A DNA stretch of 64,000 nucleotides from Synechococcales cyanobacterium GL140_1_metabat_312 (GTDB lineage: Bacteria; Cyanobacteriota; Cyanobacteriia; Leptolyngbyales; Leptolyngbyaceae): the NCBI GenBank assembly GCA_025351345.1, contig JANXWB010000028.1:1-64000 (forward strand). The letters run 5' to 3'. Below, one piece after another: positions 1-64,000 of this stretch. The notes under the pieces are model-generated. The model had not been told where the DNA came from, searched no databases, and saw only the letters and a list, made by a program, of their open reading frames with translations. How positions within the stretch are numbered: the first letter of the stretch is position 1; the number at the start of each line of letters is the position of its first letter. The position numbers and the translations under genes were made by a program.

Positions 1-115
1 GTCGAATGCCTGGATGGAACGCTGTAATATATTAGTAAAGAACATTGAGAAATGCGACGACAAAAATGAATCTCTGTTTCGTTAGGTTAATGATAAAGCG
101 GCTTTCAGCCTCTGA

Positions 116-464
116 CTAAAATGTCAAATGGGTTCTATAAATAACAATCTTCACTTGTTCACGAATCCTAGAATCTAAGATCTCCATCGCTCGGTTTTGT
201 TTAGGGCGAAGATTAACCATAGATTCATAAAAAATGTCTTGAGAAAGTGGGTTCCAGCTTGCCCCCCCAGATATCATGTTGCTGACTGCCATTTTCCAGA
301 AGCAAATCTTCACAGTCAGAATGCATCTCGCCACCGCCCGCTAAACATTGGAGGCGAAGGTCTACAGATGTTTTGATATAAAACCGATTAGCTTGCAACA
401 TCTCTGTGATTTGCGCTGAGGTAGCAGGTTTAGATAGAAGGTGAATAATCACCAGAAATCTCAA
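116..464 (-). pseudogene. DUF5674-family protein, broken by a one-base frameshift
   Basis: Two overlapping minus-strand frames (464 down to 225, and 334 down to 116) join into one protein of about 115 residues that resembles DUF5674, a small cyanobacterial family of unknown function. The first frame carries the family-like stretch with LAGGGEMHSDCE and GSQQHDIWG; the second continues with SWNPLSQ and the RPKQNRAMEI segment. The break lies in a run of seven C (262-268). Six C would give an uninterrupted DIWGASWNP. This is either a real +1 frameshift or an error in the assembled homopolymer. The start Met at 464 gives the usual family N-terminus. No function is known; the gene sits beside other decayed DNA. 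Confidence 0.7.
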
Positions 465-502
465 CTGAAAATAGGTGCCTCTACTATACCAACTTCTTTT
501 AG

Positions 503-694
503 GACTGGCGGCTCGTCAAAAAAATCGGACTTGGCAGCCACACCAACGGAGTCATCGACGAAACCCAACGAGCCAACCTCCGAGCCGAACTCGACGGCAT
601 CATCGCCCACCTCTATCACCTCACCGAAATAGTCTGCGAGATCATAGTCATATCACTTTGTCGAAGATATATGATGTCTCCGCAATCTAAGTGA
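503..694 (+). pseudogene. C-terminal remnant of an Eco57I/type-ISP-like DNA methyltransferase
   Basis: The frame running from just after the TAG at 500-502 to the TGA at 692 encodes about 63 residues without a sensible start. Its middle reads RAELDGIIAHLYHLTE (about 569-616), which is the characteristic tail motif of large adenine-specific DNA methyltransferases of restriction, ISP and BREX-type systems, where it normally continues into an EEF..IL segment. Here it diverges straight after the motif. Everything upstream that would make up the catalytic domain is missing, so this is a leftover scrap of a lost restriction-modification gene. Two other open frames over the same DNA have no recognisable content. 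Confidence 0.55.
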
Positions 695-741
695 GAATGC
701 TATGGTACTAGGTAGCCTTTTCACTTAAATCCAAACGCACA

Positions 742-2205
742 ATGCCATCCACATCGCCATCCACATCGCAGCACGATCCCATTCATGTCATTGGCGGTGG
801 ACTCGCTGGGACCGAAGCCGCTTGGCAGATTGCTCAAGCAGGTGTTCCGGTGGTATTACATGAGATGCGTCCCTTAGTGAAGAGTCCCGCCCATCACAGT
901 GAGCATTTGGCCGAGTTAGTCTGTAGTAATTCTTTTGGGGCGCAGTCACCCGATCGGGCCTCAGGACTGGTGCATGAAGAACTGCGACGGTTGGGATCAA
1001 TTGTGATGCAGAAAGCCGATGAACATCATGTTCCGGCGGGCGGAGCGTTGGCGGTCGATCGAGGCGTCTTTGGTAATGATTTAACCCAGACTTTAGCCAG
1101 TCATCCATTAATTGAATTACGACGCGGCGAAGTACAGTCGATTCCTTCTGATGGTGTCGTGGTATTGACGACGGGACCGCTGACGACCGATGCACTAGCC
1201 GATGATTTACGGCGGGTGACGGGCATGGAATATATGAGCTTTTTTGATGCGGCAAGTCCGATCGTTGTGGGTGAATCAATTAATTGGGATGTCGCGTTTT
1301 TGGCCTCACGGTACGATCGGGGTGAGGCGGCTTATTTGAATTGTCCGATGGATAAGCCCCAGTATTTATCCTTTTGGCAGGCTCTATGTGCAGCCGAACA
1401 GGCAGAATTGAAAGACTTTGAACGAGAAACAGCAAAATTTTTTGAAGCCTGTTTACCAATAGAGGAAATGGGAAAACGGGGCGAAGATACCATGCGTTAT
1501 GGTCCCCTCAAACCTGTGGGCTTGTTTGATGCGCGCAATGGTGATTTTAAAGAAAATAAAGAATTACGCCCCTATGCCGTGGTTCAACTTCGCCAGGAAG
1601 ATAAGGCGGGGCAGCTTTGGAATATGGTCGGTTTTCAAACCAATCTGAAATGGGGTGAACAAAAGCGCGTATTTCAGATGATTCCGGGATTGGAAAATGC
1701 GGAGTTTGTGAGAATGGGCGTGATGCACCGCAATACTTTCATCAACTCACCCGAGTTACTCCATTCGACGCTTCAGTTTAAATCGCGGCCAAGTCTGTTT
1801 ACCGCTGGCCAAATTAGTGGGACCGAAGGCTATACGGCGGCGAGTGCGGGCGGCTGGTTGGCAGGAACCAATGCGGCGCGATTTGTGTTGGGCAAAGACC
1901 CGATCGCGTTGCCTGTTACCACCATGATGGGAGCATTATTTGAATTCATTAGTTCTGCATCGCCGAAGCATTTCCAGCCAATGCCGCCCAACTTTGGCAT
2001 CCTACCGACATTACCCACTAAAGTACGGAGCAAGCAAGAGCGCTATGGTCAGTACCGCGATCGATCCTTTAGTGATTTGGCCGAGTGGGCGACCCAGAAC
2101 CAAGTTAAGCTGCATCCAACCCGCTATGCAGAACTCACCCAAGAGGCATTGACACAAGAAATATTGGCACAAAAAGCCCAGATAGAACTTCCACTGTCTG
2201 CATAG
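742..2205 (+). CDS. trmFO: TrmFO, folate/FAD-dependent tRNA (uracil-54-C5)-methyltransferase
   Basis: TrmFO makes ribothymidine at position 54 of the tRNA T-loop in the cytoplasm, using methylene-tetrahydrofolate and FADH2 in place of S-adenosylmethionine. The 487-residue protein has the FAD-binding [12 protein letters not shown] near residues 18-29, the conserved [11 protein letters not shown] with Cys61, and the C-terminal FAD segment [19 protein letters not shown] near 364-382. Length fits cyanobacterial TrmFO, slightly longer than the ~440-residue Gram-positive form. The start at 742 is the first ATG; the first ten residues are low-complexity Ser/Thr/Pro and could be partly leader. It stands alone on this strand with a 315-bp spacer downstream. 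Confidence 0.95.
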
Positions 2206-2520
2206 ATTATGACTGGGGGTTGGTTCAGTTATTCTTATTGGCAAACGCAATTGCGAGCTGGGCGAATTGCTTCCTGAATTGATGTCTCAACTCTTCAAGA
2301 TAATCTTCAAGATAAATTGATGTCTAAATTGTTCAAGATAACTTGTTGGCCGGGAACTTGATCTGTCACCTAAGATTCATATTAGGCAGAACCGACTGTG
2401 CTAGTATTCTGTGACAGTTTGAGGCGGTTGACAGGTTTAAATACCGGGTTTTTGCCCTTGTGCTTGGCTCAGTTATAACTTCGAGACTTATTATTTTGTG
2501 GTGGTAGAGGAGTAACAAAC
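2206..2520. repeat. Intergenic spacer with a degenerate 38-bp direct repeat
   Basis: No gene is visible in these 315 bases. Positions 2277-2303 and 2315-2341 are two copies of a 27-base unit (38 bp apart) that share AATTGATGTCT at the left and TTCAAGATAA at the right. A further TCTTCAAGATA lies between them. The rest is probably the promoter region of the downstream oxidoreductase, whose ribosome-binding sequence GAGGAG lies at 2507-2512. Confidence 0.5.
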
Positions 2521-3615
2521 GTGACGAAGCGATTCATGGGGGATTCTACGATCTTGCCTCATAAAACCTATCCAGAACCAGTCCGCGTGGGGGTTGTGGG
2601 TATTGGGAATATGGGCCAGCATCATGTCCGGGTTTTGAGTCTGATGAAAGACATCAAACTTGTGGGCATTTCGGATGTGAATGTCGATCGTGGAATTGAT
2701 ACGGCCAGTCGGTATCAAACGCATTTTTTTGAGGATTATCGTGAGTTACTGCTCCATGTGGATGCCGTTTGCATTGCGGTACCGACTCGGTTTCATCATG
2801 CGGTGGGGCTAGCGGCCCTGAAAGCCGGGGTTCATGTTTTGATTGAAAAACCGATCGCGGCGACAATCGCAGAAGCGGAATCGTTGGTGAATGCAGCGGC
2901 TGACATGGGGTGTTTGTTGCAAGTCGGTCACATTGAACGATTTAATCCTGTATTTCAGGAATTGAGCAATGTGTTGAAAACCGAGGAGCTAGTGTCGTTG
3001 GAAGCCCATCGGATGAGTCCTTATAGCGATCGGGCCAATGATGTCTCGGTAGTTTTAGATTTGATGATCCATGATATTGACCTCTGTCTAGAACTGGCAA
3101 ACTCGCCCGTCGTGAGATTGACGGCCAGTGGCAGCCGTGCCAGCCAAACGTCGCAATATTTGGACTATGTGACGGCGACATTAGGGTTTGCCAATGGCAT
3201 TGTAGCGACATTGACAGCCAGTAAGATTACCCATCGTAAAATACGTCGGATTTCGGCCCATTCAAAACGATCGCTAACAGAAGCTGACTTTCTAAACAAT
3301 GAAATTCAAATTCATCGATCGAGTACCGGAATTCCGTCGGGTCTTAGCCCCACTAGTTTTTCTCGGCCTACCTTGTATCGTCAAGATGGCATTGTTGAAA
3401 AAGTTGCGATCGGTCGGGTGGAGCCGCTATATGCAGAACTTGAACACTTTGTCGCTTGTGTGCGCGGTGGACTGCCTCCATTCGTAGGTGGGGAACAGGC
3501 GTTGAAGGCATTGCGATTGGCCAGTCTGATTGAACAAATGGCAATGGATGGTCAAGTTTGGCATCCGGTGGAGCTTGATTCGGTTGCAATTGAAACCCCG
3601 ATGATGGCGGTCTAA
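2521..3615 (+). CDS. Gfo/Idh/MocA-family NAD(P)-dependent oxidoreductase
   Basis: This 364-residue protein belongs to the Gfo/Idh/MocA family of sugar- or cyclitol-type dehydrogenases. The N-terminal Rossmann fold shows VGVVGIGNMG (GxGxxG at 27-32), followed by the family's EKP motif (EKPIAATIAEAE, Glu109-Lys110-Pro111) and the MIHDIDLC segment near 183-186, where the catalytic region normally lies. The start is a GTG at 2521, chosen because GAGGAGTAAC lies just upstream and no better Met precedes the Rossmann strand. The substrate cannot be told from sequence. Members close to nucleotide-sugar 3-dehydrogenases share this GNMG signature, but the neighbours here (trmFO, a GNAT) do not point to a sugar pathway. 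Confidence 0.85.
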   Translation: MTKRFMGDSTILPHKTYPEPVRVGVVGIGNMGQHHVRVLSLMKDIKLVGISDVNVDRGIDTASRYQTHFFEDYRELLLHVDAVCIAVPTRFHHAVGLAALKAGVHVLIEKPIAATIAEAESLVNAAADMGCLLQVGHIERFNPVFQELSNVLKTEELVSLEAHRMSPYSDRANDVSVVLDLMIHDIDLCLELANSPVVRLTASGSRASQTSQYLDYVTATLGFANGIVATLTASKITHRKIRRISAHSKRSLTEADFLNNEIQIHRSSTGIPSGLSPTSFSRPTLYRQDGIVEKVAIGRVEPLYAELEHFVACVRGGLPPFVGGEQALKALRLASLIEQMAMDGQVWHPVELDSVAIETPMMAV

Positions 3616-3717
3616 GTAGGATTAGATCGGTCTTACTTGGCAGTCTTATTTGTCCCGAGAAGACCGATCGTAATTTTTTGGATTAATCATCTCGTTATTT
3701 GATTTATCAATGATGCT

Positions 3718-4281
3718 ATGGCAGTGACTCTGTATACGCCACGCTTGATTGTTCGGCTGGCAACCCAAGAAGATATTCCCGCAATTGTGGCGCATTTAGT
3801 CGAAAATCGTGATTTTTTAGTGCCCTTTGAACCCATTCGTCCGTCAGATTTTTACGATCGGAGCTATTGGCGGCAGCAGGTGATTCGCAGCTTTCAACAA
3901 CTTCAGGCAGGCCATGCGCTGCGATTATTTATATTTGAACGAGATGCACCGAAAGTAGTAATCGGTAGTATTAATTTTAATAATTTCATTTACTATCCGT
4001 TTTATTGTTGTAGTCTGGGCTATAGCATCGCTGAATCAAAGCAAGGAATGGGATTGATGCGAGAGGCATTGACCGTCAGTATTGTCCATGTATTCAATGC
4101 CATGGATTGCCACCGAATTCAGGCTAACTATATGCCCCGAAATCATCGTAGTGGTAGTCTTTTGAAGGGCTTAGGTTTCACGGTGGAGGGAGAAGCAAAG
4201 GATTATCTGTTGATTCATGGGGTGTGGGAAGATCATGTATTGACAAGTTTGACAAATTTGAATTGGAGGGCGACGGGCTAA
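3718..4281 (+). CDS. GNAT-family N-acetyltransferase, RimJ/RimL type
   Basis: The 187-residue protein resembles the RimJ/RimL group of acetyl-CoA-dependent N-acetyltransferases, which acetylate protein N-termini or small amines. It opens with a [15 protein letters not shown] strand-helix. The acetyl-CoA loop appears as [13 protein letters not shown] (family consensus QGxGxxxEA), and the C-terminal [23 protein letters not shown] matches the RimJ signature with the N-x-x-S pair. Ala/Gly substitutions in the loop are mild, so it is probably active. The start ATG at 3718 follows a 100-bp spacer. The stop falls 29 bases before the chosen mnmE start, so the two may be co-transcribed. The target is unknown. 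Confidence 0.85.
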
Positions 4282-4310
4282 TAATAGATGAGCAGAAATC
4301 GGTAAGCGCA

Positions 4311-5780
4311 ATGTTTTCAATGTTAAAGTTTTCAGAATCTAAGTCTTCAGAGTCTAATTTTATTCAAGGTATTACCATTGCCGCGATCGCAACCGCCATT
4401 GTTCCTGAACAGGGAAGCGTAGGAATTGTCCGCCTGTCTGGAGCGGAGGCACTTGCGATCGCACAGGTTATTTTCAAGGCTCCAGGTCAACAGAAATGGG
4501 AAAGCCATCGAATTTTGTATGGCTATATTATCAATCCCAAAACAAATGAACGGATTGATGAAGCATTACTCATGATTATGCTGGCTCCGCGATCGTATAC
4601 AAAAGAAGATGTTGTAGAGTTTCATTGTCATGGCGGAATGATTGCAGTCCAGCGAGTTTTGCAATTGTGCATTGAATCTGGGGCAAGGTTAGCGCAACCG
4701 GGAGAATTTACGCTGCGGGCTTTTTTAAATGGGCGTTTGGATTTAACCCAGGCGGAAAGTATTTCAGATTTGGTGGGTGCAAAGTCTCCGCAAGCGGCAG
4801 CGACCGCATTGGCTGGAATTCAGGGAAAACTTGCTCAACCCATTCGAGAGGTCCGATCGGTTTGTTTAGATATCTTGGCCGAAGTTGAAGCCCGAATTGA
4901 TTTTGAGGATGATTTACCAGCGCTTCAACTCCAAAGTATTCAGATTAGTTTGAACAATGGTATTGCACAAATCACTGAAATTCTGAATACAGCCGATCGC
5001 GGTGAACTCTTACGAACAGGATTAAAAGTTGCGATTGTTGGTCGGCCCAATGTTGGGAAATCGAGTTTGTTAAATGCATGGAGTCGGTGCGATCGGGCCA
5101 TTGTTACGGATTTGCCGGGGACAACGCGGGATGTCGTGGAGTCTCAGCTGGTCGTGGGCGGAATTCCGATTCAGGTTTTAGATACAGCAGGAATTCGGGA
5201 AACCGACGATCGGGTCGAAAGCATTGGGGTCGAACGATCGCGTAAAGCAGCGCTAGAAGCGGATTTGGTATTATTTACAATAGCCACAGATCAAGGTTGG
5301 ACGGCTGAAGAAGATGCCATTTACGATCAGATTAAGACGCGATCGTTGATCTTTGTGATTAATAAGGTGGATTTAGATGGCGCGGAAATGGTGATCGAGA
5401 AGATTCATAATTTGACCCAAGGACGAGCAGCTATTGTGCAAACGATCGTTCAAACCGTTGCTCAAACAATAGGAGAAACAGCAGCAGAAAAGACTGTAGG
5501 CATTGAAGAACTTGAACAAGCTATTTTGCGTACCGTTAATCAAGGAACGACGCAACTTGGGAATTTGGATTTTGCCATTAATCAACGTCAATCCAGTGCG
5601 CTGATCAATGCAAAGACAGCCCTTGAACAGGTGCAAGTTACTATAGACAACCAACTTCCCTTAGATTTTTGGACTATTGATTTGCGCGGTGCGGCCCAAG
5701 CGTTGGGTGAAATTTTAGGCGAAGATGTAACGGAATCAGTGCTCGATCGGATTTTCAGTCGCTTCTGTATTGGCAAATAA
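4311..5780 (+). CDS. mnmE: MnmE, tRNA uridine-34 5-carboxymethylaminomethyl modification GTPase
   Basis: MnmE works with MnmG to modify the wobble uridine of certain tRNAs. The N-terminal folate-binding domain (about residues 20-140) begins [20 protein letters not shown]. The G domain has the P-loop GRPNVGKSS near residue 244, the K-loop [12 protein letters not shown] and NKVD. The protein ends in the invariant CIGK, whose Cys is catalytically important in this family. The open frame extends upstream to 4224 inside the preceding gene, but the family N-terminus favours ATG 4311 (489 residues). An unusual Gln/Thr-rich insertion ([14 protein letters not shown]) lies after the NKVD strand. The last four codons are tandemly repeated downstream (see the repeat at 5769). 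Confidence 0.95.
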
Positions 5781-5804
5781 ATTGGTAAATAAATTGGTAA
5801 ATAA
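5769..5804 (+). repeat. Three tandem 12-bp copies of the mnmE terminal codons
   Basis: The unit ATTGGyAAATAA occurs at 5769-5780, 5781-5792 and 5793-5804, followed by a partial ATTGAG. The first copy encodes the last three residues of MnmE (Ile-Gly-Lys) plus the stop. The two extra copies repeat IGK-stop in the same frame, so they do not change the protein but add two further in-frame stops. Confidence 0.9.
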
Positions 5805-5902
5805 ATTGAGGTGTAGAAAACCCTATCAACTTCAAAGATCTTTAAGCGAAGGTTAACCCCTATACTGATATTTTCTCACTGGACATCCTAAGGACTTTCT
5901 TT

Positions 5903-7375
5903 ATGTTCCCGACTGAAGATTTGCTTGTTGCCAACCATGAACATCCGGACAAGCCCGAAGAAGCTTGTGGAGTTTTTGGTGTATTTTCCCCTGGGGAAGA
6001 TGTTGCAAAGCTGGCGTATTTTGGTTTGTTTGCACTTCAGCATCGGGGACAGGAGTCGAGTGGGATTGCAACTTTTGATGACAACAAAATGGTGCATCTC
6101 CATAAAGATATGGGGCTAGTCGCTCAGGTTTTTAATGAGACTATTTTGAATGCGCTACCGGGACCGATGGGCGTGGGACATACGCGGTATTCGACCACGG
6201 GTTCAAGTCGTGCCGTGAATGCCCAGCCTGCGGTTGTGAAGACAAGTCGGGGTTCCCTGGCTTTGGCCCATAACGGGAATTTGGTGAATACTGCCACCTT
6301 GCATGGGGAGTTGTTGGAGCGTAGCCATAATCTCTTAACGACGACAGATTCAGAAATGATTGCTGTAGCGATCGGGGAGGCGGTGGATGATGGTGCGGAT
6401 TGGACGACCGCGATCGCTACAGCCTGCAAGCGATCGGTTGGGGCCTTTAGTTTGGTGATCGGGACTCCGGATGCGCTGTACGGAACAAGGGATTCAAATG
6501 GAGTGCGGCCTTTGGTCATTGGAACGTTGCCACGGGAGCATCCGACGGATCCAATTCGCTATGCATTAGCTTCAGAGACCTGTGGATTAGATATTGTTGG
6601 AGCGGATTTTGTTCGAGATGTAGAGCCGGGTGAGCTGGTTTGCATTACGAAAACTGGAATTACTTCAACGCGATGGGCGGAAAAAGTCGATCATAAACTC
6701 TGCATTTTTGAAATGATTTATTTTGCACGGCCTGACAGTGTGATGAATGAGGAAACGCTGTATACCTATCGGATGCGAATTGGTCGGCAGTTGGCCAAAG
6801 AATCGACGATCGATGCCGATATTGTAATTGCAGTCCCCGATTCAGGAATTCCAGCGGCGATCGGCTTCTCTCAGGAATCGGGAATTCCCTATGCTGAAGG
6901 GCTGATTAAAAATCGGTATGTAGGACGGACCTTCATTCAGCCTACTCAAGCCATGCGGGAAGCTGGAATTCGTATGAAGTTAAATCCCCTAAAAGATGTG
7001 CTGAAGGGTAAACGGGTCATTATTGTCGATGATTCAATTGTTCGCGGGACGACTAGCCGAAAGATTGTCAAAGCATTGCGGGATGCGGGTGCAACGGAAG
7101 TTCATATGCGAATTTCGTCGCCGCCCGTGACCCATCCTTGTTTCTATGGCATTGACACCGATAATCAGAGTCAGTTAATTGGGGCAAAAATGACTGTATC
7201 GGAAATTGCAGACCATATCGGTGCGGATTCCCTAGGCTATTTATCTCTGGAGGGAATGCTGAAGACGACCCATCAAGATACAAGCCATTTTTGCTCGGCC
7301 TGTTTTGATGGCAAGTATCCGATCGAGATTCCTGAAGTGCTAAAACGATCGAAGTTGATATTGGAAACAGCGTAA
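5903..7375 (+). CDS. purF: PurF, amidophosphoribosyltransferase
   Basis: PurF commits PRPP to purine synthesis by replacing the pyrophosphate with the amide nitrogen of glutamine. The 490-residue protein starts with a 21-residue propeptide ending PEEA, which would be removed to expose the catalytic Cys22 of CGVFGVFS. The class-II glutaminase domain includes HRGQESSG and HTRYSTTGSS. The phosphoribosyltransferase domain has the PRPP loop VIIVDDSIVRGTT. Cysteines at the C-terminus (HFCSACFDGKYP) fit the iron-sulfur-bearing B. subtilis-type enzyme. ATG 5903 is the natural start. The gene ends at a strong hairpin shared with the convergent gene at 7446. Confidence 0.96.
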   Translation: MFPTEDLLVANHEHPDKPEEACGVFGVFSPGEDVAKLAYFGLFALQHRGQESSGIATFDDNKMVHLHKDMGLVAQVFNETILNALPGPMGVGHTRYSTTGSSRAVNAQPAVVKTSRGSLALAHNGNLVNTATLHGELLERSHNLLTTTDSEMIAVAIGEAVDDGADWTTAIATACKRSVGAFSLVIGTPDALYGTRDSNGVRPLVIGTLPREHPTDPIRYALASETCGLDIVGADFVRDVEPGELVCITKTGITSTRWAEKVDHKLCIFEMIYFARPDSVMNEETLYTYRMRIGRQLAKESTIDADIVIAVPDSGIPAAIGFSQESGIPYAEGLIKNRYVGRTFIQPTQAMREAGIRMKLNPLKDVLKGKRVIIVDDSIVRGTTSRKIVKALRDAGATEVHMRISSPPVTHPCFYGIDTDNQSQLIGAKMTVSEIADHIGADSLGYLSLEGMLKTTHQDTSHFCSACFDGKYPIEIPEVLKRSKLILETA

Positions 7376-7398
7376 GTGGATTAGCTGGAAAATACGTC

Positions 7399-7432
7399 AA
7401 ACTCACGATCGGTAGTTTTCGATCGTGAGTTT
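7399..7432. terminator. Perfect 13-bp inverted repeat between convergent genes
   Basis: AAACTCACGATCG (7399-7411) and CGATCGTGAGTTT (7420-7432) are exact reverse complements around an 8-base loop. The hairpin lies between the ends of purF (+) and the HAS-barrel gene (-), 24 bases after one stop and 13 bases from the other. The A/T-rich ends can serve as a weak U-tract on either strand, so it is probably a bidirectional terminator. The stem contains the CGATCG core common in this genome. Confidence 0.7.
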
Positions 7433-7445
7433 GAATTATCAGATC

Positions 7446-8096
7446 TTACAAATGAACCTGCCCTAAAATCATACATAACCGATCGTAATCGTCTTTCAAG
7501 AGCACATTCAACATTCGTCCCGCCGCCACTAACCAATTACGATCGGCCTTACGCAAACGATACACTTCTCGCAATGTCGCTGCCACCAACGCTTCGACGG
7601 GCGCACCGGATACCTGTAATAAGGTTCGCAAAAAATCCATTGATTCAGTAAATTCTAAAACTTCGTCCGTTGAACAGGCGTGGACCCCTTGATGAATCTG
7701 CGGTGGACGAGGGGGGAGATGTTGAAAGAAGCGGTTGTAGGATTTCTTGTCGGGGAGTTCATAACCAACGATCGCCGATCGAAATTCCGTCTTCAACATT
7801 GCAAAAATTTGAGGTTGCTGTTCGCGCAATTCTTCCAATGACATTCCCAAAGCCCGTGCCCGGTGTACACCGTCAATTGGAGCCGTCGTCGCATGATAGA
7901 CCACGGCATAGATAGTGTTGCCAGACTCTTCATCCCGCGATCGAACCCACGACCCAAAAGGCGGCATCACCGGAAAACCCAAGTCCTCTGGATCAATGCA
8001 CTGCGCCAAGAACTCTGTGGTAGAGGTCTCGACGACCTCGGCAAAGTGAGGTGAAGATCTCACAGCGGGTTCAAATCCTGGCAACGGCAAACGCAT
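7446..8096 (-). CDS. HAS-barrel domain protein, conserved in cyanobacteria
   Basis: A 216-residue protein of a family conserved in cyanobacteria. From memory the N-terminal region (about 15-100, with ETSTTEFLAQC, PPFGSWVRS and YAVVYHATTAPID) is assigned a HAS-barrel fold, the small beta-barrel found at the N-terminus of HerA-type ATPases and ATP synthase subunits. No ATPase domain follows, so this is a stand-alone barrel with a helical tail (VEALVAATLREVYRLRKADRNWLV). The ATG at 8096 overlaps the ndhS stop in a TAATG arrangement, which implies translational coupling. Its function is unknown; linkage to ndhS would be worth testing across genomes. Confidence 0.7.
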   Translation of the reverse strand: MRLPLPGFEPAVRSSPHFAEVVETSTTEFLAQCIDPEDLGFPVMPPFGSWVRSRDEESGNTIYAVVYHATTAPIDGVHRARALGMSLEELREQQPQIFAMLKTEFRSAIVGYELPDKKSYNRFFQHLPPRPPQIHQGVHACSTDEVLEFTESMDFLRTLLQVSGAPVEALVAATLREVYRLRKADRNWLVAAGRMLNVLLKDDYDRLCMILGQVHL

Positions 8097-8296
8097 TATT
8101 TACCCTTCTTAGCCGCCGCCGAGACGACTTCAACGCCTTCGAGTTCAGACATCCTAAACGTCACAAGTTTATCCCACGGTCCTTGTTCAAAAAGTACCGC
8201 AACTCGTCCATCCGTCACGCGCTGCACTAGTCCTTGAAAGCCGTAGTAGGTATCATTGACATTCATCACACGAACAATAGATCCGGGGAAAATCAT
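8096..8296 (-). CDS. ndhS: NdhS, NAD(P)H-quinone oxidoreductase subunit S
   Basis: NdhS is the small SH3-like subunit of the photosynthetic NDH-1 complex on the thylakoid membrane and forms part of the ferredoxin-docking site for cyclic electron flow. The protein is 66 residues: [20 protein letters not shown], then [33 protein letters not shown] and a basic KKGK end, matching the family in full. The open frame extends upstream to 8428, but those 44 residues lack family similarity, so the ATG at 8296 is chosen. Its stop overlaps the start of the HAS-barrel gene by one base, indicating a two-gene operon. Confidence 0.88.
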
Positions 8297-8472
8297 AGTA
8301 TTGCCAAATGAATTAACAGATTGAATAGAGACTAGTTTCTTAAAACTTCTCCTAGTTTTTAGTTTAGCCTGTGTTATACCCTTACGAGCATTTGGACCTA
8401 AATTAAGATCTAAATTTCCCCAACTCATCCCGAAGGTGACGATCGAGGGAAATCTAGATCTTAGTATTGACC

Positions 8473-9666
8473 CTAAGGTTTAAGCGCAAAGATTTTCAGA
8501 ATCACCTCTTCCACCACTTTATCCGGTGTCGAAGCGCCAGATGTAATCCCAACGACGAGTTCTCCACCCGGCAACCAGTTCTCAAGCCGTTCTAAATCAC
8601 CTGTCAATGGTTTATGCTCAATGCAATTGCCCGGACCAATCCGATCGCTACTGTCGATGTGAAATGATGGAATAGTCCGATCGACTGAAATTTCCTGCAA
8701 ATGTGTTGTATTAGAAGAGTTATAGCCGCCAATCACCACCATTAAATCTAGTTTTTTCTCAACTAATTCAAACATTGCATCCTGACGCTCTTGAGTGGCA
8801 TCACAAATAGTATTGAAGGCTAGGAAGCGATCGTTCAATTGAGCAGGACCATATTTTTTCATCATGGTGCGCTCGAATATTTTACCAATTTCCTCGGTTT
8901 CGCCTTTGAGCATAGTTGTTTGATTTGCAACCCCGACTCGCTCAAGATCACGATCGGGGTCAAACCCTTGGGACATAGCATTTTTGAATGTAGCTAAAAA
9001 TTCTACTTTATCGCCACCATTGAGAATATAATCTGCAACATATTCAGCTTGCGATCGATTCAAAACAATTAAATATACGCCTGCAAACGAACTTGTGGCG
9101 ACGGTTTCTTCGTGGTTATACTTACCATGAATAATAGAAGTGTGTGTAGTTTTCTTATGCTTCTCAACCGTATTCCAAACTTTGGAAACCCAAGGGCAGG
9201 TGGTATCTACAATCGTACAGCCTCGATCGTTAAGCAATTGCATTTCTTGAACACTCGCTCCAAATGCAGGCAAAATTACCACATCCCCATGGGCAACAGG
9301 CTCAAAATTTTTCTCACCATTCTCAAGTTCAATGAACTGAACATTCATATCCTTCAGTCGTTGATTGACCGATGGGTTATGAATGATTTCGTTGGTGATC
9401 CAAATCCGATCGCTGGGGAAATGCGTTCTTGCCTCATAAGCCATGGCCACGGCCCGCTCCACACCCCAACAAAAGCCAAAAGACTGGGCTAGGTGAATGG
9501 TGACATTACCGCGTTGAAGAATGTAATTCTTGTCACGAATCTCACGAATTAAATCACTTTGATATTCCGTATTCATTACATCCATCGCTTCATTGGTATG
9601 TCCAAAACCGCGACGATGGTAGTTGTCAGAATTATTTAAACTTCGTTTGAATGCTTTAGTATCCAT
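8473..9666 (-). CDS. ispH: IspH, 4-hydroxy-3-methylbut-2-enyl diphosphate reductase
   Basis: IspH is the last enzyme of the MEP pathway and makes isopentenyl and dimethylallyl diphosphate for carotenoids, phytol and quinones. Its [4Fe-4S] cluster is held by three cysteines, seen in [25 protein letters not shown] and [12 protein letters not shown]. The protein is the long cyanobacterial/plant form with an N-terminal extension beginning [13 protein letters not shown] (397 residues). The frame runs on to another ATG at 9732 with a Thr/Asp-rich lead ([15 protein letters not shown]); that lead is low-complexity and absent from relatives I recall, so 9666 is preferred, though 9732 is possible. Confidence 0.93.
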
Positions 9667-9817
9667 GGCATCGATCGAAATCGGCAGCGTGGTATCTGTC
9701 GTGTTTGTCGTATCGATTGTTGTCGTATCCATTTTATATAGCTCCCTAATTTAGGCCCGTTGTCTTGATTATCCCAGTAAGCCATTATTCCACTAAGCCA
9801 ACCCTCCATTAAGTCAA

Positions 9818-10705
9818 CTAAGTTAACCATTCGCGAATCAGACGATTGACTTCTGCTGGGGCATCATCATGAGGGCAATGTCCAGCATTAATATAAGCCT
9901 GTTTTACGCTTGGGTAATGGGTTTTAAACCGATCGCCCCGCACCACCGGATCGCCGATCCACGGATCTTTCTCACCCCAAATAATATAGAGCGGTTGGGT
10001 CATGGTTTCGAGTAAGGCATCCATGGGCTTTCCCTTGGGCGATCGGAACACCAATGAAAATACTTTAGATGCGCCTTCATCACAGGCAGGACGGTAAATA
10101 TCATCAATCAGTTCGTCCGTCACCTCGTCTTTATTCACGTAAACTTGCATCAAGGTCTTGCGAATATATTTTTTGTTTTGAACAAACTTAAAAATGGCCC
10201 AGCCAAACCAATCTTGGTCGAGCAGTCCTTTCATCGCTGAACCCATCGCTTGCTGTGTCGGCGTTTTCTTCTTCTCTTGTTGGGCATAATCTTCACTAAA
10301 ACCACCAGCTGGATTTAACAAAATTGCCCCTGCGGCTTGGTCCGGAAACCGAGATGCTGTAGCCAGTGCGGCATAGCCTCCGATCGAATTTCCTGCAATC
10401 ATTGCTGGACGACCAATAATCTCTTTCACAAAGTCACTTAACTGTTCACACCACAGGTCAGAACTGTAGGCAGTGTCAGCCTTTTCCGATCGCCCAAAAC
10501 CCAACAAATCGATCGCATACACCTCAAAATCGTCTTTTAACGCCGCAATATTCTTTTTCCAGTGATCCGTCGAAGCCCCAAAGCCATGAACCAACAATAG
10601 CGGAGGCCGATCGTTACGAGTTCCAGCTTTAACGTAATGAATTTTAAATTCTCGCCATGTCCAATATTGACTGGGAGCGACTTCGAGGGAGAGGGCAATC
10701 GTCAT
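9818..10705 (-). CDS. Alpha/beta-hydrolase fold protein
   Basis: A 295-residue cytoplasmic alpha/beta hydrolase of the haloalkane-dehalogenase-like group common in cyanobacteria and plastids. The oxyanion region is LLLVHGFGAS, the nucleophile elbow AGNSIGGYAAL (Ser), the acid probably in GEKDPWIGD, and the base in NAGHCPHDDAP (His). There is no signal peptide. ATG 10705 is preferred over the frame opening at 10774 because residues before MTIALSLEV have no counterpart in the family. The substrate is unknown. Related plant and cyanobacterial proteins have been linked to lipid or pheophytin hydrolysis, but nothing here decides that. Confidence 0.82.
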   Translation of the reverse strand: MTIALSLEVAPSQYWTWREFKIHYVKAGTRNDRPPLLLVHGFGASTDHWKKNIAALKDDFEVYAIDLLGFGRSEKADTAYSSDLWCEQLSDFVKEIIGRPAMIAGNSIGGYAALATASRFPDQAAGAILLNPAGGFSEDYAQQEKKKTPTQQAMGSAMKGLLDQDWFGWAIFKFVQNKKYIRKTLMQVYVNKDEVTDELIDDIYRPACDEGASKVFSLVFRSPKGKPMDALLETMTQPLYIIWGEKDPWIGDPVVRGDRFKTHYPSVKQAYINAGHCPHDDAPAEVNRLIREWLT

Positions 10706-10808
10706 AGGGATGATGTTAGAAAAGGCTTTAGTATTAACTATTGTAAAGGATCTTATAAAGCATTTGACCAACAAGTTGTCTTCGCGATCGCCCTACCCAA
10801 TTACCCGA

Positions 10809-10949
10809 TTAGACTATATCTAGATCCAATTCTAATTCAGGGATTGCCTTACGTTCAAATTTGAGGTCTGGGTTTCCACGACACAGTTGAAAAAACTGCT
10901 CATCAGTCAAGTCTAAAACGGGTTTGAGGGCTAGGGTGTAGCTCGTCAT
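10809..10949 (-). pseudogene. Uma2/DUF820-family N-terminal stub
   Basis: A 46-codon frame beginning ATG at 10949 encodes an N-terminus typical of Uma2 (DUF820) proteins, a PD-(D/E)XK nuclease-like family amplified in cyanobacteria: TLALKPVLDLTDEQFFQLC followed by NPDLKFER. The family normally continues for about 140 more residues (the GELIIMPP segment and the nuclease core). Here it runs into ELELDLDIV and a stop at 10809. The remainder is not found downstream, where the hydrolase gene begins, so this is a truncated remnant. Confidence 0.65.
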
Positions 10950-11054
10950 CATACCGGATACACTAGGGAGGGTTTGCTTAAGATGAAGGCTGAAGGTTAT
11001 TGGCTATTCTGACGTAGAATCCTATTTCATTGAAGATCTCTAGAGGGTATTCCT

Positions 11055-12593
11055 GTGCGCGTGTTCACGACTATTGCGGCGTTGCGGTGTTATTTGGCTC
11101 AATGCCGATCATCGTCTGAGGGCACGATTGGATTTGTGCCGACCATGGGGGCATTACACGCTGGACATATCAGTCTAATGCGACGCGCACGGCAGGAAAA
11201 TCATTGGGTTGTGGCGAGTATTTTTGTCAATCCATTACAGTTTAATCCAAGGGAAGATCTCGCTCAATATCCCCGATCGCTAGAGACCGATCGTGACCTT
11301 TGCGCCGCCGCCGGGGTAGATATATTGTTTGTTCCAACCCCAGAAGAATTAGGAATTCCGATCGATGGTTCGGCGGGAATTGAAACGGACAAAACCTTAG
11401 TTGTTGTACCCGATTCATTTACATCAGGTCTCTGTGGTGCGACGCGTCCGGGCCATTTTGATGGAGTCGCTACAATTGTTGCAAAATTCTTGAATCTAAT
11501 TCAGCCCGATGCCGCCTATTTTGGTCAAAAAGATGGTCAGCAGCTTGCAGTAATTCAACATTTTGTTAAAGATTTAAATTTTCCAGTCGAAATTGTTGGC
11601 TGTCCTATTGTTCGTGAAACCAGTGGTCTAGCGATGAGTTCTCGTAATGCCTATTTGACAGCAGAACAAACTAAAATAGCCACAAATTTATATCGTTCTC
11701 TAGAAAAAGCCGATCGTCATTTTAAACAAGGTCATTACCAAGCGGATGAACTAATTAAAATTGTAAGCTCTTCACTAGAATTGCAGCCTGATATTAACGT
11801 TGAATATATTGAATTAGTTGAACCCACAACCCTACAACCCTTAGAGTTCATTACTGAAAATGCCTTACTTGCAATAGCGGTAAAAGTGGGAAAAACGCGC
11901 TTAATTGACAATATTCTGCTTCGGACTCGTAAACCCATTATGGCGATCGACGGTCCAGCGGGCGCGGGCAAATCGACCGTCACAAAGCAGGTCGCTCAAA
12001 CTCTCGGGTTATTCTATTTGGATACGGGTGCAATGTATCGAGCGATCACTTGGCTGGTGATGAATTCGGGGATTTCGATTATGGATGAACCCTCGATCGC
12101 GGAACTCGTTGGAACCTGTCACATTGAACTCACCTCTGAAAAAGTCGAAATTAACAATCAAGACATTACCCTAGCTATTCGCACGCCTGAGGTTACAGCA
12201 AATGTATCCGCGATCGCGGCTCAATCTGCGGTCCGTAAATCTCTCGTCCGTCAACAACGGGAATACAGCCGTCGGGGCGGGGTTGTTTTGGAAGGCCGTG
12301 ACATTGGAACCCATGTGTTTCCTGATGCTGAGGTGAAAATCTTTCTCACGGCTACTGTGGAAGAACGATCGCGTCGTCGTCAGAAGGATTTGGAGCGTTT
12401 AGGCCAACCGATTCCGAGTCTTGATGAATTGATGGAAACGATCGCAGAACGGGATGCAAAAGACAGCACCCGAGCGATTGCACCTCTTAAACAAGCAGTG
12501 AATGCGATCGCTGTTGTTACTGACGGAATGACTATTGATCAGGTTGTCGATCGTCTAGTTAAACTTTATCAAGCTAAACTCGATCGAACCTAA
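11055..12593 (+). CDS. panC/cmk: PanC-Cmk fusion: pantothenate synthetase / cytidylate kinase
   Basis: This 512-residue bifunctional protein is typical of cyanobacteria. Residues 1-280 are pantothenate synthetase, joining pantoate and beta-alanine on the way to coenzyme A, with the nucleotide-binding MGALHAGHISLM and the FGQKDGQQLAV and SSRNAYL motifs. Residues from about 295 on are cytidylate kinase (phosphorylates CMP/dCMP), with the P-loop DGPAGAGKST, the LDTGAMYRA substrate motif and GRDIGTHVFPDA. The linker is short (RTRKPIMAID). The start is GTG 11055 and gives the family N-terminus MRVFTTIAALR; an AGAGGG sequence lies about 10 bases upstream. No separate cmk gene is seen nearby. Confidence 0.95.
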   Translation: MRVFTTIAALRCYLAQCRSSSEGTIGFVPTMGALHAGHISLMRRARQENHWVVASIFVNPLQFNPREDLAQYPRSLETDRDLCAAAGVDILFVPTPEELGIPIDGSAGIETDKTLVVVPDSFTSGLCGATRPGHFDGVATIVAKFLNLIQPDAAYFGQKDGQQLAVIQHFVKDLNFPVEIVGCPIVRETSGLAMSSRNAYLTAEQTKIATNLYRSLEKADRHFKQGHYQADELIKIVSSSLELQPDINVEYIELVEPTTLQPLEFITENALLAIAVKVGKTRLIDNILLRTRKPIMAIDGPAGAGKSTVTKQVAQTLGLFYLDTGAMYRAITWLVMNSGISIMDEPSIAELVGTCHIELTSEKVEINNQDITLAIRTPEVTANVSAIAAQSAVRKSLVRQQREYSRRGGVVLEGRDIGTHVFPDAEVKIFLTATVEERSRRRQKDLERLGQPIPSLDELMETIAERDAKDSTRAIAPLKQAVNAIAVVTDGMTIDQVVDRLVKLYQAKLDRT

Positions 12594-12620
12594 TTTCATC
12601 AAGTCTAAGCGCAGCAGTAA

Positions 12621-12670
12621 TTTATTAATTTGATTTGATTTGATTTATTAATTTAATTTAATTTAATTCT
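12621..12670 (+). repeat. Pentanucleotide tandem repeats abutting a start codon
   Basis: The 50 bases before the glycosyltransferase ATG at 12671 consist largely of pentamer repeats. About three copies of TTTGA near 12629-12645 and four of TTTAA near 12649-12668 are separated by a TTATTAA block. There is no recognisable Shine-Dalgarno sequence, since the repeat occupies that position. Confidence 0.8.
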
Positions 12671-13882
12671 ATGAAAATCTTGCAGCTTCACAATCGTTAT
12701 CAAATCATCGGCGGTGAGGAAGGCGTGGTTCATGCGGAAAAAGCTCTGCTCGAATCTCACGGTCATCAAGTTCATTTACTCGAAGTGACAAATGACAATC
12801 TCGTAGGAGTGAAAGCTAAGCTAGATGCCGCGATCGGAGCTATCTATTCTCAAGCCTCTAAACGGCAAGTATTCGCCAAACTCCGATCGTTCAAGCCCGA
12901 TTTAGTTCATGTCCATAATTTTTTTCCCTTGTTGTCACCGTCTGTTTACGATGCTTGCCAAGAGGCTGGAATTCCTGTGGTGCAGACGTTACACAACTAT
13001 CGATTGATCTGTCCCAAAGCAATGCTATTTCGAGAGGGACAGGTTTGCGAAGTTTGCGTCGGAAAATCGGTGGCGATCGCGGGTATTAGGTCGGGTTGTT
13101 ATCGAGCCTCACGATCGCAGACGGCGGCGGTGGCGGCAATGTTGGCCTATCATCAATGGCGTGGAACTTGGCGCAACCGGGTCACAGTGTACATTGCCCT
13201 GACGGAATTTCAGAAGCAAAAGCTAATTGCTGGGGGTATTCCAGAACATAAAATTCAGGTGAAATGTAACTTTGTGGAGATGCCGGATTTAGTCCCCGTC
13301 CCCCGCGAAGATTACATTCTGTTTGTCGGTCGTCTAGCTGAAGAAAAAGGCGTAATTGATTTGATTGCAGCCTATAGAGAATGTCAAAATTTTAGTCAAG
13401 AACTCCCCCATCTAAAAATTGTGGGCGATGGACCGTTGAAGTCTGAATTGATGGCGCAGGTTAAAGAACTGGGATTGACCGATCGTATTACCTTTTTAGG
13501 TCGCCAAAACAAATTGCAAGTCTTATCCTTGATGCAACGATCGAGTTTATTAGTGTTTCCCTCGATTTGGTATGAAGGCTTCCCATTGACCTTAGCCGAA
13601 GCCTTTGCCTGTGGGTTGCCTGCTATTGTCCCCAATCTTGGCAGCATGGCCGAAATTGTGACACCAGGGGTAACAGGATTTCACTTTATTACTCGTGATG
13701 CTAAAGATTTGGCACGAGTAATTCAAGCTGCGATCGCAGATAAAGTCCTATTACAAAAATGTTCGATACAAGCCCGAACCGCCTATGAAGAGAACTACAC
13801 AGCAGAAATTAATTACAATAAATTACTTCAAATCTATTACCAAGCTCTTGGCTCAAAGAGTGCAATAAATAGTGGAGCTTAG
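12671..13882 (+). CDS. GT4-type glycosyltransferase
   Basis: A 403-residue GT-B fold glycosyltransferase of family 4. The N-terminal domain starts MKILQLHNRYQIIGGEE (acceptor-side loop with GGEE) and includes HVHNFFPLLSPS and the cysteine-bearing LICPKAMLFREGQVCEVC segment. The C-terminal nucleotide-sugar domain has ILFVGRLAEEKGV, IVGDGPLKSEL and the donor-binding PSIWYEGFPLTLAEAFACG (E-x7-E). It probably adds a sugar to a cell-surface or exopolysaccharide chain at the cytoplasmic face of the membrane. Convergent with the WecB-type gene just downstream, which suggests a small polysaccharide locus. Donor and acceptor are unknown. The pentamer repeat directly upstream may affect expression. Confidence 0.9.
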   Translation: MKILQLHNRYQIIGGEEGVVHAEKALLESHGHQVHLLEVTNDNLVGVKAKLDAAIGAIYSQASKRQVFAKLRSFKPDLVHVHNFFPLLSPSVYDACQEAGIPVVQTLHNYRLICPKAMLFREGQVCEVCVGKSVAIAGIRSGCYRASRSQTAAVAAMLAYHQWRGTWRNRVTVYIALTEFQKQKLIAGGIPEHKIQVKCNFVEMPDLVPVPREDYILFVGRLAEEKGVIDLIAAYRECQNFSQELPHLKIVGDGPLKSELMAQVKELGLTDRITFLGRQNKLQVLSLMQRSSLLVFPSIWYEGFPLTLAEAFACGLPAIVPNLGSMAEIVTPGVTGFHFITRDAKDLARVIQAAIADKVLLQKCSIQARTAYEENYTAEINYNKLLQIYYQALGSKSAINSGA

Positions 13883-13905
13883 GCATTTTTTGGGATTTGC
13901 GATCG

Positions 13906-14739
13906 TTATCTCAAGCGGACGGCTGGTCTAGGTTTCACGGATTTAGAGACCCGCCGATTACGATCGTGCCAAACCTGACTCGCCGCCATCAGCAAAAAAG
14001 GAGGAATTGTTTCGGCATAGCGTTTCCAGAGCCGCTGAGGTTCCTGAAATAAACGATAAAGCCATTCAAATCCTGACTCCCGGATAAACTTAGGTGCGTG
14101 CTTATGCAGTCCGGCATAAATCGGGAACACACCACCAATTCCTACCATCACAGCTTGGATTTCACCTTGATGTTGTGCCATCCATTTTTCTTGTTTAGGA
14201 CAGCCCAAGGAAACAAAGACAACTCCAGCACGGCTCGCTTTGATTTTCTCTAAGACAGGAGATTCAGCCACTTGAGGTAATGGCAACTCTCCAAACGGTA
14301 AGGACTCCATACCACCAATAATTAACTGAGGGAATTCTCGCTCTAGTCGAACCCGCATCCGAGTTAGAACTCGCGGCTCAGACCCGATAAAAAATACCGC
14401 GATCGCTCTTTCAGAAGCAACTTTGCAAGTCCCTTCCAGTAAATCCATACCAGTCGCTCGTTCTTGCTGCGATCGATGTAAAAATCGGATCATCCAGACC
14501 AATGGCATTCCATCCGGTGTCACCAAGTCCGCATTCCCCAACACTGAAGCAAGGCTAGATGACTTAGTGGCTTCCACCAGCATATGGACATTCGCAACAC
14601 AGACAATCTTACTGAGATTGAGGCTAGCCCAATAGGTAATGTAATCGATATATCCCTTTAAGGGCAAAGCAGTGATAGGGAAACCGATAACACTTTGCGT
14701 CTCAATATCTTGCCTGTAGTCTTGTGATGTGTATGCCAT
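13906..14739 (-). CDS. WecB/TagA/CpsF-family (GT26) glycosyltransferase
   Basis: The 277-residue protein belongs to glycosyltransferase family 26, whose members transfer N-acetylmannosaminuronic acid, ManNAc or glucose to lipid-linked intermediates. Motifs include NADLVTPDGMPLVW (the conserved D-G-x-P), FFIGSEPRVL, VFVSLGCPKQEKWM (the GxPKQE signature) and VGIGGVFPIYAG. It ends with a basic tail. A GAGGA Shine-Dalgarno lies just upstream of ATG 14739. It converges with the GT4 gene, 23 bp apart, so the pair may act on the same surface polysaccharide. The sugar specificity cannot be inferred. Confidence 0.9.
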   Translation of the reverse strand: MAYTSQDYRQDIETQSVIGFPITALPLKGYIDYITYWASLNLSKIVCVANVHMLVEATKSSSLASVLGNADLVTPDGMPLVWMIRFLHRSQQERATGMDLLEGTCKVASERAIAVFFIGSEPRVLTRMRVRLEREFPQLIIGGMESLPFGELPLPQVAESPVLEKIKASRAGVVFVSLGCPKQEKWMAQHQGEIQAVMVGIGGVFPIYAGLHKHAPKFIRESGFEWLYRLFQEPQRLWKRYAETIPPFLLMAASQVWHDRNRRVSKSVKPRPAVRLR

Positions 14740-15095
14740 GGTGATTTCCTCAAGCGTGTAGAACTTGATGTGCCAATCTGTGCCATCACTCTAACAACGA
14801 CAAGTAGATATCCGTATCTCACTTAAGACGCAGTTTTGAATTTCCTGTGATTTTAGGGGAGAATTTCTGTAGTTTTTATAAATTTTAGATGAAGTTTCAG
14901 TAATATCTTGGGGAATTATATTTTCGTTTTAAAAGTTTTAATTGGCTATTATTAATTAAATAAGTGAGATTACGGAGAAATGAGGTAGAGCGAAACAACG
15001 TCCAACTTCGCTATAAAAATATGAAAATAGAATAATAATAAGGCAATCGAAGAAGTCAAAAAACGATCGGCATAGCCAAAAAAAGGACTATAGCC
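14740..15095. other. AT-rich intergenic region, no gene seen
   Basis: About 355 bases between the GT26 start and the psaC terminator. Both strands are interrupted by frequent stops and no family-like peptide is visible. The right-hand side holds two near-copies of a CATAGCCAAAAAAAGGA-type string (about 15071-15105), the second merging with the psaC terminator. Confidence 0.6.
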
Positions 15096-15120
15096 AAAAA
15101 AAAGGAGGCACTATGCCCCC
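15096..15120 (-). terminator. Rho-independent terminator of psaC
   Basis: Read on the minus strand, GGGGGCA (15120-15114), a three-base loop and TGCCTCC (15110-15104) form a 7-bp stem with one G-U pair, followed by eight T (15103-15096). It lies about 50 bases after the psaC stop. Confidence 0.85.
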
Positions 15121-15169
15121 AAGTTGAACCCACATGAATGAAAAAATGCGGCGTATCTAAACCATCGCT

Positions 15170-15826
<657 letters not shown>

Positions 15827-15881
15827 AAAAAAGGCCCTCATTCTTTCCTCAAGCGGCGAAGCTGATTAGAGAGTTGAGGGC
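15827..15881 (-). terminator. Probable rsmG terminator with competing stems
   Basis: On the minus strand, GCCCTCA (15881-15875) pairs with TGAGGGC (15840-15834), followed by six T (15832-15827). The loop is long (34 bases) and contains a second 3' arm, TTGAGG, that can pair with the same CCTCAA. Position, 63 bases after the rsmG stop, fits a terminator. Confidence 0.5.
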
Positions 15882-15943
15882 ACTGTCAGAGTGCATCTTA
15901 CGTTCACGCTATTCCCTAGAATGACGGCGAGTCCGGATGGAAT

Positions 15944-16696
15944 TTAATCGAATTCGGTAATGGGAGTTGACGAAAGTGGTTTTTGAGTGGGAATGCCGAT
16001 CGCTCTGGGATAAAACGGGTGCGTTGGAAAGGATTTTCGTAAAATTAAGCAAGTTCGACGACTTTCGGTTAGCGGCGTGACAAAGGTTTCGCAGTGGAGC
16101 AACTCCGACCCAAGTTGTTCGAGTGCGGCGTTGAGTTCATCTTGTTCATACTCCGTCCATTGACCCCGATAAAGGATGGCGGTACCTCCGACTTTTAACA
16201 GGGGAATGCAGTATTCTGCGCAGACTGTCGCGGTGGCCACGGCCCGAATGGTAGCGATATCATATTGTTCGCGGTGGCGGGAATCCTGGCCTAACGCTTC
16301 AGCTCGTTCGACGAAACAGCGGACATTGGGCAATTTTAGGGTTTGGATAGTCTCGTGGACAAATTGAATTTTTTTGCGAGTGGAGTCAACAAGATTAAAA
16401 TCCCAGGTGGGTTGGGCGATCGCCAAGGGAAGGCCAGGGAATCCGGCACCTGTACCAATGTCGATTAGTTTTTGCGACTGATTTAGGTCTAAATAGGCGC
16501 CCGGAAAAAATCCGCGTAGAGAGTCCCATAGATGCTTTTCCCAAAACTCCTCTGGACTTGTAATTCGGGTTAGATTCAGCCGCTGATTGCCGCTGAGGAC
16601 TTCGGTATAAAGCTGCTGAAATTGAGACTGTTGAAATTCACTCGGAGTCCAATTTAAGGTGGATTGCCAGAGATCTGAATTGATGGGAAGAGACAT
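15944..16696 (-). CDS. rsmG: RsmG, 16S rRNA (guanine-527-N7)-methyltransferase
   Basis: RsmG (GidB) methylates N7 of G527 in the 530 loop of 16S rRNA using S-adenosylmethionine. The 250-residue protein shows the N-terminal NQRLNLTRITSPEEFWEKHL segment, the SAM-binding LIDIGTGAGFPGLPLAI, and the ATIRAVATATVCAEYCIPLL region of the family. The frame opens at 16768, but the first 24 residues are not family-like, so ATG 16696 (MSLPINSDLWQ) is chosen. The C-terminal 25 residues are an unstructured Pro/Thr-rich tail. The ABC ATPase gene lies directly upstream on the same strand. Confidence 0.93.
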   Translation of the reverse strand: MSLPINSDLWQSTLNWTPSEFQQSQFQQLYTEVLSGNQRLNLTRITSPEEFWEKHLWDSLRGFFPGAYLDLNQSQKLIDIGTGAGFPGLPLAIAQPTWDFNLVDSTRKKIQFVHETIQTLKLPNVRCFVERAEALGQDSRHREQYDIATIRAVATATVCAEYCIPLLKVGGTAILYRGQWTEYEQDELNAALEQLGSELLHCETFVTPLTESRRTCLILRKSFPTHPFYPRAIGIPTQKPLSSTPITEFD

Positions 16697-16780
16697 GGGT
16701 GCTAGGGGCGATTCGGCAAAGTGCAATGCGATCGGGCGAAGCGTTGCAAAGCGCGATCGATATATCACTATCTCACTCTG

Positions 16781-17464
16781 TTACCCTTTTGCGCCGATCG
16801 AATTTGGGGTGATCAGTTGGGCCTTGAGTTGGGCGACAGGAATTTCATGCAGTTTTCCATTAGAAATCTGCCATGCACAGTCCGCAATTTCTAAGAGTTC
16901 CGTCGCGTCATGGGACACCACTAACAGCGTCCACTGTGTTTTTAGCTCAGCTAGCAAACTCACAAGTTGTCGGCGCATCGACCAATCTAGTCCAGCCGTG
17001 GGTTCATCAAGGAGCAAAATGTGGGGTTGACGAATGAGTTGAACTGCTAAGGCAAGCCGACGCTGTTGGCCGCCACTGAGGGCATGGGGAGAGGTTTGTA
17101 GGGAGAGATCGCCCAGCCCAACTTCACCTAACGCTTTGCGGACCCGATCGCTGCTGAGGTCTGGATGACCGAGACGGAGTTCTTCGAGGATTGTGCCGCC
17201 GCAAAAGTGTCGTTCTGGGAACTGAAAAACAATGCCGCAGAGCTGTTGTAGATAGAGCAGATTAAGTTCTTGTTCACGCCAAAACATAGAGCCACTGGAA
17301 TGTTCGGCCAGCCCCGCCAGAATATCCATCAGTGTACTTTTTCCGGATCCGCTTGGCCCGACAATCACTCCAAGCTGTTGAGCCGGGAGATCTAGATCAA
17401 TTCCCGAGAGAATGGGGTGGATTGAGGCGGTGGGATGATAGGACAGATTTCGGATGTGTAGCAT
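16781..17464 (-). CDS. ABC transporter ATP-binding protein, EcfA/NAP14-like
   Basis: A 227-residue stand-alone ABC ATPase. Walker A is GPSGSGKST (36-44), the Q-loop region is VFQFPERHF, the signature is LSGGQQRR near 131, Walker B is ILLLDEPTAGLD and the H-loop is VVSHD. The PERHF after the Q-loop and the compact size resemble energy-coupling-factor ATPases and the plant chloroplast NAP14/ABCI11 proteins, implicated in metal or lipid handling. No permease gene is adjacent, so its membrane partner and cargo are unknown. It lies upstream of rsmG on the same strand and may share its transcript. Confidence 0.85.
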   Translation of the reverse strand: MLHIRNLSYHPTASIHPILSGIDLDLPAQQLGVIVGPSGSGKSTLMDILAGLAEHSSGSMFWREQELNLLYLQQLCGIVFQFPERHFCGGTILEELRLGHPDLSSDRVRKALGEVGLGDLSLQTSPHALSGGQQRRLALAVQLIRQPHILLLDEPTAGLDWSMRRQLVSLLAELKTQWTLLVVSHDATELLEIADCAWQISNGKLHEIPVAQLKAQLITPNSIGAKG

Positions 17465-17726
17465 GATGAGGCCCGAGGAGCGATCGCCGCCAATGGATTT
17501 AATTATAGATGCAATTAATGTAGACCTATTGCATAGACTTAGATAGGTCCCTATACCAGTGTAGACAATTTTTTGAAGACGATCGATGATAGGGAGGCTG
17601 AAATAGAATTGCGGACATCCGATCGGTTACGGGGAACTCCTGCGAGAAATTAATCGTCCTTAGGGTTTAGAATTCATGACTAGAGTTCTGTTTAATATCC
17701 TTTCAGTGCGAGATGGACACCTTCAT

Positions 17727-18692
17727 ATGACACGCCGTAGTTTTGTTTCCCAATCGTATTCTAGGTCGATTGTTTCTCGATCATTTGCTGTTCTTGCGCT
17801 GGGTTCGGTAATGGTGGGAACTGTTGCTGCGGCTCCGTCTTGGGCGAAGGATCCGTTTGGTCGCGATAAACCGATCGGCGATACGACGGAAAAGGTGTTT
17901 CGAGCCATCTTTGATGAGGGCAACTACAAAAAAGCTGAAGGGCTTCTGCCTGCTGCCGAAAAAGACGACCCAGATGAACCCTTACTTTATGCGCTAAAAG
18001 CATCGCTCTTGTTTGCTCAGTCCACTAAAGAATATGACACTAGTAAAGGAGACACGGCTGGTTTTGCAGCGGCTGCAATCCGAACCCAGGAAACAGCGAA
18101 AAAGCTAATGGAGAAGGATATGCCACGAGGTCAGTTGTATCTGGCTGTGGGAAATTTTCTAGAGAGTGCCCACATTATTGCAACGAAAGGCATTGTCCAA
18201 GGAACGCCGGATGCATTGAGTAAATTGACGAAGGCGTTTCAGGCATTGGGGGAAGCGGAAAAACTCGCGCCCAATGATCCGGAGTTTAATCTAGTGAAAG
18301 GATCTATGGATTTGATGTTGGCGATTAATGTCAATTTACCCCTGTCGGATTCAGGGGCTGCGATCGCTCGAATTGAAGGCATCCAGCAACCAAAGTATGT
18401 AGCCGATCGGATTTTGGCTTGGGGCTTTCGGGATATGAAAAAACAGGATAAGGCTCTGGCTGCGGTCGATCGGGCGCTTTTGGGTTCTCCTAGTGAAAAT
18501 CCTGAGTTGTACTATCTAAAAGGACAAATTCTGGTGCAACAGAACAAAAAAGCAGAAAGTGTTCAATGGTTCCAGAAAGCCTTAGCCAAAAAGGAGTATT
18601 TAACGCCGTCCCTGATCGGTCAATTCTGTTATGACTTGCGGGGGGCCGATCCCAGTGTTGCAGCAAAAACTCCAGGCTGTCCAGCTAATTAG
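17727..18692 (+). CDS. Sll0314/Alr1548-like exported TPR protein
   Basis: A 321-residue protein of a cyanobacterial family known only by locus names. An N-terminal signal sequence (RSFAVLALGSVMVGTVAAAP) with an AxA-type cleavage point near SWA-KD directs it out of the cytoplasm. The mature part consists of tetratricopeptide-like helical pairs (KVFRAIFDEGNYKKAEGLL, DEPLLYALKASLLF, ENPELYYLKGQILVQQNKKA), which usually mediate protein contacts. The frame also opens at ATG 17676; 17727 (MTRRSF) gives a cleaner signal peptide with the basic n-region. No enzymatic motif is present; function is unknown. Confidence 0.75.
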   Translation: MTRRSFVSQSYSRSIVSRSFAVLALGSVMVGTVAAAPSWAKDPFGRDKPIGDTTEKVFRAIFDEGNYKKAEGLLPAAEKDDPDEPLLYALKASLLFAQSTKEYDTSKGDTAGFAAAAIRTQETAKKLMEKDMPRGQLYLAVGNFLESAHIIATKGIVQGTPDALSKLTKAFQALGEAEKLAPNDPEFNLVKGSMDLMLAINVNLPLSDSGAAIARIEGIQQPKYVADRILAWGFRDMKKQDKALAAVDRALLGSPSENPELYYLKGQILVQQNKKAESVQWFQKALAKKEYLTPSLIGQFCYDLRGADPSVAAKTPGCPAN

Positions 18693-18843
18693 GTTGGTGA
18701 GCTTAGGTTAATCAGCCGATTGGGTACGTCTGAGCGGTAAGATGGATTGCGTCAATCTATGAATGTTATGTTTGGTTATATGCCATGCAGAATTATTTTG
18801 TAGATTGACGCTAATTTTTTATGTCCTATTTTCGATCGAATCC

Positions 18844-19311
18844 ATGAAAGTTTCTTTCCGCGAGTTTGATTCATTTAATGTTTGGATTTGGGTTCAGTTT
18901 CCCATGATGCCATCTGAACTAGAACGGCAGTATCTTGAAGAAGTCTTTAATTCTTGGTTTTATTTAGGAAAATTAGGCGCGTTCAATGCTGAAAGCCTGC
19001 AAATTCAGGATGCGGGATTAGAAGTCAGCTATATGTCCTACGACGATGATCAGTCGGAGGAATCGATGATGGCACTGATGCATAATATGAGTGATTTTGA
19101 ATATGAAGGACTGTGGGCGAGGGCTTGGTTTGATTTAGGAACGAGTGATGCGATCGCATTAGATATGTTGGTGAATGCGCTGCGTCAGTTGAGTAAGGAT
19201 TTTACCGTGCTGGATCAGGTGATTATTGGCGGCGAGAATGAGGATTGGCCGATTCCGGAGGGGGCACGATCGGAGGCGATGGTGGATGGTTATGATGAGT
19301 GGAATGGGTAA
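18844..19311 (+). CDS. DUF3531 family protein
   Basis: A 155-residue acidic protein matching the cyanobacterial/plastid DUF3531 family as I recall it: MKVSFREFDSFNVWIWVQF, then EEVFNSWFYLGKLGAFNAE, VSYMSYDDDQ, ARAWFDLGTSDAIALDML and VLDQVIIGGENEDWPIPE. Function is unknown. The frame opens upstream at 18763, but those 27 residues are hydrophobic and not conserved, so ATG 18844 is preferred. The next gene starts two bases after this stop, so the two are translated from one message. Confidence 0.75.
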   Translation: MKVSFREFDSFNVWIWVQFPMMPSELERQYLEEVFNSWFYLGKLGAFNAESLQIQDAGLEVSYMSYDDDQSEESMMALMHNMSDFEYEGLWARAWFDLGTSDAIALDMLVNALRQLSKDFTVLDQVIIGGENEDWPIPEGARSEAMVDGYDEWNG

Positions 19312-19313
19312 CT

Positions 19314-19787
19314 ATGATGGCTGATAATTTAGATAATTTAGTAAATGAGTATTCTGGTGTGTTTCCGCCGCCTTATATTCGGACCATTGCGATCGCATTA
19401 ATTCGTCGGGATGATCAGGTGTTGATGGCAGAAGGGTTTGATTCAACAAAAGAAACACCCTTTTATCGGGCATTGGGCGGCGGGGTAGAGTTTAGGGAAT
19501 CAAGCTGGGCTGCATTGGTGCGAGAGTTTCAGGAAGAGTTGAGTACTGAAATTGTTAATCCAAAGTATCTAGGGTGTTTGGAAAATATTTTTGAATGCTA
19601 TGGAAATCCCGGTCATGAAGTAGTGTTTGTCTATGAATGCGAATTTTCCGATCGGAGTCTTTATGAACCCAATGAAATGATTTTTGTGGAAGGCGATCGG
19701 AAGAAAGTTGCTAAATGGGTGAAGATTTCAGAGTTACGATCGGGACTGCTTCGATTGGTCCCTGAGCCGTTTGTTACCTATTTATGA
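19314..19787 (+). CDS. Nudix hydrolase
   Basis: A 157-residue Nudix-fold hydrolase, a family that cleaves nucleoside diphosphates linked to another group. The Nudix box is recognisable as GGVEFRESSWAALVREFQEE plus LST, that is G-x5-E-x7-REUxEE, with the metal-binding glutamates intact; the usual Gly two residues after the EE pair is Ser. The substrate is not evident. The start at 19314 (or 19317) lies two bases after the DUF3531 stop, so the pair forms an operon. The tail VPEPFVTYL is followed by a repeat-bearing spacer. Confidence 0.88.
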   Translation: MMADNLDNLVNEYSGVFPPPYIRTIAIALIRRDDQVLMAEGFDSTKETPFYRALGGGVEFRESSWAALVREFQEELSTEIVNPKYLGCLENIFECYGNPGHEVVFVYECEFSDRSLYEPNEMIFVEGDRKKVAKWVKISELRSGLLRLVPEPFVTYL

Positions 19788-19798
19788 ACGGATGGAGA

Positions 19799-19913
19799 CC
19801 CGATTCCCCTTGGTCACATTTAGAAAAGGGGAACCGGAGTTTGAATTGAAAATCGAGAATTAACTCTAACTCTTAGTCTCCCCTTTTTAAGGGGGATTTA
19901 GGGGGATCGAGTT
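19799..19913. repeat. Palindromic dispersed-type repeat between convergent genes
   Basis: The spacer between the Nudix gene and glgP contains two related hairpins. TTCCCCTT (19804-19811) pairs with AAGGGGAA (19826-19833). CCCCTTTTT/AAGGGGG lies at 19880-19895 and is followed by ATTTAGGGGGATC. The right arm of the first and the left arm of the second can also pair with each other. The string with TTTTTAAGGGGGATTTAGGG is familiar to me from many cyanobacterial intergenic regions, so this is probably a copy of a MITE-like or REP-like repeat. It can also serve as a bidirectional terminator. Confidence 0.55.
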
Positions 19914-19924
19914 TTTGGATACTA

Positions 19925-22441
19925 CTAAATCAAACAAACTGTATCAGAACAGAATCTGTCAATTTGACTGACTTTTACAGGCTCAACCTTCCAGATGTCA
20001 GTACAGTATTCACGAATCGATCGATCGCTGGAGAACATTCCCATACGAGCACTGTTTAAAATCGACATTCGAGTCCATTGTTTTTGATCAAGATATGCTT
20101 CAGCGACCCGATCTTGGCAATCAATATAGGACTGATAATCGGCTAACAGCAAGTAAGGATCTTGATATAGAAGATTGTCCACGATCGGCTGGAATAAGCT
20201 ACAGTCGCCATGAGAAAAGATTCCGGAAGAAATACGATCGAGCACTAGTTTTAACTCAGGATTACTGTTGTAATAATCTCTAGGGTTGTAGCCATTAGCT
20301 TTCACTTCATCAACTTCTTGGGCTGTCAGTCCAAACAAGAAGAAGTTCTCCTCACCGACTTGTTCCATAATTTCGACATTTGCCCCGTCCAGAGTTCCGA
20401 TCGTCAAGGCCCCATTCATAGCAAATTTCATGTTTCCGGTACCAGAGGCTTCTTTGCCTGCGGTAGAAATTTGTTCTGATAGGTCAGCAGCGGGATAGAC
20501 ATTTTGAGCAAATTTGACGTTGTAGTCTTTTAGGAAAACAACTTTAATCCGATCGCGCACATCGGGATCATTGTTAATGACATCCCCAATCGCGTTGATC
20601 AGTTTAATAATCAATTTTGCCATAAAGTAACCGGGAGCGGCTTTCCCACCAAATAGAAAGGTTCGCGGCGTAATTTCAATGTCAGGATTAGCTTTGATCC
20701 GATCGTACAGCGTCAAAATATGTAAAACATTTAAATGCTGACGTTTGTACTCATGAATTCGTTTGGCTTGAATGTCAAAAATAGAATTCGCATTAATGGT
20801 TACGCCGTAGCCAGCCAGAATGTGATCCGCAAGATCTTGTTTAATCGAATGCTTAATTTGTTTCCAATCTTCACAGAACTGAGCATCGTCAACTAACGGT
20901 TCTAACTGCTTAAGCTGGTCTAAATCAGTAATCCAGCCTTTGCCAATGCGATCGCTAATTAAAGTACTCAATTTACGATTGCTCAAGACCATAAACCGAC
21001 GGGGAGTTACGCCATTGGTTTTATTACTAAACTTCTCCGGTGAGAACTCGTAGAAATCTTTGAGAACCGTTTGCTTCAAAAGCTCTGAATGCAATGCCGC
21101 TACACCATTGATGGCATGACTACCGACACAAGCAAGATTGGCCATCCGCACGTACCGATCGCCCGATTCATCAATCAATGACATCCGCCCTAATCTATCA
21201 GGATCGTCAATAAATTTAATTCGTACCGCATCAAGAAAACGCAAATTGATTTCATAAATGATTTCCAAATGGCGCGGCAATAAATCATTAAATAACTGGA
21301 CCTGCCAACGCTCCAATGCTTCAGGGAGTAGGGTGTGGTTGGTGTAGGCAAGAGCTTTCTGAGTGATTTCCCAAGCTTTATCCCAGCCTAAAAATTCTTG
21401 GTCAACCAATAGGCGCATCAACTCAGCGACAGCGATCGCGGGGTGAGTATCATTCAATTGAATAGCAAATTTTTCATGGAACTGATCGAGTTCAATGTTC
21501 TGCCGCTTCATGATCCGAATCATATCCTGCAATGAACAAGATACAAAGAAGAACTGCTGTTGCAAGCGAAGCACTTTACCTTGAACACCATCATCATTTG
21601 GATAAAGAACCTTGGTAATGTTTTCGGAGACGACTTTGGCATTAACGGCACCATAGTAATCACCCGTGTTAAAGGCTTGGAAATCAAAGGATTCTGGGGC
21701 TTCAGCTTTCCATAAACGAAGGGTATTAGCCGTATTAACCTGATAGCCTAACGTTGGCGTATCGTAAGGCACACCAGTAACCTGCCAGGCTGGAACCCAC
21801 CGGACACGGTGAATGCCCTGGGTATTTTGATAGGATTCAGTATGTCCGCCAAATTTTACATCAACGCTCCATTCAGGACGGGCAAGCTCCCAAGGATTAC
21901 CGTTTCTGAGCCATTTATCAGTGAGTTCAACTTGCCAACCATCGCGAATATCTTGATCAAAAATTCCAAACTCATACCGGATACCATAGCCGATCGCCGG
22001 AATTTCTAGCGTCGCCAATGAGTCTAAATAACAAGCCGCCAATCGCCCTAATCCACCATTGCCTAATCCAGGTTCTTCTTCGTGGTCAATTAAGGCATCA
22101 AAATCCAGACCCAATTCATGAATGGCCTGTTCCATTTTGTCATAGAGACCCAAATTAATTAGGTTATTTCCCAGATGTGGCCCAAGCAAAAATTCCGCTG
22201 AAAGGTAGCAAACAGTTCGATTCTGCTGTTCAGTGTAGGCCGCTGCCGTGCTATTCCAACATTGTAAAATTCGATCGCGAACAGTGTAGGCCAGCGCCAT
22301 GTAGTAGTCATTTCGCGTTGCAAGCGTAGCAGGCTTTCCTTGAACGTAATACAGGTTTTCAAGAAATGCTCGCTTAAGGCTTGCTATTGTATTCCCTGTG
22401 CGATTTTCTTCGGCCCGAATGAGGTCATTTTGTAGCTGCAT
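19925..22441 (-). CDS. glgP: Glycogen phosphorylase
   Basis: GlgP removes glucose-1-phosphate from the non-reducing ends of glycogen, mobilising the polysaccharide stored in the light. The 838-residue length is standard. Motifs include YFVQGK-like YYVQGKPATLATRND at the N-terminus, EEEPGLGNGGLGRLAACYLDSLATL, KFAIQLNDTHPA, VTPRRF, and the pyridoxal-phosphate site KEASGTGNMKFAMNGALTIG followed by GTLDGANVE. The start ATG 22441 gives the expected MQLQND lead. It is transcribed divergently from the sensor kinase gene, with 185 bp between them. Confidence 0.97.
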   Translation of the reverse strand: MQLQNDLIRAEENRTGNTIASLKRAFLENLYYVQGKPATLATRNDYYMALAYTVRDRILQCWNSTAAAYTEQQNRTVCYLSAEFLLGPHLGNNLINLGLYDKMEQAIHELGLDFDALIDHEEEPGLGNGGLGRLAACYLDSLATLEIPAIGYGIRYEFGIFDQDIRDGWQVELTDKWLRNGNPWELARPEWSVDVKFGGHTESYQNTQGIHRVRWVPAWQVTGVPYDTPTLGYQVNTANTLRLWKAEAPESFDFQAFNTGDYYGAVNAKVVSENITKVLYPNDDGVQGKVLRLQQQFFFVSCSLQDMIRIMKRQNIELDQFHEKFAIQLNDTHPAIAVAELMRLLVDQEFLGWDKAWEITQKALAYTNHTLLPEALERWQVQLFNDLLPRHLEIIYEINLRFLDAVRIKFIDDPDRLGRMSLIDESGDRYVRMANLACVGSHAINGVAALHSELLKQTVLKDFYEFSPEKFSNKTNGVTPRRFMVLSNRKLSTLISDRIGKGWITDLDQLKQLEPLVDDAQFCEDWKQIKHSIKQDLADHILAGYGVTINANSIFDIQAKRIHEYKRQHLNVLHILTLYDRIKANPDIEITPRTFLFGGKAAPGYFMAKLIIKLINAIGDVINNDPDVRDRIKVVFLKDYNVKFAQNVYPAADLSEQISTAGKEASGTGNMKFAMNGALTIGTLDGANVEIMEQVGEENFFLFGLTAQEVDEVKANGYNPRDYYNSNPELKLVLDRISSGIFSHGDCSLFQPIVDNLLYQDPYLLLADYQSYIDCQDRVAEAYLDQKQWTRMSILNSARMGMFSSDRSIREYCTDIWKVEPVKVSQIDRFCSDTVCLI

Positions 22442-22626
22442 ACTTATGGGTTTTAAATCTCGTTAGAATCAAGCTTTAGTATCGCACTCCGGATCCTATC
22501 TGTGTTAAATTTCAAAAAAGATAAATCTTCTGACTCCTATTTATTGACTCAAAAAGTTCCAATTCCTTGTAATTTTGTTAGGTTTTTAGTTACTATTTAG
22601 CATAATAACAGCGATAATATAAGACC

Positions 22627-25062
22627 ATGAACCCCCATAATAAAGCTACGCTATCTGAGGATTCAGTAGGAACGACAAATTCACTAACTGCCCTGCGTAA
22701 ACAGACTGAGCAGCAGCGAGCGCTGACTCGGGTAATCAGCCGAATTCGTGAATCTTTAGAACTGAATGTGACTTTTGGGACGACGGTCACGGAAGTGCGA
22801 GAATTACTAGAAGCCGATCGGGTAGCGGTATTTCAGTTTGATCCGAGTCGTGATTGGGAAGGCGAGTTTATCTCTGAATCTGTGAAGCCTGACTTTTTGT
22901 CAGCGCTAGCAACCAAGGTTTATGATCATTGCTTTGGGCCTCAGTATGCTGCCTTCTACGAAACTGGACGAATGCAGGTGGTCGATGACATTCTGAATAC
23001 AAATCTCAGTCCCTGTCATATGGAGATTTTGGGTCAATTTCAGGTGCGATCGAATTTGGTTGTGCCCTTGTTGCGAATGGGAAAGCTTTGGGGATTATTG
23101 TGTGTGCATCAATGCGATCGGCCCCGAAGCTGGACAGAATCTGAAATTGAATTCGTAAGTCAAATTGCAGAACATCTTAATATTGCCCTTCAACATAACC
23201 AACTGCTCGAAGATGCTCGCTATCAGACAAAGCAACAAAAAGCGCTGACTAGCATCATTAACCATATTACTGAATCTTTGGATATAGACACAATTTTCAA
23301 TACTACTGCCTTGGAATTGCGACAACTCCTCAAAGCCGATCGGGTGGGTTTATTTTATTTTCTTCCTAATCGTAGTTGGGAAGGGATGTTCATTGCAGAA
23401 GACGTCGGTCTAGAGTGGGAAAGTGCTCTGAATTCAGAGGTTTATGATCATTACTTTGGCGAGAATTTTGCAGATCATTATGCAGATGGGCGAGTACAAG
23501 TAATCTCTGATATTCATAGGGCTGGGTTGAGTGCTTGCCATGTTGACCTTTTGGCTCAATTCCAAGTTCAAGCTAACCTAGTTGTTCCAGTTCGTTTAAG
23601 TAAGACGCTTTGGGGTTTACTCTGCGTTCATCAATGCGATCGGCCTCGAATTTGGGCAGAATCTGAAATTGAATTCATTCGTCAAATTTCCGACCAACTG
23701 GCTCAAGCCATAGAACGCGATCGTGCGAGGAATCGTCAACAGCTTCTAACCTCAACCATTGAAAAGATACGAACTTCGTTGGAATTAAATATTGTATTTA
23801 GCAGTACTACCGCTGCTGTGCGGGATTTATTAAACGTAGAACGTGTCGCCATTTATCGCTTTAACAAAGACTGGAGCGGTAAATTTGTCGCCGATTCGAT
23901 TATGGACGCTGGATCAGATTTAAGAATTTCATCGCTCGCCAGCTTAGTCAAACTGGGGCAACCTGATGAAACTGGGGAATACCCGCGCAATGAGACCTTT
24001 GTTGCAATTCCCCAAGGCGAAAAATTGTGGGGCTTACTTGTGGCCTATCAAAATTCTCAGCCCCGCTATTGGCAAAATGAAGATGTCAATCTGTTAACTC
24101 AAGTCGGACTCCAGCTGGGTGTGGCCATTCAGCAGGCCGAACTCCTATCGCAAACAAAACAACAAGCCCTTAAGCTTTCACAAACGGTCGCTGAGCTTCA
24201 ACAAACTCAAACCCGATTGATTCAAGGTGAAAAAATGGCGAGTCTGGGCCAGTTGGTTGCAGGCATTGCCCACGAAATTAATAATCCTGTCAATTTTATA
24301 CATGGAAACTTAATTCATGTGGAGCAATATACTCAGAGTTTATTAAAAATTGTTGAACTCTACCAAACCCTATATCCAGATTCAAATGAAGTGCTTGATA
24401 TTGCTTATGAAGTAATGGATTTGGCTTTTGTGATTGAAGATTTGCCAAAAACGATCGCATCCATGCAGCTTGGGACCGATCGGATTCTGGATATTGTGTT
24501 GTCATTGCGTAATTTTTCTCGGATGGATGAGTCCGATTTTAAAAAAGCTAATCTTCATGAGGGTCTAGATAGTACATTATTAATTCTAGGCCATCGTCTA
24601 AAATCAAACGGACGTCAGCGCAGTATTATCATTAATAAAAATTATGCGGACCTACAATCCATTGAATGTTACCCTGCTCAGCTCAATCAAGTCTTTATGA
24701 ACATTCTGAGCAATAGTATTGATGCCCTCGAAGGGATGATGGCACTCGACCCTAACTTCATGCCAGAAGTTACATTGACAACACAGAGGCTAAATTCTGA
24801 TCAAATTACAATTACGCTCGCAGACAATGGTCCTGGAATGTTCGATGAGGTTCGAGCGCGCATTTTTGATCCCTTCTTCACCACTAAAGAACCCGGTAAA
24901 GGCACAGGTCTTGGCCTCCCCATTTGCTATCAAATCATTCATGAAAAACATGGTGGAAATCTTGAATGTCGCTCCGTACTTGGATCGGGAACAACGTTTA
25001 TTGTCACTATCCCAACAACTGTTGCGGCAGTTCAACAGAGGCGAGCCGATCGCATCCAATAG
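22627..25062 (+). CDS. Triple-GAF histidine kinase with two cyanobacteriochrome-type GAF domains
   Basis: An 811-residue soluble sensor kinase with no membrane segment. GAF1 (about 45-195) and GAF2 (about 215-365) both have the bilin-lyase-type core ending in Cys-His (Cys130-His131; Cys304-His305), then [11 protein letters not shown] / [11 protein letters not shown] and [17 protein letters not shown]1 also has Asp-His-Cys-Phe with Cys102, the DXCF second cysteine, 28 residues before the canonical one. GAF2 has Tyr276 there. GAF3 (about 375-510) is degenerate and has no Cys-His. A coiled linker leads to a complete kinase: H-box AHEINNP (His549), N-box [25 protein letters not shown] and [10 protein letters not shown]. 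It is predicted to bind phycocyanobilin-type chromophores and phosphorylate a response regulator that is not encoded next to it. Bilin binding is inferred. Confidence 0.85.
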
Positions 25063-25192
25063 CACAATTAAGTTAATTATGAATAGAATATATCCCTTCA
25101 ATTAGAACAGCGTAGATTACGAAGATATCATCACGATCGAACCTAGAAAACGGCGTAGTAAGCTTTGATTATCCCCGCATCGCCGCAATCCT

Positions 25193-26197
25193 TCAAATCA
25201 ATTGTTCCCCGATCGTAACCCTACTTCCATTTGCAAAATCCCACCCTGATTGAACCTTCTTCCCCGACAATTGAACTTCTCTCAAAAACAAATAGCCATC
25301 ACCTGTTTGGACAATTACCCCGCGATTTTTAATCACCGCGACAATAGTTCCCGAAGGTTGAATCTGAAGGAGTTCGATCGCATCAAACATTGGCTCGTAA
25401 AGTAATTGAAATTCAGAGGAGAGTTGCGATCGGGTTTGGTCGTTTAATGGAACTGTTGAAATCACTTTCAATGCAGCATTACGAAATGTAGTACTACAGC
25501 CGGGATATAGGCCACGTATTTGATTATGCAACGCGATCGCAGACTTCGACCAATCCAAAATATAATCTTCTTTTTTAATCAACGCCGCATAGGTCGCCGA
25601 ATCATCATCTTGAGTTTCAGGCTGGAGTTCTCCCTTTGCTAACTTTGGCAGTGTTTCAATTAGTAACGCTGCTGACATCTTAGAAAGGCGATCGGCAAGT
25701 TCATGGGCATTTTCTAATAAACAAATATCTAAAGTTGATTTTAATAACATTGCTCCCGTATCCATTCCAATATCCATCAACATTGTCGTCATTCCTGTTT
25801 GCGATTCACCATTTACCAAACATTGCTGAATGGGAGCCGCCCCTCGATAGGCTGGGAGCAGTGAACCATGACCATTGATACAACCAATTTTTGGCATATC
25901 TAAGATTTCTTGGGAAAGCAATTGACCATAAGCCACAACTACAAAAAAATCGGCTTCATAAGCACGCAATTGAGCCAACGCATCCGGGTCTTTTTTGATA
26001 CGATCGGGTTGCACAATTGGAATATTAGCGGCGAGTCCAGCAACTTTCACAGGTGACGCCGAAAGCTCTTTTCCTCGTCCACGCCGCTTATCGGGCTGAG
26101 TTACAATAGCAACTACATCAATCCCCACATCCGCAATCAACGCCTCCAGACTCGCCACGGCAAACTGTGGGGTTCCAAAAAATACAATCTTTAACAT
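25193..26197 (-). CDS. fmt: Fmt, methionyl-tRNA formyltransferase
   Basis: Fmt formylates initiator Met-tRNA with 10-formyl-tetrahydrofolate. The 334-residue protein begins MLKIVFFGTPQFAVASLEAL, has the catalytic GCINGHGSLLPAYRGAAPIQ (Asn/His of the active site plus the SLLPxxRG signature), and GMTTMLMDIGMDTGAML with the catalytic Asp. The C-terminal OB-fold domain (from about 210) binds the tRNA. Cyanobacterial length is standard. It stands alone, with a ~130-bp spacer to the convergent kinase gene and a divergent hypothetical gene upstream. A peptide deformylase gene is not seen in the window. Confidence 0.95.
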   Translation of the reverse strand: MLKIVFFGTPQFAVASLEALIADVGIDVVAIVTQPDKRRGRGKELSASPVKVAGLAANIPIVQPDRIKKDPDALAQLRAYEADFFVVVAYGQLLSQEILDMPKIGCINGHGSLLPAYRGAAPIQQCLVNGESQTGMTTMLMDIGMDTGAMLLKSTLDICLLENAHELADRLSKMSAALLIETLPKLAKGELQPETQDDDSATYAALIKKEDYILDWSKSAIALHNQIRGLYPGCSTTFRNAALKVISTVPLNDQTRSQLSSEFQLLYEPMFDAIELLQIQPSGTIVAVIKNRGVIVQTGDGYLFLREVQLSGKKVQSGWDFANGSRVTIGEQLI

Positions 26198-26323
26198 TGT
26201 TCACTCTTTAAAATTGTTCACCCGATCGGCCACTGATTCGCAATTTGTAATTCATTGCCTTCGTGATTCATCCTATCCTGTAGAAGTCTCTTCCTTCAAC
26301 CGAACAACACCTCATTTCTGATC

Positions 26324-26824
26324 ATGAAACCTACCTTTATCGATTCGGATGCTTGGGAAAAAACCAACACCTTGATGCAACCTGCGTTTATTCGATTGCT
26401 CGATAACATTCGGAAGCTGACCGACGAATTATCCACTTGGAAGACTAGCTATCAGGAAACGCTGGTGTGGGATGCGGATATTTCTGAAGAAGAACAGGGT
26501 CGTATTGGGTTGCTTCAACAAGAGCTGAAAAGCACCACGGACAACGATCGGGCTTACGAAATTGAGCAAATTCTTGAAGGCCTCCCGAAACCTTATCCCG
26601 CCTACGAATGGAAGCTGGAACGGGGTGAAGAAGTTGTTATCACTGATGTGTGGGAACTCTGTTACAGAATTTGTTTTACCCTTGACTATGACCCGAGCAT
26701 CGATCGCCCAGCTCAAGCAGACTCTACGCTGTTTGATGGCGATGAAGTGGATTGGAGCAGTTTAGATGAAAAAGCAAAACGGCTTGTCACCGAAATTCTA
26801 TCGCAGCTTCCAACGCTATCCTGA
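26324..26824 (+). CDS. Conserved hypothetical protein, cyanobacterial type
   Basis: I do not recognise a named family. The 166-residue protein is acidic and soluble, with no signal peptide. It has an N-terminal helical part (PAFIRLLDNIRKLTDELSTW), an aromatic/acidic middle (PYPAYEWKLERGEEVVITDVW) and LCYRICFTLDYDP, ending in a helical LDEKAKRLVTEILSQL. Codon use and composition match neighbouring core genes, which argues that it is real. It is followed after about 50 bp by the YgfZ-like gene on the same strand, so the two may be co-transcribed. Confidence 0.7.
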   Translation: MKPTFIDSDAWEKTNTLMQPAFIRLLDNIRKLTDELSTWKTSYQETLVWDADISEEEQGRIGLLQQELKSTTDNDRAYEIEQILEGLPKPYPAYEWKLERGEEVVITDVWELCYRICFTLDYDPSIDRPAQADSTLFDGDEVDWSSLDEKAKRLVTEILSQLPTLS

Positions 26825-26873
26825 GATATGATGAGGGTGAATAGGTAAGGTGAGAATTAGGGTTTGGGCGCGT

Positions 26874-27911
26874 ATGATGTTGGAAGAATTACGATCGATT
26901 CAAAAAACACAAGGCGCGATCGTTGACGGTAATATTGTGGTGACATTCAATAATGACGAAATCGCCTACGAATCTGCCCGATCGGGTGTCGCTCTTCATG
27001 ACCAAAGCCATTGGAATCGCATTGAAGTCAGTGATCAACACCGTCTTGATTTTCTCCATAATCAAAGTACCAATGGGTTCAAATTGCTGAAGCCCGGTGA
27101 GACTTGTGATACAACATTTCTAACCTCAACCGCTCGTACCATTGATCTAGCGACGGCATTAATTTTAGACAATACCGTTCAATTGCTTATTTCTCCGGGA
27201 ATGGCACCGAAATTAATCACATTTCTCGATCGGTTTATCTTCTTTTCCGATCGGGTCAAACTCACGAATATCACTGAAACCACTACAACCTTTAGTTTAA
27301 TTGGTCCGAACTCTGCCGCCACATTACAATCAATTGGAATCCTGGCACCAGAATCGGGGTATATCAATGCAGAAATTTTAAATACTCCAGTTCAAATCGT
27401 TGCGGGCAGTGGATTATCTATTCCAGGATATCGAATAGTAATGGCCGCCGAGAATGCTGCGATCGTTTGGAAAACATTATCAGAAATAGCGGTTGTTTTA
27501 GGCGATCGGACCTATCAACGACTACGAATTGAACAAGGCCGCCCCCTACCGGGCTTTGAATTAACAGAGGATTACAATCCTTTGGATGCAGGGCTTTGGA
27601 ATACCATTTCATTTAATAAAGGTTGCTACATTGGCCAAGAAACAATAGCGCGCTTGGATACTTACAATGGTGTCAAGCTCAATCTTTGGGGTATGAAACT
27701 CTCTTCTTCTATCCCGTTAGGTTCCGTTATTTATTCAGATGATACTAAAGTTGGGACAATTACCAGTATCTATGAATTCGAGGACGGAAGTGCGATCGCG
27801 ATCGGCTATATCCGAGTTAAAGCCGGTGGTGCTGGACTTTTAGTTACTGTAGAATCTCAAACAACAATACTTGAAGAGCTTCCATTTCAGGCTCGTCAAA
27901 AAGTTGAATAA
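26874..27911 (+). CDS. ygfZ: YgfZ/GcvT-like folate-binding protein
   Basis: A 345-residue member of the YgfZ (IBA57-like) group, related to the glycine-cleavage T protein. These proteins bind tetrahydrofolate and support assembly or repair of certain [4Fe-4S] enzymes. The diagnostic KGCYIGQETIARL (K-G-C-Y-x-G-Q-E) is present near the C-terminal third. The N-terminal VALHDQSHWNRIEVSDQHR and FLHNQSTNGF fit the family. The frame opens at a GTG (26850), but ATG 26874 is preferred because the preceding eight residues are not conserved. It may be co-transcribed with the preceding hypothetical gene. Confidence 0.88.
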   Translation: MMLEELRSIQKTQGAIVDGNIVVTFNNDEIAYESARSGVALHDQSHWNRIEVSDQHRLDFLHNQSTNGFKLLKPGETCDTTFLTSTARTIDLATALILDNTVQLLISPGMAPKLITFLDRFIFFSDRVKLTNITETTTTFSLIGPNSAATLQSIGILAPESGYINAEILNTPVQIVAGSGLSIPGYRIVMAAENAAIVWKTLSEIAVVLGDRTYQRLRIEQGRPLPGFELTEDYNPLDAGLWNTISFNKGCYIGQETIARLDTYNGVKLNLWGMKLSSSIPLGSVIYSDDTKVGTITSIYEFEDGSAIAIGYIRVKAGGAGLLVTVESQTTILEELPFQARQKVE

Positions 27912-28042
27912 CCTTAATTTGATTTGGAAAGTTTAGACTTTACTTGTTCGATCGAAGAGATTTATGAATCTATTGTCCTAGATGAATTAGTCGAAGAAAC
28001 ATTGGATGTGTAGCACAATCAAGAACTTAATATAAAATTCCT

Positions 28043-28078
28043 AAAAAAAGCCCTAAAAAGTCGAAACTTCCTAGGGCT
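28043..28078 (-). terminator. Rho-independent terminator of glsF
   Basis: On the minus strand AGCCCTA (28078-28072) pairs with TAGGGCT (28055-28049) across a 16-base loop, and the stem is followed by seven T (28049-28043). It begins about 40 bases after the glsF stop. Confidence 0.85.
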
Positions 28079-28116
28079 GTATTAGATTTAATTGAACTTC
28101 AACGATTCAAAACAAT

Positions 28117-31100
28117 TTAAACCGCGATCGCACTGACTATTTCAGCTTTTGCCTCAGGAATGTCTTTTTCCGATGGCGGCACCACTTGCCAGAACTTCAA
28201 CAGAGAATTTGACCAATCTGCCAGAATTGCTTTCGCCTTCGGACTTCCAGTCTTCTCTGCATGAGCTTCAAGCAACGACTTCAATTGTGTAACTCCGGCA
28301 GTTGAAATTACTCGCTGTACCGAAACAATTTCAGGATTAACTTTGGCTTGGAAACTACCATCTTCATCAAAGAAATAGGCCAAACCACCCGTCATTCCCG
28401 CGCCGACATTGCGTCCAACATCACCCAAAACAACAACGACACCGCCCGTCATATATTCGCAGCAATGATCTCCTGCACCCTCAATGACCGCCCGACCCGC
28501 CGAATTCCGTACCCCAAAGCGTTCACCCGCACGACCATTCGCAAACAAATGTCCGCCCGTCGCACCATAAAGACAAGTATTGCCAATGATTACACTATCC
28601 GCCGCCACAAATCCTGCCTCTTTCACAGGACGGATAATGATTTCGCCACCATGCATTCCTTTGCCGACATAATCATTTGACTCGCCATCGATCGTCAACG
28701 TCATACAGGGCAAATTGAATGCCCCAAAACTTTGACCCGCAGATCCGACGAAGTTTAGATTAATTTTGCCGCCAAACCCTGAATTGCCATAGCGCTTCAC
28801 GATCGCCCCGGAAACTCTTGTCCCCACCGATCGATCGGTATTAACAATCTTCATTGTGGTTTCAAAGTTAGTTTGATTTTGAATGGCAGATTGCAACCCA
28901 TCATCAGCCAGCAATTCATCATCTAAAACATGACCATTGCTATGAACCTCTTCATGAATCAACCAAGACCGATCGCTGCGAGTATCCGGCAACTTCGTCA
29001 AACAATCTAAATTGAGCGACTGGGTTTTAGTCAATGCAGCATTCTCACGCATCTTCAGCAAATCAGCGCGGCCTATAATGTCTTCTAGTTTTGTATAGCC
29101 AAGTTTTGCTAACAGCGATCGAACTTCTTCCGCAACAAACAAAAAGAAATTGACAACATGTTCAGGAATTCCTGTAAATCGCTTACGCAGTTCTTCGCGC
29201 TGAGTCGTAACGCCAACCGGACAGCTATTGGTATGGCAAACCCGAGCCATGATGCAGCCTTCCGCAATCATCGCCACAGTGCCAAATCCATACTCCTCAC
29301 CACCCATCAGCGCCCCCATAATCACGTCCCAACCCGTCTTAAACCCACCATCGACCCGCAATAGAACCCGGTGACGCAATTGGTTATTCATCAAGGTTCG
29401 GTGAACTTCCGTCAATCCAAGTTCCCAAGGACTGCCCGCATGTTTAATCGAAGATAACGGCGAAGCTCCGGTTCCGCCATCGTGACCAGAGATTTGAATC
29501 ACATCCGCATTTGCTTTTGCAACACCCGCCGCGATCGTACCAATGCCAACCTCTGCCACAAGTTTGACCGAGACTTTAGCGATCGGATTTATTTGATGCA
29601 AGTCATAAATGAGCTGCGCCAAATCTTCAATCGAGTAAATATCGTGGTGCGGCGGCGGCGAAATTAACGTCACGCCCGGTTTCGATCCCCGCAACTTAGC
29701 AATATATTCACTCACCTTTGGACCCGGAAGCTGACCGCCTTCACCGGGTTTTGCACCTTGCGCGAGTTTAATCTCAATTTGCTTGGCACTCATCAAATAC
29801 TCTGGCGTGACTCCAAAGCGTCCTGAGGCCACCTGTTTAATCGCCGAACTCACTCGGTCGCCATTGCGCAATCCCTTCAAATGCGGGAAAGTGGCCGAAA
29901 CTCCATCCGTCACATCATTCACCGGACGATAGCGAATATCTTCCTCGCCGCCTTCACCAGAGTTAGACTTCGCACCCAAACGGTTCATTGCGATCGCCAA
30001 AACCTCATGGGCCTCACGGGACAACGCACCCAAGGACATTCCACCCGTCGCAAACCGCTTACAAATTTCCGTCGCAGATTCAACATTTTCTAGGGGGATT
30101 GAGGGGCGATCGCTATCTAGATCCAATAGATCTCGCAGCGCTGTCAAAGGGCGACCGGATAGGTGTTTCTGATAGAGCGCATAGTGATCGTAATTTTTGT
30201 CGGCCACCGCTTTATGAAGAGACTTAGACATTTCAGGACTGTTCATGTGATATTCGCCACCAGGACGATATTGCACAAAACCGTAGTTTTCCAATTTCTT
30301 AATGGCGATTTCAGGGAATGCGCGCGTGTGGAAAGACAGAATTTCGTTGGCTAGGTCTTTCAGTGTCAAGCCACCCAATCGAGAGGGAGTACCGTAAAAC
30401 GCTGTATTGAGTAAGTCGCCCCCAATGCCGATCGCCTCAAAAATCTGCGCCCCGTGATAGCTTGACAGCAGCGAAATTCCCATCTTCGACAAGATTTTTA
30501 GCAGTCCATCTTGAATTGATTTCCGGAAATTTTCCTGGGCGCCGATCAAACTAATTTTATTCAGCTTGCCTGTCTCCATCAGCTTCTGAGTCCGTGGGGT
30601 TGCCCACCAATGACGAACCGCTTCCAATGCCAGGTAAGGACAAACAGCACTCGCACCATACCCAACTAAACAAGCAAAGTGATGCGTACTCCAAGCCTGA
30701 GCCGTGTCCACAATGATAGAAGCATTCATGCGCAAGCCTTGACGAATCAAGAAGTGATGAACTGCACCAACCGCAACTAGAGGCGGAATGTAGCTCATTT
30801 CATCCGTGAGCTGAGTGCTATTTCCATCTGCGTCAATCCGATCGCTCAGGATTAAGATCTCTTTCCCACTACGCACCAGTTCAGCCGCATTCTCACACAG
30901 TGCAGTCAATGCGATCGACAAACCCTCGGGACCAGACGTAATGTCGTACAACGTCGAAAGGCTTGCAGCTGGAATTGCGCCCTGTTTAATAGCATCCAAC
31001 TCCGTATCAATCACCACAGGCGACTCTAGCACCAGAGTCCGAGCTAGGGCTGCATTAGGTTCTAATAGATTTCCCTTTGCCCCGAGACTCATGGTCAAGG

Positions 31101-32832
31101 ACATGACGAGTTTTTCCCGTAGGGGATCGATCGCCGGATTGGTCACTTGAGCAAATCGCTGTTTGAAGTAGTTGTACAGCAACTGAGGCTTAGCCGACAG
31201 CACAGCCAACGGCGTATCATCGCCCATACAGAACGTCGGTTCTTTACCCTGCGCACCCATTTCATTAATGATCATGTCCACATCTTCAGCGCTGTAACCA
31301 AATGCAGTTTGAAGACGCAGAAGAGACGCAGTATCGCAAACTTCCTTCTCCCCAAACGAGGAACTTTCGATCGTTTGACGATTTTGACGGAGCCATTCGC
31401 CGTAGGGATATTGACGAGCGATCGTCTTTTTGAGATCCCAATTTTTCAAGATCGTTTTGTTCTCTAAATCGAACGCAATCATCTCTCCAGGCCCAAGACG
31501 ACCTTTTTCAATAATTTCTGACTCATCCAACGGCACCACGCCAGCTTCCGATCCCACAACTATGTAACCATCACGGGTAATCGCATACCGAGCCGGACGC
31601 AAGCCGTTCCGATCGAGGGCGGCACCCACCATTTTGCCATCGGTAAAGGCCAACAGCGCCGGACCATCCCAAGCTTCCTGAAGTCCGCTGTAATAGTCAT
31701 AGAAATCAGTAATTTCGGGATACTGCAATAGCGCAGGCTGATTTTTATAGGCTTCCGGCACCATGATCATCAAGGATTCCATAGGACTTCGGCCCGCCCG
31801 CACCATAACTTCACAAACATTGTCCAAGGTGGCCGAATCGCTGTTAGCCGGATTAACAATAGGCTTCAGTGCTTCAATTTGATCCCCAAAATTTGGATGA
31901 GCAAGACTCGCCTCCTTGGCCATGGTCCAATTGATGTTGCCGAGCAGCGTATTAATTTCGCCATTGTGACCCAGCAATCGCATGGGCTGTGCCAGCGGCC
32001 ACTTAGGTAAGGTATTCGTGCTGAAGCGTCGGTGATAGACAGAAAAACTGCTGGTGTAGTCGGCGTTCTGCAAATCTAAATAAAATGCGCCCAAGACTTC
32101 CGATCGCACCATACCTTTATAGACAATGGTTCGACTAGAGCAAGAACAGAAATAAAATTCAGGAGACGACATTGCTTTTTCCACCTTTTTACGGGCGATG
32201 TAAAGCTGCTGTTCAAGCGCATCACCAGACTGAGAAGAGGTGACGATCGCTTGGACAATGCGGGGAAGGTTCTCCAGAGCTTGACGACCCAAAACTTCAG
32301 GATTTGTCGGGACACTACGCCAACCGACCCAAGTCAATCCTTCTTGAACAAAGATTTCTTCTACCGTTTTTTTTGCAACCGATGCGATCGTCTGATCCTG
32401 CGGCAGAAAAATCATCGCAACGCCCGTATTAGCGGCAGTCAAGCTTGATTTTCCTCCGGAAGCTGCCCACTGATTCAACAATTCCCAAGGCAAACCCAAC
32501 ATTACCCCAGCGCCATCGCCTGAATCCTGATCCGCACTACAGCCGCCCCGATGTTCCATACATCTCAAGGCCATCAACGTCTTCTGGACCAAATCATGGG
32601 TAGAACGGCCTTGCTGATCGGCGATGAACCCGACTCCACAAGCATCTCGTTCTTCCACCAGCCAAGGCTGTCCAGCAAATCCGTTACTTTCTGTAGCGAA
32701 GTTTTTAGAGACCGAAGTCCCGGAAACTTGAGGGACAGAAAGCAATTGATCCGATGCGATGTGGCGCACTGTGGAGGATGAGTTCTGATCGTTGACGGAC
32801 TGATTAACCATGACGTGGTTCATTGCATTCAT
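28117..32832 (-). CDS. glsF: GlsF, ferredoxin-dependent glutamate synthase
   Basis: Fd-GOGAT converts glutamine plus 2-oxoglutarate into two glutamates with electrons from photosynthetic ferredoxin; it is the main ammonium-assimilation partner of glutamine synthetase. The protein is about 1571 residues. The glutaminase Cys65 starts ACGVGFIAD. The [19 protein letters not shown] segment is the GlsF type, unlike the NAD(P)H-type GltB. The FMN/synthase domain has [13 protein letters not shown] and the [3Fe-4S] motif [15 protein letters not shown]. The C-terminal GXGXG-type beta-helix has [14 protein letters not shown]. The frame extends to 32982, but the first 50 residues are not family-like; ATG 32832 or 32823 is the likely start. 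Confidence 0.95.
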
Positions 32833-33300
32833 TGCTGAGAGAAGTTGGACTGAAAATTCACTTCTATAGAAAATTAATTCTTCAAAGTGAAGTGAAGTGT
32901 CTGATAAAGTAGGGCTTAGAGTCACAATTGAAAGAATTAAAACCCTTGCGACGGCTTTGATATCTCTGTCGAATACAACCACTAAGACGCTGCTATCTTT
33001 ATGTCTACGACCGTGATGTAGAAATTAGGACAGATCCTAAAGAATAGAGTGCTAGCCCAAAACTAGCAAGCATCAAGATTTTTGGAAATCGGGAATTTTT
33101 CGGGTGGATTAATCTATAGCGGCGAATTATTTGCAAATCGAACCATATTTCAGTGACTAATCTAGGACAAGTTCCCAAAATTAAGGTCTAATCACAAGAG
33201 AAACTGCATGGGCAGCGATCGAGAATACTCAGAATAAACAGCCTTATAGAAACTATCAGCTTTTGACAATCCCTATTATCATAACCTTCCTAAAAAACCT
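32833..33300. promoter_or_regulatory. Divergent promoter region of glsF and the glycosidase gene
   Basis: These 468 bases separate two divergently transcribed genes and must contain both promoters. No clear open frame exists outside the upstream extension of glsF. I looked for a canonical NtcA site (GTA-N8-TAC), expected for a nitrogen-assimilation gene, and did not find a convincing one. Confidence 0.4.
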
Positions 33301-35391
33301 ATGCGACTTCCCCTTGATTCATCCCGACAGCTTATGATTTTCACTCCATTATTTCAGTACTTCATGAGCATTTTGGCTCGTCAATCTGCACTTAAGCCCT
33401 TTATCCTAAATCCAATTATATTCAATCCACCGATGACAAATCTGATGGTAGCTGGATCCGTCTTAATTCCAATGGGGATTTTGATGGGTATCCCAACGAT
33501 CGCCTCTGCCCAACCATCGGTTATTAGTCCAAGTATTTCCGCTCCTCTAGAGGTTCCTAGGCGTTCTTCCGCCCCCAGTCCTCTGGCTCCTCCTGTTCGT
33601 CCATTTTTTCCTGTCCGCCAGAATTTATTTTCAGAATTACAGCCTCAAATCTTACTCAATAACCAAGTCTACAACCTACCCTGGATCCAGTGGCAAACTG
33701 AAAAAGGACTACGTATTGGGCTTCCGGACGGGGCGGTACGCCAGCTTTTTGGAGTCGAGTTTCTAAGCACCGACGATGTCACTCAACAACCGATCGCATG
33801 GTTCAGTGACGATCGTCCAACAGCAACATTGCCCATAAAATTTATTTCCCCCGATCGATACTTAGACATCACAGATTGGGCCAAATCGCTGGGTTGGCAA
33901 CTAAACCCCCAAGCCCAACAGCTGACTATCACTGCCCCTACCAGCAATTTAACTCAACTCATTCAAGGGGTTCCCCAGAGCCAAATGAGTAAAAACCGGA
34001 TGAGTAAAATGGGTCAAATGGGTCAAATGGGTAAACAGATTCCATTGATTCCAGCGGAAACTTCTCCCACGCTAAAGCGACCTGAGAACGATCGAATCGT
34101 TTTAGAACTCGATCGGCCAACCCTATTTCAAATCGATCCCCAGAGCCAAGATTGGACATTGCGTCTAAATAGTCAGGTTAATCCAGCCACGCTTGCCCGG
34201 TTTAAGCCACAACCCAGTCAAAAAATAGCGTCTCTTTCTCTTCAATCCAAGGGCACTCAAAGCACCCTAAAACTAGGGATTCCCCTCACTACTCGCCCAG
34301 TGGTTACAACGTTGTCAAACCCAGCGCGAATCGTGATTGATGTTGGAGTTTCCTCGTCTCGCACTCACAATATTCTCTGGCAACCTGGAATTAAGTGGCG
34401 TCAGCAATTATTAAAGATCGGCAACCAGTCTTTCACAGTGATCTCCTTTGAAGTAAGCCCCAAAACTCCAGGATTAATGCTGCGGCCAATGCTCCCCAAT
34501 CCTGTCGAACTAGCTGGGATTTCGCCCTTAATTCAAACTGCTCAACAGGGAAAAAGCGTTTTGGCGATGAATGGAGGATTTTTCAACCGAACCAATCAAC
34601 TGCCCTTAGGGCTTATCAAAATCGATGGTCAGGTGAAATCGGGACCGATTCTGAACCGAGGGGTGGTGGCTTGGGATCAGGCGGGAAGCTTTGAATTCGA
34701 TCGCTACAGCCTTCAAGAAACAGCTACGATCGGGCAACAATCGTTTCCCCTAACCTCCTTAAATAGTGCCTACGTTCAAGCCGGAATTGCCCGCTACACC
34801 CCTACTTGGGGCAATAGCTACAGAACCCTTTCCGATAATGAAATCGTCATGGAAGTCGTAGCCGATCGGATCACCACTCAAACTCCAGTCCCGACGGCTG
34901 GAACCCTTATTTCGATCCCACCCAATGGCTACCTGCTGACCTTCCGTTCCAACAAAACTGCCGCTGCCACCGTAACTCTCGGTGCGGCTGTGAGCGTCGC
35001 CATGGTGCAGAGTAATCCTCGTATTACAGCACTTCCCTATGCGATCGGCGGCGGTCCGTTGCTCATTAAAGATCGCCAAGTAGTTCTAGATGCAGCAGCA
35101 GAAAAATTTAGTCCTGCGTTTATTGCAGAGCGGGCGGCACGGAGTGCAATCGGACGGACTAATACAGGAAATCTCTTGATAGTTGCGGTTCATCCAGCGA
35201 TCGGACGTGGCGGGGCAACGTTGCTTGACATGGCGCAGATTATGCAGCAGCTCGGGGCGATCGATGCACTGAACTTTGATGGCGGGAGTTCAACTACTCT
35301 TTATCTAGGAGGAACAGGCGGTCAAATCCTCGATCGTCCGGCCCGCAGCAGTGCTCGGGTGCATAATGTGATCGGAATATTTAAAGAATGA
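33301..35391 (+). CDS. Exported phosphodiester glycosidase (NAGPA-domain) protein
   Basis: A 696-residue secreted or cell-wall protein. A signal-like hydrophobic segment (LMVAGSVLIPMGILMGIPTIASA) ends near residue 70, so the true start may be ATG 33433 and not 33301. The middle contains a beta-rich N-terminal region resembling copper-amine-oxidase N-domains (INLDG-like, FLSTDDVTQQPIAWF). The C-terminal 300 residues form the NAGPA/DUF2233 phosphodiester glycosidase domain: VLAMNGGFFNRTNQLPLG, YAIGGGPLLIKD, RSAIGRTNTGNLLIVAV and LNFDGGSSTTLYLGG. Members cleave sugar-phosphate diesters or act on the cell wall. A short MG(Q) repeat sits in the linker. It stands alone; no partner gene is evident. 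Confidence 0.85.
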   Translation: MRLPLDSSRQLMIFTPLFQYFMSILARQSALKPFILNPIIFNPPMTNLMVAGSVLIPMGILMGIPTIASAQPSVISPSISAPLEVPRRSSAPSPLAPPVRPFFPVRQNLFSELQPQILLNNQVYNLPWIQWQTEKGLRIGLPDGAVRQLFGVEFLSTDDVTQQPIAWFSDDRPTATLPIKFISPDRYLDITDWAKSLGWQLNPQAQQLTITAPTSNLTQLIQGVPQSQMSKNRMSKMGQMGQMGKQIPLIPAETSPTLKRPENDRIVLELDRPTLFQIDPQSQDWTLRLNSQVNPATLARFKPQPSQKIASLSLQSKGTQSTLKLGIPLTTRPVVTTLSNPARIVIDVGVSSSRTHNILWQPGIKWRQQLLKIGNQSFTVISFEVSPKTPGLMLRPMLPNPVELAGISPLIQTAQQGKSVLAMNGGFFNRTNQLPLGLIKIDGQVKSGPILNRGVVAWDQAGSFEFDRYSLQETATIGQQSFPLTSLNSAYVQAGIARYTPTWGNSYRTLSDNEIVMEVVADRITTQTPVPTAGTLISIPPNGYLLTFRSNKTAAATVTLGAAVSVAMVQSNPRITALPYAIGGGPLLIKDRQVVLDAAAEKFSPAFIAERAARSAIGRTNTGNLLIVAVHPAIGRGGATLLDMAQIMQQLGAIDALNFDGGSSTTLYLGGTGGQILDRPARSSARVHNVIGIFKE

Positions 35392-35420
35392 CTAGGGTAA
35401 GTTCGCGTCAAACTTTTCAC

Positions 35421-35449
35421 ATACAACATTCTTTGGGTGAAAGTTGTAT
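35421..35449. other. Small hairpin downstream of the glycosidase gene
   Basis: ATACAAC (35421-35427) and GTTGTAT (35443-35449) form a 7-bp stem with a 15-base loop, 30 bases after the stop. No T-run follows, so it is only a possible terminator. A further perfect 7-1-7 palindrome, AAATCTAGTAGATTT, lies at 35536-35550 in the same spacer. Confidence 0.35.
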
Positions 35450-35650
35450 AAACCTCTGACCAATCTCATGCGCATGTCTTAGTCTCGTCTGATAAGTTAT
35501 GAACAAATACGTTGTGACCCAGACTGGCAACTAGTAAATCTAGTAGATTTCGCGAGGTGTAAGCGGTAATCCTAGGCTTTCATAGAAGTGAATCCATCTT
35601 TAAGTCCAATTCTCAGGGGCTTTTAAAAAATTTTATAGGAGATAAATAAC

Positions 35651-36073
35651 ATGGCTCAAATTCAAGAAATTTCACAACAACCGATACGTATTCTGTCACC
35701 CAATGCCTTTAAAGGGGTTGCGGCTACTGAGCTTCGGCCTTGGGGTTCCTTCACGATTCTAGAAGAAGGTCGCGGCTACAAAATTAAGCGCATTGAAGTC
35801 AAACCTGGCCATCGATTGAGTCTTCAGATGCATCATCATCGCAGTGAACATTGGATTGTCGTTGCCGGAACCGCCCGAGTCTGGTGTGGCGAAGTGGAGC
35901 AGATTTTGAGTGTGAATCAGTCAACCTATGTCCCCCAATGCACTACTCATCGCCTAGAGAATCCTGGTGTGATTGCACTAGTCCTAATCGAAGTCCAAAA
36001 TGGTGAGTATTTGGGGGAAGATGATATCGTCCGTTTCCAGGATGATTATGCTCGGGTAATTCCCTCGAACTAG
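35651..36073 (+). CDS. Cupin protein, mannose-6-phosphate isomerase type II-like
   Basis: A 140-residue single cupin domain resembling the C-terminal isomerase domain of bifunctional mannose-6-phosphate isomerase/GDP-mannose pyrophosphorylases. It has RPWGSFTILEEG, then the cupin motif 1 PGHRLSLQMHHHRSEHWIVV (metal ligands H, H, E, H) and TYVPQCTTHRLENPG (motif 2). It would interconvert fructose-6-P and mannose-6-P in the cytoplasm for GDP-mannose synthesis, but no pyrophosphorylase domain is attached. AGGAG lies nine bases before ATG 35651. The IscA-like gene follows with 140 bp between stop and likely start. Confidence 0.85.
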   Translation: MAQIQEISQQPIRILSPNAFKGVAATELRPWGSFTILEEGRGYKIKRIEVKPGHRLSLQMHHHRSEHWIVVAGTARVWCGEVEQILSVNQSTYVPQCTTHRLENPGVIALVLIEVQNGEYLGEDDIVRFQDDYARVIPSN

Positions 36074-36213
36074 AATTAGTGCGTTACATTTCAGGGCTAA
36101 CTTTTAGACTCATCAATTGGATGTTGGACCGTTTAAGCATTTTAGGCGGTCTTTGTTTTGTGGACATCGTGATAAAACTAATCCATTGGAACTCTATTCT
36201 CTGTCAAGATTTT

Positions 36214-36543
36214 ATGATTCAGTTTACGTCCGCTGCCCTGACGGAAGTCGATCGTCTCCGCCATTGTCAAACAATTCCTCAAGATTATTTCCGAATTAAA
36301 GTCCAACCTGGAGGCTGTTTGGGACTCTCTTACCACCTATCATTTGTCTCTCAGCCTGCTCAAGATGACTATGTTATGCAAGGTGGAATAGCGATTGCCT
36401 GTGAAGATCTAGAGATGCTACAGGGACTATCTGTGGACTATGCCGAAGACTTAATGGGTGGTAGTTTCAGGTTTGAAAATCCCCAAGCTTCGAGCATTTG
36501 TGGCTGCGGCAGTTCGTTTTCACCCGTTTTGCGATCGCCGTAG
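36214..36543 (+). CDS. IscA/HesB-family iron-sulfur cluster assembly protein
   Basis: A 110-residue A-type carrier homologue. The family's three cysteines are present: PGGCLGLSYHL (consensus GGCxG) and ICGCGSSF (CGCGxSF) near the C-terminus, which bind iron or an [Fe-S] cluster during delivery to apoproteins. The frame opens at 36079, but residues before MIQFTSAALTEVDRLR are not conserved, so ATG 36214 is used. Cyanobacteria carry several paralogues (IscA, SufA, and others); which one this is cannot be decided. The str cluster starts about 110 bp downstream. Confidence 0.88.
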   Translation: MIQFTSAALTEVDRLRHCQTIPQDYFRIKVQPGGCLGLSYHLSFVSQPAQDDYVMQGGIAIACEDLEMLQGLSVDYAEDLMGGSFRFENPQASSICGCGSSFSPVLRSP

Positions 36544-36653
36544 AACAGTAGGAGCAAAAATTAAATCTGTGAACAATATTGACAGAATTGAGTTGGCTTG
36601 GTAACATGAGTGGTCGTTAAAGTTTGGAATTAGCCTACATTTAAGGCAATAAG

Positions 36654-37049
36654 ATGCCCACAATTCAGCAACTTATTCGAGATGAGCGCAACCGCGCCAG
36701 CAAGAAAACAAAGTCCCCTGCGCTCAAGGCATGTCCTCAGCGTCGCGGTGTCTGCACACGCGTGTACACAACAACCCCGAAAAAACCGAACTCGGCACTC
36801 CGAAAGGTTGCACGGGTACGTTTAACATCTGGGTTTGAAGTTACCGCCTACATTCCTGGTATCGGTCATAACCTGCAAGAACACTCTGTCGTGATGATTC
36901 GCGGCGGTCGTGTCAAAGATTTGCCGGGTGTGCGTTACCATATCATTCGCGGAACCCTTGACACTGCTGGTGTTAAGGATCGTAAGCAAAGTCGTTCCAA
37001 GTATGGAGCAAAGCGTCCGAAGGCTGGTGCAGCTGCGGGCAAGAAGTAA
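36654..37049 (+). CDS. rpsL: Ribosomal protein S12
   Basis: S12 lines the decoding centre of the 30S subunit and is where streptomycin resistance mutations occur. The 131-residue protein begins [14 protein letters not shown] and has [17 protein letters not shown] (with the streptomycin-sensitive Lys) and [13 protein letters not shown] (the D-L-P loop). Both loops read as wild type. A basic Ala/Lys tail ends the protein. It opens the str-type cluster. A long spacer (363 bp) separates it from rpsG, more than usual for a tightly packed operon. Confidence 0.97.
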
Positions 37050-37412
37050 TTCATTGAATGCACAAATTGTCCAAGGCGAAATCCTGCGGATGATTTGGTA
37101 AATGTGAATCCCATTTTTGGACTTCATGTCAATAGATCACCTCGCCAACCTATTGCAAGAGAAAGACCTCAAGAGTTGTCAGTTCTTTTTCTCAAGGTTT
37201 TAAGATGTCTCAGTTCTCACCCTGAAGTCATCTGCTAGGTCGAGCCACAAGGATTTTGAGTTTCATGAAGGGATTTGTGCTGAATTCCGAAACCAATCTT
37301 TGAGGTTGAGAGAACCTAGCATTTTTTGCGTTAAGTGGAGTGTCATGCTGCAAATGCAAGTTGGCTACTGTTTCTTTCCGCTCTAGATATCTCAACTCTG
37401 AAAGGATTCAAT
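37050..37412 (+). promoter_or_regulatory. rpsL-rpsG spacer with a terminator-like hairpin
   Basis: No gene lies in these 363 bases. Near the end, AGGTT (37303-37307) pairs with AACCT (37313-37317), followed by AGC and ATTTTTT (37321-37327), which looks like an intrinsic terminator or attenuator ahead of rpsG. A competing longer stem, GCTAGGT (37234-37240) with ACCTAGC (37314-37320), shares the same right arm. The rpsG ribosome site (GAAAGGA) is at 37400-37406. Confidence 0.45.
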
Positions 37413-37883
37413 ATGTCTCGTCGCGTAACAATCAAAAAGCGTCCGGTCCCAGCGGATCCCGTCTATGGATCACGGCTTGTCACCATGACTTCCCGTCGCA
37501 TTATGCGCAGCGGTAAGAAGTCAGTCGCGAATCGGATTATCTATGATGCTTTTGACATCATTAAGGAAAAGACTTCAACGGATCCCATGGAAGTATTTGA
37601 AAAAGCGGTCAAAAATACCACACCCTTGGTTGAAGTAAAAGCTCGCCGAGTCGGTGGTGCGACCTATCAAGTGCCCATGGAAGTGAAGACCGATCGCGGA
37701 ATTGCACTCTCACTTCGATGGCTCATCCAGTACTCCCGCGCTCGCGCAGGGAAGTCCATGGCTAGTAAATTTGCCAATGAACTGATGGATGCAGCAAATC
37801 AAACCGGAAGTGCAATCCGGAAGCGGGAAGAAACTCACCGAATGGCAGAAGCGAATAAGGCGTTTGCCCACTATCGCTACTAG
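37413..37883 (+). CDS. rpsG: Ribosomal protein S7
   Basis: S7 nucleates the 30S head and contacts the 3' domain of 16S rRNA and E-site tRNA. The 156-residue protein begins [16 protein letters not shown] and contains [37 protein letters not shown] and [11 protein letters not shown], all canonical. The frame opens at 37335, but the additional 26 residues are not conserved; ATG 37413 with GAAAGGA seven bases upstream is the start. It is followed by a long hairpin and then fusA. Confidence 0.97.
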
Positions 37884-37901
37884 TCTTTAAGGTAGTCCTG
37901 T

Positions 37902-37942
37902 TGAATTGGTAGTTCATGCCTTAAATATGAACTATCAATTCA
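37902..37942 (+). other. 16-bp near-perfect hairpin between rpsG and fusA
   Basis: TGAATTGGTAGTTCAT (37902-37917) pairs with ATGAACTATCAATTCA (37927-37942) over a 9-base loop, with a single G-U pair. It starts 18 bases after the rpsG stop. No T-tract follows, so it may be an RNA-processing or 3'-end stabilising structure instead of a simple terminator. Confidence 0.6.
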
Positions 37943-38042
37943 GTGTAAAGGCGTATAGAATCTTAATGGTGTAGCTAAATATTTCTCCTTTGGAGTCGTA
38001 TCCTAGTCACCAAAAACTTTAACCACGATCGAGGAGGTCCCC

Positions 38043-40166
38043 GTGGCTCGTACCGTTCCGCTCGACAGAGTACGAAACATCGGAATTGCTGCCCACATTG
38101 ATGCGGGCAAGACGACCACAACGGAACGGATTCTGTTCTATTCCGGAGTGGTCCATAAAATTGGCGAAGTCCATGACGGCGGCGCTACCACCGACTGGAT
38201 GGAGCAGGAGAAAGAGCGCGGTATTACCATTACGGCGGCGGCAATCACCACCCAATGGACGCGTCGCGATCCTGAGAAACCAAACTTGCCTCAAGAGGGT
38301 GCACTAGAACACAAAATCAACATCATTGACACCCCTGGGCACGTAGACTTCACGATCGAAGTTGAACGTTCAATGCGCGTCCTTGATGGTGTGGTTGCCG
38401 TATTCTGTTCCGTGGGTGGGGTTCAACCTCAGTCCGAAACAGTTTGGAAGCAAGCGAATCGCTACAGCGTTCCTAAGGTCATCTTCGTCAACAAGATGGA
38501 TCGGACAGGTGCTGATTTTTATAAGGTTTATGGCCAAGTGAAAGATCGGTTGCAAGCGCCTGCTGTGCCTTTGCAGCTACCGATCGGTGCTGAAGAAGGC
38601 TTCAAAGGAATCGTTGACTTAGTGCGAATGAAAGCCTATGTCCACAAAGACGATTTAGGCAAGGATATTGAAGTTGTTGATATTCCTGATGATCTAAAAG
38701 AACGGGCGGCTGAGTTTCGTGTCATTTTGATCGAAGCTGTAGCTGAAACGGACGAAGCGCTAATGGAAAAGTATTTCGCAGGTGAAGAATTCACTGTTGC
38801 AGAAATCCAGAAAGCGGTTCGTACAGGTGTATTGACGGGTGCTATTGTCCCAATGTTCTGTGGCTCAGCATTTAAGAATAAAGGCGTTCAACAGTTACTT
38901 GATGCGGTTGTGGACTATATGCCCGCACCGATCGATGTCAAGGCCATTCAAGGCACCATGCCTGACGGCTCTATCCAGGAGCGTCCGGCTGATGACAATC
39001 AACCCTTGGCAGCCCTCGCATTCAAAGTGATGACTGACAAGTTTGTAGGTCGTTTGACGTTCGTTCGGGTTTATTCCGGAGTTCTGTCCAAAGGAACCTA
39101 CATCTACAACACCACCAAGGATAAGAAAGAGCGAGTTTCTCGCTTAATCATCTTGAAAGCGGATGAACGAATTGATGTAGACGAGTTGCGTGCCGGAGAT
39201 TTGGGTGCAATTCCTGGCCTTTCGGACACGTTGACAGGCGACACGCTAGCGCCTGAAGGCGACACTATTGTTCTGGAGTCATTGTTCATTCCTGAACCTG
39301 TGATTTCGGTGGCTGTTGAGCCTAAGACGAAAAGCGATATGGAAAAACTTTCCAAAGCGCTCAAGGCTTTGTCTGAGGAAGATCCAACGTTCCGCGTCAG
39401 AATTGATCATGAAACCAACCAAACTGTGATTGCTGGAATGGGTGAACTTCACCTAGAAATTCTGGTCGATCGCATGAAGCGTGAATTCAAGGTTGAAGCC
39501 GACGTGGGTGCGCCTCAAGTCGCCTACCGAGAAACCATTCGGAAGCTAGTCAAAGCAGAAGGACGATTTGTTCGTCAATCCGGTGGTAAAGGTCAATATG
39601 GTCACGTTGTGATTACTGTTGAACCGGGCGAAGCGGGTTGCGGCTTTGAGTTTGTTTCAAAAGTCGTTGGTGGTACGGTTCCGAGAGAATATGTCGGACC
39701 TGCTGAAGCAGGTATGAAAGAAGCTTGCGAATCCGGTGTGATTGCGGGTTATCCTTTGATTGATGTGAAAGCCACTTTGATCGATGGGTCATACCACGAT
39801 GTTGACTCCAACGAAATGGCCTTTAAAATTGCCGGATCGATGGCGCTCAAAGAAGCTGTGTTGAAAGCTTCTCCGGTTTTGCTAGAGCCTGTGATGAAAG
39901 TCGAGGTCGAAGCACCGGAAGACTACATTGGACCTGTGATGGGGAACTTGATTTCTCGTCGTGGCCAAATCGAATCCCAAGGTGTAGAGCGTGGGATTGC
40001 GAAAGTAGTCACCAAAGTACCATTGGCTGAAATGTTTGGTTACGCAACCGACATTCGGTCCATGACCCAAGGTCGTGGTACTTTTACGATGGAGTTTAGC
40101 GCCTACGAGGAAGTTCCTCGGAACGTAGCTGAAGCTATCATCGCGAAAAACAAAGGGAACGCTTAG
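38043..40166 (+). CDS. fusA: Elongation factor G
   Basis: EF-G is the GTPase that drives ribosomal translocation. The 707-residue protein has the G1 motif [24 protein letters not shown] (G3) and NKMDRTG (G4), followed by domains II-V, including [10 protein letters not shown] in domain III and [13 protein letters not shown] in domain IV. The start is GTG 38043, supported by the strong GAGGAGG at 38031-38037. Cyanobacteria often carry a second EF-G-like gene elsewhere; this is the one in the str cluster and should be the main form. The tuf gene follows after 22 bp. Confidence 0.98.
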
Positions 40167-40188
40167 TTTGCAAGAGGAATTGTAAAAA

Positions 40189-41418
40189 ATGGCACGCGAA
40201 AAGTTTGAACGGTCTAAACCCCACGTTAACATCGGCACCATCGGTCACGTTGACCACGGCAAAACCACACTGACGGCTGCGATTACTTCGACGTTAGCCG
40301 CTATGGGTGATTCGAAGGCGATGAACTATGCTGATATCGATGCTGCACCGGAAGAAAAAGCTCGTGGTATCACGATCAACACAGCACACGTAGAGTACGA
40401 AACCGCAGCTCGTCACTACGCTCACGTTGATTGTCCTGGACACGCAGATTATGTGAAAAACATGATCACGGGTGCAGCTCAGATGGATGGTGGAATCTTG
40501 GTGTGTTCAGCGGCTGATGGCCCAATGCCCCAGACCCGTGAGCATATCTTGCTTGCTCGTCAGGTTGGAGTTCCTGGTCTAGTCGTGTTCTTGAACAAAA
40601 AGGACATGGTTGATGATGATGAGTTGCTTGAACTTGTCGAACTTGAAGTTCGTGAACTTTTGAGTTCCTACGAATTCCCTGGCGACGATATCCCCATCAC
40701 AGCAGGTTCTGCTCTGAAGGCGTTGGAGCACATGCAAGCTAATCCGAAAACCCAAAAGGGTGAGAACGAGTGGGTGGATTGTATCTACGCGCTGATGGAT
40801 TCGGTTGACAGCTATATTCAGACTCCTGAACGTGAAACTGACAAGCCATTCTTGATGGCAATTGAAGACGTATTCTCGATCTCAGGTCGGGGTACTGTGG
40901 CAACGGGTCGGATTGAACGCGGTCAAGTCAAGGTTCAAGAAGAAGTCGAAATCGTTGGTTTGCGTGACACTCGTAAGACCACGGTTACTGGAATTGAAAT
41001 GTTCCGTAAGCTTCTTGACATGGGTCAAGCGGGCGATAATGCAGGTTTGCTTCTGCGGGGTATGAAAAAAGAAGACATTGAGCGGGGTATGGTTCTCGCC
41101 AAGACTGGCTCTATCAAACCACACACTCAGTTTGAGTCGGAAGTTTACATTCTGAACAAGAATGAAGGCGGTCGTCACACTCCATTCTTCCCTGGCTACC
41201 GTCCACAGTTTTACGTTCGTACAACTGATGTAACTGGAACTATTTCAGCATTCACCGCCGATGATGGAAGTGCGGCTGAAATGGTTATGCCTGGAGACCG
41301 GATCAAGATGACAGTTGATTTGATCAACCCAGTTGCGATCGAACAAGGGATGCGCTTTGCAATTCGTGAAGGCGGTCGTACCGTTGGTGCGGGTGTTGTA
41401 TCGAAGATCATCAAGTAA
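40189..41418 (+). CDS. tuf: Elongation factor Tu
   Basis: EF-Tu delivers aminoacyl-tRNA to the ribosome as a GTP complex. The 409-residue protein is the usual cyanobacterial/plastid length, with the P-loop [13 protein letters not shown], the effector region [26 protein letters not shown] and NKKDMVDD. Domains II and III are intact ([25 protein letters not shown]). It lies 22 bp after fusA and is followed by a clear terminator-type hairpin before rpsJ. Confidence 0.98.
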
Positions 41419-41428
41419 ATTGATGAGT

Positions 41429-41459
41429 TAGGAAGGGCAATTTGTCCTTCCTAGTTTTT
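41429..41459 (+). terminator. Intrinsic terminator after tuf
   Basis: TAGGAAGGG (41429-41437) pairs with TCCTTCCTA (41445-41453), loop CAATTTG, then G and five T (41455-41459). It begins 10 bases after the tuf stop. If it is efficient, rpsJ needs its own promoter in the following 115 bases. Confidence 0.85.
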
Positions 41460-41575
41460 CTGGACAGAATCTACTGTTTCTCGATGTTGACATTAGAATG
41501 TTGCGGCCTTGAGGCGTTGCTTTCTATCGCCAATGTCTGACCCTACCGAACCTTGAAAATACAGGAATAACTCCC

Positions 41576-41893
41576 ATGGCTACTATTCAACAGCAGAAAA
41601 TTCGGATCCGTTTGAAGGCATACGATCGTCGCTTGCTTGATACGTCTTGTGACAAGATTGTCGAAACCGCAAATCGTACTAATGCGACAGCAGTTGGTCC
41701 TATTCCAATGCCCACTCGCCGTCGTATCTATTGTGTCTTACGATCGCCCCACGTTGATAAAGATTCCCGTGAGCATTTTGAAGTGCGTACCCATCGCCGT
41801 ATTATCGACATTTATCAGCCATCTTCTAAGACAATTGATGCGCTAATGAAATTGGATTTACCGTCTGGTGTTGATATCGAAGTCAAGCTATAA
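41576..41893 (+). CDS. rpsJ: Ribosomal protein S10
   Basis: S10 is a head protein of the 30S subunit and, as NusE, takes part in transcription antitermination. The 105-residue protein has the canonical [34 protein letters not shown] and [13 protein letters not shown] motifs and ends [12 protein letters not shown]. rpsJ directly after tuf is the cyanobacterial arrangement; the rest of the S10 operon is not in this window. The ATG at 41576 follows a short spacer after the tuf terminator. Confidence 0.97.
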
Positions 41894-41930
41894 GTTTTTT
41901 CAAACATTTTTCTCAACAGTATCTAATTAA

Positions 41931-41961
41931 AATCTCTCTGGTGAAAACTAGGGGGATTTTT
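41931..41961 (+). terminator. Probable terminator after rpsJ
   Basis: AATCTCTC (41931-41938) pairs with GGGGGATT (41951-41958) through two G-U pairs over a 12-base loop, and the right arm runs into five T (41957-41961). It is about 40 bases after the rpsJ stop. Confidence 0.55.
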
Positions 41962-42056
41962 CATATTGTTTCGTCTTGTTTTAAACCGATTTTACTGTGC
42001 GATCGGACCCCGATAAACGCTACATTAAGAATTATATATTTGGTCGAACTGCTCCC

Positions 42057-42710
42057 ATGACTTCCTCAATTGCTGTCCGAGAATTGCCGCTTTTCCCCTT
42101 ACCCGGTGTTATTTTGTTTCCGGGTCGTCCCTTACCATTGCATATTTTTGAGTATCGTTATCGGATGATGATGAACACGGTTTTGGAGAGCGATCGTAGA
42201 TTTGGGGTATTGCTGTGGGATCAGGAAAAGAATGCACCATCGAATATTGGTTGCTGTGCAGAGATTGTTAAGTTTTACCGCTTACCGGACGATCGGATGG
42301 AAGTCTTGACATTGGGACAGCAGCGGTTCCGAGTGCTGGAAGAAATTCGTGATAAACCATACCGAGTCGGTCTAGTAGAGTGGCTAGAGGATGCTCCGAC
42401 GACGAGGGATTTGCGCCCAATGACACAGGAGATAAGCCAGCTTTTACAAGATGTTGTTCGGTTATCAAGCAAACTTTCTGGCGATGCGATTGACCTACCA
42501 GACGATTTACCGGATACGCCTATAGAGCTGTCCTACTGGATTGCTAGTAATTTGCGTGGAGTACCAGAAGAACAACAGGCTTTACTAGAAATGCTCGATA
42601 CGGTGGAACGTCTGGAACGAGAATCTGAGATTTTGACTTCGACCCGAAATCATTTGGCTGCGCGGACGGTTTTGAAGGATACGCTGGGAGAGGGGTTTCC
42701 GGCGGAGTGA
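42057..42710 (+). CDS. Lon-protease substrate-binding-domain protein
   Basis: A 217-residue protein made of the LON N-terminal (substrate-binding) domain without the ATPase or protease parts. It begins with VRELPLFPLPGVILFPGRPL and continues with LPLHIFEYRYRMMM, FGVLLWDQE and IGCCAEIVKFYRLPDDR, followed by a helical C-terminal half. Stand-alone LON-domain proteins are common in cyanobacteria, and their role is unclear. The frame opens at 41997, but ATG 42057 matches the family start. Confidence 0.85.
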   Translation: MTSSIAVRELPLFPLPGVILFPGRPLPLHIFEYRYRMMMNTVLESDRRFGVLLWDQEKNAPSNIGCCAEIVKFYRLPDDRMEVLTLGQQRFRVLEEIRDKPYRVGLVEWLEDAPTTRDLRPMTQEISQLLQDVVRLSSKLSGDAIDLPDDLPDTPIELSYWIASNLRGVPEEQQALLEMLDTVERLERESEILTSTRNHLAARTVLKDTLGEGFPAE

Positions 42711-42750
42711 GTAAAAAAGATTTCCTAATTTTTGATAGGAGCGATCGGAT

Positions 42751-43343
42751 ATGACTGTAGTGACCGACCGACGGATGATAATTCAAGAGTTTTTGGTTTA
42801 TGACGATGGGACCGATCGTCGTTACGAACTTGTGGATGGAGTTTTAGTTGAGATGGGTGCTGAAAGTCGCGCTAATACACAGATTGCCATTCTACTGATT
42901 GAAATTTTCTTGCAATTGGTCGGTCGTAAACAGCTTGGGATTAAGGAAAAATTCAAGTTCAAAGCAAGTTTGCTACCGCCCGTGATGCTGATTTGATTAT
43001 TCACTCGAAAGAATCCGCAGCGGCATTGGAAGGACGATCGGAGGCTTGTTTATTGTGGGGCGAACCGGAATCCGTTAGCTGTCATTGAAGTGGTTTCTCC
43101 GGGAGCAGTTAGTTCTGAGAATTATCAGCGAGATTATGTGCAAAAGCCTAGGGAATATGCGAATCGGGGCATTCCTGAGTTTTGGCAAATTGATCCGTCG
43201 CGTGAATGGATTAAAGTTGGAGTTTTGATTTCAAGACTATATAAATTCACAACATTTCAGGGGGAAACTCGCATTGTTTCCCTACGTTTCCAGAACTGAA
43301 TTTCACTGCAATACAACTATTGAATCGACAATATCCAGGCTAG
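42751..43343 (+). pseudogene. Uma2/DUF820 family gene with several frameshifts
   Basis: Three reading frames together spell one Uma2-type protein, the PD-(D/E)XK-like family frequent in cyanobacteria. Frame one (42751-42980) gives DDGTDRRYELVDGVLVEMGA. Frame two (about 42965-43085) gives ARDADLIIHSKESAAALEGR. Frame three (about 43070-43297) gives AVIEVVSPG, NYQRDYVQKPREYANRG and IPEFWQIDPSREWIKVG. A last shift leads to TFPELNFTAIQLLNR and the stop at 43341. At least three indels are needed, so this is a true pseudogene and not one sequencing slip. Confidence 0.85.
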
Positions 43344-43364
43344 CCGCTGCCACCAGCACAGATG

Positions 43365-43598
43365 CTACCTACCGCCGTAACCATCACTTCCACTGGACTT
43401 AGATGGGCCACTGGTCTCAAACGTCAACCCGATCGTAAGGCCCACCAATTGCCACGATCGTCCCATTTTCGGCCAGAAATGCGATCGGTTAAAGCTATTG
43501 CTAAGAATATTAGGCAACGCAGGCTTTGGAATTACCCAATTCTGCTTCACATTCACCCGTTCCACTTGAGTATCTATGCCAAACCGTCGATCGCTCAT
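43365..43598 (-). other. Possible coding fragment of unknown family
   Basis: A 77-codon minus-strand frame, starting ATG 43598 and preceded by a few in-frame residues after a TAA, reads MSDRRFGIDTQVERVNVKQN and WPKMGRSWQLVGLTIGLTFE before a Ser/Gly-rich end. The alternation of aromatic and hydrophobic residues looks like the last strands of a beta-barrel or other secreted domain. I cannot name a family. It may be the end of a decayed gene, or chance. It lies between the broken Uma2 gene and pheA. Confidence 0.3.
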
Positions 43599-43676
43599 AG
43601 GCCAGATATCGGAAGGGGCCGCATTGGCTTAAATTTAGCTCCTTTAGACGTGCATCATGATCTAATCATTAGTAGC

Positions 43677-44507
43677 TTAGGTATAGTTCACCAAATCGTA
43701 ACTCCCAAAAAGTTTCAAGGTCTCAGTGTGGCGGGTTAAATCTGCGATTGTTGCCTTAGTTTCCGCATGTCGAATATCTGCTTCTAGATCCAAAAAGAAC
43801 ACATAGTCGCCCATCGATCGCTTTGTCGGTCGGGATTCAATGCGGCTGAGATTGATGTGACGATCTGCAATGATCTGCAACATTTTGAGCAAGATGCCAG
43901 GTCGGTTCGTCGGCATACTGAAGGCCAGCGACGTATGTGTTCCACCCGATGCGACCTCATTGCCTAAAACCAAAAATCGGGTGCAATTCTCTGGATAATC
44001 ATTAATTGGACAAGCCAAAATTGGCAAATTGTACAATTCAGCCGCACGAGTTGATGCGATCGCACCCCAAGTTGGATTGTCCCTCAACTTCGGCAAAATC
44101 TCTGTCGTCGAATTGGCGGGCTGTGTTTTGGCTAGGACAATCGTTTCGGCGATCCAATTTTGGCATTGAGCTAGAGCTTGCGGATGGGAATGCACCACAG
44201 TGATAGCTTCAGGAACACTCGCATAAGACAGCAAAGCATGACGAATGGGAATCAGCAGCGCCTGTTGAATTTGAAGATTATCCAACTGCCAGAGCGTATC
44301 CATCGTCATCGTGACACCACCTTCAACAGAGTTCTCAACCGGAACAATTGCCCGATCGACCGTGCCAGAAGCCAGGGCTTGAAGGGTTTGGGCGATCGTC
44401 GCATAGGGGACTAGACGAGGAGGCACCGCCAAAGTTTTAGCATAGGTGAGTGCCGCTAGTTCCGCGTAGGTTCCAGTCGGTCCGAGGTGGGCAATAGCGA
44501 TCGTCAT
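43677..44507 (-). CDS. pheA: Prephenate dehydratase
   Basis: PheA converts prephenate to phenylpyruvate on the way to phenylalanine. The 276-residue protein has AHLGPTGTYAELAAL at the N-terminus, PVENSVEGGVTMTMDTL, and the catalytic NCTRFLVLGNE (Thr-Arg-Phe). A C-terminal ACT domain follows, with the phenylalanine-binding INLSRIESRPTK, which indicates feedback control by phenylalanine. No chorismate mutase domain is fused. ATG 44507 is the natural start. The DUF1997 gene is divergent, about 160 bp away. Confidence 0.94.
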   Translation of the reverse strand: MTIAIAHLGPTGTYAELAALTYAKTLAVPPRLVPYATIAQTLQALASGTVDRAIVPVENSVEGGVTMTMDTLWQLDNLQIQQALLIPIRHALLSYASVPEAITVVHSHPQALAQCQNWIAETIVLAKTQPANSTTEILPKLRDNPTWGAIASTRAAELYNLPILACPINDYPENCTRFLVLGNEVASGGTHTSLAFSMPTNRPGILLKMLQIIADRHINLSRIESRPTKRSMGDYVFFLDLEADIRHAETKATIADLTRHTETLKLFGSYDLVNYT

Positions 44508-44667
44508 GGTAAATCTATCCGCAAAATCATAGAGATTTTCGTAAAATTACTGAGAAGTCTCATTCGGTTCTTCAGAATAAACTATATTGGAATTCTGCAT
44601 TTAAATAGTGTATTCAGAATTTGGATTCAGCAGTTTAAGTCAAGGTGTTTTAGGGATAGGTTGGGAA

Positions 44668-45228
44668 ATGAAGCAAATGCGATTGATGACCACCCAAACG
44701 GTCGAGTTACGGGTACCCCCTCAACGGTTTCCGATCGAAGACTATTTACGGACTCCTGATCGTTTTGTTCAAACCTTGGCTCCCGCCGATCGACTCCAAC
44801 GCATTGATACGGAGCGGTATCGTCTGGAAATTCCGGCGTTTTCAATGTTGACCTTAACCATTTGTCCAATTGTAGATCTAGCGGTGTGGGTAGATGATGA
44901 TCAAAAAATCCAAATCGAATCGGTTGCATTTGAGATGCGCGGAATGGAAGGACTAAAAGATCGGTTCGCTTTTAAATTAATTGGAGAACTATACCCGGTT
45001 CATACGCCTCAAGATGTTTTGATGCGAGGCAATGCGCTATTACGAATAGATTTGGATTTGCCAAGACCGTTTAGCCTAATGCCACAGTCTGTAGTGGAAA
45101 GAGCTGGAAATACGGTATTGAAGGCGTCGCTTGGGGCAGTCAAAGGCCGAATGTTGAAGGAATTAGTGCGGGATTATCAAGCTTGGGCATTGGAACAATC
45201 AGGTGCGATCGCTATGGGAACAGACTGA
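44668..45228 (+). CDS. DUF1997 family protein
   Basis: A protein of about 186 residues matching DUF1997, a cyanobacterial and plastid family of unknown function. Recognisable parts are RFPIEDYLRTPDRFVQTL, RYRLEIPAFSML, VDLAVWVDDDQKIQIES and LIGELYPV, ending with a helical RMLKELVRDYQAWAL. The frame opens at 44608; ATG 44668 or one of two close in-frame ATGs (44677, 44686) is more likely. Its last 52 bases overlap the end of rnhB on the opposite strand. Confidence 0.75.
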   Translation: MKQMRLMTTQTVELRVPPQRFPIEDYLRTPDRFVQTLAPADRLQRIDTERYRLEIPAFSMLTLTICPIVDLAVWVDDDQKIQIESVAFEMRGMEGLKDRFAFKLIGELYPVHTPQDVLMRGNALLRIDLDLPRPFSLMPQSVVERAGNTVLKASLGAVKGRMLKELVRDYQAWALEQSGAIAMGTD

Positions 45229-45878
45229 GGAAACAGATCGAGTTGCTCGATGACAATTCGCACAGGTGCATAGGTTTTGCGATGCCAAGGTGTGATACCA
45301 AGCGATCGAAGTCCAGACAAATGTTGTGCAGTTCCGTAGCCACGATTGCACTCCCAGCCATAACCAGGATAGCGACTAGCCAGTCGAGTCATGAATCGAT
45401 CGCGTCGAACTTTTGCAACTATAGAAGCGCAGGCAATACTGTAGGAGAAAATGTCGCCTTTAATAATGGTCGTAATAGGAACGCCAAAATCAACCTTAAT
45501 TTTTCGGCCATCAATTAAAGCATGATCCAACGGTTGAATTCGACCGATCGCTCGCTGCATTGCACGGTAGGACGCTTGTAAAACGTTCATTTCTTCAATC
45601 TCTGCAACCGATGCCACACCAATACCGATTGCGATCGATTGCTGCTGAATTTGTCCATAAAGTCTATTTCGCTGAAGTTCAGAGAGTTTCTTTGAATCTC
45701 GGATTCCTATAATAGGCACAAGATCCTGTGGTAGCAAAACAGCCGCAGCAATGAGCGGCCCTGCTAAACAACCTAGTCCCACCTCATCGACACCCGCAAC
45801 ACGAGTATGACCTTTTCCCCAGAGGTCACACTCAAAATTAAGGGTTGGAGCGATACTCGTTAATCCACTCATCGACAC
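45177..45878 (-). CDS. rnhB: RNase HII
   Basis: RNase HII cleaves RNA in RNA-DNA hybrids, including single misincorporated ribonucleotides. The 233-residue protein has VAGVDEVGLGCLAGPL (the catalytic DE of the DExG motif; Val in place of the usual Ala-Gly spacing nearby), HALIDGRKIK and the YSIACASIVAKVRRDR motif. The C-terminal tail beyond VRIVIEQLDL is extended. It starts two bases after the rne stop, so it is the second gene of an rne-rnhB operon, an order conserved in cyanobacteria. Its 3' end overlaps the DUF1997 gene. Confidence 0.93.
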   Translation of the reverse strand: MSMSGLTSIAPTLNFECDLWGKGHTRVAGVDEVGLGCLAGPLIAAAVLLPQDLVPIIGIRDSKKLSELQRNRLYGQIQQQSIAIGIGVASVAEIEEMNVLQASYRAMQRAIGRIQPLDHALIDGRKIKVDFGVPITTIIKGDIFSYSIACASIVAKVRRDRFMTRLASRYPGYGWECNRGYGTAQHLSGLRSLGITPWHRKTYAPVRIVIEQLDLFPQSVPIAIAPDCSNAQA

Positions 45879-45880
45879 GA

Positions 45881-48331
45881 TTAAGTAGCAGATGAACGGC
45901 GACGACGACGACGGGGTGCTCCATCGTCCTCAGGCTCAAGAGACTCATCCACTATAGAGTTTTCGACAATGGTTGGAACTTCAACGACTTCTGCTTCATC
46001 AACCTCCTCTGAGTCTAGCTCGACAGGTTCATCAAAATCGAATTCAGCTTGTTCATCAAACGATCGCTTAATGGGTGGAGCGACGCTGCCATCACTCCTA
46101 CGATCAATCCGACCACGGGCACGGCGGGCGGGAATTGCATCACTGAATTCAGATTCATCCGGATCAAGTGAGGTAATAAACTCAGATTCGATCGCTGGAA
46201 ACTCCTCTGAGTTAGGGATGTCAGTTACATCATCATCCACTACAACGGTCTCATCCGTCGGAACTTCGCCCGGAGCATAGATCCGAATAATGGCCGACCT
46301 TGGATTTTTAGGCGTTTGCTCTGAAAGTACAAGGGGAGAGATTCCCATCCAAGCATAGACATCTTGTTCATCCCCAGTCATCTCAACATTGATGATTTCA
46401 GGCGGTTCACTCGGGGTCCGCTCACGACGTCCACTTCGAGTTCGACGTTCTTCAAACCGTGATTCACGACTTTCACGCACTGCGGGCGCAGCCTCTTCCG
46501 GTTGAAGTCCTAGAACATCGGTATCGTCTTCAAGTAGCGGTAATTCATGGCGACTAGTGACCCGATCGAGAGAAATTCGTTCATTTTGGACCCGTTCCCT
46601 CGGATGACGATCGTTGGAAATACGATCGTTCGGGATTCGATCCGTGGACGGGCGATCGACGGGAGTCTCATCCCATGGAGAGGCACCCCGATCCGCTGTG
46701 GTCTCCTTCGTAAAGGGTTCACCCCGACGGCGACGGCGACGATTCCCAGCGCGTCCACGTTCTTGATAACTAGGGTGTTGAGATAAGTCTAATACGCCTT
46801 CGCTGTCAAAGCCCCCATCTTCAAACCCAGTAAATCCTTCAGGAGCATAGGATTCAGCGTATCCAGGACTTCGAGCTTCAGGCAGTCTCGCTTCAGGGCG
46901 GCCCTCTCGTCTAGCACTCCGTCTACCGATGTCGCGGGATTCTCGCCGATCGGATGGAGTATCACTATATTGAGGCGCAGGCTGTTGAGAGGCCAAGTAC
47001 TGAGGTGCAGAACTGGTCGCTCCAGGCGGTGCAAAGTGATCCGGAATCTCTTCGTAATGGTGGTACTGATGCTGAGTTTGGAGAGCGCTCGGCGCTTCAC
47101 CCGGAAGATTGACATGCATCCCAATTCCGCTACAGGCCGGACAAGGAACGCCAAACAATTCGTAGATATTCTTTCCTTGTCGTTTACGGGTCAATTCCAC
47201 CAGCCCCAATTCAGTAAGCTGAGCAATCTGTGGCTTGGCTTTATCCGATCGCATCGCATTATTAAAATGCTCTAACACTTGAAGTTTGTCGCGTCTCGAT
47301 TCCATATCGATAAAATCAACGACAATCACCCCAGCAATATTTCGCAACCGTAATTGACGGGCAATTTCAGTCGCAGATTCACAATTAGTCCAAAGCACCG
47401 TTTCACGAGCCGTCGCCGATCGGGTAAAGGAACCTGAGTTAACGTCAATGACGGTCAACGCTTCGGTCTTCTCAATAATAATGTAGCCGCCTGATGGGAG
47501 ATCTACCCGAGGCTTCATTGCTTCGCGAATGGCTGCATTGACTCTGAAATATTCCAGAATCGAACCGCGTTCACGATGCTGATCGACCAATACACCTTGA
47601 GGCATCCGGCCCCCACCCCAACTGGTGAGATGCTGCTTGACGCGCTTAAGACCTTGAACTGAATCAACGACAATCCGATTGACATTATCGCAGTAAGCAT
47701 CACGTAACACCCGTTGAACGAAGTCGTCATCGCGGTTTAGCAATGCAGGCGGGCGGGTTGCAGAGGCTTCCGTTAAGACCGATTCCCATTGCTTTTGGAG
47801 ATTTTCGAGATCTTCAATAATGGCTTCTTCGGGCATTCCATCAGCTTCAGTCCGGATCAAAATCCCCATACCCGCTGGCTTCATCAAAATCGCGAGGGCA
47901 CGCAACCGATTCCGTTCACTTTCGCTATCAATCCGGCGAGATAGGTTAACCCCACGACCGTAGGGCATCAAAACCAAATAGCGACCCGGAAGAGAAATAT
48001 TTCCCGTCAGTCGTGGGCCTTTGGTTCCGGTGGGTTCCTTCATCACCTGCACCAAGACCTTCTGTTGAGGCGCGAGGAGTTCGGTGATAGATGATGCCGA
48101 TCGGCGCAGTCGCAGTGGACCTAAATCGGTGACATGAATGAAACCATTTCGATCGGAATCACCGATATTCACAAACGCCGCATCAATGCCCGGAAGCACA
48201 TTTTCCACAACCCCGAGATAGATATCACTGACCTGATGAGTCCCTGTGGCCACCACCAGTTCTTGAATCTGTTCAGCATCAAAAACCGCAGCAATCCGGT
48301 GCTGCTCCGCAATAACAATCTGCTTGGACAT
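45881..48331 (-). CDS. rne: Ribonuclease E/G
   Basis: RNase E is the main endonuclease of mRNA decay and rRNA processing. The 816-residue protein has an S1 domain (about 35-120, with YLGVVENVLPGIDAAFVNIG), the DNase-I-like catalytic core with AlTVIDVNSGSF and IVVDFIDME carrying the metal-binding aspartates, and the zinc-link CPAC. Residues from about 440 to 790 are a variable, charged, probably unstructured region rich in Arg, Glu and Asp. The end is RRRRRRSSAT, the arginine-rich microdomain that in Anabaena RNase E binds polynucleotide phosphorylase. A 265-bp leader precedes ATG 48331. Confidence 0.95.
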   Translation of the reverse strand: MSKQIVIAEQHRIAAVFDAEQIQELVVATGTHQVSDIYLGVVENVLPGIDAAFVNIGDSDRNGFIHVTDLGPLRLRRSASSITELLAPQQKVLVQVMKEPTGTKGPRLTGNISLPGRYLVLMPYGRGVNLSRRIDSESERNRLRALAILMKPAGMGILIRTEADGMPEEAIIEDLENLQKQWESVLTEASATRPPALLNRDDDFVQRVLRDAYCDNVNRIVVDSVQGLKRVKQHLTSWGGGRMPQGVLVDQHRERGSILEYFRVNAAIREAMKPRVDLPSGGYIIIEKTEALTVIDVNSGSFTRSATARETVLWTNCESATEIARQLRLRNIAGVIVVDFIDMESRRDKLQVLEHFNNAMRSDKAKPQIAQLTELGLVELTRKRQGKNIYELFGVPCPACSGIGMHVNLPGEAPSALQTQHQYHHYEEIPDHFAPPGATSSAPQYLASQQPAPQYSDTPSDRRESRDIGRRSARREGRPEARLPEARSPGYAESYAPEGFTGFEDGGFDSEGVLDLSQHPSYQERGRAGNRRRRRRGEPFTKETTADRGASPWDETPVDRPSTDRIPNDRISNDRHPRERVQNERISLDRVTSRHELPLLEDDTDVLGLQPEEAAPAVRESRESRFEERRTRSGRRERTPSEPPEIINVEMTGDEQDVYAWMGISPLVLSEQTPKNPRSAIIRIYAPGEVPTDETVVVDDDVTDIPNSEEFPAIESEFITSLDPDESEFSDAIPARRARGRIDRRSDGSVAPPIKRSFDEQAEFDFDEPVELDSEEVDEAEVVEVPTIVENSIVDESLEPEDDGAPRRRRRRSSAT

Positions 48332-48596
48332 TCAGTTAATTTCCTTAAACTTGGTCTAGAGCCACGCCCTCAAATCTTGGGTACGCAGGTCTGTAATTTT
48401 TTGAATCTAGGGTCCACGGTTCAACGCTTGCCGCCTAAATTCAGAACTGTGAAACAAAATACAAAGCGGGAGCCTAACGGTGCAATAGCACGATCGTCAA
48501 GCGCACAACAAAACATTCAGGCTGAGTAAACTACGCAATCCGAAAAACTTCCACTCTCATTATAATGTAAGGGATGGTTTTTCGCAGTTGTTTCTC

Positions 48597-51302
48597 TTAG
48601 CTATAAATTGTAGCTTGAATTGTCAAGTCTAGGATGAGAAGTTTCTCACGGTAAATTTTTTCGCATTTATCCTCAGCTTTTGGAGCGGTGGAGTTTAAAA
48701 ATAGTTGTAACCGATGGATTTTATCTAGACTTAACGGCTGCCCCGATCGGGCCTCTAACTGCGCTACCAGTTGATCGGGCCGTAGGTGAGTGCCATTATT
48801 TTGACAACTGCCGATATAGCGCAGGGTTAGAGTGCGATCATTAACCGTCTGAATTTCTAGATCAAAGAGCCGTTCTCGAATATCAATTGAAACTATTTTT
48901 CCTGAGTTGGTCTCGTGGTTAATCCAAATTTCAGGTGCTTGCATGATTTCCTGGACCCAATTTTGGGCGGTCCCGATCGTCACACTGGTTTCAAGCGAGA
49001 TCTCAAGCTGATACTCTGCCCGATGCAGTGCCGTGGTTGCGGCATCATCTTTCAAGGGAATCTCTTCAATCCGAAAAACGGGTATGGCGTTGGGAAGCTG
49101 TGCGACAATCCGCTGAAGAAAAAGTTCCGGTTCAACCCGCTCGGTGAGTTCAAAGTCCATAATTTCGCCGCTGCTGGTCACGCCCAAGGAAAGTGCACTA
49201 GCGGGAATGATTCGAGGGCTAGGATGGAAGCCATTGCTGTAGGAAATAGGTAGACTTGCCCGACGAATGACCCGATCGAACAACCGTAACAAATCCAAGT
49301 GACTGGTCAAGGCCATATCGCCCTCTTTACCAAACCAAATCCGCAGACGTTGCACCCGATCGCTTTTGGGTTTGAATTGGCCTTGAAATTCAGGAATGGG
49401 CTGGGCCGGAACCACGACATTGTGACCAAAATCCAATCCACAAACGCCACAATGAGAACACCCATCAAACGAACAATCAGGAATGGCAGCCTCTGCTAAG
49501 GCCCGTTTTAAATCGTCATACAGCCAACGCTTATCAATTCCCGTGTCTAAATGGTCCCAGGGCAGCGCAAGATCCAGATTAGGCAAGCGTTGATCAGGTA
49601 ATTCTTCATCTAATTTCGACGGAAAAATGTCCCATTCGCCCTCTTCTACTTGGCGATATTTCCAATCTAGATTCGCCTCTGCGATCGCCCTAGTCCAAGC
49701 ACCATAAGCTTTTTCTAAACTTTCCCACCAGGCATCCATCCCTGCCCCTAATTCCCACGCCCGTCGAATCACAGTGCCCAAACGCCGATCGCCCCGCCCT
49801 ACAAAGTCTTCCATTGCAGAAATTCGCACATCGGTATAGTTCACTTTCAAACCGCGCAATTGTTTGAATCCGTCTTTGAGCAATGCCTGTTTGCGCTTAA
49901 ATTCAACGGTCGAAACCGCGTGCCACTGAAACGGCGTGTGGGGTTTGGGCGTGAAATTAGAAATGGTGATATTGAAATCTAGGCGCTTGCGTTTATGGCC
50001 GCTACATTCGCGCCGCAGCCATTGCACCGTATCTACAATCCCCACTACATCCGCGTCCGTTTCCCCCGGCAACCCAATCATGAAATACAGCTTGATCTTC
50101 GTCCAGCCCTGTTCCCAAGCAGTTTTGATGCCCCGCAGTAGTTCTTCGTTGGTCAGCCCTTTATTGATAATATCCCGCATTCGCTGGGTTCCAGCTTCTG
50201 GCGCAAAGGTGAGGCTTCCTTGACGAGTTCCCCCTAGAATATTGGCAATATTTTCATCAAACCGATCGACCCGCTGACTGGGTAACATCAAGGAAATGTT
50301 ATCGCCCTGCAACCGATTTTTAATCTCCACGCCGACCGCTGGTAGCGCTAGATAATCCGAGCAGCTCAAGGAAAGGAGCGAAAATTCGTTATATCCCGTC
50401 GATCGCATTCCTGTTTCAATCGATTCCACCACCTCTTCCGGGGCCACATCTCGCGCTGGACGGGTCAACATTCCCGGCTGACAAAACCGACAGCCCCGCG
50501 TACAGCCCCGACGAATTTCAATGGTGAGCCGATCGTGAACCGTCTCAACATAAGGCACAAGACCAATCGAATAGGCCGGAATTGGAGTCGCCACCCGTCT
50601 CAGAATTCGCCTCGGTACATCATCACGATTTCGCGTCACAGAACCGTCAGAATTCGAGTCATAGAACATAGGCACGTAGACACCAGGAACCTGCGCCAAA
50701 TCCAGTAATAAATCGACACGGGCTAATCCCGCAAGTTTCCCCTCTTCTAGCACCAGTCCAATTTCCGGCAATAGTTCTTCGCCGTCGCCCATGACAATAA
50801 AGTCCAGAAAATCGGCATAGGGTTCTGGGTTTGAGGTCGCAGTTTGGCCTCCTGCAAAAATCAACGGATAGTCGCCAGAGTTGCGATCGCGCGACATTAC
50901 GGGAATTTGAGCCAAATCCAGCATTTCTAAAATATTGGTCGCCCCCAATTCATAGGACAGACTAAATCCCAAAATATCAAAGTCAGACAGCGATCGTTTT
51001 GACTCAACCGCAAAGAGTGGCGTATTTGTGTCCCGAAGTTTGATTGCAAGGTCTGCTGCTGGCAAATAGGACCGATCGCACAGTTGGCGGGGCTGGGTAT
51101 TAATGATGCTGTAGAGGATGATATGCCCCAGATTTGAGGAGCCAACCTCGTAGATTTCGGGGTAAGTCAAGGCCCAGCGAACGGTTGCACTATCCCAATC
51201 TTTATGGACCGCCCCGAGTTCGTTGCCAAGGTACCGAGCCGGACGATGGATGTCTGTTGTGATTAAGTATTCAACTGCAACCGCCACGGCGACCGACCTC
51301 AT
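48597..51302 (-). CDS. B12-binding/radical SAM protein with a DUF2344 tail (TIGR03960 type)
   Basis: A 901-residue cytoplasmic protein of the TIGR03960 family. The N-terminal half is a B12-type domain followed by a radical SAM domain: EIRRGCTRGCRFCQPGML has the CxxxCxxC that binds the [4Fe-4S] cluster and S-adenosylmethionine. The middle includes LTFAPEAGTQRMRDIINKG. A cysteine cluster, CSFDGCSHCGVCG, lies near residue 615. The C-terminal 220 residues form the DUF2344/TIGR03936 domain (LRIWFGKEGDMALTSHLDLLR), which is a separate gene in some bacteria. Members are widespread but the reaction is unknown. The gene is transcribed ahead of rne, with 265 bp between them. Confidence 0.9.
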   Translation of the reverse strand: MRSVAVAVAVEYLITTDIHRPARYLGNELGAVHKDWDSATVRWALTYPEIYEVGSSNLGHIILYSIINTQPRQLCDRSYLPAADLAIKLRDTNTPLFAVESKRSLSDFDILGFSLSYELGATNILEMLDLAQIPVMSRDRNSGDYPLIFAGGQTATSNPEPYADFLDFIVMGDGEELLPEIGLVLEEGKLAGLARVDLLLDLAQVPGVYVPMFYDSNSDGSVTRNRDDVPRRILRRVATPIPAYSIGLVPYVETVHDRLTIEIRRGCTRGCRFCQPGMLTRPARDVAPEEVVESIETGMRSTGYNEFSLLSLSCSDYLALPAVGVEIKNRLQGDNISLMLPSQRVDRFDENIANILGGTRQGSLTFAPEAGTQRMRDIINKGLTNEELLRGIKTAWEQGWTKIKLYFMIGLPGETDADVVGIVDTVQWLRRECSGHKRKRLDFNITISNFTPKPHTPFQWHAVSTVEFKRKQALLKDGFKQLRGLKVNYTDVRISAMEDFVGRGDRRLGTVIRRAWELGAGMDAWWESLEKAYGAWTRAIAEANLDWKYRQVEEGEWDIFPSKLDEELPDQRLPNLDLALPWDHLDTGIDKRWLYDDLKRALAEAAIPDCSFDGCSHCGVCGLDFGHNVVVPAQPIPEFQGQFKPKSDRVQRLRIWFGKEGDMALTSHLDLLRLFDRVIRRASLPISYSNGFHPSPRIIPASALSLGVTSSGEIMDFELTERVEPELFLQRIVAQLPNAIPVFRIEEIPLKDDAATTALHRAEYQLEISLETSVTIGTAQNWVQEIMQAPEIWINHETNSGKIVSIDIRERLFDLEIQTVNDRTLTLRYIGSCQNNGTHLRPDQLVAQLEARSGQPLSLDKIHRLQLFLNSTAPKAEDKCEKIYREKLLILDLTIQATIYS

Positions 51303-51411
51303 TATCTATAGATCATGAATCATTAGGGTTCAGTATACAGAACGTGACGATCGGACCTCAGGCAATTTGGACTTAAAATTGTTCTACTCATCCACCAAGC
51401 ATTCATCCACT

Positions 51412-51437
51412 AAAAAGGAGGATTCCATCGGACCTCC
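51412..51437 (-). terminator. Intrinsic terminator, likely of the STAS gene
   Basis: On the minus strand GGAGG (51437-51433) pairs with CCTCC (51421-51417) across an 11-base loop and is followed by five T (51416-51412). It lies about 140 bases beyond the STAS stop, with nothing else transcribed toward it. Confidence 0.6.
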
Positions 51438-51578
51438 CTCTGAACTTACATAACTTTAATACTAAGACTGTTTGAGTTAGATTCAGACTGCCATCAAGCC
51501 CAGAGATTCTAAGCCATGTCCCCAGACGGGGCAGTTTAGAACAATAACGATACAATATTGACACAATTCATAAATCCA

Positions 51579-51941
51579 CTAGGCTGCAACAGTTGCAAAC
51601 TCATTAATCTCGAATGCACGGTCAAGCTGCGTTAATTCAAAAAGAATCCGAGCTGGAGCTGAAAGAGAACAAAGACTAAAGCGTTTGTTGAGACGCTGAG
51701 CAAGACTCAACGTAGAAACTAAGCTCATCAATGCTGCACTATCAAGGGACTCGACCTGACTCATGTCCACCATCAATGATGCGGAACCCGGAGACATCAC
51801 GGCTTTCGTCAATTGATCTTGGAATGCGAAGACATTAGTCGAGTTGACGTGTCCTTGAGGACAAATCACCATATTTTCTTGAGCTTGAGTCAGAGCAGGT
51901 AGCGACTTCAAAGCTTGTGAACGATTAAGAGTGATTTGCAT
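51579..51941 (-). CDS. STAS-domain anti-sigma-factor-antagonist-like protein
   Basis: A 120-residue single STAS domain of the SpoIIAA/RsbV type. The strand-turn VESLDSAALMSLVSTL carries the Ser (Asp-Ser-Ala-Ala) that a partner kinase normally phosphorylates. The N-terminal VNSTNVFAFQDQL matches the family's first helix. In cyanobacteria such proteins work in partner-switching pathways, for example in motility, pilus or stress control. No serine kinase (RsbW-type) or phosphatase gene is adjacent, so its partners are unknown. It is monocistronic, with its own terminator. Confidence 0.85.
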   Translation of the reverse strand: MQITLNRSQALKSLPALTQAQENMVICPQGHVNSTNVFAFQDQLTKAVMSPGSASLMVDMSQVESLDSAALMSLVSTLSLAQRLNKRFSLCSLSAPARILFELTQLDRAFEINEFATVAA

Positions 51942-52482
51942 GGTCGAAACCTCTGAAGAAAGTTGCTTGGAAAGTCGTAACCTTCGCTAGCCTTGACAAT
52001 AACTGCCCTTGATCCAGAACGGTGGGATTAGGAGATTCATTATCGAAATCTTCACTGTCCTCTTAAAGATCTTAAACTTTCCGTAAGTTACTCCTACAAG
52101 TGTGATTTAGGAGACATCGGAGAAGTTTTATCTCCCGATCGACTGAATGTTAGAGAATCAAAGTCTAGGCATTCGAGTTAATTTTAAATATGCCAGATTC
52201 TAGAATGTTCTCCATCTCCTATAAGAGTGAATTACTAGTGCTGAATGTAGGATGAGTTGCTCGTATTGAGTTGTGTTGATATTGGTAAAGCTTGACGATG
52301 GAGTATGACTATATCCAATCGCGATCGGCTTATGCGGTGTGTAGGATAGCGATTTTTTATGATTGTTAAGCGGTGATATTAATCACGATTTATGGGCTAA
52401 ATGGATCACATTTAGAACGACAACAATACTAGAGGATAGTTGAGAACACCACGGATCATAACACTCTACACCTCCGGCTATT
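51942..52482. other. Intergenic region, no gene seen
   Basis: These 541 bases between the STAS gene and the small gene at 52483 lack any family-like frame. A 6-bp hairpin, CTCCTA (52091-52096) with TAGGAG (52108-52113), is the only structure I noticed. The STAS promoter must lie at its left end. Confidence 0.5.
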
Positions 52483-52677
52483 ATGAAAACTGCCTTTGCC
52501 ATTCGCCGTCTTGTGGAAGAAGCTCTCCATACAAAATGTTTGACTCCTGAGGTTGAACGTGCGATCAACTTTGAACTGACGCAGATGGGCTATGTTTCAG
52601 CGGTGGATTACGAAGCTCTAGAGCTGCTTATGGAAGAAATGGATGAGGGCCGGATCCGTTTAGTCGCAAGCCGTTAA
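52483..52677 (+). CDS. Small conserved protein, function unknown
   Basis: A 64-residue protein with an N-terminal amphipathic MKTAFAIRRLVEEALHTKC and a C-terminal acidic helix (DYEALELLMEEMDEGRIRLV). It resembles short cyanobacterial proteins that begin the same way (MKT-x-FAIRRLVE) and have no assigned role. No membrane segment, metal site or signal peptide is visible. There is no good Shine-Dalgarno before ATG 52483. Composition looks coding, but the gene is short enough that this remains tentative. Confidence 0.55.
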   Translation: MKTAFAIRRLVEEALHTKCLTPEVERAINFELTQMGYVSAVDYEALELLMEEMDEGRIRLVASR

Positions 52678-52856
52678 AATGACTGAGTGATTAAGATGAT
52701 CAATTTAATAGTGATCAAACCATTAAAATAATTATAATTCTTTGCCCAGCACCCAAATTCCCGAACAACGATATGCAGCACGGGTCCGCTTGACGCTAAA
52801 CTGTTCGGTGTGAATTTCCCATGAATGACTTATAGGAACCGGGTAGCAACGATATT

Positions 52857-54092
52857 ATGGCAAGAATTAATGACAATTATCTAAAGCTCAAAGCGGGATA
52901 CTTGTTCCCAGAAATAGGACGAAGGGTCAGTACATTTGCCCAAGCTAATCCAGATGCGAAGATTATCCGGCTAGGAATTGGCGATGTGACGGAACCCTTG
53001 CCTCAAGCTTGCCGCGATGCAATGATTCTGGCGGTGCATGATATGGGCGATCGAAGCAAGTTCAAAGGCTACGGACCAGAACAGGGTTACGAATGGCTAC
53101 GCGAAAAGATTGCGACCCAAGACTTTAAGGCACGCGGTTGTGATATTGATGCCTCTGAGATCTTTATTTCAGATGGTTCTAAGTGTGACTGTGGTGCGAT
53201 TTTAGATATCTTAGGTTCGGATAATCGAATTGCGGTAACGGATCCGGTTTACCCAGTCTACGTTGATACGAATGTGATGGCGGGGAACACGGGCGATATG
53301 AATGATAAGGGCGAATATGACGGCCTTGTCTATTTGCCTATTACCGCTGAGAATAATTTTACGGCGGCAATTCCCACGGAAAAAGTTGATTTAATCTACC
53401 TTTGTTTCCCGAATAATCCAACGGGGGCGACAGCAACAAAAGCTCATCTAGAGGAATGGGTTGCCTATGCTCGTAAGCATGGTTCAATTATTTTGTTTGA
53501 TGCGGCCTATGAAGCATTTATTCAAGATCCTGATATGCCCCATTCAATTTTTGAAATTGAGGGTGCGCGGGATTGTGCGATAGAATTCCGATCGTTTTCC
53601 AAGAACGCAGGATTCACGGGAACCCGATGTGCGATGACCATTGTGCCAAAGTCGCTGAAGGGTAAAACCAAGGACGGGCAAGAGGTTGAGCTATGGGGAC
53701 TATGGAATCGTCGCCAGTCTACTAAGTTCAATGGCGTCTCGTACATTGTGCAGCGTGGTGCGGAAGCGGTGTATTCCCCGGAAGGACAAGAGCAGACAAA
53801 AGCATTAATCCAGTTCTATATGGAGAATGCGAAGATTATTCTAAATAGATTGACAGCGATCGGAATTAGTGTGTATGGCGGAACAAATGCGCCCTATGTT
53901 TGGGTGAAAACACCGCAGGGACTGTCAAGTTGGGATTTCTTCGACAAGTTGCTGACTGTGTGCAATGTTGTGGGAACGCCGGGTTCTGGTTTTGGCGCGG
54001 CGGGCGAGGGCTATTTCCGAATCTCTGCATTCAATAGCCGCGAGAATGTAAACGAGGCGATGGATCGCATTGAGGCGAAGTTTAAGGCGTAG
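52857..54092 (+). CDS. dapL: LL-diaminopimelate aminotransferase
   Basis: DapL converts tetrahydrodipicolinate directly to LL-diaminopimelate, using glutamate as amino donor, in the lysine/peptidoglycan pathway of plants and cyanobacteria; it bypasses the succinylase and acetylase branches. The 411-residue PLP enzyme has [53 protein letters not shown] and the PLP-binding [15 protein letters not shown] (Lys249). The length matches plant and cyanobacterial DapL. ATG 52857 is the natural start. A strong imperfect hairpin follows the stop. Confidence 0.96.
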
Positions 54093-54098
54093 AATTAT

Positions 54099-54145
54099 TG
54101 TTTCCCAGTGTCGTCTCCCTCGCAACGAGATGATACTGGGAGACA
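54099..54145 (+). other. 19-bp imperfect hairpin after dapL
   Basis: Bases 54099-54117 and 54127-54145 pair over 19 positions (mostly Watson-Crick, with G-U pairs and few mismatches) around a 9-base loop. It begins six bases after the dapL stop. No T-run follows on the plus strand (AAAATAC), so termination is possible but not certain. Confidence 0.55.
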
Positions 54146-54203
54146 AAATACTTAAAACTATTTCTGTACTGACAGACTAATCTAGTCCTGAATCTTGTTT
54201 TAT

Positions 54204-55181
54204 ATGTCGTCGTCTTACACTCCATTGCCCTTGCAAGTTGCGGCTTCGCTGAAGACCTTAAGTGGTGATGATCTTAAGGTGATGGCCGTGCTGTGTTTTC
54301 AGGCGTTTAACTGCGATCGCACAACGTTGACCCTAGAGCAAATTGAAGCCTTAGGAAATATTTCACGCCATGTCCTGAAGCCTTGTCTCAATCGGCTGAT
54401 GCGACGGGCTTGGGTTATTCAGGATGGGCCACTGTATCGGCTAGCACTGCAATTACCAGAGACACAATTGCCAGCAGTTAATACAGGAGATGTAGTGGCC
54501 GTGAATTATGATCCGGCTTTGGGAATTCGGCCTCAGCGGGTTCAAGCAAATTTGTTGTATCCCGATGGGCCTTGGTTGACAGAAACGGGATTTTTATTAG
54601 AAGACTTTGTACGCGATCGGGTGGAGGTATGGCGCAAGGGCGACCATTACAATGCGCGGGCATTTGGGGCGATGGCGACGGAAGATGTGATGGGGATTGT
54701 GTGTAAACATTATGCAAAATATGAAAACCATGGCAATTTAGAAATTGATTGGCATAGTTTTTGTTTGAAGAATCAACGCTATCTACAAAATGTTAAGCAG
54801 CGCTTAGATGCGGGGATTGAAATTCAGGAAACCGAACAGGCTCAGGTCATAGCAAAATTGCCCATCTTACATCAGCAGTCTTCTGGAGTATACGCCTCAA
54901 TTGAATCTGATGAGTCTCCTACAATGTCTCCTGTCCCCTCCACAGTGACGAAAACTATGGGCGCATTGACTCAGGCTCGGGCCTTTCCAACCCAAATGCT
55001 TACGCCTGTTCGAGAGGTTCGATCGTTATCTCGGCTCGATCGGTTGAATTTGTGGGTTCAGGACCCAATTCTACGACGGGAAGCGGAACGTGAGGCGAAA
55101 GCTGCGGGCTATGGAATTGAGCGTAGTGAAGCAGGGATTGCATTTCGAGTAGTGGATTTAGAGAATTGCGAGGATTTCTAA
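54204..55181 (+). CDS. Conserved hypothetical with an N-terminal winged-helix-like domain
   Basis: A 325-residue soluble protein I do not recognise by name. Residues 10-90 (SLKTLSGDDLKVMAVLCFQA, LTLEQIEALGNISRHVLKPC, LNRLMRRAWVIQDGPLYRL) read as three helices and a wing, as in winged-helix domains of replication initiators and MarR-type regulators. The rest has an EVWRKGDHYNARAFGAMA helix and a HYAKYENHGNLEIDWHSF segment, then a flexible stretch of about 60 residues and an Arg-rich RLDRLNLWVQDPILRREAER end. It could bind DNA or RNA. ATG 54204 is preferred over an upstream TTG. It lies about 110 bp after dapL on the same strand. Confidence 0.65.
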   Translation: MSSSYTPLPLQVAASLKTLSGDDLKVMAVLCFQAFNCDRTTLTLEQIEALGNISRHVLKPCLNRLMRRAWVIQDGPLYRLALQLPETQLPAVNTGDVVAVNYDPALGIRPQRVQANLLYPDGPWLTETGFLLEDFVRDRVEVWRKGDHYNARAFGAMATEDVMGIVCKHYAKYENHGNLEIDWHSFCLKNQRYLQNVKQRLDAGIEIQETEQAQVIAKLPILHQQSSGVYASIESDESPTMSPVPSTVTKTMGALTQARAFPTQMLTPVREVRSLSRLDRLNLWVQDPILRREAEREAKAAGYGIERSEAGIAFRVVDLENCEDF

Positions 55182-55311
55182 GCGATTACGGTGATGTATT
55201 TTATTTGGCCTCAATCTACTGGTGGATTAAATTGATCGCATTTAATGTTAGATAGATTATTTGCTTCTGTTATGAGTTTTCAATTTTGCCGATCGGGCCA
55301 CTCCCTAATGA

Positions 55312-56913
55312 CTAAAACACTCCAGCCAAATTCAAAAGCCTAGTAATACTACTTGGCAATTCAGAATTGAACCGCAGGGGTAAATTATCGGTCGATCGTG
55401 ATTGAACATATCCTGATGTTAGGAATGGTCTGTATTGATCTCGATCGTTCATGAACTGTTTTATAAACGCTAAGCTAGTTCCGCGCACAACAGCTCGAAG
55501 ATTTTCAGTATCTGATCCGATACGTTCTTTAATTAATGCTTTATCGTCATTACCCGAATTAAGCCGATCGCTTACACTTAAATGAGTTGCTCCGATTGCT
55601 GTAATCAGATACTTTGGCGAAGGTAATTGCATAAAGGGCTGTAATTGCTGATCAAATGTTGGAGTCAAGGCATCTTCAGTACTTGTTAACATCAAGGTTG
55701 GCGTTGTTATTTGCTTTAATCCTGATTTTCCAAAAATTTGACCTGCAACTGGATTTAGAGCGATAGTCCCAATGACTCGATTATCCTTTAAACTAAGGCT
55801 GCGTTGTTGAATTGATTTCCCCGAACATTGTAACCAATCCGCTGGCGATCGGGTAATTAAGCGATTACTCTGCTGACAAAATTGACGCAATTCATCAAGC
55901 TCCAGCTCCCCGCCCGCCAACGCTAGCGCATCATAGCCACCCATAGAATGTCCTAAAACTACAATTTGATTTAAATTGAGTTTAAGATTGGAGTCTTTGC
56001 CTAATTCATTCAATGCGAACTGTAAGTCCTTTGGACGATCGAGCAATTCTTGGGAAGGCAACAACTTCTCGACATCAAATGCCGATAGCTTGAATAAACT
56101 CAATACTGATGGATGTTCGACAACAATTGTATTGATGCCATAGGATGCAAAATGTCTACCTAGGTAACCGAGGAAATTTTTACTGGCTTCAAATCCCGGC
56201 GAAACCACAACCGTAGGCGATCCTTGAATCGCCGCTTCACTCAAATACAAATCTACCGGAACTTCCCGATCCTTTCGCGTCCCGTCCACCAGCTTCAAGG
56301 TCTGGCGCTGATATGCGATCGGTCCTGGGACGCTCGGATCGATCGCACTCTTAAAATTTGCGGTGTCCTCCACAAACAAACTTTTTTCAAGTAATCCGCC
56401 TAGCGCTTTGCTTTTCCAATAATTCAGATTTATTTTTGACGCGATCGCAGCGGCCTGTGACAAATCGATCGTGACTGTTTTGGTCGGAATCGTCTTCAAA
56501 ACGCCGATCGCATCCACAGCGCCAAACTGAGCCGCCGCCAACGAAACCCCAACCTGCAACATTTCCGGTGTCAACCCCGGAGAGGCCGTTTGAACATTTG
56601 TCATAAGCTGCTGACCTGCGGGCGACTTGAGTAAATCTCCCACGACCCGACCCACAATTTGAGGATTCAGATCCAATTTTGTCGTAAGTCCTTTCCGGAC
56701 AGATGGCGTTAAAAATGGGCTAAAAAGTTGCAAATTAGGCGACAGTTGGCCTGTTTTTGCATAGGTCTCCACTTCTTCGACTTTTACCGTTTGCTCAAAT
56801 GGACCAAAGCGTAACGTGATTTCTTCAGCAGCTTGGCTACTCCCGATCGGTCCCAAAATCATCCCCAGACTGAAAACCAGAGTCCCCGCGACTTGCTTGA
56901 TCACACTATGCAT
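55312..56913 (-). CDS. Exported alpha/beta hydrolase with DUF1400 domain
   Basis: A 533-residue secreted hydrolase. The signal peptide MHSVIKQVAGTLVFSLGMIL ends near SSQA-AE. The DUF1400 domain follows (about 30-150; EEITLRFGPFEQTVKVEEV), a domain found in cyanobacteria ahead of such hydrolases. The catalytic domain has PTVVVSPGFEASKNF (oxyanion region), IVVLGHSMGGYDAL (nucleophile Ser), LTSTEDALTP (acid) and AIGATHLSVSD (base His). It resembles platelet-activating-factor acetylhydrolase-like lipases. The frame opens at 56964, but AAGGAG seven bases before ATG 56913 fixes the start. The substrate is unknown. Confidence 0.85.
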   Translation of the reverse strand: MHSVIKQVAGTLVFSLGMILGPIGSSQAAEEITLRFGPFEQTVKVEEVETYAKTGQLSPNLQLFSPFLTPSVRKGLTTKLDLNPQIVGRVVGDLLKSPAGQQLMTNVQTASPGLTPEMLQVGVSLAAAQFGAVDAIGVLKTIPTKTVTIDLSQAAAIASKINLNYWKSKALGGLLEKSLFVEDTANFKSAIDPSVPGPIAYQRQTLKLVDGTRKDREVPVDLYLSEAAIQGSPTVVVSPGFEASKNFLGYLGRHFASYGINTIVVEHPSVLSLFKLSAFDVEKLLPSQELLDRPKDLQFALNELGKDSNLKLNLNQIVVLGHSMGGYDALALAGGELELDELRQFCQQSNRLITRSPADWLQCSGKSIQQRSLSLKDNRVIGTIALNPVAGQIFGKSGLKQITTPTLMLTSTEDALTPTFDQQLQPFMQLPSPKYLITAIGATHLSVSDRLNSGNDDKALIKERIGSDTENLRAVVRGTSLAFIKQFMNDRDQYRPFLTSGYVQSRSTDNLPLRFNSELPSSITRLLNLAGVF

Positions 56914-57309
56914 GAAAATTCTCCTTAAGTCGGCAACGTTTAAAGTGTAGCGACGTAATTTCATACGACGTAGTAGAGTGTTTCTAGGTTCCGCAAAAAA
57001 TAGGATTTTAAATCATTTTTCTAATTCTATGATTTTAATTTCTTGATATGTGAATTCACGATCGGCATTTGGGTTTACGCAATAGAAATTCAGGTATATA
57101 AATATACTTCAGTTTTACAGAATAGATTGATTTGAAAACACTGTAGAGAATAAAATGACTATTAGTTTATATCTATGAGGTTATAAAAAACAGAATAAGT
57201 ATTGATTCAAATTTAAGTAAATCACTTGATAAGATCGTGAAAGATTAGAACTATCAAAAGTTCCAACCTTTCATTTCAACCTTTCAATTGATGCTTGAAT
57301 CCTTACCGC
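56914..57309. other. AT-rich intergenic region, no gene seen
   Basis: These 396 bases hold the hydrolase promoter at the left end. The rest is about 70% A+T, with stops in all frames and no recognisable repeat or structure. Confidence 0.55.
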
Positions 57310-57837
57310 TTAAGTCGTTACAGGAGTGGCAGGCTTAAACCATTTGGTTTGATGGAATGGATATTCAATTAATGTGGGTTTATCTGGGAGATAACGATCG
57401 GGTAACAATACTTTTTTTGCCAACGTCTGCATTCGACCAATGGGCATTCCCGCAATTTGTTTTTTCAGATCTATCATCTTCCAGAATACCGCTGAAGGCT
57501 TTTTACTCTCCAAAGTCGCCGCAGGACGATGAATTGCTTTTCCTCGATATCGTCCACCCCCAGAAGCCGCTTCAACGCCCATATAAACGCCTTTCCACCA
57601 TACTTCCGGATTAAGCGGCAAATCACCAGCAGCATTAGAAGCATAGATAAAGACTTCGAGAGCTTTCCCTTTGCGGGCTAACTCAACAGCAGACAAAGCT
57701 TCAAACTCTTGACTGCCATATATCAAAAACGCAGGATGAATCTCTTGTTCATACTGAGTCGCGAGGCATTCTAGACCCGATAGTAAAAAAGATTCGGGAA
57801 CAGATAGTAAAACAGCCAGATTAGGGGAGGTTTCCAT
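57310..57837 (-). CDS. Hypothetical protein, cyanobacterial type
   Basis: A 175-residue basic protein that I cannot assign to a family. It has a hydrophobic N-terminal LAVLLSVPESFLLSGLECL (not a clear signal peptide), PAFLIYGSQEFEALSAVELA, EVFIYASNAAG, a tryptophan-rich WWKGVYMGVEAASGGGRYRG patch and AVFWKMIDLKKQI. It ends in PTLIEYPFHQTKWFKP. Codon use and CGATCG content fit the genome, which supports it as a real gene. It stands alone, with recG on the same strand downstream after 230 bp. Confidence 0.6.
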   Translation of the reverse strand: METSPNLAVLLSVPESFLLSGLECLATQYEQEIHPAFLIYGSQEFEALSAVELARKGKALEVFIYASNAAGDLPLNPEVWWKGVYMGVEAASGGGRYRGKAIHRPAATLESKKPSAVFWKMIDLKKQIAGMPIGRMQTLAKKVLLPDRYLPDKPTLIEYPFHQTKWFKPATPVTT

Positions 57838-58067
57838 GAAAATTTAGCAAATGTCCTAAACAGAGCAGGTAAAAAATGATACTTAAGATCAGGTCCATAA
57901 AGCCCTAATTTTAAGCCCGTCTCACCATACTAGAGAACGCAAAACAACGCTACAGACCTGTGAATACCTAAGTTTAGTAAAATCGACTGCGATCGTTCAT
58001 TTTCTGGCCTGATCGCCCCTTCAATCCAAATTACGGCCAAATCAAAATAGCTCAATTAAAATCAAGC

Positions 58068-60557
58068 CTAAGTCAAAATTGCGCCACCAAGAAGTCGAGT
58101 ATAGCGATAGTCAAGTTCTGCCTTCATCGCCGCCCAACGATCGAGGGTTGGATCCTTATCGATCGCGTTTTGAGCCGCATCCCGTGCAATTTCCAATACT
58201 TCTTGATCTTCAACCAAACTCGCTAAGGCAAAATCTGGCAATCCAGACTGGCGCGTCCCTAAAACAGCACCGGGACCACGGAATCGTAAATCCATTTCGG
58301 ATATAAAAAAGCCATCTTGAGATTGTTCCATCACTTTCAAACGTTGACGGGCCGTATCGCTTTTTGAAGTGCTGAGTAGAAGACAGAATGATTGCGCGGC
58401 GCCCCGGCCCACTCGACCGCGCAACTGGTGCAATTGTGAAAGTCCAAAACGCTCAGCATGTTCAATCAACATAATGCTGGCATTGGGGACATCAACTCCG
58501 ACTTCGACAACCGTGGTGGATACTAAGATTTGGGTAGTGCGATCGCGAAAGGCTGAAATTGCCGCATTTTTCTCAGCAGATGAAAGTTTGCCATGCAACA
58601 ATCCAACAACTAAATCAGGGAATACATTATCTTGCAAATCCGCATGAGCTTGAACTGCGGATTTTAGATCTAATTTTTCAGATTCTTCAACCAAAGGAAG
58701 CACCACATAAACCTGCCGACCATCCGTAATTTCGCGGCGCATTAAATCATAGGCTGCTTGTCTATCTTTTCCAGCCAAGACAGTAGTTTTGATGGCTTTT
58801 CGACCCGGAGGCAGTTCATCAATTTGACTCACATCTAAATCGCCATGCAATGTTAAGGCCAATGTCCGAGGAATGGGAGTGGCTGTCATGGTGAGAACAT
58901 GAGGATTATCACCTTTTTGCTGCAATCGCGCACGCTGTTGAACTCCAAATCGATGCTGTTCATCAATTACAATTAAGCCTAGTTTTTGGAATTGAACCGG
59001 ATCTTCAATTAATGCGTGAGTCCCAACGAGTAAGGGTAATTCTCCCGTTTGTAATTGAGTATGAATTTGTCTCCGTTTTGCAACACGAGTGGAGCCAGTG
59101 AGTAATTCGACAGGCAAATGTAAAAGACTAAACCATTCAACAAGTTTACGATAATGCTGCTCAGCTAATACTTCGGTCGGAGCCATGAATGCGCCTTGGT
59201 ATCCGGCTTGAATGGCCGCGAGTAGGGCAATGACGGCAACAACTGTTTTCCCCGATCCGACATCGCCTTGAATCAAACGGTTCATGGGGACGGCCTTGGT
59301 CAGATCATTCTGAATCTCATTCACAACACGGGCTTGAGCTTTAGTGAGTTCAAAGGGTAGACCGTCATAGAATTCAGTGATTAGTGAGCCTTCAGGTTGC
59401 AGAATGACGCTGGTTTGTTTGGCTTGTTCGCGATATCGACGGGACAATAGTCCCAGTTGCAAATAGAAAAATTCATCAAATACCAATCGTTTTCGGGCTG
59501 CGTCGAGGGATTCACGATCGTCTGGGAAATGAATTTGTGCAATGGCTCGTTGTATTTCCGCTAAGTCATACTGCGATCGTAATCCCTCCGGCAATGTTTC
59601 AGCGAGTCTGGCCGCCGCAGGCAATCCCGATTTCATTGCACGTCGCACCAGATCTGCACCGACCCCATCGGTCAATGGATAAATCGGCAAGATCCGCCCG
59701 ATCGTATCGGAATTTACTTCACCATCAAATTCTAAAATCTCGATTTGAGGATTATCGAGGGTGAGTCCATATTGGGTTTCCTTGACTAGTCCAGAAGCGG
59801 CGACGGCGGCTCCGGTTGGGTGCATTTTCTTTTGTTGCTCTTGCCAACCCCGCCCAGAAAAACGACTTCCCATAAAAAAACGACTCAATTTCATCCGGCC
59901 TGAGCTGTCTTTAATGGTCACATCAAAAATAGTGAGCTTGTTGTTTTTGACCGTGGTGAAGCAATTACAAGCCGTAATAGTGCCAACGATCGTGGCTGTT
60001 TCGCCCGCTTTGAGGTCCCGGATTTTAGCTTGACGAGCGTAGTCAATATGCTCGCGAGGATAGTAGTAGAGCAAATCTCGAACCGTGATAATGCCAAGTT
60101 TAGCTAGTTTTTCAGCACTTTTAGGCCCGACTCCAGGAAGATAAGTAACCGCTTGTTCAAGATCGGGAATTTTGCCAGCCGGAGAGGCGGAATTGCTAGG
60201 ATTAGTCGTACTACGGAGGATTGTTTTTGGAGTGGAATCTTTTGTTGCTGCACCTTTCGCGGATTGCTGGATGGACTGCTGAGTCGATTGTTTAAGACTA
60301 GATTGTTTAAGACTATAAACAGTACGCCTAGTTTCCGCGACTAAGTGTTGCCGATCGGCAAATTCCAGATCCCCGTAACTAGAGTACTTTTCAGCCAGGG
60401 TTTGGAGCTTTTGCCGATCGGGCCGATCGAGGACAGAACTGGGTTCCCCTAAGGCAATTTGGAGAAATTCACTAAATCGATATTGATTGCCCTGGAGATC
60501 ATTAAATCCAGCTTCAGCTTCAAAGGCGAGTGCTTTTTGGAGGCGGAGAAAGTCCAT
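58068..60557 (-). CDS. recG: ATP-dependent DNA helicase RecG
   Basis: RecG remodels stalled replication forks and Holliday junctions. The 829-residue protein is the long cyanobacterial/plant type. An N-terminal extension of about 125 residues with a Ser/Gln-rich linker precedes the usual start LPGVGPKSAEKLAKLG. The wedge domain follows (YYPREHIDY, GTITACN). The helicase motifs are QGDVGSGKTVVAV (Walker A), VIDEQHRFGVQQR (DExH), LTMTATPIPRTL and STTVVEVGVDVP. The reading frame extends to a TTG at 60578; ATG 60557 is preferred. A 15-bp exact duplication lies in the linker (60286-60315). Confidence 0.95.
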   Translation of the reverse strand: MDFLRLQKALAFEAEAGFNDLQGNQYRFSEFLQIALGEPSSVLDRPDRQKLQTLAEKYSSYGDLEFADRQHLVAETRRTVYSLKQSSLKQSTQQSIQQSAKGAATKDSTPKTILRSTTNPSNSASPAGKIPDLEQAVTYLPGVGPKSAEKLAKLGIITVRDLLYYYPREHIDYARQAKIRDLKAGETATIVGTITACNCFTTVKNNKLTIFDVTIKDSSGRMKLSRFFMGSRFSGRGWQEQQKKMHPTGAAVAASGLVKETQYGLTLDNPQIEILEFDGEVNSDTIGRILPIYPLTDGVGADLVRRAMKSGLPAAARLAETLPEGLRSQYDLAEIQRAIAQIHFPDDRESLDAARKRLVFDEFFYLQLGLLSRRYREQAKQTSVILQPEGSLITEFYDGLPFELTKAQARVVNEIQNDLTKAVPMNRLIQGDVGSGKTVVAVIALLAAIQAGYQGAFMAPTEVLAEQHYRKLVEWFSLLHLPVELLTGSTRVAKRRQIHTQLQTGELPLLVGTHALIEDPVQFQKLGLIVIDEQHRFGVQQRARLQQKGDNPHVLTMTATPIPRTLALTLHGDLDVSQIDELPPGRKAIKTTVLAGKDRQAAYDLMRREITDGRQVYVVLPLVEESEKLDLKSAVQAHADLQDNVFPDLVVGLLHGKLSSAEKNAAISAFRDRTTQILVSTTVVEVGVDVPNASIMLIEHAERFGLSQLHQLRGRVGRGAAQSFCLLLSTSKSDTARQRLKVMEQSQDGFFISEMDLRFRGPGAVLGTRQSGLPDFALASLVEDQEVLEIARDAAQNAIDKDPTLDRWAAMKAELDYRYTRLLGGAILT
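60286..60315. repeat. 15-bp exact tandem duplication within recG
   Basis: GATTGTTTAAGACTA is present twice in direct succession (60286-60300, 60301-60315). On the coding strand it adds one SLKQS unit to a SLKQSSLKQSTQQSIQQS stretch in the variable linker. The repeat keeps the frame. Confidence 0.9.
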
Positions 60558-60858
60558 AGGGTCTTCTTGGGATGACAATTAGAGAATCTTAACAATCAGA
60601 AAATTAGAGTTTCCGCAAGAGATTATCTATGATAAATCATGGCGATACCGACGCGATCGATGACCCTGATGATCGAGGCATAACGGAACTTTTTCCAATT
60701 GTCACAAATAGAACTAGACTATTATCGTTCACAATATTTGTGGGCATACTGGTAGTCCGGGCCTAACTAAGCCTGATTCGAGACCCCTGGCTTCGATCGG
60801 TTTGGTTCATATTTCGTTAAAAAACTCTGATTGATGTTTTCACGACTGAAGGTTTCTC

Positions 60859-62076
60859 ATGCAGGATGCGGCTTCTACCATTGCGCGTCAATTAGCCCAA
60901 GATGAACAGGCCACGCGGATCTATAAGCTTCTGACTTATGTGAGCGAAGGTACTTGGGTTGGGGACATTTCGTCGCCTAATGAAGCCATGATTTATCGGG
61001 TCTTAAGTCAGCTCTTAGAGCAATTTACCGACTTAACCTTGCTCCGATCGTACATTCACACCAGCGTCAATACCCTTAGCAAACCCGCCGAATATTCTCA
61101 AATTGCTGACCTCATTCTAGAGGCAATTTTCTCAGATCGGGGCGGCGAAGACCCTACCACAACATTCTTACGGGTCGTGTCTCCCCCTAATCCCCAAGTC
61201 AATCCCCAGACTACGCTCTACAGCACGATCGCTGCCAAACTGCCCCAGATTCCCAACCAAATCCGGCTAAAAAAGCTAGCGTTGTGTGCTGCCCGATCGA
61301 TTTGGGAAGTCGATTTGGCTAGGCTAGAGGCTATAAGTTGGGTCGATTTGACCAAAATGATTCATCAACGTCATGCCACCCATCAAGAATTGAAAAAAGG
61401 GTTGCAACAAGTCGTAAGTCAGTTGAGTAAACCCGTTGAATATAGTGTGTTGGCGGAAACATTAATCGATAATCTGCAAGCTCTTTACCAAGTTCCGATC
61501 GTACAAGTTCCGATCGTAGAAGTTCCCACGAACGCAGCTCAACCAAACCTCACCCCAAGCCTCACCTCCAACCTCAATAGTAGTGAAACTGAATCGCTAG
61601 TGAATTTCGACGAAATAAGGCAAGACACCCACTTTCCTAAGCCACCCGACGTAATACCCCCGTCGCAGTGGAGTGATGACACCGGGACTAGCAGAGTGGA
61701 GACGATCGATTCTGAGATGTTTGATTTGCACTTTGACATTATGAAATTAGCAAATCCACTACGCCTCAAGCATTTATTATTAATTTTAGTAAATGGTATT
61801 GAACCTAAAGACGCGATCGAAGGGATGACCCTGCGACAACAAAGTATGATTCCATTACTCGCAACAGCATTTAGGCTACACCGAAAACCAGAAATTTTGG
61901 GGATTAAATTGCGGGAGATTGCCCGGAAATTACCAGATACCGATGAGTATGAAACGACCATCGAGGCGATAATGCGGGCTTTTAAGATGCGATCGGCTTC
62001 AACTTCAGTTAGCACCACTCCAAAACGGATGCCCTTTGATGAATCGACGATCGGGATTAGTTCTTTAAATCGTTAA
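60859..62076 (+). CDS. Hypothetical protein with an internal duplicated motif
   Basis: A 405-residue soluble protein I do not recognise. The N-terminal part is helical. A motif around LSKPAEYSQIADLI (about 73-86) recurs as LSKPVEYSVLAETLI (about 191-205), each preceded by a helix, suggesting a repeated helical module. A variable, Pro/Thr-rich region (about 210-270) contains a VPIVQVPIVEVP repeat. The C-terminal helical domain has LRLKHLLLILVNGIEPKDAI and GIKLREIARKLPDTDEYE. Composition matches the genome. It is followed by the pentapeptide-repeat gene on the same strand (62-bp gap), so they may be co-expressed. Confidence 0.6.
   Translation: MQDAASTIARQLAQDEQATRIYKLLTYVSEGTWVGDISSPNEAMIYRVLSQLLEQFTDLTLLRSYIHTSVNTLSKPAEYSQIADLILEAIFSDRGGEDPTTTFLRVVSPPNPQVNPQTTLYSTIAAKLPQIPNQIRLKKLALCAARSIWEVDLARLEAISWVDLTKMIHQRHATHQELKKGLQQVVSQLSKPVEYSVLAETLIDNLQALYQVPIVQVPIVEVPTNAAQPNLTPSLTSNLNSSETESLVNFDEIRQDTHFPKPPDVIPPSQWSDDTGTSRVETIDSEMFDLHFDIMKLANPLRLKHLLLILVNGIEPKDAIEGMTLRQQSMIPLLATAFRLHRKPEILGIKLREIARKLPDTDEYETTIEAIMRAFKMRSASTSVSTTPKRMPFDESTIGISSLNR
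61489..61518 (+). repeat. 15-bp exact tandem duplication in the gene at 60859
   Basis: CAAGTTCCGATCGTA occurs at 61489-61503 and again at 61504-61518, followed by a partial third copy (GAAGTTCC). In frame it makes QVPIVQVPIVEVP in the variable linker. Each unit contains the CGATCG word. Confidence 0.9.
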
Positions 62077-62138
62077 ACCATTGATTAGTTTTTTATTTCT
62101 TAGTTTCTTGCATTAATTTTATTTGGAATAGACCCCCC

Positions 62139-63134
62139 ATGACTCCTGAACACCTAATCACTCAATACAAATCCGGCCATGTAGATTTTTCAGGACTCGA
62201 TCTTTACCGCATTCAACTCCAAGGCTCAGACCTGATTGGAGCCAATTTTTCAGGTAGCAATCTCCAGTGCGTCAACCTAGTTTTGGCTTTCCTCAGCCGG
62301 ACGAACTTCCACCAAGCGAATCTGAAAGGGAGTCTGTTGCGCGGGGCAAATTTCAGCCAAGCAGACTTGTCGAATTGTGATTTTCGAGATGCAGATCTCA
62401 TGGGCTGCAACCTCAGCCGATCGGATCTGCGTTGTTCAGATCTGTCGCTCAGCACCTTACTTGATGCAAATCTTAGTGGAGCCGATTTACGCGGTGCAAT
62501 TTTGAATGGTGCAGATTTGCGAAGTACTTGTCTTCGTAGTGCAAATATGCGGGAAGAAGGGCGCGGGCTGCCGGGTGCGGATCTGCGGGGTGCAAATCTT
62601 CAATATGCAGATTTAAAAGGAGCCAATCTATCTGGGGTCAATCTCCAGCGAGCTAATCTAGCGGGCGCAAATTTGACTGAAGTTAGCTTGAAAGGGGCAA
62701 ATTTGACCCAGGCAATTTTAACTGGAGCAAAGCTAACCCATGCGTTTATGAGCGATGCCATTTTGATCGAGGCGAATCTGGCTGGAGCAATATTGCAAGA
62801 TGCCAAAATGAATCGCGTAGATTTGACTAGGGCAATTTTGACTGATGCAGTTTTGACTGATGCGACCCTAAATGGGGCCAAACTGAACCAAGCTAATTTG
62901 CAAAATAGCAAAATGGCCCGAGTTCGCTTGAATAAGGCTGAGTTAGGTCGGACCAATTTAAAAGATGCACTACTTTTAGAAGCCAATCTAATTGAAGCAT
63001 ATCTAGGACGAGCGGATTTGCGGGGGGCAGATTTGCGGGGGGCAAACCTAATCCGGGCTGAAATTAGCAGTGCTTTGATGGCCGGGGCAAACTTTGCGGG
63101 GGCAACATTGCCTGATGGAAGCATCCAGGATTAG
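62139..63134 (+). CDS. Pentapeptide-repeat protein
   Basis: A 331-residue protein almost wholly made of A(D/N)LxG-type pentapeptide repeats, starting near residue 12 (DFSGLDLYRIQLQGSDLIGA). They fold as a right-handed quadrilateral beta-helix. About 55 units are present. The regular register is broken once, near residues 136-144 (MREEGRGLP). There is no signal peptide, DNA-gyrase-protecting sequence or enzymatic domain that I can see. Such proteins are numerous in cyanobacteria and mostly uncharacterised. The start ATG 62139 gives a short MTPEHLITQYKSG lead-in. Confidence 0.9.
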   Translation: MTPEHLITQYKSGHVDFSGLDLYRIQLQGSDLIGANFSGSNLQCVNLVLAFLSRTNFHQANLKGSLLRGANFSQADLSNCDFRDADLMGCNLSRSDLRCSDLSLSTLLDANLSGADLRGAILNGADLRSTCLRSANMREEGRGLPGADLRGANLQYADLKGANLSGVNLQRANLAGANLTEVSLKGANLTQAILTGAKLTHAFMSDAILIEANLAGAILQDAKMNRVDLTRAILTDAVLTDATLNGAKLNQANLQNSKMARVRLNKAELGRTNLKDALLLEANLIEAYLGRADLRGADLRGANLIRAEISSALMAGANFAGATLPDGSIQD

Positions 63135-63531
63135 CTAATATTTATTTAATAATTATGATTCACTATTTTTCTAACGATTTAAGTAAAATGATCTGCCTGT
63201 ACGATCATAGTTAAAAGTCTATTTAAATACGATCGGTTGACCAATTCATTAAACTAACTAGATTCATTTTAACTAGTAAGCATAGATAATTGCACCTAAA
63301 TACAGCTAGAAACAAGTGTTGATTCCCGATAAGTTTTGGCAAATCTACAAGCACCAAAAGATAAAATTGCCATCGATCAAGCCACTGACTTTGAAAAATC
63401 GAAACAACGTTCTCAGGGTTTTCATTTCTTAGCCGTACGAACAAATCCCGATGAAGAATATTTTGCAGGATGCTAAAAGAAGTTATGTAGGCTGTAGAAT
63501 AAAATACTATTAACAATTTAATATTGATTAC
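63135..63531. other. Intergenic region with a possible coding remnant
   Basis: Almost 400 bases without an intact gene. A plus-strand frame from 63333 to the TAA at 63474 has no start codon but reads as protein-like text: ANLQAPKDKIAID, then FEKSKQRSQGFHFLAVRTNP and DEEYFAGC. It may be the tail of a decayed gene of unknown family. A 97-codon minus-strand frame over the same DNA looks like its shadow. Confidence 0.35.
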
Positions 63532-64000
63532 ATGAATGGTAATTGGCTATTACAGAAGGGAAATTTTCAATTTCCGATTCTTAATCTACTAATAGCGATC
63601 GCCTATGCGATCGGGGTAGAACTTAGTCGTAAATTTACAACCTTACCTGGCGAAGTTGCATCGGTTTGGTTTCCGTCAGGAATGACATTAGCGCTAGTTT
63701 ATTTACTAGGAAATCGCGTACTTTTAGGAATTGCTGGTGGATCGCTTCTAGCGATTTCTTTATCTCTATTAAAAATAGATCCGCCAACATCAACTTTTAA
63801 TTTTTTATTGATTAATGCAGGTTGTGCTTTAGGTAATTGTTTACAGCCATTGATTGCCAGTTATTCAATTAAGAAATTTGCAAAATACAAGAATATTTTT
63901 AGTCACGTTGATACAGTTCTTCTATATGTTGTAGCAGCAACTTTTTCGCCAATTATATCCGCGACAATTGGTATGTTCAGTATCTGTTTAGCGGGCTTAG
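63532..64000 (+). CDS. MASE1-domain membrane sensor, partial (runs off the window)
   Basis: An ATG at 63532 opens a frame that continues to the window end (156 codons visible). The sequence is hydrophobic and begins MNGNWLLQKGNFQFPILNLL. It contains SVWFPSGMTLALVYLLGNRV, the WxPxG signature of the MASE1 integral-membrane sensory domain, followed by further transmembrane helices (LLINAGCALGNCLQPLIASY; YVVAATFSPIISATIGMFSI). MASE1 normally precedes histidine-kinase, GGDEF or PAS/GAF output domains, which would lie beyond the window. The ligand is unknown. Confidence 0.8.
   Translation, partial: MNGNWLLQKGNFQFPILNLLIAIAYAIGVELSRKFTTLPGEVASVWFPSGMTLALVYLLGNRVLLGIAGGSLLAISLSLLKIDPPTSTFNFLLINAGCALGNCLQPLIASYSIKKFAKYKNIFSHVDTVLLYVVAATFSPIISATIGMFSICLAGL

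Follow-up and report, generated by a model that had tools for sequence, protein, structure and literature searches.

A candidate multi-cyanobacteriochrome histidine kinase whose second GAF domain appears to have lost a cysteine and part of the linker that follows it

Gene and domain organization

We analysed a 64,000-nucleotide stretch of DNA, hereafter the window, and found that its forward strand carries a gene encoding three GAF domains followed by a histidine kinase (GAF1-GAF2-GAF3-kinase, 22627..25062). The gene was delimited from its stop-free frame, which translates into 811 residues, from Pfam matches, and from three orthologues. L001 and L002 belong to the same genus (80% and 64% over the protein, respectively), and L047 comes from outside it; the scan of genome contigs for relatives found two. 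The L001 locus is syntenic and adjoins a glycogen phosphorylase gene.

The protein matched the Pfam GAF family over three stretches (204 bits, cut-off 22.4). The only other Pfam domain was the catalytic HATPase_c domain (PF02518, 81 bits against a cut-off of 26.4) at residues 683-797 (24673..25017, forward strand), so the GAF domains stand alone without a PHY domain. Read from the sequence, the phospho-acceptor is His549 (24271..24273, forward strand) in an H-box reading HEINNP; inspection by eye also located the N, G1, F, and G2 boxes. HisKA, the Pfam dimerisation and phospho-acceptor family, gave no match to the protein at E 0.001; the H-box is nonetheless present. By motif, the histidine kinase is complete, as a preliminary description of this DNA had proposed. 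No response regulator was found in the nine neighbouring genes scanned, and the protein is thus an orphan kinase as far as seen. A full-length structure model built from three sequences was poor (pLDDT 51) and was set aside.

Relative to L001, dN/dS was 0.06 for GAF1, 0.30 for GAF2, 0.09 for GAF3, and 0.16 for the kinase. With no domain above 0.30, the gene has been kept. A genome-wide search for GAF domains returned 33 matches, the two highest-scoring of which were GAF1 and GAF2 of this gene. The genome also encodes PcyA (NF002760, 336 bits, cut-off 206) and a heme oxygenase, so PCB should be available.

Lineage of the GAF domains

We constructed a tree of 68 rows that included reference cyanobacteriochromes. 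GAF1 and GAF2 fell into one DXCF clade (support 99/96), whose sister group is the red/green XRG clade (98/91), while GAF3 lies inside XRG (100/100). In the preliminary description, a grouping of both GAF1 and GAF2 with non-photosensory GAFs would have counted against the proposal; the tree instead places both among cyanobacteriochromes. Two more specific placements were rejected by AU tests on forced groupings: GAF1 in the TePixJ lineage (p = 0.0007), and GAF2 in the "DXYF" lineage, grouped with PPHK and an NpR3784 derivative (p 4.2e-9).

Close tandem relatives were found in 74 of the 386 cyanobacterial genomes sampled. When the best of these loci were added in a quick tree, the DXCF clade reached 68 rows (SH-aLRT 99), most of which combine DXCF with one Phe in beta2 and another in helix 4. 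GAF1 and GAF2 have the stretch CVHQCDRPR in common. Gene conversion between them was considered as its source and discarded, as the local nucleotide identity of 0.80-0.85, against about 0.72 in L001, is too weak.

GAF1 is a predicted dual-cysteine sensor

GAF1 occupies residues 35-195 (22729..23211, forward strand) and was identified by profile match, tree, structure model, and fold search. It has the motif D100-H-C102-F followed by C130-H131. Codon reading gives TGC for Cys102, the second cysteine of the DXCF motif (22930..22932, forward strand), and TGT for Cys130, the canonical bilin cysteine of the Cys-His pair (23014..23016, forward strand). The two are 28 residues apart, the same spacing that we counted by eye in the PDB-derived sequence of TePixJ. 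Both the motifs and the spacing had been noted in the preliminary description, and the codons and the PDB sequence agree with it. In an alignment of the window protein with L001 and L002, Asp100, Cys102, and Cys130-His131 do not vary.

Sequence searches against solved structures matched GAF1 and GAF2 to their closest cyanobacteriochromes at E 1e-36 to 1e-38, and to PPHK (6OAP), NpR6012g4, miRFP670nano, AnPixJg2, RcaE, and TePixJ at E 1e-24 or better; resemblance of this order goes far past what chance would give. A model of GAF1 built from six homologous domains had a pLDDT of 88.5 and a pTM of 0.87. In a VIA fold search, it aligned with PPHK (Z 25.3, rmsd 1.6, 168 residues aligned), AnPixJg2 (Z 24.8), and TePixJ 4FOF (Z 22.7, rmsd 2.6 over 157 residues). 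Taken with the motifs, this suggests that GAF1 is very likely a dual-cysteine photosensor, with a bilin on Cys130 and a reversible C10 adduct through Cys102.

The earlier assignment of GAF1 as a dual-cysteine, short-wavelength domain with the cysteine spacing of TePixJ is thus retained, but a place in the TePixJ lineage is not. The blue/green TePixJ GAF (PDB 4FOF and 3VV4) resembles GAF1 in its DXCF motif, its Cys-His 28 residues further on, and the fold seen in the model. However, it belongs to another DXCF lineage, it serves a chemotaxis transducer rather than a kinase, and it has Val and Leu at the beta2 and helix-4 positions, where by alignment both sensors of the window protein have Phe (F81 and F138 in GAF1, F255 and F312 in GAF2). 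This Phe pair has been implicated in trapped-twist teal photoproducts (PMC5240096). Because GAF1 lies outside the TePixJ lineage and has the Phe pair, the blue/green cycle of TePixJ is not the preferred guess at its colours; a teal photoproduct is predicted to be likelier than a green one. GAF1 likely belongs with the teal-DXCF domains (NpR1597g1 type) and DpxA, which is teal/yellow (PMC4937213), as judged from the Phe pair in a DXCF domain and a position next to the red/green clade.

Over GAF1 (22807-23286, codons 61-220), synonymous divergence from L001 reaches its maximum, with pS of about 0.62-0.64 compared to 0.30-0.45 in most of the remaining gene, even though protein conservation is highest in this stretch. 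The peak may stem from recombination involving a more distant relative.

GAF3 is a degenerate red/green domain

GAF3 (23746..24141, forward strand) shares the XRG clade with NpR6012g4, AnPixJg2, and Slr1393g3, but unlike these it has lost the cysteine-bearing helix. Compared to GAF3 of L047, which is an intact red/green-type domain, it lacks 28 residues at about 24001 that include this helix. Both cysteines are missing and there is no Cys-His, although the clade membership holds; the preliminary description was right to call the third GAF degenerate. The loss predates the split of the three congeners. With the helix gone, GAF3 should not bind bilin, and we regard it as very probably blind. The domain has nevertheless stayed well conserved since the loss (90% against L001), which suggests that it probably kept a structural role.

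Other ligands are known for GAF domains in general, and with pigment loss already seen in GAF3 of the same protein, one could suppose that neither GAF1 nor GAF2 binds bilin in the cell and that both are ligand-binding or purely dimerising domains of cyanobacteriochrome descent. We consider this most improbable, given the genus-wide invariance of the GAF1 bilin-site residues, the retention of the DXCF and Cys-His motifs in its clade, and the capacity of the genome to make PCB.

GAF2 lacks the second cysteine and has changed faster

GAF2 occupies residues 209-369 (23251..23733, forward strand) and was identified as a DXCF-clade domain by profile match, tree, and AU test. Its motifs are D274-H-Y276-F and C304-H305, so that the second cysteine of D-x-C-F is absent. 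The canonical bilin cysteine, Cys304, is encoded by TGC (23536..23538, forward strand) and Tyr276 by TAC (23452..23454, forward strand), in agreement with the preliminary description. By codon comparison, the same position encodes Cys in both congeners, where the motif is DHCF (TGC in L001, TGT in L002), and also in L047 (DHCF, TGC). The Tyr codon is therefore a novelty of the window lineage, for which a single G>A change at 23453, turning TGC into TAC, is the simplest origin. The earlier placement of GAF2 as a longer-wavelength type therefore needs revision: it is a single-cysteine domain as claimed, though not of an old longer-wavelength type but a DXCF domain that recently lost its second cysteine. 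NpR3784 and PPHK, the latter a dual-input histidine kinase with a green state at 562 nm (PMC11480761), share DXYF and the canonical cysteine with GAF2. They form a separate clade, and the Tyr of GAF2 arose independently.

The second cysteine has been lost independently in other kinases of the clade, and the loss in GAF2 is an ordinary event for this family. It is replaced with the canonical cysteine retained in the second GAF of L090 and L102 (DRFF), the third GAF of L093 (EDRF), and the third GAF of L105 (DERF). The proteins of L090, L102, and L093 each have an intact DXCF domain as well. In the wider clade, both cysteines are gone from the third GAF of L095 and the second GAF of L088.

Using L002 as the outgroup, we counted 17 lineage-specific substitutions in GAF2 of the window protein and 6 in L001 (p = 0.035). 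The corresponding counts elsewhere were 6 and 9 in GAF1, 5 and 6 in GAF3, and 13 and 14 in the kinase. The excess in GAF2 over the remaining domains gave a Fisher p of 0.026; both p values are modest, and GAF2 was singled out from four domains. Among 64 positions conserved in the clade, 11 were lost from GAF2 of the window protein, 4 of them in its N-terminal helix, compared to 3 in that of L001. Apart from Cys276, the core bilin site is kept (Asp274, Phe277, Tyr285, Arg289, Cys304, His305, and Phe312). It is thus quite probable that GAF2 still holds a bilin at Cys304, with no adduct at C10.

A separate observation concerns GAF2 of L002 (locus 6649-7170), in which DHCF and Cys-His are retained while the conserved GR has become GG. 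The constraint on GAF2 may thus be relaxing in at least two species of this genus.

A deletion in the GAF2-GAF3 linker

Protein and DNA alignments showed that the window copy lacks 60 bp (20 residues, in frame) of the GAF2-GAF3 linker that is found in both L001 and L002. The junction lies in the linker helix at 23689..23702 (forward strand). In L001, the piece that is absent from the window copy is flanked by the near-repeats GCCGACCAACT and GCCGCCCAACT. Between fixed anchors, the linker shortened from 97 to 77 residues, and the register of the helix was altered.

We measured linkers between tandem GAF domains and found that 26 of 36 are multiples of 7 (77, 84, 91), while a length of 97 recurs where the next GAF is of red/green type; two misplaced anchors in this survey were re-read by eye as 97. 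The idea that the deletion simply disrupted the linker found no support, since the remaining 77 residues are a multiple of 7 like those 26.

The codon for Tyr276 was read from one assembly and turns on a single base, and both congeners have Cys. An assembly or sequencing error could therefore have hidden a kinase with two dual-cysteine DXCF sensors like those of the congeners. This is very unlikely: 16 further lineage-specific changes in GAF2 and the adjacent in-frame deletion point to real divergence, and members of the clade have shed the second cysteine on several occasions.

The recent cysteine loss, the extra substitutions, and the deletion mean that decay or rewiring must be considered seriously alongside selection for a second colour. 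GAF2 may be decaying after GAF3, which would leave GAF1 as the sole working photosensor in this species and the protein as a single-colour switch with two passive GAFs. The substitution excess, a dN/dS well above that of GAF1, the lost conserved positions and cysteine, and the shortened linker are consistent with such decay, for which GAF3 itself and the domains of L095 and L088 that lack both cysteines are precedents. On the other hand, GAF2 has kept Cys304-His305, Asp274, and the other residues of the core pocket, its dN/dS lies well below 1, and the deletion is in frame and left a linker length like most measured. We regard decay as a credible but doubtful explanation. The reading that we prefer is that GAF2 remains a bilin-binding, single-cysteine sensor.

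Proposed mechanism and significance

We propose, as the somewhat more probable account overall, that the protein is a soluble multi-cyanobacteriochrome sensor histidine kinase derived from a DXCF-DXCF-red/green-kinase ancestor. Its domain identity, lineage, cysteines, loss events, and pigment-synthesis genes are read from sequence, and from these we infer bilin binding, colours, and signalling. GAF1 would carry phycocyanobilin on Cys130, possibly isomerised to phycoviolobilin, and the reversible C10 adduct of Cys102 would give it a short-wavelength photocycle, whose photoproduct would more likely be teal than green. In GAF2, the bilin would still be attached to Cys304, and the change of Cys276 to Tyr would make a C10 adduct impossible and shift the dark state to a longer wavelength. 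Its colours would be red-or-orange/green if PCB is kept, or green/teal if PVB is still made, as it is in a variant of AM1_6305g1 whose second cysteine was replaced by Ser (PMC11284453). GAF3 would serve as a blind structural link. Photoisomerisation would rearrange the helices that join the GAF domains to the kinase and thereby alter autophosphorylation of His549, with the partner response regulator encoded elsewhere.

It is possible that one protein compares two colours in this way. However, since Tyr276 is recent, stems from a single substituted base in a protein that otherwise has two DXCF domains, and is accompanied by signs that constraint has shifted, a colour-comparing role takes on a different meaning. 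IflA of Fremyella diplosiphon is reportedly a four-colour receptor (Bussell and Kehoe 2013, cited in PMC4937213), a single protein able to sense more than two colours; by this precedent, a receptor that senses several colours is nothing new. With multi-colour receptors and DXCF cysteine loss already known, the protein is ordinary as a photoreceptor type. What is new is the 60-bp deletion in the GAF2-GAF3 linker and the concentration of the lineage's substitutions in GAF2.

In heptad terms, a loss of 20 residues equals a gain of one (-20 = +1 modulo 7). Shifting the register by one residue inverts the light response of the LOV kinase YF1 (PMC6798134). By analogy, C276Y could have retuned GAF2 to a longer wavelength while the deletion rotated the helix register and so inverted or re-phased the drive of the kinase by GAF1 and GAF2, although we consider this combination unlikely. 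If it were true, the congener would retain the un-rewired parent, and the colour retuning and polarity inversion could be reconstructed stepwise, comparable to the engineered YF1.

Many optogenetic and fluorescent tools come from cyanobacteriochromes, which are a main source of them, and changes in their colour sensing have mostly been studied through engineered cysteine swaps. The congener protein, about 80% identical and with the ancestral cysteine, offers a ready-made comparison and a natural experiment, in which the effects of a naturally altered base in one of two tandem sensors and of a change in linker register could be measured directly.

Other photoreceptor loci in the genome

Two further loci were observed in the same genome. 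The first (L067, G000:C95:104500-107600) encodes a paralogous kinase of 676 residues with a DHCF GAF, in which Cys-Tyr replaces Cys-His, and a further GAF; the second GAF of the relative L012 is of red/green type. This kinase may be more plainly a two-colour receptor than the window gene. A Pfam search of the genome for phycobilisome proteins identified ApcA-, ApcB-, ApcD-, ApcF-, and ApcE-like proteins and no obvious CpcA/CpcB pair; the assembly is scored 99.99% complete, and the pair is either missing from it or truly absent. The second locus (L065 and L056, G000:C12:6500-13300) contains a 615-residue GAF kinase that groups with RcaE (100/83), an OmpR-type response regulator, a phycobilisome-linker-like protein, and a bilin reductase fragment, and looks like a chromatic acclimation locus of the RcaE/CcaS type.
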